DNA from: Boletus sp. NGJ | Lineage: Eukaryota; Basidiomycota; Agaricomycetes; Boletales; Boletaceae | Length of the DNA: 64,000 nucleotides | Reading direction: 5' to 3' | NCBI GenBank assembly: GCA_019096195.1 | Contig: JAGTXK010000103.1 | Span: 62,001 to 126,000 of the forward strand | Shown: positions 1-64,000 of the stretch, piece after piece | Layout of the letters: the number at the start of each line of letters is the position of its first letter | Numbering within the stretch: position 1 is the first letter of the stretch | Program-made: the position numbers and the translations under genes | Notes under the pieces: generated by a model | Told to the model about the DNA's origin: nothing | Database searches by the model: none | What the model saw: only the letters and a program-made list of their open reading frames with translations

Positions 1-3000
1 CAAGTCCTGAGAGCCTTCGTCCGACCCGACGCCAGAGGACGGATAGTGCTACATCAATGAAGCACGCAAAACTGCACATCTCAGGCGTCAGACCCTAACA
101 CCTACGTAAGTAGTGTGACTTCCCTGGACTGATTTTTCATTCTAGTGAGGAATATTATGATCAATCCAGCCGTTATCATGCATGACTTGACCAATTCAAA
201 GTTACCCTATCATAGGTGGGTAGCCAACAAAGAACCAGCAATTTCTCAATGTGTGAAGTAACATCATCGCTTTTTCCAGACCATAGCTCAGGTTGGTGGT
301 GGCGGGCTGATACTTGCGTTCTCTAAACCATATGCTTCAAGTTGGATGATCCAAGAAGCTCACGTCAGCATCGTGACGACATGTGCAGCTGTCTACCCAA
401 ACCTCTGTATATTCGTTTTCATCAGCCGTTGTCCGAGTTTGAGCGCTGAGCGCCTTTCTGCAGCGCAACCGTGGTACCATTTCTAGCTCACTGATTCCCA
501 TAATCAAATTGCTATGCACTAATTTTTTTTCATGCCCTGCCTGAATCCGTCTGAGCACTGCCTCTTCGGTAGAATTTTCAGTCTCTGATAGGAACGACAG
601 ACTCAGTTCCTAACAAAGTTCTTCCGTCGCGGCTGCGTCCAGCAAGACCATGATATCCCCGCTCACCTTTTTTTTCTTCCTTTTTTCAGGTTTTCACCAG
701 AGACTACATCCATATTCCCGATATGCGCGGAACGTTTGGCAATCTTTCACGTCTGTCAGCGCCGTGGACGATGATAACAATACTCCTTTCCTCCCGTCGG
801 ATTGATGTGATATCAGTGTTGCAAGCGAAAGGAGCTCCCAGGAGGACATAGACTGTACGTGATATCCGCAATTGTGTTCCTGCATACATTCCGTATTTCC
901 CCGCCTCGCAGGCTCTCATCGCATCCCTGACCTGAGTTGGCCAACATGTCTGCAATTAAACGAAGCGTCACTCAGTGACTCACTTCAATGTTCGCGACAT
1001 TGATCATTGCCGGTAGGCAAATATGAATAAGGGTGTGGTACTTTGTTCATCCCGACTCCGAGGATTTAGGTGCCACTGGAAAGCTGCATTTTGACTCTGT
1101 CGTCTGCGCCAAGCTGGTAACTGATATATCTTTCATGTTTCTGGTCGGCAATGGAACATGCCCACACTACCATGTACCTTGGGGAGCCCAAGCCAACACG
1201 ATTCCTGAACTAACACAATGTGGTAACAAAGAAAGGGGGCTTGCCTCGCCAAGTGCAGTCCCGACTCTTAGATGGTCTCGAAATTGAATCAAGGGCTTGG
1301 ATGACTGAGAGGAAAGCACTCGAGGTGAGTTGGTAAATAGCTCTAAGGAGATTTGCAGGGTCGAGCACATATGAAAAGGAATAAGATGGATGAGAGGATA
1401 GTCGACACATTTTGCACTCTCAATTTCACTTATTGCTAACCGTCCTGCAATAACAGTTTTCGAGAGTCAGCGGCCTACTTGTGGTATAGTCGTCAAGCGA
1501 TACATCCGTCTTGCAAAGAGCAGGCTAGGACTGCCCTCCTGGGCCTTGCACTGCAGACTCAATTGATTTCGGTACCTGCCGGCCCGACAGTTCACTGTAC
1601 AAAACCGATTCGGACGTCTATTTTGGCATTACAAGAATGTTTTCCCAGTGGTTTGGCGGCATTATGGGTCTTCCCAGTCGTCTCACAGCCCACCCACATG
1701 GCACAGTCTCGCTTAACCTCGATCTTACATAGCTCCAGAACGGATGCCCTTGCGTACGTGTTTTTTTCTTGACTTGACCAGCATCACAGTGTATCATCAT
1801 CACAGACATCCCGGCGATCTAATGTTATGCCTTAAGCACGGCGGCCTGCTATGCAGATTCATGCCTCTTTTCCCGATGTCCAGCATACTACACACCGCCT
1901 TGTATGTGCGGGGGTGTCCGGATTCCAGTGCGTCTGAAGTTATCAATCCGTCTGTATGACCGCAAACAACGCCCAGATTCAAAGAGGGTAGCTTCCACTT
2001 GGTTCATTTACATCTTGTGCGATAAGGAAACTCTGCGAGCAGGACTGATTTCTTATTTTAATCGGTGCGAATTGATCCCCCTCTGCTCTTCATGTCCGCG
2101 TTCTGATGCGACCTCGTCGGCACAATTACCACCCAGCTGGGAATGAGGCTGTGTTATACCCTTCATTCGGACTTCAAGTCGATGAGATCGTATGTAAAGT
2201 TATCACTTGACGACTCTACCACAAGTGTTTTGAGCCGGCTAGCAAAAAAGGATATGACACAAGGGTCGTCCCGCCAGACTTTTCAAAATACATCACGATT
2301 CCCTTTTCGACCACCGGCTGGGCCAACCTCAAAGCCCGGCTAATGGACCTCAATTTCTTGATGTGATATAGCTGTGTTTTGAATTGTTCCGTAATGACCT
2401 CTTGCGGCGTCAATCAGAAGTTTCGAACCTTCGAACTCCCAAGCTCACAAGACCCATGCGGAAGATTCGCAATGGCATCGGGTATCTCAATTAGTACTAC
2501 CTCTGTGGCACTTTCCAATAAACGAGGTCATGGTTTAGGATCTGTCACCTTCGGCTAGAGAGGAGCCAGCCGCGCCGCGAACACCAAGCACTGCCTCTTT
2601 GGCGTTTCAGATTCACGTGTATAAGTACTATACATGTTCTCCTCGGCACTCCTTCAGTCACGAAGACCCTCGTAACAAGGGCACTAGCACTGACGTTCAG
2701 TGCGCGTACCATTCCTCCTCACTTCACAGTGTAGCCGTGTCAATTCAAATAGCCAACGTTCAGGTCATGACATGTGGATGAAAAGGACATCACTGACCAA
2801 TCCTTATTGATTTAGACTTGGATCAAATAATGTTTTGGAGATACATTTTTGGTAGATGAACTCACCCCGACGAACCTTGGTCCGACGGAAGTTGGTGTAC
2901 CTCGAGCCGAACCTATGGACTTTCGTAGATCAATCCGTACCTCGCTCAGCCCTTATCGCAAGCCAGGGTGATTTGAAGACAAGCATCGGCAATTTAACAA

Positions 3001-4672
3001 TTCATTCATACACATCCGTGGCGGTTTTAAGTACAATGATGGACCTGGATGACCACTGGCAGACACTGGTTGTAGTAACGTTGCCAGATTCTCCGCCAAG
3101 TTCAGTAGCCCACTCACTAATTCAGAGGCCACTCTCGATCATAACAACTCGAGGTCATACATGTACATTCCACTATGCTCCGAGCTTTGGAGCTTCCGCT
3201 TCATTCTTGTCGCGGGTGCCTGAGATACCTCCATAATTTTGGATCCTGGAGAGCCTGTGACTACAGACGATGTACTCATCTCCAACTCTATTTGGTGCCT
3301 CAATGTCAGCAGGGACAACATGAGTCGAGCATGAGATGAGTGGAATCCATTCTTGGTTATACTAGTGTGACTAACTCATAGCATAGTGGGTGACTTGTGC
3401 TATCTGGAGAAGCCATCAGGACAACGCGTTCTTTGCCGACGCGCCGCGCAAACGAGTCTGTGCTATCTTGTATCACGGGTCTACCCCGGGCCCGAGTCGT
3501 CGCCACATTCTGTTGATGCCATCTTACATCCATGTTGCGCGCGAATTGTCAAGATGTACAGGGATCAGATCAAGACTCCACTGGCAGGGCGTGTGTTGCC
3601 AATCTGCAGCAGTGATATTCTGCTGTTGACAGTTGCGCCGTGGACGCAAAGACCTGGGTCGTCACTGGCCCCTATGCGAGGCAGTGCTGTAAAACAAGGA
3701 GAAACAGAGTTGGTTGGTATGTGCAACGTGGTTCCGAATTCGAAATTAACCTCATGATGTGAAATACTGATGTTCTGCATCCTTTTGCTTTTTACTCTCT
3801 TCTCTCCACCCCACCCGTTCCCAGAGTTCGTCAATGATCATCCAGAGAACCATTGAGGAAAGGTTAGCGCTAACCAAAACCCCTATGACAGTTTCATGAT
3901 GGCCAACTATGTTTAGATTGACGTATCATAGCCCGAGAGGTGGGGCTGTTCTGACTAAAGAGAAGGGTCACCATCACTGGCAGTTCCCAACATTTGGCAC
4001 ACTCACATTCATCTAACCCTCCAGGTGACATGTGAAATTCCGGATCCAAACCGCTGACAACTTGAACCATAGCAGGGCCTAGATTCAGGAGCTGCGTGGA
4101 ACGCATACACGCGGTTACATTCCAGATAAGCCCCTTGAAGTTGTGGCGCACAGCAAGTTGAGAAAAATCGATCCCGTAACGATTAGCTCCAACGAACTCG
4201 CACGGTTCATCTGCACGAACGATCGCCACATGCGTCACGGTTGAAACTGCGTCCTGACGCTGAGCTGAATTGACTCTTCGTGTTTGTGCGAAGATGAATG
4301 CATTGTTAACTCACCTAGGTAAGGAATGGTAATTGAAAGTCAAAATATTAATACATGATTCATCCGGACGGGCTCTAGCAAGTTTACCAATGCCACTCCG
4401 ATCTAGCATGTCTATCCAGAATCCAACCTCGAGGCTAGCTTACAATGCCCTTGAACCTCTCTGAAGCAGCACAATGTCCTCCACATCCCACCGTTCTGTT
4501 CCTTCCTTTGACGATCCACAAATGCCCGGCCATATAATCCCCACCATCCATGTCTCTATTTATCTGATGAAATTTGCGAATGTCCTTCACTTGTTCGCTT
4601 TGCTACTTCTTCACCGATCACGTCCACCACTCACTTCAAGTTCCCTTTTGTATTTTTTACGTTCGCATCCTC
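1..4672. other. Gene-poor region, no gene recognised
   Basis: This stretch has only short open frames (up to about 126 codons) on both strands. None shows a family motif, a plausible exon chain or a codon pattern like that of the identified genes downstream. A pyrimidine-rich stretch at about 4,450-4,680 resembles the promoter or 5' leader of an agaricomycete gene and precedes the coding-like segment at 4,673. I see no terminal repeats and no transposase or polymerase motifs. It may be decayed intergenic sequence or hold lineage-specific genes I cannot recognise. Confidence 0.5.
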
Positions 4673-5134
4673 ATGGTCGCCCCTCTGTTACCTCGTCTTC
4701 CCAAAAAACATCGCCATCATACCACTCTCACACCGGGAATGGAACACACTGACAGTTGTAATTGCGGGCTGGTTCTCGTATTCGAAGAGGAAAAAGAGCA
4801 AGATGACCAAGAGTACTATACCCCTCCCTCCTCGCCAACCCACTCCTTGAGAGAGGAGAGCCACCTCTTGGAGATGGCGATCATAGAATGATTGTACATC
4901 GCCACGGTGGACGAGGCTGACGTACCGGCGCTGCGCACCTTCGACGGCGAGCCGTTCACCCACGTCATGCCGGTCAGTTATGCGACACCATCCGGGAACG
5001 ACCTGCCGGCGCTGTTGCAGTGGAAGAGAAGAGGCGCCCCGAAACGCGCCGGTGCAATGTCTGGGCCTGGTGTATTCTGCCATTCCTCACCGGCACTGTG
5101 CCGAGAAAACGGCGGTGGCTCCCGACGAACATAA
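4673..5134 (+). other. Coding-like stretch with an in-frame TGA
   Basis: A pyrimidine-rich leader is followed by an ATG at 4,673 and an open frame ending in TGA at 4,889-4,891. The same frame then stays open to 5,134. The second half looks more coding-like than the first, with GC-rich third positions and acidic and proline residues (for example DEADVPALRTFDGEPFTH). The start of the first half is basic and its end is acidic, rich in E, D and Q. No domain is recognised. It may be a gene with an intron I did not resolve, a short gene plus a second exon, a decayed gene, or a chance open frame. A 131-codon ATG frame also lies on the opposite strand (5,083-4,688), so the coding strand is not certain. 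Confidence 0.25.
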
Positions 5135-6040
5135 GGCGGCATGCAACTTCCTCACCCTAGCGCTACCACATGGGAGCATAAAGTGTATGTTGTCCTCGCC
5201 CCGATTGTGAACTAGGGTTTTAATTTCAGAGCGTACCATTCTGAACCGGACAACGCATATTCAGTGCGGAATCTGCGAATGAACTAACTGTCTGTGAGGG
5301 TTTATCATGGAGACGCCGAGTGTGGTCTCGATGTATACGCGCGACATGTTCGGTATTTCTATAAAATGCTTGATAACATGTTGATATTATTAACCTCTGT
5401 CGCCTCGGACTAAGGCTCAAGTTGCATGAGGGCCGTGCAGAGCGTCCAAGAGACACGTCCACTACGCACACCATATTGCGTGGCCTTGAATTCTCTGATC
5501 CATTGGTAAGATTCTTTAAACTTGGGGCTGGGTGTCGCGCGTAACGCCTACGGGTACTCGGCATCGTGATCGACACGAGGGATACGGCGTGGATTGACCT
5601 CGATAATCCCTGTGATGGTACGTGCACCCGTATGGTTTCCTACCTCGTTTGTGGAAAACTCGCAGATCGACGGAGCCAAGCGAGTCGCATCGATCCTGAA
5701 AGTAGTCTTTCCGTCCCTCGAACGGTTGCATGTGAAGGCGTGGACGATGAACGTATTATATGCTCAGGATATTGATACGGTGCCACCCTTGTGGAAAGAA
5801 GGGAATATTCATCTCATCAATTTTATCCATCACTGCGATAAACGAGAAGACACGAACCATAGGTGTTCAATCCCATGAATATATCGCATCAATGCACGTA
5901 CTTTTCACATTCGCGCAATATCGGTTTGTGTGAATGGCTTCCAAATGTCATCATCATAATGCTATACTTATACACCTAACATATTTGCTACATTACTTGC
6001 ATGGCAACAAGTCGAGTCCAGGTACGAAGATATGACGCTT
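5135..6040. other. Unresolved intergenic region
   Basis: A plus-strand open frame at 5,594-5,878 has mixed hydrophobic and charged composition and reads like a fragment of a leucine-rich or F-box-type protein (segment SILKVVFPSLERLHVKAW). It is short, lacks partner exons that I can join with confidence, and has no diagnostic motif. The rest, including the AT-rich stretch at 5,880-6,030 that lies downstream of the HSP20 stop codon, probably holds the 3' UTR of that gene. No function is assigned. Confidence 0.3.
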
Positions 6041-6583
6041 TTACTGAATGGTAATGCGTTGTGCTTGTTGTTCGGGAGTCGCCTTTGGGAACGTCACCGT
6101 CAAGACACCGTTCTCCATCTTGGCCTTCACATCCTCAGGCTAAGCGTTGGGTCAGCACTGCAGTCCAGCGTCATCAAAGAAACCATCGTATGCTTACCTT
6201 GGTCGCAATGGGGAGCTGCATCGTCCGGGAGAACCCCCCATAGCTACGTTCACGGACAGAGTACCCACCCTCTTCATGAGACTGGGATTTCCTCGCCTCA
6301 CCGGCTATCGTGAGACGGTTCTCGTGAACATCGATGGTGATGTCCTCGGGCGTCATGCCGGGCAGCTCAAACGTGGCTGTCACAATGTTGGTGTCCTTGG
6401 ACTCGACAACGTCCATCCTGATGGAACAAAAGCAATGTTAGGGAAAATGTCAGATGGTAACATGAGAGCGTCTTACCTTGGACGGAACAAATCAGGTCGT
6501 TGTGCTGAAGTTTGGAGACGAGTGACGAGTGCGTCGTCAAATAGACGGTCGAACTCGGTGAGCGGGTCGTAATAGAGGCGCAT
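6041..6583 (-). CDS. Small heat shock protein, HSP20/alpha-crystallin family
   Basis: This gene encodes a 141-residue ATP-independent chaperone that binds unfolding proteins in the cytosol. Three exons join in frame: 6,583-6,477, 6,417-6,198 and 6,139-6,041. The short N-terminal arm (MRLYYDPLTEFDRLFDDAL) is the usual HSP20 start, with the F-D-R-L-F-D pattern. The alpha-crystallin domain follows (about residues 36-130), with the conserved FELPGMTPEDITIDV strand, NRLTIAGEA and the late A/M-x-N-G-V-L motif (KMENGVLTVTFPK). The C-terminal tail ends ITIQ and carries an I-T-I version of the I-x-I oligomerisation motif. The length is normal for fungal HSP20. The start is the ATG directly before MRLYY, since no other in-frame ATG fits. 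A TATA box and a heat-shock-element-like sequence lie upstream. Family assignment is secure; the orthologue within the family is not determined. Confidence 0.93.
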
Positions 6584-6618
6584 GAGCGATGTTATGGATA
6601 GGATAGAAAATACGAGTG

Positions 6619-7272
6619 TTAGCTGATGTTTGTAGTGGGATGTCGCGTTTGAATGTTGTGAGGGTCAGACGTCCTCGTACAGGCCGTTTTTATAGTGCAA
6701 CAGTGACCCATCGCTGAATTGTGCAGACGGAACGAGAACTGTGAGGACGTTTCGTGAATTGAATTCCGTAGTGTCTTGGAGACCCTTTGGTAACATTCGA
6801 GGAGGTTCTCTAATGTTGAGTTTCCCTTTTTAGAAAACATTTGTTGATATTTGTCTATGGACTGACAAAGACGGCCACCCAGATCTCTTACAAGTCCATT
6901 TAACGCGCTATTGAGCATTGAGCATCTGTGTTTTAAGTCGTCATCATGCCATCCTAGTGTATTGCTCACATACTTTACGTGGTCCTTGTAGAAGTGCATC
7001 ACATTTGGATAGGTAAGCCGGGAACGGATCAGCCTATCAGTTGTACCACGTCGTACGAATGACTCAGTAATGCATGTCGACAGGTAGTCAGAGACGGGAT
7101 TTTGAAAGTTGAGGTCACTGTCTCTCCTTGTGAGAATACAGACATACTTGCCTACCAAAGACCACGGCAACAAAAGTCTCCTGACATCAGTGACAACACC
7201 TACCCAATTGAAACACTGGAGTCCGTAAATTAAAAAACCCGGAAGTAAAACAATCAACAGCCAAACATGATG
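6619..7272 (-). CDS. Possible exon of a membrane protein gene (unrecognised)
   Basis: This minus-strand frame is open from just after a TAG at 7,275-7,273 to a stop at 6,619, about 217 codons, with no ATG near its 5' end. If real, it is an internal or terminal exon. A good acceptor (pyrimidine tract plus TAG) sits exactly at its upstream edge. The start of the frame encodes a hydrophobic helix (VWLLIVLLPGFLIYG) and the remainder is polar with scattered Cys and His. I do not recognise the family; short agaricomycete proteins with one N-terminal membrane helix would look like this. A caution: its last 80 bases overlap the TATA box of HSP20 and its stop lies 36 bases from the HSP20 ATG, so the 3' part may not be coding. 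Confidence 0.3.
   Translation of the reverse strand, partial: HHVWLLIVLLPGFLIYGLQCFNWVGVVTDVRRLLLPWSLVGKYVCILTRRDSDLNFQNPVSDYLSTCITESFVRRGTTDRLIRSRLTYPNVMHFYKDHVKYVSNTLGWHDDDLKHRCSMLNSALNGLVRDLGGRLCQSIDKYQQMFSKKGNSTLENLLECYQRVSKTLRNSIHETSSQFSFRLHNSAMGHCCTIKTACTRTSDPHNIQTRHPTTNIS
6687..6695 (-). promoter_or_regulatory. TATA box of the HSP20 gene
   Basis: On the minus strand this reads CTATAAAAA, about 105 bases upstream of the HSP20 start codon. That fits a TATA box some 30 bases before a transcription start followed by a leader of about 70 bases. Position and consensus match are seen directly; the function is inferred. Confidence 0.6.
6751..6765. promoter_or_regulatory. Heat-shock-element-like sequence upstream of HSP20
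   Basis: The plus strand reads TTCGTGAATTGAATT: a TTC-nn-GAA inverted pair followed five bases later by another GAA. Heat shock factor binds arrays of nGAAn units in alternating orientation. The first two units fit; the third is in the same orientation as the second, so the array is imperfect. It lies about 60 bases beyond the TATA box. Confidence 0.4.
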
Positions 7273-7599
7273 CTACCATAGAAAAAAGATCAGTCTACAT
7301 ACAAGTGGGGCCACGAGAATCCTTGATACTTTGCTATGTATGAACCGTGATTAATGATGTATGTGTCCAAATAAAATAAATAAAGTCAGGGATGAACGTA
7401 CGGAGAGCAGATACGAGAGTGTCCATAAAACGCGTCCCAAAAGGAAGGTGGAGAGGTTGGATATTATCTAGGATCTAAGACTATTGGTAACTAGTAAGGA
7501 GTGATGAATAGGAATAGGAAGACATGTGAAAATCGTCAAGTCCATGCGTGTTCGTCCAGCGGGAGGGTGTCGTGGGATGTACCCTTTACGCGTTTGCGT

Positions 7600-9358
7600 T
7601 CATGTCATGATGGAGTACCATGCGAAGAGAAATATGACGAGGCTCAGTGACGCAGGGGGGAGGGGACCACCAATACTGCCAGACGTGCTCAAGCCACCTG
7701 AAAACACCAGCACACCAGGCGCGGACTCAGCAAATCGCAAAAAGTCGATAAAGATAGGGATCACCCACCCGGATTCTCCAGTCCGCTCGCGAGTTGCGCA
7801 AACCCGACAGCGGGGGGTTCTGCTCGAAAAACAGAGTACACGTTCTTCAGGAAGACGTCCCCTATGACCCAACTAGGAAGAGAGGAGCCACTCAGATCGG
7901 CCTCGGGCATGTCGAATATACCACCGATACACATCTGGCCCGATTGAAGGTCGATCGTGCCAAAGTTCATGTCGGCGGCATTGATGGTCCACGTGGTACC
8001 GCCGAACGATATGGAGATATTGACGTCGGTGGTGCACGCTGCGTACCAAACGAAATCTAATGCTGTGTAGGAATAAAGCTAATGTGATACGTACGGAATG
8101 CATACATGCCCTGGAATTGGCCGGTCAACGGGAGGGAGCCAGGAACTTTATTCCAGATTTCCTTAGCAATAGAACTTGGCGCCGCGATGAGGCTAGTACC
8201 GGTGTCGATCGCAGCGAGGCCATTGTTGCTTGGAATGCTGATCGACGTGCCCTGGACCGTCAGAGCTGAGAAACAGCAAGACAATTTAATCGGGGAATGA
8301 CCACAGGCAAAGCACTCACTCTTGACCTGCTGGAGCCAATAAGAAGGCGTAATACCATTCGGCATATCGATGAACTCGATATTGCCAGTGTACAAACTAG
8401 CATTAGTGCCTCCAAGCGTGAGAGTGCCTCCAGGCGCAGTGTTCGCTTTGTCAACCTGATTGACGTGGCGTTCGAGGTAAAATCCAAACATGGGCTGAGA
8501 CAACGAATTCTGGTCGTACAGTGCCTGCCAAAACGATGGCGTCTGGGACGCCGAGATCAGTGGGAATCCGAGTCCCATGATGCCTGACAAGCCATCTTTG
8601 AGCACGTCACCCGAGGTCGCCGCAGCGTCAACGGAAACTGGAGATAATAGTGAAGACTGATCATCAGGATATCGGAAATATGCGCACGGAATCGCTGATT
8701 TTGCAGAGTGAAGCCTCCAAAGGTGACAGTGTCCTCAGAGATATAGCCCTTCACGACACCGGATCCATACTCGATGCTAAGTGGCGAAGTGATATTCTTG
8801 TAGGTTGAAGATTTCGAAGGGTTGAAGAGGGGAACGCCGGACGTGCACGTTGTACAACCAGTAGTGGCCACCCATAGATCAGAGGATCCTAGGTACGAGT
8901 CAGAAGACACTCGAGGTATAGATAAACTCCGGACTCACCAGTATCAAGAATCACATTAAAGTCTTGGGCCCTGGTAACGACGTCGATTAGCAAAACAAAA
9001 TTGACTGGACAGATACGTACGGCGTTCCTATGCTCACAACACCTGAATAACTGACGTCACTTTGCTGCAAATTGTAATGTGGATATCGTCGTGGGGCGGG
9101 AAACCGGACGTGACATACCTGGTCAGAGAGTGGAATGTAACTGGAATTGGTTCCTCCCGACCTCTTCGTACGTGTGGTTGCAACTCCATATTTGTGTTTG
9201 ATCGCATTCACGACTTTTGGAAGATTGGCTACGCGGTCAGAAACGTTGCTGCGTCTGAGGGGGACATGAATAGGATTCGTATACGACAAGGGAAGTGATG
9301 CTGCCAGAGCACAGTAAAAAAGGAAAACAAAGGCGATGACGGAAAGTGAAATTATCAT
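7600..9358 (-). CDS. Aspartic protease, pepsin-like (A1 family), secreted and probably GPI-anchored
   Basis: This gene encodes a 457-residue pepsin-type endopeptidase made as a secreted zymogen. Eight exons join in frame: 9,358-9,119, 9,064-9,021, 8,970-8,939, 8,888-8,688, 8,637-8,320, 8,265-8,095, 8,038-7,769 and 7,697-7,600. A signal peptide (about residues 1-20) precedes a basic pro-region. The mature start is Y-S-G-V-V-S-I-G-T-P. The first catalytic motif is VILDTGSSDLW and the second is AAIDTGTSLIAAPSS. The flap region is rich in Tyr and Gly (IEYGSGVVKGY), and W-V-I-G-D-V-F-L-K-N-V-Y is the standard late motif. The C-terminus has a Ser/Gly linker followed by a hydrophobic tail (ASLSLVIFLFAWYSIMT), typical of a GPI-attachment signal. 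The gene is a paralogue of the protease at 14.5-16.3 kb and has the same intron positions. The N-terminal ATG is chosen because it starts the signal peptide. Confidence 0.92.
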
Positions 9359-12206
9359 CGCCGGAGAAAAAGAAGAAAAGAAAAAAAGGGTTAGAGTAAG
9401 GGTTACGAACTAGTTGCACTGATCGACATTATTTATGAGATACAACTTTAGAGGCCACGAGATGGGGAAAGACACACAAGAAGAGATAAACATGGACTCC
9501 AACCAAGTAAACGGGTGTGAAACTGTGCGGGATCGTCCGCATTTTCTGAGTACTGCCTCAGTACTGATGGATTTAGGAGCAATGTCTCTCCGAATCTGAA
9601 CGGGCGGCTGCTAGGCTCGGGTGAATGGGAAAGTGAAAACGAGTACACATAATGGTGTGGCTTCAGTCAGCGTTGTCGCGCCGAGCTGTTCGGATCTATC
9701 AGATTGACGAACAAGCGAAGCAGGGGATGTGAACCGCGGATGCTAGCGAGCCATGAGCAACGAAAAAGTCAATAGGCAGGACGGGAACACGAACCCATAA
9801 CAGGCAAGTCAACAGGGAAGAAAACAATCAGAGGATAAGAACGAGCCTAGCAGGCGTCATGACACTGAGTGAGTGGAGGCAGTGAATGGCCCAATAATGC
9901 ACAACGGCGTGGGAGTCCCAATGGCCCGCGATGATCCAAATGGATGGTTACAATGGGCGCCCGTGAGGCACTGATGGATGGTGACTTGAACTATCTCTCG
10001 GCGAAGCTACAGGAAGTGTACGACACAGTAGTAAGCGAATATAGGTGGTGAGAACGAGTTATGAGGCTGCGTAGTACTTGCCTCATCGTGAAGCTTATGC
10101 TAACTGGTCTCGTGAACAACTGTCTTACCGTACAAGCGTGGAGTCATCCATGCAGACTGTGGCCAGACTGCGACGGATAGTTTAATCCCCGGAGTCATAC
10201 GCCGATGAAGCTGGCAAAACTTCGGACATACCATGGAATGATGCATGATGTACTATCTCGCGGTGTTTGACGAGCCACTGGCGGAAAAACCTGCTACACG
10301 CCATCACAATGGCCAGGTAAACGTTATTATGGCAGCCAATTTACCTCCAGCGCATCATGCGACAAAGATAGTTGCCCCAATTGCCACGGCTCTGTCGGTT
10401 TCATCAGTTTCCCTTTGACTGAATACTGGTCGTATATGAAAAGTGAGCCCAAAGGAACCCATTTGACGTTGTCCTCGTTCTGTTGCAGCGCTAGTCATTA
10501 TCCGGAGTAAGGAGTTGGTTGCAAACATGAGATCAGGTCGATTCGCCCATCTCTTCGTCACGCAAATTGCCTCGTGGTGACCCGCGCGTCGGAACGCCTC
10601 GGGCAAAGACGGCGCGTTGCCTCAACTGCGACAAGAGAACGGCGCGCAGCCATCAGTGGCCGAGACCCTTGGTCGACATCCTCGGCCGCCTCTGCCACCA
10701 CAGCAACTTTTTCGATTCCCACGTCTTCCATCCCGCTTGCGAGAACCGTCACTATGCCTATGGTGGATGATGGCAAAAGGGAGGTAGATTCGACAGGAAT
10801 GTAGTTAATTATCACCCTGCTCGACAAGCTTTGCAAGGACACGTAGTAGTGCAGGCGAGCGCTGAGCGGGGTTCGAATCGGAGATCGCAAGCTCGCTGTC
10901 CAGCAAGCTCGTATCCACGCATCGCCCCACGCTCCCACACTCGCGCGCTCTTCTTCCCCTCTCGCATCTGTCCCCGGCGCCCCTTCCTCGATCCGTGCGA
11001 GCCAGTAAAAGTACTTGCAGGGACGCGTCTTATGCGAAACCCATAAACCTCGGGAGAACTCACCGCATGCACTCCTGAGGGCGACGACGACAAGGACACC
11101 AAGCAAGAACAAAATCTGCTACGAGTGCCTATAATCAAAACGACGAACGACCACGCGCAGTGCATGGTTGGTGTTTAGTCGGGCCAGGCGGCCTTGTGAT
11201 GATGACATATAGGCTCAGAACGAATGTAATGCGACATTTAAAAGACTGAACGTTAACAGTCAAATCCTACTCGTTAGTCACTACAGCATTTTCAAATATT
11301 CGCACAGTATCGACGGCAAACGCAATATTAAAAGTCAAGATTGCGCTGTCGTAGATACTGCGTGAATAGGCTTGGCTGATCAATGGTAACAGGATCTCTG
11401 GTCCGGGTCATGCAATGCAATGCATATCCTCCCATCCCTTATTTTGCTCAACCTTGTCGTTGTCCAAAGGTGGCTCGTGCACAGGAGGTCGGTTAAATGA
11501 TTATGGCCTGTCTGTCGGCAATGTTCACGATTCATCGCACCGTTTCATTGACGATGAATAGAGTGGCGAAGTGTGATCGAAACTGCCTGGTTGTATGATG
11601 AAGGAGATACGAAATCTGTGTTGTGGGCATTTTGGATTCAATGGTAACGATCAGGGATCGCACCATCTCGATATGTAGGCTGTGGCAACTTTCATTAACA
11701 TGGTGGGTTATCACAAATTTCTCCTCCCTGCGATTTGATCCATGACTCTGAACTCATTTTATGTGTTCCCTCCTTGCAATGCATTGTACCTAGGATTTTA
11801 CTGTGTACGTTATTACCTCCCGTTATCAGATGGCTTGAACTTGCAAATAAACACGGGCATGCTGCTTTTTAACCTCTCGCTACCGTTTCGACTGACAAGG
11901 TCAGGGTTTGCCGCGTAGTTTGGCCACACCTCTAGTTAGAAGTGAAGTGCACAACTTGAGTACAAATGTGCTACACACATACCATCCGTCAATAATATTC
12001 CTACAGCGTGTTTCGCTACACTAGCGTACAGTACACCTACTTCGTCCACACACTTCGGAAAAAAAAAAAAAGGAAAAACATAAGGTGATTCAAACATACA
12101 GGATTCATATGTGATCAGCATGGATGTGCATACAAGAGCCAAAAAAAAAAAAAAACCTCAAGGAGTGACGATCATGTGAAAACAAAACCCCCCCTTGGAC
12201 CGCGGA
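9359..12206. other. Intergenic region without recognised genes
   Basis: Open frames here are short. The longest lies on the minus strand at 11,112-10,558 (184 codons, TTG start, Arg/Ala/Ser-rich from GC-rich sequence), with overlapping frames on both strands. It has no domain and no convincing splice partners. Just upstream of the protease start (9,360-9,390) is an A/G-rich run on the plus strand, that is, a C/T-rich leader on the coding strand as in many basidiomycete genes. Poly-A tracts lie at about 12,060 and 12,140. Nothing else is identifiable. Confidence 0.45.
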
Positions 12207-13316
12207 TCACCGCGACACTGCAACGGCGAAATACGCCCACCACCGATGCGTACTCAAAACGTACCATCCCAGTGCAGCGGGTACCCCGAGTGTGACCATC
12301 GTCAACAAGATAGCCTGTATGTCAATATTGAGAACGCAGACAAGAACTGGAGGGGGGGGATTACCGTTGTCACGAGGCCGATCGTGTCCGCGAGTCGACC
12401 GAGCGTCGCCTCGTGCAGTTGTGACAACAGATTGTCATAGGCGGTGACGAGCCGGAGACGGAGGTCGCGCATGGTGACCGTTCCCTCCGATGGCGTCGGT
12501 TCTGTTGCCCGAAATGAAACAGTGAGCAAGTTGTTAAAGAGTACGCAGGTGGGCGAACGGTAGACGAGGGACGGAGGACGGAAATGGATGGTGTGGTATG
12601 GTGAAGGACGCGCGGGGGAGTGACGTACCGAAGAGTTTGAGGACGCCCTCGCTCTCCGTGAGCACTCTAATCGCAAGCGGGGATATATACTCCGGGTGGA
12701 TCGTATCAAACTTGACTCGCCGACACGGGTCGATGGGCTGAATGGCGAGTAAGGGGGAGGGGGGGAAACAACAAACCATCAACACATTATGCCGAGGAAC
12801 GATATAAAAATAAAAAAAAGAAGACCTTACCACACAACCCTGGAGTGCCCATTTTGATTTGACGCGGGCAAGAGCGAGACGACCAGATCGGTCGAGGGGA
12901 AAGTCAGCCACGAGCGCGCTGTGGCGCATGACGAACTCGGTTTCGTCGCAGCCCGGTTTCCATCCCAGATAGACGTGCACGCGGACGTGTCTGTGTAGTC
13001 GAATACACAACAAAAAAAAAGGAACAGCATGAGTGTCAGGACACGCACCGACTTGTCAAGGCATACAGGACGAGCTGAGCGGGACGCAGACGTACCTCGG
13101 AGGTGGACTCGATGGAAGCTTCTTGATGATTTTCCACATCCCATTCAAGTGCTCTCGAGGCGTTCTGTAGAACAGGGCCGCGATGCCGTCGAAAGGCATA
13201 TCGTTGATAATGACCCTCCGTGAAGGCGGTCGAGGTGCGAATGGGTACAGCGCCTCAGCAGCTTGATGTCTTGATCGGACTTGCCGCCGCACGGGGTTAG
13301 CGTTCGTCCAAGCCAT
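12207..13316 (-). CDS. Hypothetical protein with C-terminal membrane segment
   Basis: Five exons join in frame: 13,316-13,096, 12,990-12,831, 12,737-12,629, 12,501-12,365 and 12,314-12,207. They encode 244 residues. All four introns have GT-AG ends and keep frame, which is strong evidence for a real gene even though I do not recognise the family. The N-terminal half contains RRVIINDMPFDGIAALFY and a HVRVHVYLGWKPGCDETEF segment that reads like a beta-rich fold. The C-terminus is one or two hydrophobic segments (AILLTMVTLGVPAALGW, then WWAYFAVAV) and suggests a tail-anchored or single-pass protein. The ATG at 13,316 is the first Met after an in-frame stop, but an upstream coding exon cannot be excluded. 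It sits between two protease paralogues on the same strand. No function is proposed. Confidence 0.65.
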
Positions 13317-14500
13317 CCAGGCTGCACCTTGGGCCTTATGGACGCATCATGCACCCCCAGGTCTGAAGATATTACGAGAGTCGTCGCAACCCGCCCAAGA
13401 TGTTGTGTTCCAGAAACAATGTGCTCATGGTAACCACCGAAATCGCCATGGGCTGGCCTTGTATCCATTTCTCGACGTGACGACGTTCGCTTGGCCATGA
13501 CGACCTGGTGGTGGCCATCATGGTGAGCGAGAACAACACGTTGTTTGGTTTTACCACGCCTTACCTAGTCGCTCGTTTGCGTCCGTCTCGTTTCACTCTG
13601 AACTCCCACCGTCTGCAAACAGACGAGCCAGCGAGCCAAAGCGAAAAAGGTGTACTGTCTCCCATGTCAAAGTAGCCACACAACAATCACACGTACAGTA
13701 GATCTACGCCATCAGATAGTGACTTCCAGCACATAGCATACGAAAGCATCAAGAGGTGTTCCGTCCACTTGACATTACGAGGAGCCTTCTCTGAATCGTT
13801 CAGAGTATCTTGTCTCCTGTTGTCGCTAGAGGCTTTGGGAACTTCAGTAGTAGGCTGCGATTTGCAGACTATTACTGAAACGAGAGGGTGACAGGCTGAC
13901 AGCTGTTGTAATGAAACGAAACGGACGCAAATAGACTAGGGCTGCCAAGCGGGCCCGTATACACATCCACCAAGCTCCGGACCCAAGCTCGATAAAAACC
14001 CATCGTAGATTGTTCACAAAAGAGAATAAGAATACGTGTGTATATTCTAAACGTTTATAATGCAGCCCGTAGTATGTACCACCAAGCGTCCCTGATATGG
14101 ATATACAAGCGTTCATACACATGTACAATGTGCAGCGGTGAGACTACCAGGTCGACTATCCATAAAAAAAAATACATCAAATAACCAAAGCAAGGAGTGA
14201 CGCGCATACGAAGCAAGATGGGATCGATATGCGATAAGATGGCCAAGGTTCTGACCGCGCGCGTTGTACGTGTGAGAATCATGGTGTCAGCGGGATGGGT
14301 GTGTCAGAGCATAAAATCGTCGTGAGGTGGGTTGTATACTGATCGCGGATATAGGGTTATCAGGAGAGTTCAAGGGATGGGAGGGACGCTGGGACGGATC
14401 GGAGGAGAATGCGGGGTTTGAGATATGTACGCTATTATCGAGTGGCTATGGATAAGGGACAGGACCGGGATATACTGCACATCGTGGGCTCGTTCTGTGC
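13317..14500. other. Intergenic region between the unknown gene and protease 2
   Basis: No exon chain is recognised. Short minus-strand frames near 13,145-13,557 abut the start of the unknown gene and could include a missed 5' exon or the leader. The AT-richer sequence at 14,030-14,200 lies downstream of the protease 2 stop codon and may include its 3' UTR. Confidence 0.4.
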
Positions 14501-16258
14501 TTATAGGGTGATGAAGAACCCTGCAAGGAGGGACATGACGAGGCTGAGGGACATGGAGAGGCTCATGCTCGGCGCAGCGCCGCTGGTGTTCGTCGAAAGA
14601 GGGTTGCCAGCACCGTTGGTAGCTGAGCCTGTGCCTGGATGCAGATTAGTAGCCGGTCCGCATTATAAATCTGTAGGGACGCACTCAGCCCATTGGCAAG
14701 TTGAGCAAAGCCGACAGCCGGGGGGCTCGCTTGGAAGACAGAGTACACGTTCTTGAGGAAGGTGTCACCAACTATCCAGGCTGGGACATTTGGACCGGTC
14801 CCAAGAGTGTTCCCGATGTCGAAGAGGCCACCAGCACACATCTGGCTCGAGCCGGTTCCAGAGATCTGACCGAGGTTCATATCAGCAGAGCTGATAGCCC
14901 AGGTGGCACCACCGAAAGACATGGAGGCGTCAACGCTGGTGCTGCACGCTGTCCATCAAATAAAATCTGTGAGTGATATGAAGGATCGCAAAGCACTGTA
15001 AACGCTTACGGAATGAGTACATGCCCTGGTATTGGCCAGTCAATGCGACAGAACCAGGGACATTGGACCAGAATTGCTGGGTGATGCTGGAAGGTGCACC
15101 AATGAGGGTGGTACCAGTGTCAATGGCAGCAAGACCTTCACTGCTTGAAATGGAGATTGACTTGCCCTGGACTGTCACGGCTAAGCAAGAGCGGGCAATC
15201 AGAACCGGTATACGTAACACTGGAAATGCCTACTTTGGACCTGCTGTAGCCAAAAAGAAGGGGTAGTGCCACTTGGCATGTTGATAATTTCGATATTTCC
15301 TGTGTATAGACTGGTGTTGGTGCCTCCAAGGGTAAAAGTACCGCCCGGAGCAGTGTTACTTGCTGCCTGGTCAACTTGGCGCTCGAGGTAAAATCCAAAC
15401 ACGGGCGAGGACAGCTTGTTCTGACTATACATGGACTGCCAGAAGGGTGTAGTGTTGAGCGTAGAGAGTGTATTGAACCCAAGACCCATGATGCCGGATA
15501 AGTTATCACTGAGTAGGCTACTCGTGGTGGCTGCGACGGAAACTGGGGACAATAGTAAAGAGGTGTTACTAGGATGAACGGAAAGCTACGCACGAAGCTC
15601 TTGGTCCGCAATGGTAAAGCCTGCAAAGCTGACAGTATCCTGGGAGGCATAACCGGCAACAGCACCAGACCCATAGTTGATTTGAAGCTTGGAGGTGTCG
15701 TTCTTGTACGTTGAGGATTTTGAAGTGGTGAAGAGCGGAACGTTGGACGTGCAGGTGGTACATTGATCGGTGGCGACCCATAGATCAGAAGAACCTAGAG
15801 GTGGATGAGAGGGAAATAGGGGACATGGCCGAATTGAAGACTTGCCGGTATCAAGAATCAAATTAAATTCCTGAGCGCTGCAACGAAGTTGATGAGAAGC
15901 GAAGGAATGTAGCAAAAAAAAAAGGGTACATACGGCGTTCCGATACTAACAACGGCGGAATAACTGGAATCGTTTTGCTGCAAGATGGGATATAAGGGCG
16001 TGATGCGGGGAAGATCCGAAAGAGACGCACTTCGTCCGTAAGAGAGGCCGAGGTGGTAGATCTCTTCTGGTTGACGGGCGAGTAGCCGTACTTGAGCCTG
16101 ATAGAGTCCATTATCTGTGGCAAATTCGCTACACGGTCCTGGATGGTTGTGGAGCGCCGGACGATGGGGACATGGATGGCGTCCGCATGTGGGACGGGGT
16201 TCGGCGCTGCCAGAGCGCAGGAGAAAAGGACAAGGGAGAGGAGGGAGAGAGACAGCAT
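14501..16258 (-). CDS. Aspartic protease, pepsin-like (A1 family), secreted and probably GPI-anchored (paralogue 2)
   Basis: This gene encodes a 460-residue pepsin-type protease from eight exons: 16,258-16,031, 15,977-15,934, 15,877-15,846, 15,794-15,594, 15,542-15,234, 15,180-15,010, 14,948-14,685 and 14,634-14,501. The signal peptide MLSLSLLSLVLFSCALA is followed by a basic pro-region, the mature start YSAVVSIGTP, and the two catalytic motifs NLILDTGSSDLW and AAIDTGTTLIGAPSS. A longer ATG frame begins 39 codons upstream, but the chosen Met starts the signal peptide and matches the paralogue. The C-terminal Ser/Asn/Gly linker and hydrophobic tail (SLSLVMSLLAGFFITL) indicate GPI anchoring. 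Intron positions match paralogue 1. Intron 3 starts with GC instead of GT. It is divergent from the exonuclease gene, with 237 bases between start codons. Confidence 0.93.
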
Positions 16259-16495
16259 TAAGGAGCGGAGCGTGGGGTTGGCAAGGCGTCGTTTTATGGC
16301 CAAAAAGAAAGTGGGAACGGTGGAGGGCTGCGCAGCGTGTGTGCAAGACAAAGTCACATTTTTAGTTGCGAGCATTGTTGTTGTCTTGGCGCACTCACAC
16401 CGCCCCGTTATCAGCTGTCAGGGGTCTTATTAGTCTCTCGGGGTCTTGTCTCCCGTCCCGACGTCGCACGCTGCAGCAAGACGACGTCGTGAGCG
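16259..16495. promoter_or_regulatory. Shared divergent promoter region, protease 2 / RNA exonuclease
   Basis: Only 237 bases separate the start codons of the protease (minus) and the exonuclease (plus), so both promoters must lie here or overlap the coding starts. I see no clear TATA box. The half nearest the protease is purine-rich on the plus strand. Confidence 0.5.
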
Positions 16496-18750
16496 ATGAA
16501 GCGACCCCAGGACACTGCAGCCCCCCCGCCCTCGTTCTCCCCACAGCACAAGAAGCCGAAGGTGCTCGACGACCAGCCCGGTGCGGAGGCGACACAGGAT
16601 GGGGAGTGGTCGCGCGTAGAACGACGCAAAGCCAAAAAAGCCAGAAAAGTCGAGGCAAAGCACGATGTGTGTCGCCACCCGCTGCATGTCGTGACCCATA
16701 ATGTGTTATCGCCTTGCAGGCATTCATGCCGCGATTCATGTACGTGAACAGCGAAATCGTCAAGAGAAAAGACGCCATTCATATCGATGTGAGTCCCGCC
16801 TCTGACCGTCCGTGTTCTGCCATCATCGACGCTGCCAGGATGTGCGTGATCTCGTCCTCCACATCATCGCAGACTCGCCGCCCCCCAACTGGGTCAAGAT
16901 CGACGTACGTCTTTTCTCTTTCTCCGCCTCAAGATACCGACCGTTTTCCAGAATGCTCGGTCCGTACAAAAAGTGGTCACGCTATTGATACCCGGAATAC
17001 TCCCCGACTTTCTTGCCCTGCCACCACCTCCCACGTCAGCCACCGCCAACCCTAATATCCCAGTTGCGATACCGCTACCCACGGAGTCAAAAAAAGGCCC
17101 TTTCCCATTCATCGCCTCCATCTTTAGCCATGCTTGCCCAACCCGCGCACCCGGCGACCACACGAGAATGTACTCCGTCCTCGGCGCATTCTTCCAGGGA
17201 CCCCTCAGCGGCGAGGAGAAAAAGAGACGCATCGAAGCCCGAATAGCCTGTATGCGTGTCCTTACCCTGTCGATGCCTCCTCACACCGCCTCTTTGCAGC
17301 AGAACGCGCTTTTGACAAGGACCCGTCGCTATACCTGCTTTCTTTGCAGCAAATGATAGAGAATGACTATCCTATACCATCATACATGGCAGACATCTTT
17401 GACAAGCCAGACGGTTGGGTAGAAACACCTCAATCTGTCTCCGAATCCATCTTGCTCCTCCCACACGAGAGACAACGCTCAAGAGTATATGCCATCGACT
17501 GCGAGATGGTGCGTTGTTGTTGTTGTTTCTCTACGTCGTAGCCCTACTCAACCACCGAGGCAGTGCTTGAGTGAAGACGGAAAGGAACTGACCCGGGTCT
17601 GCATCGTCGACTACGAATCCGGCATCGTCGTATACGATAAGCTCGTCAAACCACCCAAGCCCGTCATCGACTACCTCACAAAGTAATAATCCACCTCATC
17701 TCATTTCTCGACGCGCACTCACCACCACCACATAGATGGTCAGGTATAACCGAAGCATCCCTCGCAAAGGCCACGACAACCCTCGCCGAGGTTCAAACCC
17801 AACTCCTCACCATCCTCGCACCTCAAGGCGGCCCCACGTCCATCCTTGTCGGCCACTCCCTCGAATCCGATCTCAAAGCTCTCCGGATCTGCCACCCGCT
17901 CTGCATCGATACCGCATTGACGTACCACCACCCCCGAGGTCGACCTCTCAAGCCCGGACTCGCATGGCTCACCAAGAAATGGTGTCATCGCGAGATCCAG
18001 ACGCGGGGCGAGGGTGGACACGATCCCGAAGAGGACGCCCGCGCCTGTATTGATCTCCTTCGACTCAAAATCCAAAACGGGGGCGGATTCGGTGAGTTCA
18101 AGACGGACTATGAGAGCATCTTTGAGCGGATGGCGAGGGCCGGCGGGAGGGGTGGGCAGGGGGCGGTGAGAACTGCTGTCGTGGACCACGGGAATCCGGC
18201 TGTGATGCACGGTGCCAAAGCGACGACTACGATAGGGTGCGCAAGTGATCGGGAAGTATTGGAGGGCTTGATGCAAGCGATTCCCGCGCACGAATTCATG
18301 TATGGGAGGTTTACCGGTATTGCGGATGTGATGGGATGTGAGTGTCGTTTTAGGTTGTATGTTTCTGTTGAGTGGGGAATTGATCGTTTGTTTGGGTTTT
18401 CAGGGTTGACGCCGAAAGCAACGCCGGACGCGCCAGTCGTGGTGACCCCGCCGACAGAGGCGTCGCCAGAAATACTCGCAGCTGCCCAAGCGACATTGAA
18501 CGAGCAACTCGTCACGCTCTATGCGTCCCTCCCAGCACGCACCGCTGTGGTTATCTTCACCGGCCACTCGGACCCGCGCCAGATGGCATCCCTCAACGCA
18601 CGCAAGGCCGCATTCGAGTCAGCGATCAAAAGCGGGAAAAAGGCAGAGGAGATTGACAGATCGGAGTGGTGGACTGCGAGCGATGGGAGGGAGCTGGAGG
18701 AGGCGGTCGAGAAGGCGAAGCGCGGCCTGTTGTTTTTAGGGATCAAGTAG
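16496..18750 (+). CDS. RNA exonuclease, DEDDh family (REXO1/Rex1-type)
   Basis: This gene encodes a 626-residue 3'-5' exoribonuclease of the kind that trims 5S rRNA, tRNA and other small RNA precursors in the nucleus. Eight exons join in frame: 16,496-16,666, 16,720-16,788, 16,839-16,904, 16,952-17,249, 17,300-17,508, 17,564-17,682, 17,736-18,337 and 18,404-18,750. The N-terminus is Lys/Arg-rich (RRKAKKARKVEAKHD) and fits nuclear localisation. The catalytic core has the Exo I motif YAIDCEM (Asp and Glu), Exo II VGHSLESDLKAL (Asp), the downstream CIDTALTYHHPRG segment, and Exo III HDPEEDARACIDLLRLK with the H-x4-D signature of DEDDh enzymes. The C-terminal region (about residues 420-626) is less conserved and ends with an acidic/basic helix. 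Yeast Rex1/Rnh70 has a similar length and layout. Subfamily assignment is by overall layout only. Confidence 0.9.
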
Positions 18751-18796
18751 ATCTACGACGTGGCAGTATGTATGCGCGAGTTCAGGCCGTCTGATG

Positions 18797-18940
18797 ATGT
18801 TGCGTCCACGTTGAACTGGTTAAATGGATGAGTTGGCTCGGGAGCACGCTGACGATGGACTAACGGTCATTACGACCAGACTAAATTCAAACCCAAAAGG
18901 ACCTCTCACCGCGACCTCGACCGCCTCTACCAGTCCCTAG
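18797..18940. repeat. Tandem duplicate (copy A) of the 3' end of the HIT zinc-finger gene
   Basis: This 144-base segment repeats the sequence at 18,942-19,118 with point differences and small gaps. Shared blocks include GTTGAACTGGTTAAATGG (A) against GTTGAACTGGTTGAATGG (B), GAGTTGGCTCGGGAGCACG and CATTACGACCAGACTA. It covers the 3' UTR and roughly the last 20-25 codons of the HIT-finger gene and reads as a degraded coding end on the minus strand (residues like EAVEVAVRG). It is a local segmental duplication, not a transposon: I see no terminal repeats or target-site duplication. Confidence 0.75.
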
Positions 18941-18941
18941 A

Positions 18942-19118
18942 TATTGCGACCACGTTCGATGTTGAACTGGTTGAATGGATGAGTTGGCTCGGGAGCACGT
19001 CGACGGTGGACCAATGATCATTACGACCAGACTATCTCGCATTTAATCCCAATTCAAACCCAAGACGTCCTCTCGCCCGCCTCTCACTGCAACCTCGATC
19101 GCCTCTGCCAGTTCCCTA
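18942..19118. repeat. Tandem duplicate (copy B), containing the functional 3' end of the HIT zinc-finger gene
   Basis: This is the copy still attached to the rest of the HIT-finger gene. It contains the intact stop codon at 19,043 and the last codons (EAIEVAVRG... ending LNWD). Copy A lies immediately downstream relative to that gene. Copy B retains a segment around 19,036-19,050 that copy A lacks. Confidence 0.7.
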
Positions 19119-19916
19119 AATGCCCTTGTGTCCTTGTCCAATGCCGTCCCCGCATCGTCGTTCTTGAGGAGACGACTGTCCACGCCGAGTGCGCGCTGCA
19201 GCGCCTCTTCGCGTTCCGAACCACGCAGTGCGTCAATCGAGGTGAGGAGATCGCAAAGGCGGGGGTTCGACCTGAGGATTGTACGAACCGTCGACGACGT
19301 CGCTACAAGCACGTGCGCAAATCATGCATTGTTTCTATTTCCACCCGGGCCCCGGGAAAGAACAAAGCAAAGAACCTACCAATCGTTTCGTATTGATGCA
19401 CTTGGAGGGGCTTGGGGTCGTCTCGCGTGAGTGGGTTGGGGTAGGCGGACGTGTCGGGGACGTAGGGCCATTTGAGGGCGGTGAGTGGGCGGAGGGAAGT
19501 TGGGTCTTGGAGGGGGAGGGGCGCTCTTGGTGGTCGGTGGTCGGTAACGTCGGGTTCTCGAGGGGCTGAGGAAGTATGAGTATATGCGTGAGGCGCGTGT
19601 GGGGACAGCACGTACGTTGGACGGGTGGCACGCTAGGAGCAGTCACCGACGGGGTCGTGATGGTGCCCGTAGAACCAGGGGAACGGACACACGTCTCTAC
19701 AAAACATGGGGGATGCGTAGGACGAGATCGATGCGTGGTCACGAACCTTTGTGTTGCTTGTAGCACGCGACGGAGCAACTCGAGTTCAAACAAAGTCGGC
19801 GGTCGTTGATTTCAGTGGAGAAAGAGGGCTTACTAGTTGGCTCTACAGGACGCGCATGTGTAGTTCGAGGTTTGGTGTTGACAGACGAGGCAAGTGGGTC
19901 GTTGACGAGGAGGCAT
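19043..19916 (-). CDS. HIT-type zinc-finger protein (ZNHIT3/Hit1-like)
   Basis: This gene encodes a 213-residue protein of the family that helps assemble box C/D snoRNPs (human ZNHIT3, yeast Hit1). Five exons join in frame: 19,916-19,834, 19,778-19,747, 19,696-19,616, 19,565-19,380 and 19,302-19,043. Joining exons 1-3 rebuilds a complete zf-HIT near the N-terminus: C-L-V-C, then C-A-S-C, then the Y-C-S-V-A-C-Y-K-Q-H-K-E-T-C cluster, so all metal ligands are present. A Pro/Ser/Thr-rich linker follows, then a helical C-terminal domain (STVRTILRSNPRLCDLLTSI) like the one that binds NUFIP/Rsa1 partners. The family call rests on the finger plus this C-terminal helix. The finger is split by two introns and cannot be seen in any single reading frame. 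Only 159 bases separate its start from that of the NLR gene. Confidence 0.85.
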
Positions 19917-20075
19917 TGGAGGTCCGAGTCCAATTCCAAGTTGGGGTTGAGCCCGTCACGGCTGAGTCAGTCGTGACCGGTCACCAGTTGACCGTCTCGT
20001 TGCAACCCTACTTTGACCCTACTCTCGAACATCGTGTATTCGCGACTTTCAAACCTCACAAACCCAGCCGTTCGA
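19917..20075. promoter_or_regulatory. Compact divergent promoter, HIT-finger / NLR
   Basis: Just 159 bases separate the two start codons. The interval contains TGAGTCA at 19,963-19,969, the consensus for AP-1/Gcn4-type bZIP factors, and a perfect 12-base palindrome GTGACCGGTCAC at 19,973-19,984. Both are seen directly; their use as binding sites is inferred. Confidence 0.5.
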
Positions 20076-23000
20076 ATGGAAAGTGGACGCGCGAGCGTGT
20101 CCTTTTTTCAAGGTGCTCGAAGCGGTTCCAGGACTAAGCGATTCACTATCGATGGTTGTTTTTTCGCCTTAAACTGCTTGTCGTTTCCAGTTCACCTTTT
20201 TTGCAGGCATCGAAATTTACATTCAACCACCGCATATTACCACATTTAAGAACAAGAGATACTATCTACGATTCTCCATGAATGACGTCTCTCGGTCGAC
20301 GAAGAAGGTGATGGTGAAGGCCAACGGCGCGTCTTGGGGGGACAGTTTTTTCTTGTGAGTATTGTTTTCATGCTCTAGGTTGTCGAACTAAATGGGTTCA
20401 GTGACGGTGACGACGCTTCGGTTCTGGTGATGGAGCTCTACCAGAAGCGTCGCATAAGAAAGGACAAGCTTGTCGGCAGTCTGAAAGATACCATCAGTGC
20501 GATACTGGAAAGAGTGAGAGGTCGGGGTAAGCAAGTCAGATTTCTGTAACGAGTTCTGTTGAGACGAATTTTCATGATGACAGTGCTCGACGAGCCTCTT
20601 GGAAACGCCACATCCGGCCGCCTCGATCCTTCGGGGATTGCGATCAAGTTTTCATTAACCGCCGAACCCCATGGAGGAACTAGCAACGACGAGCGTCACG
20701 CTGACGATGTCTCTAGGACGAATGAAATGACGGCCCCCCAAATCATTGGTACCTCATCCGGCGCAGTCGATCCTAGCACAGACGCCTTGACCGAGGTACT
20801 GGCAATGGGGAAAACGTGGGGGGAACTCCTACAGAGGATCGAGTGTTTCAATGAGATTGCGGTGGGCATCCCAGAGGTATCTCGATCCATCTTCTGAACT
20901 TCCTCCCGTCTGAATGCAGTCCAGATCCATCCATACGCGTCACTGGCTTCGTCAGTATTGGCAGCAACAAACAAGGTTCGTTTTTTTTTTGTGAATGGCA
21001 TCGTCGAATCCAATGAGTGCGCTTCCCCTAGGTGCTTGCAAATCAGCAAGGTCACGATAGCAAGGTCACCACCTTGGCCAAGGTGATGAATGATGTGTTT
21101 GCGCTCGTCCACGTGGGCGACTGCTTGAAGACGATCGAGAAGCACAGAAAATTCACCACGCTTCTGATTCAACAAGTGACGGAATGCAGCTACTTCGTTG
21201 CGGAATATGCTAAACGGAAGAATTTCTGTGGGTCGCAGTCATATTTCTTGTGTTCGCAACTGATCACATGCAGGGATTCGAACTGCGAAATATGCTATCT
21301 CTGATATCCACGCAAGATTTACAGAATACGAAAACAAATTCGAAGAGCTGAGAATCGCGTTCGCGGAAGGCATCGTGTTGGATGCGGACGTCACCGTGTT
21401 TCGCATGATGAATGAGGTTCCAATCATTGGTGTGTTCCATGTCTTGACACTACGGCGTGACCCTCACAGATCTCGGATTGCAGCGGAATCGATAATGTTC
21501 GACGACATTCCATACGCATCTGGAGCTAGATATCTACGAGAAAAGGGCTGTTTGCCTGGCACCCGCGAATGCATCATCCGAGAGATCTTCGATGTTCTCA
21601 GTGATGCGTCTGAAGGCGCTCCGCAGGTGTGCCTCCTCATAGGCGTCGCTGGGTCTGGCAAGTCTTCGATCGCTCACACGATCGCTCGCCTGTATGATGG
21701 CCAAAAGAGGCTTGGGTCGTCGTTTTGCTTCGCTCGGACTGACGTCGTGATGCGTAATCCACAAAACCTCTTCAGTACGATCGCGCTTGATCTCTCTGAC
21801 CACGACCCCCAATACAAGTCCGAGCTCTGGAAGGTAGTAAAAGACAACCGAGCCCTTCGTCGATCGGTATCCCCTCTAGAGCAACTCGACCGGCTTATCG
21901 TCCAACCTAGCCAAAATCTCCACGGTGTCGGACCCCTGTTTGTGGTCATCGATGCTCTCGACGAGTGTGGTGGCCCGTCAGAACGCCAACAGCTCTTGTC
22001 AGCTTTATCTAGGCAGATAGCTGACAGTAACCTCCCACATTACCTCCGCTTCCTGATTACCGCTCGTCCGGAACCTGACATTGTCGCGGCACTGCCATCT
22101 GGGCCTCGGATCATCCACAGACAACTCGGAGACGTGGACGTGGACGTTGTTGACCGAGATATAACAAAATTCATCCAATTTTCGCTTGGCAAGTACGCGA
22201 GGCTGGAGTCTCGGTGGCCAAATGCAGAGTGGTGCCAGCTTCTGGTGCACCGTTCCGAGCAGCTCTTCCAGTGGGCCTCTACTGCGTGCAAGTTTATTGC
22301 GGGCGATGGCTCTGTGGGCTTAGATCCCTGCGAGCAGCTCGAGGTACTATTGCAGCCCCGTCGTCGTGATGCCATTCCTCTCGACTGGCTGTATCAAACG
22401 ATCCTACAGCAACTATTCAAGTCCGACCGTGCTCGACTTCGATTTCGTGAGGTGATGGCCATTCTGTTCGCCCTCAACGAACCTTTGTCTCTCGTGACGC
22501 TAGCTGTGCTTTTCGACCGACAAATGGATATGAACCTCATCATCGAGCCCATGGGATCATTGCTAGATGGTGCCATCAACCAACACAAGCCTATTCGGCC
22601 ACTCCACACATCATTCCGTGACTATTTACTGGACGAGGAGCGCAGCTCAATGTTCTATGTCCCCATCCTACCTCTCCACCATCTCTTCCTCGGACATTCC
22701 TTGCTCGCATGCATGCGGTCCATGCTCAAGTTCAACATGTGTGATCTAGAGGATTCCCGAGTCCGCAATGCTGCAATCCCTGGCCTGATCAATCGGGTGA
22801 CAGCAGCCATCCCCTCCCATATGGTGTATTCGTGCCAATACTGGATGAATCACCTGCAGCATGCAGAGTGTACTCCAGAGTTGTTGCATGAAGTCACTGT
22901 TTTCTTCAAGAACTTCTTCCCCTATTGGGTTGAAGCAATCAGCCTACTCTCCCTTTCCTCCCCATTGATACATATCCTGGCTGCCCTCGAGACCTGCACT

Positions 23001-25279
23001 ATCCTGCAGAAATGGACCAAGGTGAGATCTGTCTTCCTCATGATTTGTGAAATAATTTAGGATGAGTTCATTAGGGCTCTGAAATTGCCATTCTTGCATC
23101 AGAAGCATTCCAATTCATCCAAGTGTTTGCTCCTGTCATCAGAGAATCCACACCACATCTGTACTTGTCAGCCATGCCCCAGACACCCTCCAGCTCACCA
23201 CTCACTATCCTCTGGCTTGTACACATGCAAGATCATCTCAAAGTCACAATGGGTCACCCATCCAATTGGCCAGCAGAGGTGCATATCCTGCAGGGCCATG
23301 AACTCTGGGCAACATGTATTGCCTACTCACCTGATGGTAGCCATATAGTCTCTGGTTCTGCAGACAAGTCCCTCAGGATCTGGAATGCAAGTACTGGTCA
23401 ATGTGTGGTGGGCCCAATTCAAGGACATGCAGATTGGATCCTCTCTGTGTCTTATTCACCTGATGGCAGTCACATTGTCTCCAGCTCTGGTGACAAAACC
23501 ATTAGGATTTGGGATGCAAGCACTGGCCAGTGTGTGGCAGGTCCATTTCAGGAGCACACAGATTCAGTCTGGTCTGTTGCCTACTCACCTGATGGTAATC
23601 ACATTGTCTCTGGCTCTATAGACAAAACCATCAGGGTTTGGAATCCAAGCACTGGCCAGTGTGTGATGGGCCCATTCCAGGGGCACAAACAGTCAGTTGG
23701 ATCTGTTGCTTACTCACCAGATGGCAGCTATATTGTTTCTGGCTCTGATGATAATACCATCAGAGTTTGGGATCCAAGCACTGGCCAGTGTGTAGTGGGT
23801 CCACTTTTGGGGCATATAAGATCAGTCAAATCTGTTGCTTACTCACCAGATGGCAGCTGTGTTGTCTCTGGCTCAGCAGATCAAACCATCAGGATCTGGA
23901 ATGCAAACACTGGCCAGTGTGTAATTGGTCCAATGCAGGGACACACAGGCATTATCCTTTGTGTTGCCTATTCACCTGATGGTAATTACATTGTCTCTGG
24001 CTCTGGAGATACAACCATCAGGATCTGGAATGCAAACACTGGTCGTTGTGTGGGAGCTCCCTTGCAAGGGGCCAAAAGTGGAGTTAACTCAGTTGCCTAT
24101 TCACCTGATGGAAACCATATTATCTCTAGCTCTAGAGATAACTCCATTAGGATTTGGAATGCAAGCACTGGTGAAAGTGCTGGCAATCCATTCCAAGGAC
24201 ATCCAGAGCCCTTCTGGTCTATGTCCCTTTCTCCTGATGGTTGTCATATTGTATCTGCCTCTGGAGACACAGACATCAGCATTTGGAATGCAAGCACTGG
24301 TCAGTGCGAAATGGGTCCACTACAGGGGCATACACACACAGTTTGGTCAGTTGCTTATTCACCTGATGGAGATCATATTGTCTCTGGCTCTGAGGACAAA
24401 ACCATCAGGATTTGGAATTCAAGCACTGGTCAGTGTGTTGTAGGTCCATTGCAGGGACACACAAGCACAATTCGATCTGTTGCTTATTCACCTGATGGAA
24501 ATCATATTGTCTCTGGCTCTCTAGATGATACCATTAGGATTTGGAATTCAGGCACTGGTCAATGTGTGGTGGGTCCATTGCAAGGGCACACAAGCACTGT
24601 TGAGTCTGTTGCTTTCTCACCAGATGGCAGCTACATTGTCTCTGCCTCAAATTCAATAAACAACTCCATCAGGATTTGGAGTACAAACACTGGGCAATGT
24701 GTGGCAAGTGAATTCCATGGACACACAGATGGAGTCCAATGTGTTGTCTATTCACCTGATGGCTATCATATTGCATCTGGTTCCTGGGATAACATGATTA
24801 GAATTTTCAATCCACATTCTGGTCAATGTATGGTGGGTCCAATGCAAGGGCATACAGAGTCAATTCTGTCTATTGCCTACTCACCAGATGGGAGCTACAT
24901 AGTCTCAGGCTCTGCAGACAGGACTCTTAGGATTTGGAGCACAAGCACTGGTCAGTGTGTGGCAGGTCCATTCCAACACACAGACTGGGTCAGCTCTGTT
25001 GCCTATTCACCTCATAACAACTGCATTCTTTCTGGATCTTTTGATGGTACCATCAGGGTGTGGACTCTGCAGCCTGGTGTAGCTTTTGAGGATTGGCACC
25101 AGAAAGAGGATGGGTGGGTGGAGACTTCTAATGGTGATTCCATTTGTTGGATCCCACCCTGGGCTAGGCATGTTGTATATCATCCCAGAAATCTCCAGAT
25201 TATCTCCTTACATCACCCTTATAAGCTTGGCCTTCATATATTTCCATATGCAAAGTCTTGGATCCAATGTTGGATTTGA
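20076..25279 (+). CDS. STAND/NLR receptor: C2-like, helical region, NACHT, 14 WD40 repeats
   Basis: A 1,614-residue signal-transducing ATPase of the fungal NLR type (HET-E/HET-D-like), a class implicated in self/non-self recognition and cell death. Eight exons join in frame: 20,076-20,154, 20,207-20,354, 20,402-20,526, 20,584-20,876, 20,925-20,975, 21,032-21,227, 21,274-23,021 and 23,075-25,279. Residues about 20-120 resemble a C2 domain (IEIYIQPPHITTFKNKRYYL, then ASWGDSFFF). A helical region follows to about 380. The NACHT has Walker A GVAGSGKSS and Walker B PLFVVIDALDECGG. Typical agaricomycete linkers (HTSFRDYLLD; VFAPVIRESTPHLYLSA) lead into 14 WD repeats of 43 residues, enough for two seven-bladed propellers. 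The repeats are nearly identical, while the WD40 exon is strikingly poor in CpG. The start ATG is the first that splices into the C2 frame. A WD40-TPR-HET gene lies 1.06 kb downstream on the same strand. Confidence 0.9.
23281..25078 (+). repeat. Array of 14 tandem 129-bp WD40-coding repeats
   Basis: Each unit encodes about 43 residues on the pattern H-x5-SVAYSPDGxxIVSGSxDxTIRIWNxxTGQCVxGPxQG. Units 1-6, 9, 10 and 13 are closest to each other. Unit 7 lacks the opening His, unit 8 has a diverged first strand, unit 11 carries two extra residues (ASNSINNSIRIW), unit 12 is diverged, and unit 14 ends without the usual tail. Variation between units gathers at the positions just after the H and before the D-x-T of the blade, the surface positions that vary in HET-E-type proteins. 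Confidence 0.9.
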
Positions 25280-26342
25280 TTATACACTCTGCTCTACTGT
25301 ATATGGCCTTCTTTCTGCACCTTACTATACTATACTGAGACTTATGTACATGCTTCAAGATTCATTGCTCCTCGTCTGTTAACTTCAGTCTTGATAACAA
25401 CATGTCTATCCTTTACATCTTGTGACTCATGTTTCATTCACTGGAGGACATGTTGATGAGGCCCTTGTATCATACAATCGAGGTATATAGAGAAGTGATA
25501 CATCTCGTTGGGGCTCTTGAATGCATGTCACATAACTGACCGTGTTCTATACACCTCGTCATCGTTGATTTGCGAGAACTGGGAGAGGATGTAATGGTAC
25601 ATGCCATGCACCGAGCAAAATACAACATGTACCCAATCCAAGGGCTGTGCTACGTCTCAACGGGTCGACGTGCAGAAGGGCATAACTGAAGCGGTATTAC
25701 TTGGTGGTTGGTCTATACTTTCGAGTTCAAGTTCCCGATGTCGAGGTAACACGCGAGGCGGGTTGAAACGTATATATAGGCTCAAGAAGCCACGAGATCT
25801 CCACCGAATGTCTAGATGTAGATTAGCCCGGAGAACCAATTTGAACTCAGGAAATGGAATTCTAAATGACCAAGCGGGCATTTACATGTACTTATGCTGC
25901 CATCGCTTTCGAGAGTTGGAACACAATAGTCCGACGAAACAGTAACCAGGTCAGCGTAAAAGCTAGAAATTGTGAGATAGGCGAATCCAATGTCAACTGA
26001 CCTAGGATAATCTTGACTAGTCATGTTGATCAGCATCAGCCGCTATCGCATCAGCCTGGATGATGACACTCGGGTCCCTTGAAGCTTGAGATGTACATAT
26101 GCTGATAAGTCCTCCTCATGCCTTTGTGTAACGACCTTGTAAAATGGTGTCAGATGCGGGTACCGCTACGATAGATCCAAGTCCGACAAGCGCCCAAGCC
26201 ACGCGAGAGAGCATTTGTGGCTCACACCTAGCCCACTTTGAATAATACACACCTTTATCTTCGCTCTGCCTCGTTCTGATACCCGCAGAGCCCTATCGCT
26301 CAACATGCTGCCAACGAATACCGGTGCGCAGTAGCGTTCTAA
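25280..26342. other. Intergenic region between the two recognition genes
   Basis: This 1.06 kb contains the presumed 3' UTR of the receptor (AT-rich, up to about 25,440) and the promoter of the WD40-TPR-HET gene. Open frames at 25,601-25,945 (+) and 25,812-26,036 (-) are short and motif-free. CpG frequency returns to normal from about 25,376. No gene is called. Confidence 0.45.
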
Positions 26343-29300
26343 ATGGGTGAAGCGAGAATGCTGACCGTTCATCAAGACGGCGTGAAAATCGTCACTATTG
26401 ATTGCCAAGACAAAGTATGCTCGGTAGCGTTCCACCCTGATGGAAGGCACATAGTGGGTGGTGGTTGGGAAGGAAGGCTTCGACAATGGGAAGTAGAAGA
26501 TGGCCTCGAAGTTGGAAAGGCGATGGAAGCGGGCTACCCTGTCTTCGCTGTCGGAGTTTCGAGGGATGGCCGCTGGATCGTAAGTGGCGGTAGGGCTGGG
26601 AAGGTGACTGTTTGGGACGCCAGGACACACCAAAAGGTCGTCGAAGCGGAGGGACACAAGGACACGGTGGTGGCGATTGACATTTCACCAGACTCGACGA
26701 CGTTTATAACGGGATCAGGTGACCGCACCGCGATCATATGGGACATCCAGACAGGCCAAAAACTTGTTGGCCCGTTGGAACACGACTATCGGGTGCACGT
26801 CGTCAAGTTCTCACCCGGTGTCTTTGTTATTGGTGATCGATTTGCGACCGTCCAGGCGCATTCAGCACCAGTTCGTATCTTCGACAGTCAGTCGGGTAAA
26901 CTACTCGTCAAGACCCAAGTTGAATTCGGGTCGCGCTTCAATGCAAACCTCGTCTGGTCCCAGGATGGACAGAAAATCTTTGCTACTCCCTGTCACGGAA
27001 ACAAGATCCTGTGTCTCGATGGGGTCACTGGTTCGTTGCTCGCAGAATGGACTACACAGGACGTACATGTTCAGTTCCCCTTGCTGGCAAGCAGCGGGCT
27101 CTCTAACTTGCTCGCATTGCACTCTCGTGACCACATTTCGTTTTGGGACGCTGCACATACAAATCAACGGGTTGGTTCGGTTGCTAGACCACAATCTGTG
27201 GTTAGCATGGCCCTGTCGCCCGACGACAACCGTCTTGTAAGTATTGGAGAAGACAAGAAAGTTACGATCCGAAGACTCCGTCCTATTCTCTCCCAGTCCT
27301 ATGTGATCAATACGTTCTCTGCAGAAAATCCCCAGCAGACCATGACTCAAAGCCCGGGCATGTCTCCCCATCCGCCCCAGGGTATTGTAAGTTGCCTCCG
27401 AGCCTAATGTAAATATTGTGTGTCATCTGATTGTTTCCTTCTCAGCTACAGACCGAAACTCAGTTACCACTCATGCATGTCAACAGTACAGCTTTCAGTC
27501 CGTGGATACGCGATGAGCTCATTGAGACTGAGGCCTTGCTCACGGATGAAATTACCATGGCCACGAAGGATAGTCATCATGCACTCGCCAATCGCGCTCT
27601 TATACGTGCACACCGGCAAGACTGCAGCGCAGCGATTGACGATGCCAAAAACGTAAATTTCTTTCAATTCTTCTGCGTGGCCGTGCTCACGCGAGTCTAC
27701 TCCAAGTCGATCAGAACCCAACCATCTGTCATGGGTTACATCGCTCTGGCTATCGCACACATTCGTAGCTGCGAACGCGATGCAGGATTCAAGGCCCTAG
27801 ATTTTGCATTCAAGCAATGTTATCCGAGTGATCTTGACTTTCTTCTGCTAATCAAGGTGTGCATTCCGTGTCACGTATTTCTACCACTATCCAACCTCTC
27901 CAAGGCCATCATCTTGTATGTGGACAAGAAGTATGACGACGCGATGACGCGCGTTCATGCGTTGATCAATGCCACGGATGACAAGTCAATGTATTACTCT
28001 GTTCTGGCACGTATCGACTGTGATATCATACTCACGATGTTACTGACGTTTTCCGCAGAGCCAAATGTATTTTCTCCACGGAATCGCGCGGATGGAACAG
28101 GGCCAGTACGAACATGCAATTCAATGTTTTGAGCGTGCACAGGTCCCGGTCCAAACTCATCTAAGTCCTCATCTGGAGGCGATCATGCTGGTGAGATATT
28201 TTCATCGCAGCCCCACGATATATAATACTAACTGGCTTTGAAGATGTTTAGATGGAATTTTGATGGACTAGGAATCACTGTTCAACGGTGCCTATGTGAG
28301 GCTCTATACGCTGTGGGTCGAACAAGAGAGGCTGCGGAAGCCCTTCTCAAGATGATTAGTACCTCTGGTGAAGAGGTCCGAAAGGGCGTGGGGCATTCAG
28401 AATGGGTGACTGGTGAGTTTTACTATGACCAATTTTGTTGATGTACATTCAAACTCTCCCCATTAGATTTTATGAGGCGATGTATAGCAACGTTCGAAAC
28501 TGAGGGTGATACTGCATCGAGTTCAGGAAACCACGAGGAAGCCATCAATCAGTACTCGGTCGCACTTTCCCTCGATCCAACTGCTCACGGTCTCTTTCTC
28601 AAGCGAAGTAAGGCCCGAGCACTAAAGGCGCTGTGGGAGGATGCTTTGAGGGATGCGAACAAGGTATGGCATTCACTCACTGCGTAATTCTCCGTGCTTA
28701 GTTGCACCTATCAGGCGGTCGAGTTTGACCCCTCGTCCCCTTGGGGGTATGAACAAAAACGCGCCGTACTTCACGGGGCTGGTTGTTACGCCGAGGCAAT
28801 AGACGCACACAAGTCCACGCTTTTGATGTTCGGGCAATCTTCCGATCCAGACATTCGAGGTACGTACACATTCGAATGGCACGAAACATGTCTTCTAATA
28901 TCTATGTGTAGAACATTTTCGTCAGTACGTCGATCCCTCAGCAACGGAGGGGGAAATTCGGAGAGTCATCAAGCAAACCATCCGTGATACGCCGAGCGTG
29001 CTCATCAACACATTCAACGGCCGCCTTTATGACAAGGGCAAACAAATAGCCGTCTTCGAGGCTCTCCCAATTTTCAAGGAGCTCGTTTCCTCAATGACGA
29101 GAAAGCTTGATCTTCCCCGTATCGAACAAGTAGTGAAAGAATACTATCGATATGTAATGCTCTCGCATAGATGGGAAGAAAACGAACCCTTGTTCGAGAA
29201 GGTGGTGAACATATCAATCTACAATCTCGAGGTATCTCCAGCGAACGAGAAGTTACGAAGGTTCTGTTCACTCGTACGCGATGCTGGATTCCATTGGGCA

Positions 29301-30584
29301 TGGAGTGACACATGCTGTATCGACAAGAGCAACAGCTCAGTACTGCAGCAGTCGTTGGTCGCCATGTTCACATGGTATCACGACTCATCATTGACGATCG
29401 TCTTCCTTCGAGGCGTGGGGAAGCTTGCAAAATCTGGTGATCTGCGAAGAAGTACGTGGAACACTCGAGCATGGACATTTCAAGAGTACCTTGCCTCTAC
29501 AGCCATCCAATTCTACACAGAGGACTGGTCCCTGTATCTGAACTTGGATGTCTTTAATCATAAAGACGTGCCAGACATTGTCTTGGAGATGGAGCAGGCG
29601 ACCGGGGCCCCTGCACATCAGTTGCTTACACTTCACCCGGGATTCGACAACATTCGGGAGAAGCTCCACCTGGCATCAACTCGCGAAACGACCCTTGTCG
29701 AAGATGCCGCATACTCGTTGTTGGGGATATTTTCTGTCCGGGGTATGCCAGTCATATATGGTGAAGGGAAAGAGGCACTAGGTCGACTCTTGGAAAATAT
29801 TCTCTCGGGATCTGGAGATTCAAGCATCCTTGCCTGGACAGGAAAACCAAGCAGTTATAATACTTGTCTTCCAGACGACATCACTGTATTCGGACAGCTG
29901 GCGACCTCTCACCTTCCCCGACCCCTCACGGATACCGAGATGGACACGATCGTCAAACAATTACGGGCGTCGTTGCTAGACGTAGACTTAGCAGCAGCTC
30001 TGTATGACCGACTTCATGACCTTCCCTCTCCGTCGTGCTCGGTACGACGATTGAAACTTCCCTGTATCATGTTTCCCCTTGGTACCGTCATACCTTCTCG
30101 CATGAGCGCTCCGGTCCGCACATATCACGCCTGGGTTCCTGCCCTCGGTGTTGTGGATATCATGGCAACAGAAGATCTTTCGATGCTGGAACATCTATAT
30201 CTCGTTCATCCATGGATCCATGATCTGCTCGACCGAGAACATCCGAGAAGCGCCACCATCAAGGATGACCTCGCCCTCCCTCTGCCACCCCTGAATGAAG
30301 ACAATTCCACGTCCGAAGATCCTACAACATACCGACGATTGTTATCCTACGAAGCGCCACCTCTCCCTTCTCTCCGCAGAGTACCAATGGACAAGCAGAC
30401 ACGTGCTTTGCGGCTCGTTGCCCGTCTCCAGCAACCATTTGGCGCGTTGTTGCTTACACCGAACCGTGAGGGCAGCATGGAGTACAAGAGGGTAGCCACT
30501 AACTGCGTGATCACCGTTCGAGTGCAGGAAGATGTGGATCTTTCGCATCTTGTGCACAATGTGCGTACTCTGGATGTGCTGTAG
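26343..30584 (+). CDS. WD40-TPR-HET domain protein (heterokaryon-incompatibility type)
   Basis: A large agaricomycete-type fusion. Exon 1 (26,343-27,386) encodes about seven degenerate WD repeats (for example VFAVGVSRDGRWIVSGGRAG, FITGSGDRTAIIWD). Exons at 27,446-27,652, 27,707-27,856, 27,905-about 28,010, 28,059-28,190, 28,244-28,412 and onward encode TPR-like helices (ALANRALIRAHRQDCSAAID; AINQYSVALSLDPTAHGLFL). From about 28,913 the last exon encodes a HET domain: YVMLSHRWEENEP, HWAWSDTCCIDKSNSSVLQQ, LTIVFLRGV and STWNTRAWTFQEYLASTAIQ are its three conserved blocks. HET domains execute incompatibility cell death in filamentous fungi. The WD40/TPR junction is phase-clean across 27,387-27,445; the donor near 28,000-28,015 is uncertain. 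An alternative reading is two adjacent genes, but the linking intron favours one. It probably functions with the upstream receptor. Confidence 0.82.
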
Positions 30585-32313
30585 AAGCATGTGCCAACAA
30601 TGTACGTTGCACCAGTTGTCGTCTACTTCACTATTTTATCGCTCTTTGACTAAATCGCATCTCTCCTAGTTTGTTCCCTTTGCGTCCTCGCTTCCATGTC
30701 GCCCCAATTCACCTTTCGGCATGGATCCAGCACAAGTGGACATCAGCGGCCGCGTAGTGGACTCGCAATCAAGCGCTCGTCTCATGGGATACTTACGTTG
30801 CCAGGATCCAAACCTTGCCACCAGTCGTGACACATTTAACCCCCAGCCCTCCTCGTTACTTGTATTTCCTTCAGGTCGATCAGGTAGACATCCACACATG
30901 AGCTCTTTGTGGCCGATACCCATAATTTTATTTGTTACCTCCGGTGCAGGGACAAATCATGATGTCTAGTTCCCCAGGACTTGCTTCAGTCACGTCCACG
31001 TCATCTCTTCGCGGTACCCAGTGTCCTTTCAATCATAGATCGTCAAGAGTCCCTATGCACATCTAGCGCTTTCTATGGGTATACCCAGTGGTCCAGTGGC
31101 CGTACGCGATCACGGAATTTAAGTGGTAGTTATCTTTTATAAGTTGTTCCCATTCTCACGTTTCTACGGTCGAGATAGAAACTTCATTTCCTGAGTCCTC
31201 ATAATGTCAAGATCTCTTCGTCACTGTCCACGATATCTAGAACTACGTGCATACTTCTGTGGACATCGTGACAATATTCCCTGGCTGAAAGACCGTCTCA
31301 GTGTATGTTTTCCTTTAACCACTGAAATCAAATTTCTTGACCCTTTATCATATTCGTGACGACTTGAATCACGTTTCCAGTGTGCTTCGGAGGGAGTCAG
31401 GGACTGGCGCTTGCGCCGCTACGATCTATATAGCCAACGAACTCACATTGAGACTCGGTGATCTTAGCGTCATGTTGTCGTTTATTTTGAACGCGACAAG
31501 AATGGAAAGGTCGACTGAGATGTCAATATGGCTTGATTCTTAAGCTCCTCCAAATTCTTTCGTCGTCTCGTCCGCTAACATGTGCGTGTATGTAATGCTT
31601 CAAAAATTATCTCATGATGAGAGGCGTCGAAATTTGTAGCCTTATTGTCAAAGACTCTTTGAATCGCTCATCTTTGCACTCTAGGCACGTTTGCCGGCTG
31701 CGGCCATCCTTGCGACAGTGCATAAGTAGATCCTGAAGGTCCCTTGCGTGGTCTGGGTCGCCTTCTCAACTCAGGTCTGTCCCATCTTCATGGTCTAAGA
31801 TGCACTGAGTAAGCATGCATCTAGCTCTCACTCGGTGACCGAGCCATCGTCTGGCCACAAAGGGCCCGAAGCTCGGGATCGGCTCGCCAGGGCAAGCTTG
31901 GTTCTGCGGTGCGTCCTTGATATTTCAGTCTTTATGTTAAACATCATGCTCTGGCCACCCCTGGGAACGTGTCGACCTGATATCGGATTCGCGGCTTCAG
32001 GCTTGTGCTTCCGTATTGCACTCGTCGTCATAGTATCATAAGTAAAATGACTGCATCTTGTCTGAGACGACGTTCACGGCCCCATGGGTCCCGTTGCGGT
32101 CATGAATAGTGTATATTAGCCTTCTGTACACAGAGCTGGGTGCCACGGTCTCACGGGGTCCTCCATACCCGTTTTCGGTATCGGCTCTCGGAAGCTCTTA
32201 CGAACTCTCGCTCACTCTCTCGACTTGTTGGGGCCCTGCGCGTCTTCTGGATAGCAAAAGCGGCTCTGACGTGCCTCTGACAACTCTATCGCTTTGTATG
32301 ATATTTCTCTGTC
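30585..32313. other. Intergenic region, no gene recognised
   Basis: This 1.7 kb between the HET gene and CTR9 has only short frames. An 82-codon plus-strand frame at 30,721-30,969 starts with ATG but has no motif and overlaps equally long frames on the minus strand. The last few hundred bases are presumably the CTR9 promoter and leader. Confidence 0.4.
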
Positions 32314-35300
32314 ATGGATGACTCGGCAAATGGCACTGGACGGTCGATTGACATCGAACTGGGAGGACAAGAAGTCATAACTATAGACCTGGACAACCTC
32401 GACCCCAACCCGGACGACGTACTTGATCTATTGAAGGAAGGTCAATGTAGAGTTTCGGTGTGGGCGAGACTGGCCGGGGAGTATTGGCGGAGGGGATACC
32501 TTTCTGCTGCAGAGCGGATTGCACATTCCGCGATCGAGTGTACGTGGTCGGATTAATATTGGTTGTACGCCTGTGGCATACTTATTCGTGGTGTTTTTTT
32601 GGTAGCTTTAACAGCGAATGGCACCACAGCTCAGTCACCTCCAATATACGCACTACTCGCGAACATCCAGATTGCACATGCCCAGAAAGCTCCAAAATTA
32701 ATTTTACTAGATGCTCGTAAGCCCTCGACATTTGCTTTATTGTGCTTGTTTATGATTGCCGTGCAGGGGAGGATAAACTCACAGGCGTACGTTCAAAAGA
32801 GGAATATTATCGGGATGCTGCTCAGTACCTCAATGCCGGAGAGAGAGCGGCAGCGGAAGGTGGAGAAGGTGTCGGTGGAACTCTGGCATTTTTGACGCGA
32901 GGTATATAATGATCGTTGTCCGAATGTCCGAACTTACAGTAACACGGTTTAGGTATCCAACAACTGGCCACCCGATCCATGGATGACGCGATGCGCTCTT
33001 TCGAAGGTGTTCTCGCAGAAAAACCGACTAACATCGTGGCACTCCTCGGCAAAGTTTGCTCTTCTGCTCGATCAACATTGCTGGAGCTGACAGGTCTCTG
33101 AAACCCAGGCCCGCATTCTTTACGCAAGACGAAATTACCCTCAAGCTCTCAAATTATTCCAGCAAGTCCTCCAACTAAACCCGTCGTGCGTTCCAGATCC
33201 TCGAATTGGTATCGGTCTTTGCCTGTGGGCAATGGATCACAAGGCGAAAGCAAAAGCTGCATGGCAAAGAAGCCTGCAAGTGGTGCGTAGCTCATTATTG
33301 CAACTTTCATTTCAATCGTGGCACTCAGCTTTATGACCAGAATCCGTCTGAGTGGGCCGCGCAACTTTTGTTGGGCTTGGAGTCTATCAACGCGAGTAAA
33401 GCGGGGAACCAAACCGAACAAGAACGTGCCGAGGCCTTCTTAATTGGTACCAAATATATTGAGAAGGCTTTCAATGCAAACCAAAAGAGCGCTGCAGCGG
33501 CGAACGCGTTGTGCGAGCTGTTCCTTCGTAAAAACAACCTTAAACGGGTGAGCTGACATCTTAGAACATGTGTCCAACTTTTCTGACTCTCATTCAGGCA
33601 TTGAAACTGGCAGAGAGAACGGTACAGTTTGCTGATACACTCACGCTTCTAACGGATGGCAATCTAAGAGCTGCCCGAGCCCTGCATGCTGAAGGGTCGA
33701 CAAAAGAAGCGACAAAGTACTACACAATCGCGACGGAGGGCCAACCCAAACACATACTTGGTGCTGTTGGCATGGCGCAAATGCAGATACTCAATGGTGA
33801 GCTCTAGGTTCTCTGGACCAGACCGGAATGGTGAACTCCTAGATGATCAGATGAAGTGGCTGCTGCGATCCACACTCTCGACACTTTGACGCAACCTCCA
33901 AACCCACAGCGATCGTTGGAAGCCACAGTTATCCTAGCTTCGCTTCGTGCACATCCCCGGCCAGGTGTATCGAGCGCGGACGTTGCCCAGGAGAAGCTCA
34001 AAGCACGTGAGCTGTTCGACCGAGTTACCAAAACCATCGAACTTGGCGATGCACGTGCGAACGGACATGCGAATGCGTCAAGTCGAACATCAAGTATACT
34101 CAATGATGACATGGAGATGCACGTTGAAATAGCACGCTTATGGCAGGAAGACAACGTGGAACGGACTACCAAAGCTTTCCGTGATGCCTCACGAGTCAGC
34201 GCGGCGAGTGGTCAGGCCGATCCTCGGCTGCTGAACAATCTCGGCGCCTTGCAACACATGGAAGGCAACTTGGACGAAGCGCGGATTGTGTATGAAGACG
34301 CGTTGACAAAGGCCGCCACTCTCAGCGCAGACGATGGGGAGGCCATGTCGACGTCGATATTGTACAATCTCGCTAGGGTATACGAGGATATTGGTGAGCA
34401 TGCAATAGCCAAAGGGGCATACGACAAGCTCCTTTCTCGCCATCCGGAGTATGTTGACGGTCAGTCTTTCTATACGACCTTCTCTTGAAAAGGCCCCGTT
34501 GACAGTTGAAATAGCCAAGATCCGACAAGCCCAGATGCTTGTGAATATTGGCCAGCCCAACGACGCTCACGAATTGCTGAAGCAGGCCTTGGCCACCCAG
34601 AATACCAACCTCAACCTCCGCGCATTCTATACTTCTTTCCTCCTTCAACACAACGTCAAGGTGGCCAAGGACTTCGTATTCGCCACGCTCAAAGACCACG
34701 AGAGACACGATGTCTACTCTCTCTGCGCCGCTGGGTGGATCCTGTATGCCCAAAGTCGGGATAACCGAGATCCTAACCCAAAGATGATAGAAGAACGAAA
34801 ACGGAACTTCCAACGTGCGGTCGAGGCATACCACAAGGCACTTCAGCTGGATCCTCTCTGTGCTGTAGCTGCTCAAGGTCTTGCCATTGCAGTTGCGGAG
34901 GATGCGTTGGGGACGTTGAGTGGTGTGCCCCCCGTCTCAGCAGCCGACGACGCTCAGCGGCGATTGAAGAATTCGCGAGAAGCGCTGGACGTTTTCGCAA
35001 AGATTCGGGAGACACTCAACGATGGGAGTGTCTATGTAAACATGGGTCACTGCTACTACGCGCGCGACGAGTTCGACCGCGCGATTGAAAGCGTGAGCAA
35101 TAGATCGGACCATTTGGGGATTGAACGCTTACCCCAACTTGGTAGTACCAAACTGCTTCCGTCAAGTTCTACAACGGTCAGAACGTGCCTGTGCTGATGT
35201 GTTTATGTCGATCTTGGTACGCCAAAGCCACGAAGGAGCAAACGTCGGCGGCCATGAATACCGCGTTGAAATATGCTCAGACGGTGAGATTTCCCTTCGC

Positions 35301-36441
35301 CCGCATGATATATCGCTCGCATCGGGAACAGCGAGGCTAACACAATACCTGCCTAGGCACTTCATGTGCAACCGAGCGACAAGGCGATCATGTACAACAT
35401 CGCCATGATTCAACAGAAAACAGCAGAGCTCATGTTTGGACTGGGTCCGGCCAAGCGGACACTAAAAGACCTCGAGTGGGCGATCGCCCAGGCCAACCAT
35501 GCTCAACGGTATGTCCTCCTCCCTCTCCTTTCGCTTCAAACGTCCAGACCAGCCTGTCCGCTAACCTGCACATGATATTCAGTATTTTCGGTTCGCTGGC
35601 GGCGGACACGTCACCGTTCTTGCCTTACAGTGTGGAGCTTGCAGACCAGCGTCGGAAATATGGAGAGAGCATGCTGCGTCGGGCAGAGGAGCATCTCACT
35701 GCCCAAAGAGAGTTTGAGGCAGAGGCCCAAGCGAGACTTGAAGCCGCGCGCCAGAAGAGACAGGAGGAGAAACAGCGGCAGGAGGCTCTCGAGGTCCGTC
35801 AGGCATCCTCTTTTGTTGGACATCGTACGCAATGACTGACGCGTGTGGCGTTCCTTTTGTCTTTGTATTGCAACAGAGGGCAAAGATGGAGGAGTTGCGC
35901 ATACAAGCTGAGAAGCTGGCGGAGGAGCGTCGGATCGCGCGAGAGCAAGCCCTCGAGTGGACAAGGGAAGTCCAGATGGAGAGCGAGGAGGAACGGGAAC
36001 GGAAATCCAAGCGCTCGAGTAAAAAAGTCAAAGTCGAAGCCGAGAGCGGGGACGAGGGCCTGGCTACGCCGTCCGAGCCTAAGAAGAAGCGGAGAGGAAA
36101 GCTGAAACGATCGGGCGATCAGGGCGGCGAGGATAACAATGAACAGTTGTTTAGCGATGAAGAGGTGGAGAGTAAGCCGGCGAAGAAGGTACGTGGTGAT
36201 GGTCATGCGGATAGGGTTGAGGCGTTGAGCTGATTTAATCATTGCTGACGCACAACAGCGGGGAACGAAGAAGCGGATGGTTCGTGATGACGAAGATCAA
36301 GAAGCGACGGGACCGCGGAGGAAACAATTGTGGGTTGATCTAGCTTGTCTCTGCTAGCCTGACTTGACTGATTTGCCTTCCCATCGCTTCAGCAAAAGTA
36401 AAGAATACATCACCGACACGGACGAGGAGGAAATGTCATAG
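32314..36441 (+). CDS. CTR9: CTR9, TPR subunit of the Paf1 transcription elongation complex
   Basis: CTR9 scaffolds the Paf1 complex, which travels with RNA polymerase II and supports H2B ubiquitination and H3K4/K36 methylation. The protein begins MDDSANGTGRSIDIELGG with the family's early hallmark (EVITIDLDNLDPNPDDVLDL). Many TPR motifs follow (RRGYLSAAERIAHSAIE; ARILYARRNYPQALKLFQQV; RIGIGLCLWAMDHKAKA; KYIEKAFNANQKSAAAANAL). A glutamate/arginine coiled coil comes next, encoded at about 35,640-36,000 (RRAEEHLTAQREFEAEAQAR), and then a Lys/Ser/Glu-rich tail ending KSKEYITDTDEEEMS. The gene is split by many introns of 45-70 bases. The first junction joins AIE to SLTANGTTAQ, and the stop is TAG at 36,439-36,441. 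Length is roughly 1,100 residues, as in other fungi. I did not fix every exon boundary between 32,900 and 35,600. Confidence 0.92.
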
Positions 36442-37353
36442 CAGAGCTGTAGCACTCCGTAGATGCTGTCAGGGAGCCATACGTCTGTCCCGCTCTCCTC
36501 TTGTCTGGTCATTTAAACCCTATCGATGTTCGCTATTGCACCCCATCGTGTATATGAGCTGCTCTGATCATATTTTGCACTATCACCGTTATATATTTTA
36601 CCCGTATTGACGTTGTCGTCCTTGATACACATGTGATTCTTGTTTTTCATCCATTGATGGAAGTTCAGTAATAGTAATAGTAGCCCACACTGATGGATGC
36701 TGAGACCACAATGGACACTCCCAGTCTTTGTGCGTTTTCTGCTGGTATGGGATACCCGCCTCTCTTTCCTCGCAACAGCCGTCGCTCGTGTTTCTTCGAT
36801 CACACGTCTCCCACAAATTCAAGCCGTCAATGTACCTCGTGGAGCTCGTCACCACCGCGCAGACGGGGAGACGAGAAGACGATGGATATGCATTGACTCC
36901 GAGTCCAGCTGGCATGTGCCTAAACATTCGATGATCTAACGAGCCGCGGGGCGAGGCCCTAGACCGACTCGTCTATCAAGCCAAAAGGCAAAGGGTAAGA
37001 TAGGGATAACAGTACGATCCCGTCGGACCGCGAGACAAGAATAGAAGTAAAGAAATCCAAGACAACGTTCGAATCGGAAAGAATATGATACGATGGATGG
37101 ATACACACGATGCGGAAGAGGCCTAGGGATACAACATGGCGATGTGAAACTTGACTGGGCTGAACTGGATTGGACGGGACGGGACGAAACAAACGGCGAG
37201 TGCGACGAGGGAAAAGTTATCGCGCATACCCTGTTCTCAATCTTCCTATTTGGATATGTGCGGACGGACGCAAATGCGTCCAACCCATGGCGACGACAAC
37301 GAACGCGACTTGAATCGGTGAATTGGGGCGTTATATCACCGGGATGTCATCGA
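36442..37353. other. Convergent intergenic region, CTR9 / DUF6533 gene
   Basis: The two flanking genes converge here, so both 3' UTRs and terminators should lie within it. Open frames on both strands (for example 36,598-36,927 minus, 36,936-37,283 minus) overlap one another and lack motifs. A G/A-rich stretch at 37,150-37,190 repeats GGAC-like units and is low-complexity. Confidence 0.45.
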
Positions 37354-39219
37354 CTAGATTAGCGATGATGATGCCACGGGCTCGGGCGACGTCAGAAACG
37401 GTAATGGGGGAAGCGAGTCTGGATCGTCTGGCACGTCTGCAGGACAAAGCTCGTCCTCGACCGCTCTGATGTTGAAGATGAGTCGAGAAGCCTTTGCGGA
37501 AGCAAATTAGGGCATGTGTACAACGAGGCATGCTACGGATATATACATAGCAGATCTGCACTCACGCAATAAGAATATATCGCAACGAGGAGGCTGCACG
37601 TATTCATATTAGGCCCGAAGCCGAAAAGATGACAAGAATACGGATCGTAAGCTTACGAAACGGGTAAAACTGTCAGTTCATTTTGTACGACAGTCAGGAC
37701 AACGGTGGAGACCAACACGATGGCTGTCAGGCTCAGATGTGAGACGAATTCCATCCCCAAGTGTGACAGCCGCCTTACCAAAAGTTCTATATAGCTGGAT
37801 TTAGAGAAGTCAAGGGCGCAGGAGAACCAGCCGATTACTTACAGGAAATAAAAGGTAACCCCGTCGTACAAAAGCACCCTTGCTCTAGAAGGCAACCTCA
37901 ACATGTCTTGCAAGGACAATTGTTCCTCGTGTTTGTCAAAGAGGATATTTCTCAAAGTCATGACACAAAAAATGGCTAGCAGTACGTCAGGACACGCAAT
38001 CAACACAGGTCATGTTGGCTTACTGGAGATGAAAAGCGCTGCTAGCCTTCACGTTTCTATCAGCATCTCAAGAAATTCGATGGGATTCTAGTAGCTTACC
38101 AGCTCGCGAGGGTGAGAGCAGGTGTAATACGTGAACTTATCATGCACCCCGCCCATGGGATCCCGGGCGGAGGGTTCACTATTTCAGCCGTGGTACGCAC
38201 AGCCATGACGGCACATATTGAAAATTCCACCTAACATAACGTGGAATGCGTGGTAAGTTGTGTCGGCACACGGTGCCTGACCACAAACCAAAAATTCCCC
38301 TGAAACGTTGTTGAGACAACTCTTGGCAACGCTCCGCGAAGATGGAGCTCACCAAGAACCAGGAAGCCGAGGAATACCCCACAGTAATGGTTTCCTCCAT
38401 ACAGTGCATTGATCCGCATGGCGAGGATGATATTGACAATGGTCACATATAAGACCGTGCCTGCTCTAGAAAATGGATAACTGGTTAGCGGCGTATTGAT
38501 CAAAACACTTCTTAACCTTACAGAATGAGGTAATAGTAATATCTCTTGCAGCTGAATGGGATTGGTAGCATCCGTTCAAATTGTTTTCAGGGAATAAACC
38601 TACAACTGTGCGATCCGAGTCCGTCAGTGTCAAAACCAATGCTAGAGATGAATAAACTGCAACAAACTGTGACCGTGAGTCCTGCGGTATTATTGACTAT
38701 TATCCAACATCAGCTATGGAGTAATGAAGTAAAGGGGAGCATACCAGCGAACATGATCCTGCACCAATCCAATCAAGAAACTCGGTTGGCCATGGAATAG
38801 TCAGTGAGTCACGACACAACGCACGTTAAGAAGACAATACCGTAATACCGAGAAAAAATGAAAATCAAACGGACAAGAACTTGTTTGACCCTACGGAAAT
38901 AGTGGAGTGGACTAGCAGGATCATTACTTTGGCGGTAACACCAGACCAGAGCTATCTGGTGGTAGCACGTCTGTTCCTTCCCCGCACAGCAATATGATGG
39001 GACTCACCTCTGTTTTCAGGTTGATTATGATGTCGTATAACATGAATACCAATGCGGCGACTGAAATGTTTTGTAAACCGCGTTCTCTGGGTTCTCTCTG
39101 AGTCGCCCCGGGGTGCCTCACTCACCCGTGACATAGTTGCAAATACGTAGTTGTTCCATCAATGTAATCAGGGCCTGACTTTCCTGCTCGATGGACGACG
39201 GGGTGAGTTGTGAGGACAT
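37354..39219 (-). CDS. DUF6533-family multi-pass membrane protein
   Basis: This belongs to an agaricomycete family of integral membrane proteins of unknown role, expanded in mushrooms and Rhizoctonia. The start ATG at 39,219 opens a short polar N-terminus. Splicing then gives the DUF6533 core: VAALVFMLYDIIINLKTE, joined to IALVWCYRQ, the same layout as the family's D-Y-x4-L-x-x-E-I-x-L-V-W. Next come RLIFIFSRYYGIVFLT, a later helix TVLYVTIVNIILAMRINALY, and FLGFLVLG. The last exon encodes ASRLIFNIR, the usual end of the membrane region, and an acidic, Pro-rich cytoplasmic tail. Very small exons lie between about 38,500 and 38,830 and I could not place all of them, so the middle is not fully resolved. 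The family call is secure; the function is unknown. Confidence 0.75.
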
Positions 39220-42200
39220 GGAATTCAGTGGGATATCCATGAAGCACGGGCCCTCTTAAGGACACCATTTTTTCCCCAACATGCAACCGCAGGCGGCCGC
39301 AGTGCTTGGTGAATGAAAAACTTGTGTTAGCATGTTGTCGCGCGAATGACGGTTTTGATGTCGGCGCGATTTGGGACCGATAAGCACGCGGAAGGCCCAG
39401 ATTCGAAGCCCAAGTGCAGTTCACAGAGTTCAAGTTGCGATCGTCCTTTACGCGCAACTAGAAAAAGAAGATCGGCCCCTGCAGTCCTTGTTCGCAAGGA
39501 ACTCAACCTTCCGGTAATATTTCTTCGCGTGACTCTGTTACATTAAGCCACCTTGTGAGAGATTGTGTGTGTACAAGTGGTCGGCCGGGACTCGGAATTC
39601 AAGCCTTGTTCCGGACTCTGGAGTTTCTAAAAGAAGGTTTGAAGACTGTCCGCGCCAATATTCCTGATAGCGCCGAGACCTTCCATTGAACATGTGTTGT
39701 AGCGATGGTGCCAAGTTGTAGCATGGCAATTCGTTGGCTTCTCCGAGTCGTGATTATCGCGACTCTCTTCGTCTGAAGCTTGGGACCGCGTACTATGATC
39801 ATGAATAGCGACGACCTTTAACTGTCTCCTGGTCACGGCAAGGATAGGGCAAATGGATGCAATCAACACAGAAGAAATTTGACCCTCCTACTAACTGCAG
39901 TGCGACTTGAGCGAGCTTTGGGCTGTTTCCCCATCAGAAAACGATCTGGATGTCATATATTTATATTTAGCGTTTATGAGCATGGTCTCAAAACCTCAGA
40001 GTCATGGTGAGTGTTAATATCCCAGAAGGAAGGCAGCGCTGAGAGCCTGAGGTTATTCTGTTATTGTGTCATGGTGTTACCCTGTGTTATCCTACTAGTG
40101 GATCGTCTTCGAGTCCCAAGCAGACCCGTTTGAACTGGAGACAAGTTAATCATAGCCTAGTCGTACCTGAAACACGCTGAATGATACCAATAGCCACGGG
40201 GCGGGCACATGATCAAGAGTTTTTGTGGCGATTCCAGAAAGGTGGAGGATCACAGTGATATCACGTCGGGGGGCCGTGAAGTTCTCAGCCTGAATGGTCT
40301 GCACAGGTAAATGCTACTGATGTGAGATTCACACTGGCAGGTGCGAGCAGTACTGACCCTGTGTCAATACGAGGGTTGTGATACCTCAGACCAAGCACAA
40401 CAAAGGCGAGGTTGGTTAGTAACTACAGCTTAAGACCTCCTAAGACCGGAATGAACAAAAACAAGTGTGTCATGCACACTCGTTCTTCAAGCTCCCGTTT
40501 CAGATGCTATGGCCAATGAACTCTTCACTCTCAGCGCCCATCGACCGTCCTACTGTCTCCGAGCTTACAGTGTGACCGAGTTGAAAATGAAAAGGGACTG
40601 ACCCCGGCTTCATGTCGGAGTTTTCACCGGTCTCAGTACACCTTATTGTGATCTCCTTGGCTTCTGATGTTGTGGGCAGCTTGGGGAGCGCGTTGCACAC
40701 CGACATATTCACGTTCCCGCTGATATCGGTTCATGGCAGTGAGGCTGCAAAGAATCAACACAGGAGATGCTTGAGAATGGGGCTGGGCGTACGAGGGTGA
40801 CACCGCGGATCGGTCGTGTATTCGCGGCAGTAATTAGCAAGTTCGAATTCCTGCGCTACCGACGGACGATCCTGACATATTTCCGACTGCAGCACCCTCA
40901 AAGTCGGTTCAGTGGGCTGCCCGTGTGGTAATTTTGGTCAAACACAATGGAGTTGGCCGTCATCATTCGTCTGCCAGTAACTCAATCCCGACACCGATAT
41001 TTGTGATAACAAGCCACGTAAATACCTCACTCCCGCGGAGAATGTGCCGCCAACACACAGGGCGATCCCGGGCAAATAAAGGCATCGTGAGAGAGAATTG
41101 TGGTCGAGTCACCGCGTGGATGGCTGACTCCTTCGCAGAACACTTCAGACAACAGCCCTCCTCCCAGTTGGTTTTGTACTCTCCACGCGTTTCTGAAGGT
41201 TTCGTACATTTCATCACTAAAGTTTATTGGTGGTTTTAGTTATCGATCGGCTGAGGCAGCCACGAAGCACCTGAAAGTTGAAACGTTGACGCTCGGAACT
41301 TGAATCTTACGAAGCATGTTCTTGAAGTCCCTCACACGGGGATGCTCAGCTAGCCACCCGATAACCGCCGGACATGTGTTTCGAAGCCATATTTTACAAA
41401 AACGTGTCTCGCAGGAACAGAATGGTACAGTGCATGGCATGCACGTGGAAAGCTTGACACGCTACAATATCTCGGTGAGCATAATCTCAAGTTCCATCCG
41501 GATTGATTTACAGCGTGGCAGAGCCAATGCGGAACCCACAGCACTCCAACTAAGGTGAAACAAACAAAGTCGAGTGTGCTGAACAGGTGCCTGGCACTGG
41601 ATCCATTGTCGTTACATGTAATCTCCTGATAGCTGATGGAAAATTCATCTTCACAGGCTCCGAGTCGTGAACTCAGCAAGTCATCGCCCACCAACCTCGT
41701 GTAGATATCTTTCGAATATCGACGATCCTTTCAGGAACGCAGTTGCTACCAACGTGACGACAAAAGTAGTTGCTGTAGGCACTGCTTCCGATAGTGAGTG
41801 TACTCCACAGTGCTTCCATCCGGATATTATTGCGATCACCCTTCTGCCATTTGGCGGGGTCTAAAGGTTATTTTGTATCACATGTACGTTGGGCGGACAC
41901 AGACGGACAAGGAAGCTACTATGGCGTGCGCGCGGTGCCCTATGGTGCGCATCACGGACAGGTGTCCTGCCCCCAACACTACTCTCGAATACTACCCCGA
42001 CGCTTTAGGTGCGACGCCACTCGAAATTTGATCTAGAAACCACTCCGTGTGAGTCACGGTGACGACTCGGCATTGCCGGTCCGACGCACTCAAGAGGCAA
42101 ACCGATCCAAATTGGATAAACCGCTCCTTGGACTCTCGTAAGTTGTCGCTGTCGGCATCGTTCTGGGGTGCGACGAGGGCGGCTATGTTCCCACCAAGCA

Positions 42201-42426
42201 GTGAGTAGTAACGATCCACTCCGTGACCTGGTGCATGTTCCTGGAGCGTTACAAAATCTGATGAGGCAGCTTTCCATATTCGATGTTCATAAACACCGCC
42301 CTGCATGGAAGAGTGAGGCAACCCTCTTCGATACATCAGATAAAGTAACCAAAACACTGCACTGGGAACGGGATGTCGTACTTGACAAAGTGGATATATA
42401 GTAACACGTCCTGCACAAAAATCGAC
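39220..42426. other. Unresolved region; possible membrane-protein gene remnants on the minus strand
   Basis: Over 3.2 kb no gene can be built with confidence. Several minus-strand frames have short hydrophobic segments, for example LTNLAFVVLGL near 40,420-40,390 and VLIASICPILAV near 39,870. These could be exons of a second, perhaps decayed, DUF6533-like gene, but the joining signals are not clear. Frames at 41,350-41,694 (minus) and 40,925-41,239 (plus) overlap and are motif-free. The last 300 bases should contain the P450 promoter. Confidence 0.3.
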
Positions 42427-44022
42427 ATGTATCCACTCGTCCTCTCCGTCGCTGCTGCCGCCGCTGCCTATGTATTCATAAGGCTCGCAGGCATCTCTAC
42501 GCACTTTTTCGATCGGTCAAGGTCTCCATCTTATGTACCGAGCTTATTGGCTGGGTACGACAATGGTTTGCTGTATGCGCTGAATCCTTGCGCCTTTCTC
42601 TCCCGATGCCAGTACGTCCTAGATGACTCGACCATCTATCGATTGATACAACTTGAAGCATTGACCAGGAAACGATACGGCCCTGTGTACCGGGTGTCAC
42701 TTGGTTCTTGGCGGCTCACGGTCGTCTCGTCGGGCAATGCCATCTCTTCGGTCTACTTGACTCCGACACAGCTGCTTCGTAACGACATCATGCACCGAGA
42801 GATGTTTTACGTCGTCGCTGGTATTAAAGCCAATTATGCCTATCTTCATCAAGTCATGGTCCGTGACCTCTATCCGCTCGTTGACAGGAGTTTGTCGCCA
42901 CGTTCCCTGGGACAAACCACGCAGGCGTTCAGTCTCGTGTTGTTATCCCAGATCAAGAACTTCGCTCGGGATCATAAAGGACCAATATCACTGACACATC
43001 TCACCAACGAGCCTCTTTACACTGCGACAAATCTCGTCCTTCTCGGGAGCACCTTCCCGACCGGCACTTACGGAGACTTCCAGACCCTCAACAAGAGTAT
43101 ACCGTACCGTTTCGGCAGGACGTTGATATTTTTTTGGCCGTCCTACGCAGCACGAATGCGATTATTGCACTCGCTCAAGGATTATTTGCAGCGAGGCGAG
43201 GTCATCGACTGTGATGATCGATTTTCCCATGGGTTCATGCAGGCTTTCAAGGACAACGGCATCCAGTCCTTGGAAGGAGCCCAGTTGGTGCTGAACTTCC
43301 TGTGGGGGGTCCACAGCAACACGCTGAGCAACTCGTTTTTTTTGGTTTCATTTTTGCTGGGCAATCCCGATGCCTTTGCACGAGTCCGCGCAGAAATCGA
43401 TCTAGCCGTCGAAATGTTTGGCAGCTTTGAGGCACTCCTAGAAGCTGGTCCTAGCGAGCTGGATGATCCGTCATTCAAGTTACTGACATCCGCGATCATG
43501 GAGACCATGAGGCTCACGAACTTGCATGCCGGGATACGCCAAGCCAATTGCGACTTTGATCTAAAGGTCGAGAATGGGACGATACCGATAAAGAAGGGAG
43601 AGTATGTGTTTGGAAATGTCCATGCTGCCCATATGGACGAGACGGCCTTCCCGAATCCCGAGGTGTTCATGGTTGATCGATTTGCGCAGCAGCCCTACCG
43701 GAAAAAACACTTGCAAACGGATGGACATCCATTCCATTCGCTGGGTGGCGGTAGGCATATTGTAAGTACCGCCTCTCAAGATCACCTCTCAGCCACCTCA
43801 CCGTGCTGATGTTTCCTCAAGTGCAAAGGACGATGGCTGGCTGTTTACGAAATCAAGGTTCTCTTGATCATATTGCTCCACACGTTCGACTTTAGTCCTG
43901 CGGGGGATAATTCCAAGGGTTGGTGCCCGCCTCGAGTTCATCCGCGCAGCATCGGCGTCATACACACAGAGGATGATGTCTTCGTGCGATTGTCTCCTCG
44001 TCAGGTGGAGAAGGGCCTTTGA
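42427..44022 (+). CDS. Cytochrome P450 with atypical I-helix (CYP7/CYP8-like architecture)
   Basis: A 511-residue haem monooxygenase encoded by two exons (42,427-43,761 and 43,822-44,022). The N-terminus is a membrane anchor (LVLSVAAAAAAYVFIRLAG). The K-helix ExxR is ETMRL. The haem-binding loop FHSLGGGRHICKGRWLA spans the intron, with the Cys ligand as the first codon of exon 2. The I-helix does not have the common A/G-G-x-D/E-T. In its place is the segment LNFLWGVHSNTLSNSFFLVS, which resembles the W-x-x-x-x-N-T-x-P-x-x-F pattern of the CYP7/CYP8 group (sterol hydroxylases, prostacyclin synthase). The substrate cannot be told from the sequence. A frame open 18 codons upstream exists, but Met at 42,427 starts the anchor. 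No biosynthetic cluster is apparent nearby. Confidence 0.88.
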
Positions 44023-44835
44023 ATGGGGCGTCGAATGTAAGTCGAGGTGTCTCCACGCGCAACCTTGACTTGCATTTACACGAGGTATTTTGCAGAATTT
44101 ATGTCGGATGAAAATGTTGTCCGAAACTTATGAAGGCCGCACTTCAATAACTTATAAGTTGACGTTCGGTTTTCCTGTTCGAAAATCCGGCGTGGGCTGA
44201 AACTTGGAGTATGGATAGATATGTTGGCTACTGTTAATGTTGGTGTAACATAAGAAATTTTGTAGTGCTAGCCGGAACATGTACATCAATAAACTATGTA
44301 TTCAAGTTCGAATTCGTCTAAACTTTGAACACGGAAAACTAAATCCCTGACTTTTTCAGCAATTGGGCCGGATATTCTTGAAGTGTAGTTTTCCAAAACG
44401 TGTCACGTCTGAATCGGTGTTAGGCCACTGCTTATCTTCGTAAGTTGGGCGGGGGTCAACAAACATAAACACACCTCCGCCACGCGCAACGACGGCGACG
44501 CACCAAACGGCAGACCGCTTAAAATCTCAAGATATCGACGACAAACTCGAGCGACTAACCGCCAGTCCTTATAAGACGAGACGTCCATCTGGCTCTGACC
44601 TCACATCCTGCTCGGAGACATTAAGCACTTGCTCACTGGAGGGCGCGCTGTAGTAGCGAGGGTGGGTCGAGCATCTAGTAAGCCCTGTGCCGTTTCTCAT
44701 GTGGTCGTTCTCTCCTTTTCATTGTCGTTGAATTGGCAGCGCACCTACCCTCTTCTGGTCCGACCAACCACTCAAGCCAGCTCCTATCACTCTGCACCAC
44801 GTTCAACGTGCCATTTCCCCCCTCGGCTACCGACC
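44023..44835. other. Intergenic region, P450 / ADA2
   Basis: This is AT-rich up to about 44,350, probably the P450 3' UTR. After that comes a pyrimidine-rich leader (44,690-44,835) typical of the bases just before a basidiomycete start codon. A 61-codon minus-strand frame at 44,403-44,588 begins with ATG but is isolated and unrecognised. Confidence 0.45.
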
Positions 44836-47131
44836 ATGACTGTCTCTCATCGGAAACGCGAGCATCAGCCCGATGAAATACAAAGTGAGCAGTCCTTCCA
44901 TCCCACTCTTTCTTCCTTCCGTCCGAGTGCGTTTCTCACGGGGTCCTGTTGCGTAATCTGGTAGCTGTCAATGAGCCTGGCCTGCAGATACAATGCGACG
45001 CATGCATGTGCGACCTGACGCATTCTGTCCGAATAAAATGTGCCGATCCTGTGTGTGAACCAGGCGATGGAGTGGACATGTGTCCTGCGTGTTTTTGTGC
45101 CGGAAAAGAGTTTGGAAAGCATCGACGCGGTCACGCGTATCGTGTCATTGTAAGCCAAGCTGTCGAGCCGCTTTAGCACTGTTTGGTCTGACGTGATCTT
45201 TTCTCAGGAGCTACATTCATATCCTATATTCTCAGACGATTGGGGTGCTGACGAGTATGTCTTTCTTTCTCTCTGTCACATGGATTCCGCACTGACGTTG
45301 CGTGATGCTAGGGAGCTACTCTTAATTGAGGGCACATCGAAAGCTGGCCTTGGAAATTGGCAAATGATTGCAGAGCACGTTGGTACGCGCACAAAGGAAG
45401 AAGTGGAAGAACATTACAACTCTGTTTACGTCGATTCTCCTGACTGGCCTCTGCCGGTAAGCTTGCTGTTGACGCCAGGTTAAGGTAGCCTGTTCTAAGC
45501 TTTTCTAACGTAGCGAATGAATGCTGATTTTGACATCGAACCCGAAGAGTTCCAGCAGCGGAAACGGAGACGAATGTCAGCTATGAACAATGCTGCTCCC
45601 GCTGCTCCAAAAGTCGCCCCAACGTCGGCACCGGGCGTGCATGAGGTCGCCACCTTTCTTCCAGGTCGCCTGGAATTCGAGCACGAACTTGACAACGAAG
45701 CGGAGGAATTAGTCAAAGACCTCGAGTTTGGTATCTGCCTTGCTTATGGCGGAGACCAGATCATGGAGGACGAGAATGACGTGGATGTCAAAGCTCGGGC
45801 GCAGATGCTGGAAGAACGGAAGGCAAGCGAAGAAACCAGAGCAATCAGTCAACCGCCCACGAATGGCGTGAATGGTTACGTCAATGGCCATGGGTCTGTC
45901 AACGGTGATACGTCGAGACCACAGTCAGTAGTCAAGTCAGAGGAGCCTGGCAGCACCGATCAACAGACCACCGGAGAAGATGACCCGAATTCCGAAGAGC
46001 CTACGCAACCCCCTCCATTTGAAACAGAGGATTCACTTGCATTCAAGCTCACGATGATCGGAATGTACAATCAGCGTGTGGCGAAACGCCACGAAGCTAA
46101 AGCGATCATGTTTGAAAGGGGCCTTCTTGAATACAAGAAGGTCAGTTATTTTTGGTTCGGTAACACAGATCGATTCTTTTGGTGCTGACTACATCAAAAG
46201 ATGCAAGCTGCGGAGAAGAAACGGGTGAAAGAGGAAAAGGACATTGTACAACGCCTCCGACCCTTTGCTAAGCTTCAGACTGCCGACGATTACGAAGTGT
46301 TCTCTGCGGACATGCTGTGTACGATTCTGGTGACTTTTTCCATGGGCAGCGGATGTTAGTTAACACCATGCACCAGACGAAGCAATGCTGCGAAAGCGCA
46401 TACAAGAACTGCAGCACTATCGCCGCATGGGCCTCACCACTACCGCCGATATCGATAAATTCGAGATGGACAGCATTCGTCGTGTACGTATTGCAGCCGC
46501 ATACGCCATTCTGGTCTGATTTATATGCATCACTCCGTCCCCAGGTACAATTAAAGGCAAATTTATCGCGGGATTACTATGCCTCTGAGCGATTAAACCA
46601 ACTGCGCGGCGGCGGAACTGGTCGTAAGTGTTAAGGCCCCCTTTTCGATCATCATGCCAGATAGTTGAACGTTGGTTTTTTCAGGCGAATCTGAAGGTCG
46701 TAAGAGTCACGAACGAGAATCGACGCCCAGGCTTGGTGTTAGCGCTGCGGGAACAGGTTCGGCGCGTCGACCACGTACGTTCCCTTTTTTTTTTTTCCCC
46801 TGATTGTCAAGATCTGTGAGGCTGATTTTACGTCTTTTGATCAGCGGCCCCTCTGAATTTGGCCAACAGCCCATCACTACACCTGCTTACGCCCGCCGAA
46901 CAGGCGCTCTGCTCGCAGTTGCGCATCCTTCCAAAGCCGTATCTCGTCATCAAGGAGACGCTCGTACGAGAGTACGCTCGTCGTGGCGGCAAGCTCCGCC
47001 GCCGGGAAGCGCGCGATCTCGTCAAGATCGACGTCAATAAGACCAGTCGCGTCTGGGATTTCTTGGTGCAAGCTGGGTATCTCAAGATTACGCCAGACCC
47101 ACAACCAGCTGCGCCCATAGACCCCGCGTGA
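44836..47131 (+). CDS. ADA2: ADA2, adaptor subunit of SAGA/ADA histone acetyltransferase
   Basis: ADA2 binds Gcn5 and stimulates nucleosomal histone acetylation. Exon 1 (44,836-44,884) encodes a basic start. The ZZ zinc finger follows with its Cys pairs ([28 protein letters not shown]) and closing His pair (GKHRRGHAY). The SANT domain comes next ([20 protein letters not shown], then [14 protein letters not shown]). The ADA2-specific block is [17 protein letters not shown], leading into [10 protein letters not shown] low-complexity Asn/Gly/Pro insert is encoded at 45,830-46,020. The C-terminal SWIRM domain is encoded at 46,870-47,090 ([20 protein letters not shown]). The stop TGA at 47,129-47,131 follows PIDPA and is itself GTGAGT-like, so a further small exon cannot be excluded. 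The gene is convergent with the cysteine synthase. Confidence 0.93.
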
Positions 47132-47613
47132 GTCGTTTCATGTTGCTTTTTTTTTTGCGTGCACGACTCATGGTCGGAGCGACAGGCACAACTCCGCGTC
47201 TCTGGGCGCATCCCCGACCAAGGAGCAAGTTCAAGCCCACCAACTCCGCCGTGCCTCAACCAGCCTCTAGATGTTTTGTTCCTCAACCAAAACCGTCGCT
47301 CGCGTCCCCTACATTATTCCCCCCCCAGCCAATCATGAGCAACCCGCTCCGAGGACCTGGAGCTATATTACCATGTAACTCGTCTTACCTCCCACGCATT
47401 TGTACCATAGGCATCTGCACACGTTTTTTTTCACTTCCCTCGCGCTTTTATTGATTATAATATCATTTTACCCCGCAGATCTTCCTGCGATGAGGTTCTC
47501 GATGATTGTCCGATCAATGGGGATGTTGGCACGTTCAAGGTACTCGTCGTTCCTAGATGTGGCAAGGCAACAAGATCCATTAGCAGATCCCAGGGCAAAC
47601 GTGTTCGAATGTC
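47132..47613. other. Convergent intergenic region, ADA2 / cysteine synthase
   Basis: This is the 3' flank of both neighbouring genes. A plus-strand frame (47,128-47,454) continues past the ADA2 stop and is Pro/Ser/Arg-rich with poly-T tracts. It shows no domain and is most likely non-coding. Confidence 0.45.
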
Positions 47614-49741
47614 TCACCAAAACTTGTTATCCACAGCGACCAGGTCGTTTGTCAGAACCCAAGGTACGAATCCGAACGAGCTGGCACGCTTACCTTTGAA
47701 TAATGGCGGACGCCAGAATCGCACCTATTGAAAACGTGCGGATGAGATGAGCGAGATGCAAGGGATGCGCCGAGTGTTTGACCCACAAGATGGTGACGAC
47801 GGTCTGGCCCTCTTGCCATCCCATCTGCTTCGCCAACTTGACGCACGCCACCAAGTTGCATGCACTACTGGATCCGAGGAACAAACCGTCATGGTGAACA
47901 AGGTAGCGAGACATGGCGACAGCCTCTGCGTCCGTTATCCTGAGACAATCACCGAATTGAGAACAAAGGAAAGAGACGATGGGAAATTGAAACTCGCCGA
48001 AACGCGTCGTCGATGATGGGCAACGCCAAATCGATGTTGTTCGTCATCCGATTGATCCCGCTGTATCGTACGAGAGAATCGTGAGATGCGTGCAATCCCC
48101 ATCCGACGATCACGAGGGGGGGTGGAACGTACATCCCTTCGACGACCGTATCGACTTGATGCCGTCGTTTTGTGCCTTCTGCTTCTTTGCGATCATACAT
48201 GACGCCAAACTTGACCTGAGGCCCGGTGAGATTGCCCTGGTCCTCGGAAAGAAGGCGTGTATACCTTGTTGTAGAGACCGCTCCCTTCGGGATCGGCCAA
48301 GACGACCTGTACGTTCTCGTCCATCGACTTGATAAATCGACCCGTGCCAGCGATCGTCCCACCCGTCCCTAGATGCGTGTCCGTCAATTCTGTGGCTGGG
48401 AGAGGGGTGCACACCACGATGGACGACTCACCCGCGCCCGAGACGAACGCATCCAGCTTCCCGTTCGTTTGTCGCCATATCTCTGGACCGGTCCCTTGGT
48501 AGTGTGCATCAAAGTTGCTCTTGTTCTACACCGACGACCGAGTGAGAATCTCAGCACCGGGGTGATGGCTCGACTACGCACCTCGAATTGGTCGGCGAAG
48601 AACCCGCGGGGCTTGGTAAGTAGTTCCATGTCCTGAGGGTCGTCTTCGCTGCCTTGAGGACGTACATGCGACGAGGTGGTGGAGACGACGACCGAGGGTG
48701 AACCGGTGGCCAGTTCATGGCTGATGCCTGCGCTGTCCGTTCCATTCATGGCATTGTGCTGGCCAAATCTGACAGCAGCTTGTCGTGCCATGTTCTGAGA
48801 CGTGAGGATATATGCTATGCGAAAAATGGCGCATACATACGACATACTGATCGGGAATGATGATCAGCGCGTTGGGGTGAATAGGGAGTGGAGGGACGTA
48901 CTTGTTTCTTGTCGACGATGCTGGCTGGACGCACGCGCTGCACTTTTGCGCCAAGTGAATGTAGTGCGTTTACCTTTTCTTCCGCGACGTCGTCCGGCAT
49001 AATGATGGCTTTCCAGAGAGGTGAGCAAGCGGGACCGCCAGAACCAGTGCGAGACAGCGCTCACTCGTATCATAACCCCTACGAGTGAGATAGTCAACGC
49101 CTGAAGAGGTAAATAGGGATTCCAGCGTTTACCTGGCCTTCGATATCGTCGCTATTGAGATCCCAGTGGATCCGACGGTGCCCTCAAAGATTCGGGAGCC
49201 GGTGTGCGGATGCAACAGCCCTTGTCGTTCAGCGTCTTCGATCACTGTCACCGACGCGTAAGCCCTCTGAGAGTCCGTGACGCATACAGCGACAAGTCTC
49301 ACCTCGCAAAGCGACCCGATCCTTGACACTCCCTCCCGGATTCAGAAACTGGACGCAAACCAAACTCGGTCGTCGCTTTCGGTCGAGAACGTAGTGGGAG
49401 GTCCTACCTCGGCCTTGCCCAGAACCTCTACTCCAAGCGCGTCGCTCAACGAGTTGATTCTCACCAACGGGGTGTTTCCTGATCGAAATCCTTTACCACT
49501 GACACGACACGAAAATGAGAAAAGACACACCGATCAGTCCAGTCACTCCTCGTATAACTTCATCGCTCCTCAACTCAATAGGTCGAAACGAGATTTGCTT
49601 CTCAAGGTTGCCCCGTCTTTTGTGCTCAGAAAAGTACTGTGCAATAGAGGTCGCTGAAACCGAGAGCATGAACCCAATCAAAATTCCATAGGATACTTGG
49701 CGAATAGCAGCATGTGGCAGATCAAAGAGAGGGAACTTCAT
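47614..49741 (-). CDS. Cysteine synthase-like PLP enzyme, membrane-anchored (yeast Mcy1 / fungal cysteine synthase 2 type)
   Basis: A fold-type II pyridoxal-phosphate enzyme. The N-terminus has a single membrane helix (VSYGILIGFMLSVSATSIAQ), as in the mitochondrial outer-membrane group (yeast Mcy1/YGR012W, annotated in other fungi as cysteine synthase 2). Spliced motifs run: substrate-entry NTPLVRINSL, PLP lysine in FLNPGGSVKDRVALR, asparagine-loop equivalent EGTVGSTGIS, then VIMPDDVAEEK-like, FFADQFE plus NKSNFDAHYQGTGPEIW, the phosphate-binding TGGTIAGTGRFIKSMD, and a late GLFLGSSSACN. The final exons give CDSGVRHYSK plus FW and stop, the usual ending of this group. The ATG at 49,741 is chosen over an upstream TTG frame. 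At least ten exons are present; several boundaries between 48,400 and 49,150 are approximate. Whether it makes cysteine in vivo is uncertain, since yeast Mcy1's role is unclear. Confidence 0.88.
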
Positions 49742-50294
49742 CACTTGAGACGAGCGAGACCACACACTTGAAAGCACACAAAATTTGGACAAGAATTGTG
49801 ATTAAAAACAAATGTACAATATATACCATAAAAAGTGAATCCATCAGACAGACGCTCTACTCGTTGGCTCCGACTGACCGAGCTGCAAGCAACCCGGCAA
49901 AGCACGGAACCAAACGTCCTCGAGACCCCACGAAAAGTGGAGATCATGTTCTCTGTCAAACGAGCGAGCGCGGATGTCATCGAGCGGATTTGAAGGATGT
50001 GGCATGTGTAAACATGCGAGACTCGAGTTAGTTTCTATAAAATAGATCCTAGCTGAGTATGTTCTGGGGTTTCATCATCTCGAAACGCGGACTATATACA
50101 TTTTTGCAGTGGTCCGTGCGCTGATGCACGTGACCTCGTCCGTCTTGTCAACGGTAACTGCTACGTCAAACAAGGGACGACCCTCGAGATCCATGTAAGA
50201 GTTTTCAATGAGAGCCCAATGCTGCTGCTCACAAGAGCGACGGAGGTATGAAAGAAGAACTCTCAACCAATTTTAGTGCGTTTTGACCAAGCTG
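49742..50294. promoter_or_regulatory. Divergent intergenic region, cysteine synthase / CoA-binding protein
   Basis: The 553 bases between two divergent start codons must contain both promoters. An AT-rich patch (49,795-49,850, with ATATATACC) is a candidate core promoter region for the minus-strand gene, and TATATAC at about 50,092 lies 200 bases before the plus-strand gene. No specific factor site is claimed. Confidence 0.4.
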
Positions 50295-50967
50295 ATGAGA
50301 CGGCCTCCCGTCATCCGCACAACCGTCATTGACAATCTCCGCCGCCTATCGACATCGAGCATGGCAACCTCGACCGAGAAGCAGAAATTCTTCTTGACAC
50401 ACAACAAGTATGCCGTCGTTGGCGCCTCGACAGACCAAGCCAAGTGGGGGACAAAGGTAACTTGGCAACACTCGCGGAAGTTTAACCATCGTGATACATG
50501 AGCCCCTTTTCCAGATCCTTCAATGGTATATTGAGAGAGACAAGGACGTGACGCCCGTGCATCCAGTCAGTCAGATGAATGACGGTCTAGGTTCGTTGCT
50601 CATGCCGTTTTCGCAGACAAATGCCGAGTTGGAGGGGCGCAAGACGGTCAAGTCAGTGGACGAACTAACGTCGCCCAGTGAGACCGCACTTAGCATTGTA
50701 ACGCCTGCCAAGGTTCGTCGTATCAGTGGTATCAATCATGGTCTTCTCACGATGCGTCGTGTAAAGATTACCGTCAAGTTGCTGGAACAGGCCAAAGCCC
50801 AAGGCATCCCTGCCATCTGGATTCAGCCCGGAGCGACCGACCAGGATTGCGTAAACTATATCACGAACAACGCAATGGCAGACTATGTACTCTGGCAAGG
50901 AGAATGTCTGTGGCGAGATGGTGATGGCGTGCTTCGCATCATGGCTCATGAACGTGCATCACTGTAA
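50295..50967 (+). CDS. CoA-binding (Rossmann) domain protein
   Basis: A 169-residue protein made from four exons: 50,295-50,456, 50,515-50,565, 50,617-50,712 and 50,767-50,967. It is a stand-alone CoA_binding_2 domain, the fold of the N-terminal part of succinyl-CoA synthetase alpha and of bacterial YccU. Seen motifs are YAVVGASTDQAKWGTK (the nucleotide loop), VTPVHP, KSVDELTSP, VTPAK and IWIQPGATDQD. The first 22 residues (MRRPPVIRTTVIDNLRRLS) are basic, hydroxylated and lack acidic residues except one Asp, as in a mitochondrial presequence. A second Met (50,361) would give a 147-residue cytosolic form. Its biochemical role is unknown in fungi. It is divergent from the cysteine synthase gene. 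Confidence 0.85.
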
Positions 50968-51173
50968 CACTAAACCACTTCCATGTCCTAGCCAAGTCCC
51001 ACGGTCTTTGTTAAATGAACGTCTCCCAGGGTGATATGTATGGGCGGTACGCCAACACTGAGCTCTCGTCGATAACGCACACTAAACAAAGACGACCTGC
51101 AGTCTTTGAAGCTTGATGATAACGGGAATCCGATAACCATATTGTTTAGATCTATGCTCCGAGTTGGTGCTAT

Positions 51174-52802
<1,629 letters not shown>

Positions 52803-54351
52803 CTTGTGCGAGATCCTGCGGATAGACCAGAAGGGGAGGTTGCCAGTCCGAACTGTGCGCTTGCTCAGCAATGCCATGCGTGCATGGGTATTATATCTGG
52901 GTGCTTGAAATGCATGCTGCACTCACGGGTCGTGGTCAGCAGGCCACTTATATTTGGCTGTGGTGAACCAGGATGGTGAGGGATAAAAAGTCGGAGAACG
53001 CGGCGATGCGCAACTTTTTTGCAGGCTGTGCCAGTGGCTGGTAATGATTCGGACTCGAGAGCCGCCACTGTTCTTTTACCCCGCAGTCGGTACGAGAACA
53101 AAACGGATCTGCGAACTCAACTTCAGCTTCCGGCAAATACCTGGTCAAGGTTCTCTCTACTCCCATTGGACAGGATCTTCCCGGACTGACCCAATTTTTC
53201 TCGTAACCGGATCTTCAGGATTTGGATGTCGTACCCAAACCCGCATTCTAGTTCGTGGAGCCCTGTCATCGAAAAGCGCACTTGTGTGCGAAAAAAATGC
53301 AGATTCACGCGGTGAAGTGCCTGTCCTAAAAGTCCCCTTCTTAGTACCTTAACCGAGACATGGCAGATTAGTAGATCCCACTAAAGAATGAACATTGTCC
53401 TTCCCATTGTCCTTCCCATAACGAGGGAACAATGGCTGAGACATTGGGGTTGTTCTCTTCCTCAGTTATTTGGACATTTTCGAGGCCAGCGGATCTTCGA
53501 CATATCTGCAAATGGCTCACCTTCAAGTGCCATACGTCGCCTCGTGGCCTCGGCCTGGCGATGTATGGCATTGTGGAATTCTGCATTCAACGGAAGCCAT
53601 AACTCCCCTTGTGCCTCCCTAAAAGTTCACCCGAGCGTCGGTTGCCACACCCGTGGTTTCATCTGGTCGCCCATGCGCACTGACTCAGGGGGCGGTGCGC
53701 GGGGATTTCGACGAGTCAGGCAAGTCGTTCATGAAAAAAAAAAAAAAAAAAATTCCACTGCCTTGCGGACATGAGATTGATAACGGCGTTGCACGTCTCA
53801 AAAACGGGCGGACAATGGGGACTTGTCTTGGATGGGCCCTTATTTCGCTTGGAACCTTGGAATTTAAACGCGTCACCGAAGGAACGTATGAACCGTTACG
53901 TTCCCCGACCGCCCTTGAAACTTCCTCTTATGGCAATTCGTTTGTTCTCCTACCCATTTCTGGATTCCATTCGCGAAGGATGCAAGGGGCTACCGTCGCA
54001 GGGGGTCCTCATTTCCAGCGCAGAAGGCAGATACTTATTCTGACCGGTTTTTTCTCCCGTATCTTTCAACCTTCCTTAATAGGAACGCAAACAATGGTGG
54101 CTCTCGCCCTGTCGAAGGAATAACTGATGAAATGCCCCTGCCCTCGCGGGACGACGGGTTTTAAATGCAAGGGAAAATAAGATTAGCATCGTTGTTCAAA
54201 CCTTGTATAAAGAGGCGTCCCTCGGTCCCTGCCCTATCCCACTGCATGAACCTTGAGCTGCCGTACGCCCTTTTTTGTTACATCGGTTCCTCGTGTTTTA
54301 CCTCCGGGATATCTGATCATGAGTATGTTTCCTTGACCCTTCTAGCATGCG
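52803..54351. other. Unresolved region with an A-tract
   Basis: The longest frame is plus-strand 53,653-54,123 (about 156 codons), without motifs and interrupted in base composition by an 18- to 19-base A run at about 53,733-53,751. Frames at 52,865-53,166 on the minus strand may belong to the Nudix gene's promoter side. Repeated TGTCCTTCCCAT units at 53,395-53,420 form a tiny direct repeat. No gene is called. Confidence 0.4.
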
Positions 54352-54564
54352 ATGACGTCCGACATGCCCCGCCCAAAACCAGACGGGAACAGAGGCCGTT
54401 TCCACGACTCTGTTATCACTCCCACTCAAGCTATCGCAGAGGCATGGCAACGCGAATCGCCACAGAACCAGGAGTTCTGGCGGCAGGCAGAGGCAAAACG
54501 GAGAGAACAATATTCGGCTCCAAGACCGCCACGACCACGACATGGTACTGGCAGCAAAATGTAG
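54352..54564 (+). CDS. Small basic/Pro-rich protein (hypothetical)
   Basis: A 70-residue intact frame with a proper ATG and a stop. The composition is hydrophilic (MTSDMPRPKPDGNRGRFHDS; FWRQAEAKRREQYSAP), rich in Pro, Arg and Gln, with no membrane segment and no signal peptide. A pyrimidine-rich stretch lies just upstream. Codon use is like that of the real genes nearby. No family is recognised. It could be a true small gene or the last exon of a longer one. Confidence 0.4.
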   Translation: MTSDMPRPKPDGNRGRFHDSVITPTQAIAEAWQRESPQNQEFWRQAEAKRREQYSAPRPPRPRHGTGSKM

Positions 54565-54870
54565 CATTAATCTATTGCATGTAACATCCATCCTCCAAGT
54601 AAGTCGTGGTTGCCTCGCGTTCGCTCGTCCAACTTCTCATGGATCACAGATTGTTTTCCTACTAGTTTCGTATTCATTCATGTGAATATTGACATTCGGC
54701 CTTAAGCGACACCACCTACCACCGCTACTGTATAACATGGCTGCTAGCAGCCAAGTGACATTCGAATTGTGCATGTACTATAGAACCAGCTGCCTTGACT
54801 GAGAAAGGCGACAAAATGATACAGTATTTATGTTATTAGGTGTTGATACAACGCAAAAAAATAGATAGGA

Positions 54871-56862
54871 TCATTGTTCTGGTACTGCAGACGCTTGAGT
54901 GATAGCTGAACTGAGCGTGTCATTAATTTCGTCAAGCTCGTGCTCGTCGTCCTCGTCTTCCTCCTCCAAGGCGGCTTCGGCTTCGGCTTGTGCCTGCGCA
55001 GCTGATGCGGCGTTGGCAATTGCCTGCTCGAGCAGCTTTGTCTGCTCTTCCGACAAACCGTATAGAGACAACTGAGGTGCGGAGACGACACCATCAAGCG
55101 CACCGTTGTCCACGGACCGAGCGGAATCAAGCGAAGGAGGTGGTTTGTCAGCAAGATTGGATAAAGACCCTGCAGGGTACACCGTTTCGCAGCTATCACC
55201 GGTAGGGTCCATACCCTGAATAGGAGCCAAGTTCTGCATCTGCGCACGAGCAATAACGCTCGCCAATGTCGCTTGCCCGCCTGTCGGGTCGAGATGCAAT
55301 GGAGGTGCCGCATGATCGGTACCAAGCGCGGATGACACGTGTCTCTGCAACGTTGCATGGAGGCTGAGCACGGCGGCCTGTGTCTGCCTGATGACATCAC
55401 TGTTGACCTCCCCTTCCTCCATATGTCCGTCGTCTCCGTGGCCGTAATATGCCATAGATGTCGCACTGCCCGCGACGATATCCGCCCACATCCTCGTGCG
55501 CCGACCCTCCCGCACCGCGTCCTCACCTCCTTCTTTATTCAACACCACCTCCCTAATCGCAGCATTGACGCAGATTTCTCCCTTGCCGCCGCGTACTGCG
55601 CTGCTATTTTTATGTCGTTTGATTGCATCCCGACGGGAAAACATCTTGTCGCAACCAGCACACTGCCAAGCTTTCTTTTCGTGCAGTTTTGCATGACGCT
55701 TGAGGTCATGGTTACGTGCAAACGACGCAGGGCAAACGACGCAACGGAATGGGCGGTGTACAGCGTGAATACGCTGGTGTGCTCGTAGACTGTAAAGCCT
55801 TGCGAATATCTTGCGGCAACCGGGCACGAGACAAGGGTAGACGGCTGTGCCGATATCGTTAAACGGAACGGACGAATTGGGATGAGTGCCATGCGGAATC
55901 CACGGGTGGGAGGGGTGCAGCGCGGAACCTGGAGGCTGCTGGGCAGCATGGTTTGGGGTTGCTGTAGGGCCAATCTGAATACCGCTAAGGACACCGAGGA
56001 CTTGAATCAAGCATCCAATCTCTTGGAGTGCATTCATTTCCGGACCGCCTCCGGCAGATGATGTCATGGAAAAAAGGAACAACTGATGGAGATGTAGTTG
56101 GACGGAAGATATGACGGACGGATCAAGGGAGCCAGCGGTCGCAGAGTTGGCGCCGAGAGCGCTGGAGACAAATTTGACAGCTTCGGTTATTTGCTGCTGG
56201 AAACCATGATATACGACATTCGGTCGCTTGAAAGCGCGTGCGCCACTTTGTTGTTCCTCTTCGCTCTCGTCGCGTTTACGTTTCCCCTTGTCCAGTTGCA
56301 TTGCAGGGGCATTTGAATGACGCATCGTTGCGAAGAGCGTGTCGGAGCGGGCCAACGATACTAGAATTGGCGTCAATGTTTTGGCAAGCTCCTTGGAGAT
56401 TGATCCGGCCCGAACGACCTGGTTCAGGACGTCCAACACATTGTCGTTGTTGGTCCCCGGAACGAGAGTGGACGCGAGCGTAGCGTGGGCAAGTGTGTCG
56501 TTCGCCGTGATTGCAAGAATACGCATCATAGTTTGCAATGCTGCATCTTGCTTCTTTGACAGCGTGACTATGGGACCAGAGACAGCGTGCTCGCTTGGAA
56601 GGGCTACGATGCGGGCTGCAAGGGGTTGCACGCTTGGCGTGGCTTGCGCAGCTTGCGCCTTGCTGATGTCCGCCCAAAGTTGGTCCTTCAGACGACGTGC
56701 TATCTCCTCTGCTTCTTCTTCGTCCTCTTCGTCGTCTTCGCCATCGACCTCATACTCCTCATTCCCGACATTCGTGCCGTCCTCTGCAGCAGTTCCCACA
56801 CTTCCGGTCACACGGGAACCCACGTCGTTCCCGAGAGCCTCGTCTGCGGCCACTTCCATCAT
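54871..56862 (-). CDS. C2H2 zinc-finger protein, probable transcription factor
   Basis: One long uninterrupted frame of about 663 residues starting at the first in-frame ATG (56,862). The preceding TTG codons and a 3' splice site (GCTAACAG) just upstream suggest a 5'-UTR intron. The N-terminal third is acidic (DGEDDEEDEEEAEEIARRLK) and helical. Basic KGKRKRDE lies near residue 200. Three adjacent zinc fingers follow at about residues 350-440: CLVPGCRKIFARLYSLRAHQ, CVVCPASFARNHDLKRHAKL and CAGCDKMFSRRDAIKRHK. The third lacks the spacing for a standard last His and may use a C2HC set. The C-terminus is Ala/Glu-rich and acidic, as in an activation domain. The intact 2 kb single exon is unusual in this intron-rich window. 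DNA targets are unknown. Confidence 0.88.
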   Translation of the reverse strand: MMEVAADEALGNDVGSRVTGSVGTAAEDGTNVGNEEYEVDGEDDEEDEEEAEEIARRLKDQLWADISKAQAAQATPSVQPLAARIVALPSEHAVSGPIVTLSKKQDAALQTMMRILAITANDTLAHATLASTLVPGTNNDNVLDVLNQVVRAGSISKELAKTLTPILVSLARSDTLFATMRHSNAPAMQLDKGKRKRDESEEEQQSGARAFKRPNVVYHGFQQQITEAVKFVSSALGANSATAGSLDPSVISSVQLHLHQLFLFSMTSSAGGGPEMNALQEIGCLIQVLGVLSGIQIGPTATPNHAAQQPPGSALHPSHPWIPHGTHPNSSVPFNDIGTAVYPCLVPGCRKIFARLYSLRAHQRIHAVHRPFRCVVCPASFARNHDLKRHAKLHEKKAWQCAGCDKMFSRRDAIKRHKNSSAVRGGKGEICVNAAIREVVLNKEGGEDAVREGRRTRMWADIVAGSATSMAYYGHGDDGHMEEGEVNSDVIRQTQAAVLSLHATLQRHVSSALGTDHAAPPLHLDPTGGQATLASVIARAQMQNLAPIQGMDPTGDSCETVYPAGSLSNLADKPPPSLDSARSVDNGALDGVVSAPQLSLYGLSEEQTKLLEQAIANAASAAQAQAEAEAALEEEDEDDEHELDEINDTLSSAITQASAVPEQ

Positions 56863-57202
56863 CAGCCTCAAGAACTGTTAGCAAAAAGATTCCATGAATT
56901 GTGCTCGTTAATCGTCCGCTCAGGAGCAAGCTTACCAGTAGGGAAATGTCCGTGCTAAGTTACTTGGAAATCGAATGAACGAATCACAACCTCCCAAAAC
57001 TGGCAAAGACGCCCGGTCACGTGCTTCCTGAAATGTAAATAAATATTACGTAACCAGAGAAAACGATTTTCAGTGTCCGCGATTATGCAACGACAAGCAT
57101 GTTGGACCCGCGCTCAGACCCCGTCGCGCTCCGGACTAGACTTTTACGACTTGACCCTCACGCTCTCATCGGTCCCTCTAGGTCTCAGAATACCAGAACG
57201 AC
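56863..57202. promoter_or_regulatory. Divergent promoter region, zinc-finger gene / mitochondrial carrier
   Basis: The 340 bases between divergent starts include the probable 5'-UTR intron of the zinc-finger gene (donor GTAAGC around 56,934, acceptor at about 56,880). The remaining bases show no clear TATA element except ATAAATATTACG at about 57,040. Confidence 0.4.
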
Positions 57203-58442
57203 ATGGCAAGCAATACCATCAAGGATCTGGCTGCTGGAACTGCGGGTGGAATCGCTCAGGCGAGTGGACACATGTTCCGCGGATGACTCGGATGCTGAAA
57301 TCTCCTCGGCCGAGACAGGTGCTCGTCGGACAACCCTTTGACATCGTGAAAGTGGTGAGTGCACAAACATTCATTCAATAGAATACATGAGCTTTATATA
57401 TTTACATCCTTGCAGCGCATGCAAACGTCACCCAAAGGGACCTACAAAGGCATGCTGCATTGTGCTGGTGGGATTCTGAAGAACGAGGGACCGTTGGCGT
57501 TCTATAAGGTCAGATCAGCCTCGATTTTTTTTTTTTTAAAAAAAAAAACGATCTCTGACACCCTCCCAGGGCACGCTCACACCTTTATTAGGTATCGGAT
57601 TATGTGTGTCCATACAGTTTGGTGCATTAGAATACGCGAAGAGAGTATTTGCGGAACAAAATCTGGCTAATGGAAAGGGGGGTGAAGAAGGTAAAGCACT
57701 CGGAGCAGATCAACTGATGACAGCAGGCATTACTGCTGGTCTTGCGAATGGTTTCGTCTCCGGTCCAGTCGAACACATCAGGATCCGTGAGTATTATTTT
57801 CGGATGATCAAGTCGATTGACCATCTCACGGGATCTCGCAGGACTACAAACTCAATCTAATACAAATCCAATGTATAACGGTCCCTTTGATGCCATCAAG
57901 AAGATATACTCAGAACATGGGATTCCTGGCATATTCAAGGGTCAATGTGTAACCTTCCTCCGTGAGGCTACCGGATATGGAATCTATTTCATGGTGTACG
58001 AGAAACTAGTTCAACGCGAAATGTCGCAAAAAGGCATTCGTCGTGAACAGATAAACCCTCTCAATGCCGTCCTCTACGGCGCAACTGCTGGATATGCGGT
58101 ACGCCGCCTGTCGATGGATCATATGTTTGAACTCATTGGTTTGTTTGTAGCTGTGGGCGGTGATATACCCAATAGACATGATTAAATCTCGAATGCAGAC
58201 TGATGGTTTCACTCCCTCAACCGGTCAAAAGTATGTCTCTGCCAGGGATTGCGTACGGAAAGTCTGGCGGACAGAAGGTATCGCTGCCTTTACGCGCGGA
58301 CTTGGTCCCACCCTTATCCGGTCAGTGGAATCTCTGTACAATAGCGTCAACCGGCTGATGTTGGGGGTGGTGTAGTTCACCGTTTGCGAATGGAGCTACG
58401 TTCCTTGGTTTTGAGCTGGCAAGCCGGGTTCTTTACTCATGA
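57203..58442 (+). CDS. Mitochondrial carrier (SLC25), Ymc1/carnitine-ornithine carrier subgroup
   Basis: An inner-membrane solute carrier with six helices in three repeats. Exon 1 (57,203-57,259) encodes MASNTIKDLAAGTAGGIAQ. A GC-AG intron (57,260-57,318) joins it to VLVGQPFDIVKV, and the next intron to RMQTSPKGTYKG, completing the first P-x-D/E-x-x-K/R signature. The second repeat has SGPVEHIRI plus RLQTQSNTNPMYNGPFD, and the third has YPIDMIKSRMQTDG. The last exon gives SPFANGATFLGFELASRVLYS and stop at 58,440-58,442. The signature residues and the G-x-x-G-G pattern suggest the Ymc1/Ymc2 or carnitine/ornithine group; the substrate cannot be fixed. About 300 residues is standard for the family. 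One intron contains a T13A11 run. Confidence 0.9.
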
Positions 58443-61400
58443 TTAATCGCTGGGATGCTTCCGTTCCCCTTCTAGATATACCGTTGAGTGCTGGGAACCA
58501 CATAGATGCCATATTTGGTTTGCACGTATAGCATCACTGGTGATCTGTCCGGAAGAAATAATAGAGTTTGTCGTACCCTATTATATATGTCAAATAGATC
58601 CGGGTCCTTTGACCCTGCTGTATCTGGTCTGACAGCACACGCGGCGCTGGACAGGGGGTTGAGTCTAATATCGATGCAGCGCCGCACTACATTATGTATG
58701 CTTGACAGCGAAAATTAGCTCTGAGCCTGTCCACGTCAAACAATCATACCTGACACATCGGAGCGTTGTCCTCGACTAACGCAGAGTCCAATACAAATCG
58801 TCTCCTGTTTCATGTCATGAAGACTCAGGTGGTGGCGGTAGAGATTCCTACAGCTGGAGAGCCACGTTCAGTGATGAATCCATTAAAGGAACAATGAATG
58901 CCCCACGACCACTGTTGTGAGAACGACCTTGACTCGATGTTTCCGATGAAAGATGACATTTGGGGCAGTGATAGTGTCCTTGATGACAAGCTTTATGACG
59001 TGGGGGGGCATGAAGTCGTCGGCGGGGATGTCTGGGATGCGGTGCTGCGACCCGATGGACCATTTCCAGTTGATACTTGGGAAGCCTGCGACGTCACAAG
59101 GTCAAGAGCACCACCCATCACTGCGGCACCGTGGCCATGTAGGGAAACTGAAACCTAAAGACAAGAAGGACGCACGTGTGTTCAGCTGATCTATATTTGA
59201 GGTGAAATATGGATATGAAAACGCGTCCGCCACTGTCCTCTCCAAGTCGATTGCCTCATCTGAAGCAACCTCCAAGGAAATTATCCCTCTTCATAGTGGG
59301 ACACGCTGACACATTTTGTAAGAAATTGTACGATGAGAACTGAGCTGTGGAAACATACCGCTGAAAGAGTGCACCTTTTTGCGAGGGATCGACACTGATG
59401 CGCGGTCCAACAATCCTGCCATCCATTCAGTGCTTCATCAACAGAGTCAACAACCGATATGTGGGGAAACTTTCGTCTCGGTGTACGAGCAACTTGGCTG
59501 CGTTGTAGGATATGATTCGGGCTTGGGAGTTTGCAAACTCTTTGAATGGATTCAGAGGTTTCAAGTTCTTCCCCTGCGTTAGTCTGTCGCAGACGAGTCA
59601 AGGGTGTAGACGCAAAGAAAGTGGTGCGCGAACTCGGCGTATCTGAAGTGCGTCGTCTTGGTAGAGTCTTTGCCACTCACCGAGGCTCGTATACACCGAA
59701 GCTATACTGAGCAATTCGTCAACAGCAGCTTCGAGAAAGGCTGCGCATCCCCTAGTGTGAGGGCTGCTGAACCGCTCATGACAGCGGTAAAATTGAACGG
59801 TCAAACCTGTCAGCAGAGCCGAGGTTTACTGGAATTACGACAGGGCGACGATGGGCCGTAGTACGTTCGTGAACAGGATAGATGTTGGGAGGAAGTATCG
59901 ATTACAGGCCTAAATACACGGACAATCGCGTGTGCTCCAAAACGGTCATCTGGGCTCTCGGTGGGCATCCCTGGGATTTTACGGGATTGGGATTTGGCGG
60001 TCATTGTCATTCCCGAAGCTCGACACTCTGCAAGTAAAATGGTATTTTGTGGGAGACTTTCCCATTGGTGCAACCAAGTAGAGGAAACATTTTTTTGTTT
60101 GGAAACCATAGCTCCATGAGGCTGGAATTGTTTATGAGCACATGCGTACATGACGAAGAGTCAATCGTTACATACCTCGTTCTGAGTATTACTGCTTCTC
60201 GGGTTTCAGTAGCTGCTCTCTCGCTCACCAAAGGTACTCTGGGGAGAGCTCTGATTAGTCGACAACCATGTAACCAAGTGTAACAAAACAATAACCAGTT
60301 CCGCGGAAAATACTCACACTGGCAGACCGTCTACAACGTTCTTGCCAGCTGGGACTCGCTGATTAACCCGTCAAACCCCGCGGCCCTTGCCAACAGCCAT
60401 GTTATTGTAGGGTCCTTATTTGTCCAGGTCCTTTCGAGAGGAAGGCTGCCAGGTTGGTATATTCAAGTTACACCGCTTTCTTCTGTCTAGTTCGTTCACA
60501 TGGCGACTCAAACGTTTTTTTGGTGCATTCCATGACAGACACGATCGACCTACCCTGCTCGCCAAGAGGAAGATCGCAACGTGTTGCCAAGAGCTCCTCG
60601 CTTTCGGAAGCGACCTGCAACCCCTCCTGAGGAAGTGGACAGTAGAGAAATTTGGTGGTACGATCGCTATGAACAGCTGAAGGTTCGAGGATAGATCCTA
60701 CGCGGGAAAAACGCCAGATTGAAATTTGGGCCGAATGCAAAGATGGCGAGCGAACGACAACACGTTGACTTCGCACCTAATGGTGCATCCATTTCATAAC
60801 GAGGATTCAAGTGGCCATCGATGGCCTCTCCAGATCCTGTACGGTTACGCGCTCTCGCTATCGCATGAGTAACATCGATGATTGTTTGCTTTTCAATGGG
60901 TAGGCCGTCAGGGCCTCTGTTGACAAAATGTTGGGACGAGGTAACCACGATTCGAGCTTTGTTTGAAGTGTTCCATCCCCCGGTCTTAGACATGATCCAG
61001 GTTGAGTCATTGATCACCGTCTGGTATTCGGACACCCAATTACGGATGGAGATTACGACGAGGTACGTGCGCAATGTCCAAACTCGACACAGGGTTGAAT
61101 ACAACAACTTCGCCGACCAGAAATAGCCAAGGGGACCCAAGGAAACGATCCACCAATCAAAAGTCCTGTCGATATCTGGTGCGCGCCGCAAATTTCGTAC
61201 TTATTTACTGCCTCTTATCATTCCTGATTGAGATTCCAGAATATTTTCATGGCCCATCAGGCAAGTGCAGGCGGTAGCCTAGTAGGTACTCGTGTTACTG
61301 ACCTTGAGGAAGAAGCCATGACTCATTTCATGTTAAGTTTATGATGTATTTTTGTTTTCCGTTGCGATGGCCGAATGGGAAAAAATATATTCGAGAGGGG

Positions 61401-62215
61401 GTAAATATACGACGAGAGGGATCCAAAGCCACAGCTTTTTGTTGATAGATATGACCCCAGTCACCCATCGCATCTCCGGATCCCTATAAATACAATGCTT
61501 GCGCCATGACCAGAAATACAGCGTCTGTTTCACGTCACGATCAGAAGAGGTTAGATGCCAATGTATTCAGGAGAATTAGTTCAATGCAATTAAATAAATA
61601 TTACTATATTTTTTTCGCACCCAGAAACCACTACCGTGATGCAGGGTATCCCATGGTGGCCCACTCTGCGGACGTAGTATGATATATCTCACGTCAGTAA
61701 CGCATGGTCCTCAACGTTCATTCAATGTGCTATGCGGCCATGCACATCTTAGCGCTGGGTTTCAAATGTAGGACATTCGCTGCCTGTTCTCTGATATGGA
61801 AATACAATGTCACAAGCGTTGTCGAGTTGAATAGTTTCCCGTGACGGTAGAGATTAGTCCAATCACTCATTTGTTTTGTAGGTAATGATTCTACACTGGC
61901 TGGATGTTGCGTTTCTCATTACCGAGCATGCACGAAAGCTAGAGAACCTGAAAACGAGCAACATCAATTATTGTATATTATTTCGGCTCGTCTGGTGCCG
62001 TGGCACCGTCGAATTGAAGGACATTGGTCACAACTAGATGAATAACTTGCCTTGTCTGCTACACAGAAAGAATGTTTCACCTTGGGATTGGGCCATTTCT
62101 CGCATGGTCTACCATTCGAAACAGGCACGCTACCGAGAAAACACACCAGCATCATGCATGACATGGGTAATAAAAAGTATGTCATGGAAATGGATGTGGC
62201 ATGGCGTTGCAAGGT
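58443..62215. other. Unresolved 3.8 kb region, no gene recognised
   Basis: The best candidate is a minus-strand frame at 61,191-60,667 (about 174 codons). Its first part is hydrophobic (WWIVSLGPLGYFW) and its middle is polar (SQHFVNRGPDGLPIEKQTII). It could be an exon of an unknown secreted or membrane protein. A frame at 59,115-58,848 on the same strand contains HYHCPKCHLSSE, a possible CxxC, but I could not link it to anything. The plus strand has no better candidates. Composition becomes AT-rich from 61,330 on. I cannot say whether this is one decayed gene, several lineage-specific genes or intergenic DNA. Confidence 0.3.
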
Positions 62216-63592
62216 TCATGCGGGAGTAGGTACAGCTGGGATACCACGCGTGATGAACCCGATTCGTCGTATCCAATGAAAAGTTCCACGGGTCACACTC
62301 TGATACACCCTTTCTCCTTTACTGACGATACGAGAGCGCAACTTCCACGTGCTGAGTCCAGCTCTGATGGCAGCAAATCGCTGGACAACTTCATCCATAG
62401 TGGGACGTTTGGAAGGATCCTTCTGAACCATGTCAGTTAGCAGAGGTCGCATGAAGTCAAACCCGAGCTTCGACTGGGCTCATGTTTAGCCACAGGTATA
62501 CAACGTACAGTTAAAGGCATACCTCAACAAAATCCTTCTTGATGGCATTGCCGATGTAGAAGACATCAGTAGGGAAAGGATCGCAAGGAGCGTTGGAATT
62601 TTGAAACTCCGGGACTTCCTTGTCGGCTCCCCATATTGGGTCTTCCATAGGCGTGGCAACAGAAGGATCATAACGACGTGACAGACCAAAATCAATGAAG
62701 AAATATTTTGGAGGTCGTTCAGTACGAGTCTTGTAGCGCGCATATCCAGAGAAATCCCGCTTCATCAAAGGACTGACAGGGTGAAATGCGTCAAGGTAGA
62801 GCTTGGTTGGATCCATCATTATGTTTCTGGATGAACAGTCGCTGCAAGAAACTAAATTGAAGGATAGACACTCAAGCGCTCACGCCAGGACTTACCGATG
62901 GACAACACGGTGCTTGTGCATAAATTGAAGGCCCTACTCGAAGTTAGCAACTACATAAGGGAACGGTACGAAGGCCTACCTCAAATAATTGCCGAAAACA
63001 TTCCACCGCCTCTCCAATAGTATGAAATGGAGGTCGTAAATAATCTTGTAGCAGCGGCATAACAATGATTACCCTATCCTCTTCATCAGGAACAGGCAGG
63101 ACATCATAAACCGGAACGCAATGGTTAGCACTCATAGCTAGCGGTTGAGAAGAAAAATATCGTGCGATATCAATCTCATGAGGATGATAGGTCTTGTTGA
63201 CGAGCTTGAGCGTAACAAATGTGCTATCCGAAACACGTGTACCATCAAGGATCCTGGTAGCGTACTATGAGTTTCTATTAGATGAGCGACGCGAGACTGC
63301 GTCTAACATGCTTAGTACCTACCTGAGCTACACAACTATCTTCACACAAAACCCAATTCTCCTTTGTTCCCTGCCAAGAAGGTGTCCAATCCGGGGTATA
63401 ACGAGGTCGCAGTAGGTATCCACTATCCCTCAACCAATGATAGTGCTGGGACCACCATAGCTCGGGTTCGGTAAGCTGGCCGTCTTTGTTGTTTGTGGGC
63501 AAATCACCGAAAACTGCACGTTCGACTTGAGCAAGCAGTGCCTGGTCTCGACTAACTTCAGTTTCCTTGGCTGGCAGCTTTCCTGTGGACAT
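62216..63592 (-). CDS. Protein kinase-like protein (agaricomycete family)
   Basis: A protein of roughly 400 residues. The N-terminal 100 residues (WWSQHYHWLRDSGYLLRPRY; TPDWTPSW) are typical of an agaricomycete-specific kinase-like family. The domain proper has STFVTLKLVNK with a candidate ATP lysine, the hinge RVIIVMPLLQDY, and the catalytic loop VVHRDCSSRNIMMD (HRD plus the Asn metal ligand; an intron splits the Arg codon). The Mg-binding loop is FIDFGLSRR, in a DFG context. A C-lobe end is present (MVQKDPSKRPTMDEV). No glycine-rich loop is visible, so activity is uncertain. At least five exons were traced; the start ATG at 63,592 is the only upstream Met in frame. The substrate and pathway are unknown. 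Confidence 0.83.
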
Positions 63593-63827
63593 GGCTCGCG
63601 GCGCGGAGGTGTTAGCACCAACAAATCTTTAATATTGGTTTTTTATAAACATACACAAATATGAACCCAAAATCGGACCCCATGCACCCAAAGGATCGCG
63701 GAGTTGTTAGTATTTGAGTGCTAAGAGAGATTGTCCAGACGGAGGAGGGGGGTGCTGGAGGATGCTTTTTCCACACGGTCCCCCCATTAAAGAACCAAGA
63801 TGACTTACCCAAGGTGATTTATCCATC

Positions 63828-64000
63828 ATGCAATCAGACACTGCCCAGACGGTCCTTCTCATCGCGGCAGACCTTGGGTCGGTCGAGAACTACGATCCAA
63901 CAGTCCCACTCGGGAGGATCACTACCAAGGGTTCCTTGGATGCAGGTGGTCTATATCTCCGAGCTACGCTGAACGAAATGCTCCAGATTCTCCGCTTGTG
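63828..64000 (+). CDS. Partial gene, N-terminus only, runs off the right edge
   Basis: A frame opens with ATG at 63,828 and is still open at the window edge (57 codons). It encodes a start like MQSDTAQTVLLIAADLGS and then GRITTKGSLDAGGLYLRA, with balanced composition and codon use like the real genes. No domain can be named from so short a piece. The 235 bases between it and the divergent kinase-like gene would be a shared promoter region. It may also be an internal exon or chance. Confidence 0.35.
   Translation, partial: MQSDTAQTVLLIAADLGSVENYDPTVPLGRITTKGSLDAGGLYLRATLNEMLQILRL

Follow-up and report, generated by a model that had tools for sequence, protein, structure and literature searches.

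An NLR gene in the 64,000-nucleotide stretch of Boletus sp. NGJ DNA analyzed here (referred to as the window) contains a CpG desert with only three internal CpGs and, by counts in the window sequence, a CpG observed-to-expected ratio (o/e) of 0.03. The desert is not unique to this gene, as two paralogous NLRs of the same genome have it as well. That a local, CpG-specific mutation pressure is acting here is close to certain. With reasonable confidence, the desert can be read as the footprint of a CpG-specific mutation process, most likely of the 5mC type, that is aimed at homogenized tandem arrays; judged from the sequence, 5mC is the likely agent of mutation and tandem homology its probable trigger. 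In the proposed scenario, a long-lasting C-to-T pressure, local and specific for CpG, on the homogenized WD40 tandem array would have produced the desert, with symmetric CpG methylation by enzymes of the DNMT1/DNMT5 type and subsequent 5mC deamination as the most likely agent and with a leak of approximately 0.3 to 0.7 kb into the unique flanks. Purifying selection would have kept the receptor by way of synonyms (NNC|G to NNT|G, NCG to NCA, and CGN to AGR), and the loss of CpG would have been still running after the present units diverged. The preliminary description of this DNA proposed repeat-directed CpG mutation coupled to diversification of a recognition surface; the loss in the CpG context, the open frame, and the purifying selection agree with the former part of that reading, and the coupling finds no support.

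Over positions 22,990 to 25,376, the o/e values are 0.03 for CpG (four counted, the fourth at the edge), 1.51 for TpG, and 1.82 for CpA, compared to whole-window baselines of 0.98, 1.18, and 1.14, respectively, an excess of TpG and CpA that had been anticipated in the preliminary description. Successive CpGs lie at positions 22,988; 24,044; 24,307; 24,473; and 25,373, so that the count of three and their positions, initially obtained by reading the letters, were exact. The desert holds the two longest CpG gaps of the window, at 1,056 and 900 bp; away from the desert and its edge, the longest gap is 132 bp. In 1-kb steps, the CpG o/e of the window outside the desert is 0.61 to 1.25, and in 460 background bins of 500 bp, taken from the window outside 22,401 to 25,600 and from loci L011 to L027, it averages 1.02 with a standard deviation of 0.18, the two lowest bins being in L018 and L022. 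The neighboring sequences are CpG-rich, as described previously, with o/e values of 1.00 in the NACHT exon (21,375 to 22,821) and 0.95 in each of the downstream WD40 and HET open reading frames (ORFs). These adjoining ORFs (26343 to 30584) encode a HET domain (Pfam, 2e-11) and WD40 repeats that have diverged.

The desert was initially thought to be confined to the WD40 exon. However, it starts within the NACHT exon, approximately 33 to 34 bp from the 3' end of that exon (CpGs are sparse from position 22,831), includes the intron, and has its right edge 93 bp beyond the stop codon (25,277 to 25,279). Beginning upstream of the intron and ending downstream of the stop codon, it tracks the array rather than the exon: its center is the 129-bp tandem WD40 array, with approximately 300 bp of spill into unique sequence on either side (Table 1). 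Since only three CpGs are left in the desert, bisulfite analysis would be nearly blind there, and the CpGs at its edges are the informative sites. Splicing out the intron gives a single predicted open frame of 1,283 amino acids counted from 21,375 (by frame check only), and the 734 codons of the WD40 exon are open, in agreement with the intact frame claimed earlier. The combination of a NACHT/STAND domain with a following WD40 array in one frame, a feature of fungal NACHT-WD40 NLRs, is present in this gene. In the array, TRF recognized 12.8 copies of the 129-bp period at 23,319 to 24,972.

Table 1. Coordinates of the window NLR gene and of its CpG desert (positions in the window)
Feature	Position	Strand	Evidence
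NACHT (NPHP3_N/STAND) coding exon, CpG-normal but for the last ~200 bp	21375..23021	+	Pfam NPHP3_N 1.3e-21, NACHT 4.2e-7
53-bp intron, GT...AG	23022..23074	+	Frame check
WD40 exon, 734 aa + stop, frame intact	23075..25279	+	Pfam WD40, 14 stretches, 5.3e-159
WD40 array in tandem, period 129 bp; mean DNA identity between pairs of units 0.68	23279..25063	+	TRF
CpG desert, 3 internal CpGs	22989..25372	.	CpG counts
Left shoulder, unique (NACHT exon end, intron, exon 2 start), CpG-free	22989..23278	.	
Right shoulder (C-terminal tail codons, stop codon, 3' flank), CpG-free	25064..25372	.	
Residual CpG 1, unit 6 column 40; CA in 10/11 other aligned units	24044..24045	.	
Residual CpG 2, unit 8 columns 41/42; TG in 10/11 other aligned units	24307..24308	.	
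Residual CpG 3, unit 10, hypervariable column 11	24473..24474	.	

When the window array was used as a DNA query against the genome, it matched the window itself (contig C114), C137:42.5-44.3 kb (71%), C41:44.1-45.9 kb (70%), and, over a short piece, C137:69 kb; the C137 array as the query retrieved these four places again. Both paralogs have the same intron and C-terminal tail as the window gene. The C137 gene keeps an intact frame in both exons. In the C41 gene (locus L010, minus strand, in the region of C41:46.4 kb), a length difference disrupts the NACHT frame and the WD40 exon is open over 738 codons; the C41 NACHT domain is absent from the eight NACHT matches in the genome. The CpGs observed in the arrays of the window, C137, and C41 number 3, 1, and 4, respectively, compared to 98.5, 99.4, and 101.9 predicted from base composition, the single CpG of C137 being bordered by gaps of 939 and 2,031 bp and C41 having five gaps of 305 to 730 bp. 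For the three deserts pooled, the o/e is 0.02 for CpG and 1.80 for CpA, and the mean DNA identity of the units is 0.68, 0.76, and 0.67 (same order). The edge of the desert before the intron falls at differing homologous positions in the three paralogs, i.e., 34, about 228, and about 133 bp upstream. Up to these edges, the NACHT exons are CpG-normal at 0.58 to 0.82 identity between the paralogs (150-column blocks), so that inter-locus homology of this degree does not act as the trigger. As the three desert arrays represent one gene family, the assignment of the trigger rests on few independent cases. The short piece at C137:69,050-69,631 (L044, 2050 to 2631), approximately 25 kb from the C137 gene, is a remnant of the WD40 and C-terminal-tail sequence of the C137 family that is CpG-free over ~580 bp and is set in CpG-normal sequence.

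The unique flanks of the arrays share the depletion. The CpG-free flanks measure 290 and 309 bp in the window, 475 and 712 bp in C137, and 388 and 298 bp in C41, with normal CpG resuming approximately 0.3 to 0.7 kb on either side of each array. If a fixed 300 bp is taken on either side, the three arrays are flanked by 2 CpGs in 1,800 bp, compared to about 80 expected (scaled from 109.6 per 2,472 bp); these were counted in fixed 100-bp bins and are given with no Poisson value, since a shoulder is defined as ending at its first CpG. The remaining sequence read, 240.8 kb, has three CpG-free stretches of at least 290 bp, two of which fall in L028. In all six flanks, TpG and CpA are 1.38 to 1.66 times and 1.17 to 1.81 times their expectation, respectively; a polarity test of the shoulders had only six informative sites (TG, 2; CA, 2; AG, 1; AA, 1), which is too few. 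This excess of the mutational products, the extension of the desert over the intron and the sequence beyond the stop codon, and the lack of CpG over the ~580 bp of the short remnant make it unlikely that the desert reflects selection for CpG avoidance, in which alleles without CpG would escape methylation and silencing, so that selection at the DNA level and not mutation alone would be at work. That explanation would fit the intact frames in the window gene and in the two C137 exons, the inability of a CpG-less array to carry CpG methylation, and a depletion that is greater than the about 5-fold loss reported for the human genome (PMC13297926).

Codon usage in the deserts is consistent with CpG-specific mutation under preservation of the protein. 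In the NNY codons of the three deserts, the wobble base is C in 3 of 432 cases (and T in 429) where G follows and C in 539 of 1,000 (T in 461) where any other base follows. The NACHT exons of these genes, trimmed so as to exclude the desert, give fractions of 123/238 and 304/501, respectively. The deserts contain NCG as 1 of 665 NCN codons, with NCA making up 39%, compared to 23% NCG and 21% NCA in the NACHT exons. Arginine is encoded by AGR in 58 of 62 codons of the deserts versus 14 of 98 in the NACHT exons; in the 12 aligned window units, this fraction is 14/16, which bears out the reported preference for AGG/AGA. At column 32 of the WD unit, Arg is encoded by AGR in 32 of 37 desert units and by CGN in none of the 37, whereas CGN is used in 7 of the 8 aligned units of the C65 array, a control described below. 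Such CpG-free synonyms in place of CpG codons indicate that the protein was kept while the CpG codons went. At the CpG columns of C65, the desert units have TG (0.23) and CA (0.17), which is the expected direction, with CT (0.15) and AG (0.11) also common. TpA o/e is 0.56 over the three deserts versus 0.55 in the NACHT exons. Wherever aligned units are compared, here and below (column 32, wobble mismatch between units, variable columns, and nearest-unit differences), 12, 13, and 12 units were used for the window, C137, and C41, respectively, and 8 for C65 where it is included, other units being left out.

The removal of CpG also persisted. Between window units, the C/T wobble mismatch is 0.463 at non-CpG positions (saturation, 0.498) and 0.027 before G; the corresponding values are 0.244 (saturation, 0.500) and 0.000 in C137 and 0.324 (saturation, 0.486) and 0.035 in C41. 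As other wobble positions turned over and those at CpG sites stayed fixed, the removal of CpG went on after the units diverged and therefore continued, through mutation, unit conversion, or selection. With this much turnover in the window units, CpGs should be back if a CpG-poor founder unit had simply been amplified and concerted evolution had kept the array CpG-free with no special mutation process. The units do share a period at the DNA level, and copying between them could erase new CpGs; however, the lack of CpG extends to the unique sequence that borders each of the three arrays, left and right, and such a founder effect is very unlikely. Import of the WD40 exon from a CpG-lacking genome or compartment, offered in the preliminary description as a second possibility, meets the same difficulty, in that CpGs were not regained while other wobble positions moved. 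In addition, the intron and the C-terminal tail are common to all three paralogs, and the desert edges are at unlike homologous positions. The CpG-free WD40 remnant in CpG-normal sequence near C137:69 kb suggests that desert segments may move, and the fraction of C at non-CpG wobble positions, 54% versus 61% in the NACHT exons, differs modestly (P = 0.013). Still, import as the sole cause is disfavored and appears highly improbable.

Other WD40 repeats of the genome served as controls. The WD40 clusters were drawn from the best 150 of 1,059 WD40 candidates, with about 1% of the genome read and only clusters with at least 2 scored units included. The 13 clusters other than the deserts have CpG o/e of 0.83 to 1.19 and a mean best-pair unit identity of 0.50 to 0.66, versus 0.75 to 0.84 in the deserts; this is the control named in the preliminary description, and WD40 genes with diverged repeats indeed keep normal CpG. 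The single long control array among them, C65, has 12 scored units, a mean best-pair identity of 0.66, and a CpG o/e of 1.14; most other control clusters have 2 to 4 scored units. Among 20 loci and the window, TRF arrays (score of at least 150, period above 30) were found at the three desert loci only. The ankyrin regions in C40 and C114 have no TRF array, and their CpG o/e values are 0.70 and 1.05, respectively. The polyubiquitin gene, a tandem array with 79 to 83% unit identity, has a CpG o/e of 0.78 over 837 bp. As it is not depleted, tandem homology alone is insufficient, and array length, unit number, or expression may be an extra factor.

Transposons of this genome decay in the same direction as the arrays. 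Among the 150 RT matches listed, 64 contain a total of 108 in-frame stops, of which 98 are TGA, 3 are TAA, and 7 are TAG (by hand tally), a bias that CGA-to-TGA changes would give. Six stop-bearing RT loci, five of them picked for several stops, have CpG o/e of 0.33 to 0.83 (the mildest, L049, has a TpG value of 0.98); since these retroelements reach only such values, the arrays were hit harder or longer. The seven top-scoring retroelement loci (L035 to L041) have CpG o/e of 1.10 to 1.23, so dispersed repeats are not promptly mutated, unlike in efficient RIP. Slow decay would fit both classes of RT loci, provided that transposons are subject to turnover and the arrays have been resident for long. 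Loci L035 to L040, with equal or similar scores and CpG o/e of 1.20 to 1.23, apparently are young, near-identical copies (by score, not by alignment) without CpG decay. Spread of methylation into the array from an adjacent transposon is scarcely credible, as each desert is centered on its array and gives way to CpG-normal sequence within approximately 0.3 to 0.7 kb on both sides, even though the stop-bearing retroelements are CpG-poor and a CpG-poor region with a DDE transposase remnant (L028, L050) lies ~59 kb past the window end on the same contig.

The genome encodes the enzymes that the proposed methylation would require. Matches to PF00145 number five, at four loci, and include one DNMT5, two DNMT1-like sequences, and a match at C45:227 kb. 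The DNMT5 candidate matches PDB entry 7r76 (record title, Rad8), which we take to be the Cryptococcus DNMT5, with 1.5e-74. Locus L031, in which both the BAH and the DNA_methylase domains score over the cutoff, is a clear DNMT1-like locus; in the second (L033/L032), DNA_methylase is over the cutoff and BAH is under it, making it only a probable one. Genes for CpG methyltransferases are thus present: DNMT5 plus one or more DNMT1-like loci with BAH. A review names DNMT1 with an RFD, together with DNMT5, as the enzymes of CpG methylation in Basidiomycota and lists two DNMT1 and one DNMT5 for Coprinopsis and Laccaria (PMC7862722); the Boletus set is DNMT5 and one clear plus one probable DNMT1-like locus, the latter two being recognized by BAH and DNA_methylase.

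Several known systems resemble this case in part. Classical RIP acts on duplications in the premeiotic dikaryon, involves a methyltransferase of the RID/Masc1 type, and makes C-to-T changes mainly at CpA; in the three deserts, CpA is in excess (1.80) and it is CpG that is lost (0.02). The pattern of CpG-biased decay in basidiomycetes, i.e., loss of CpG with gain of TpG and CpA, is found here, as is the same decay in the transposons of the genome (98 of 108 RT stops are TGA), although the seven top loci are at 1.10 to 1.23. In the portions of the basidiomycete studies drawn on here (Amselem 2015, PMC4352252; Rhizoctonia solani AG8, PMC4014442), CpG likewise changes to TpG, a Masc2/DNMT1-type enzyme occurs without RID, and, in R. 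solani, TGA is the main nonsense product (PMC4014442). However, the targets described there are transposons or genome-wide single nucleotide polymorphisms, whereas the Boletus target is an array of tandem units that lies within open receptor genes and whose depletion has edges. MIP of Ascobolus, in which repeats are methylated but not mutated (PMC13297926, PMC4352252), is similar in that repeat-directed methylation with passive deamination would leave the Boletus pattern. It differs in having methylation, premeiotic timing, and Masc1, while the Boletus case is known here from its sequence pattern. Highly internally conserved WD, ANK, and TPR arrays of fungal NLRs, including those of basidiomycetes, were reported by Dyrka (2014; PMC4986451), whose sampled text names RIP for repeats of this sort and describes the same array type and gene architecture. 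The internal-conservation threshold of that work is >85% repeat identity in protein, and the Boletus values (0.68, 0.76, and 0.67) are at the DNA level. No report of CpG-depleted NLR arrays was found among the titles and abstract starts retrieved by keyword from the open-access literature, and the present case is read as repeat-directed CpG decay of a known kind, newly seen aimed at open receptor arrays.

The closest precedent is the proposal that RIP supplies mutations to the WD40 arrays of the NWD/HNWD (het-d/het-e) genes of Podospora anserina (Paoletti 2007, PMC1805685), which, like the Boletus genes, combine NACHT with a homogenized WD40 array. According to the account of the Podospora arrays in that paper, the context is CpA, and the CA/TA and TG/TA ratios of the WD domains are like those of the rest of the genome, the footprint being maybe blurred. 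Because of this possible blurring, the 2007 work could not demonstrate RIP on the arrays and did not settle whether fungal NLR repeats undergo repeat-directed mutation. In the Boletus arrays, C is lost in the CpG context, and the almost complete footprint has internal controls in the unique flanks, the wobble context, and the diverged arrays. The Podospora codons under positive selection given there, 7, 9, 25, and 27 (flanking 8 and 26), correspond to Boletus columns 9, 11, 27, and 29 (flanking V10 and D28) if the +2 offset from the present alignment is used. The seven columns of highest variability include 8, 9, 27, and 29 in every one of the three arrays and column 11 in two of them.

Of the 966 nearest-unit differences scored for the three arrays, 7 are CpG/TpG/CpA transitions (44 of 405 in C65), as are 3 of 323 at the seven hypervariable columns, so diversification by CpG mutation is not supported, and neither is the coupling of the mutation process to diversification of the recognition surface put forward in the preliminary description. 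The supply of CpG is spent, and the process now limits codons without visibly supplying variants; past CpG changes that became fixed everywhere would escape the nearest-unit count. As a candidate feeder of the hypervariable codons, CpG mutation also lacks support in that transitions at codon positions 1 and 2 make up 0.35 to 0.47 of the differences there versus 0.53 to 0.72 in the rest of the unit. The ratio of dN to dS at the seven columns, which were chosen by eye, is 1.74 in C137 and 0.33 in C41 and is not computable in the window (dS saturated), compared to 0.24 to 0.32 across the rest of the unit; as the columns were picked from the same alignments, tests on them are partly circular. These data suggest a role opposite to the proposed one, i.e., a lasting constraint to which the gene has adapted. 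It is possible, if doubtful, that homology-sensing CpG methylation and mutation on functional receptor genes rendered them CpG-free and thus poor targets, leaving a homogenized, recombining array unsilenced, with the codons of the recognition surface constrained and not diversified. The question becomes testable in sequenced mushrooms by plotting CpG o/e against unit identity across NLR arrays.

Two minor observations concern the surroundings. On contig C114, CpG-poor stretches with G+C of 0.41 to 0.45 were seen in L028 (6946 to 10000), L050, and L018 (1 to 660), at 184.9-192.0 kb and 200.0-200.7 kb, with CpG o/e of 0.23, 0.28, and 0.37, respectively (the last over L018 1 to 1000); one ORF of L028 matches DDE_3 over the cutoff and another matches DDE_1 under it, consistent with a transposase remnant. 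In C22, WD40 matches at 164-184 kb and 302-322 kb form two equal-scoring pairs whose order is mirrored, which suggests a large inverted duplication or an assembly duplicate.
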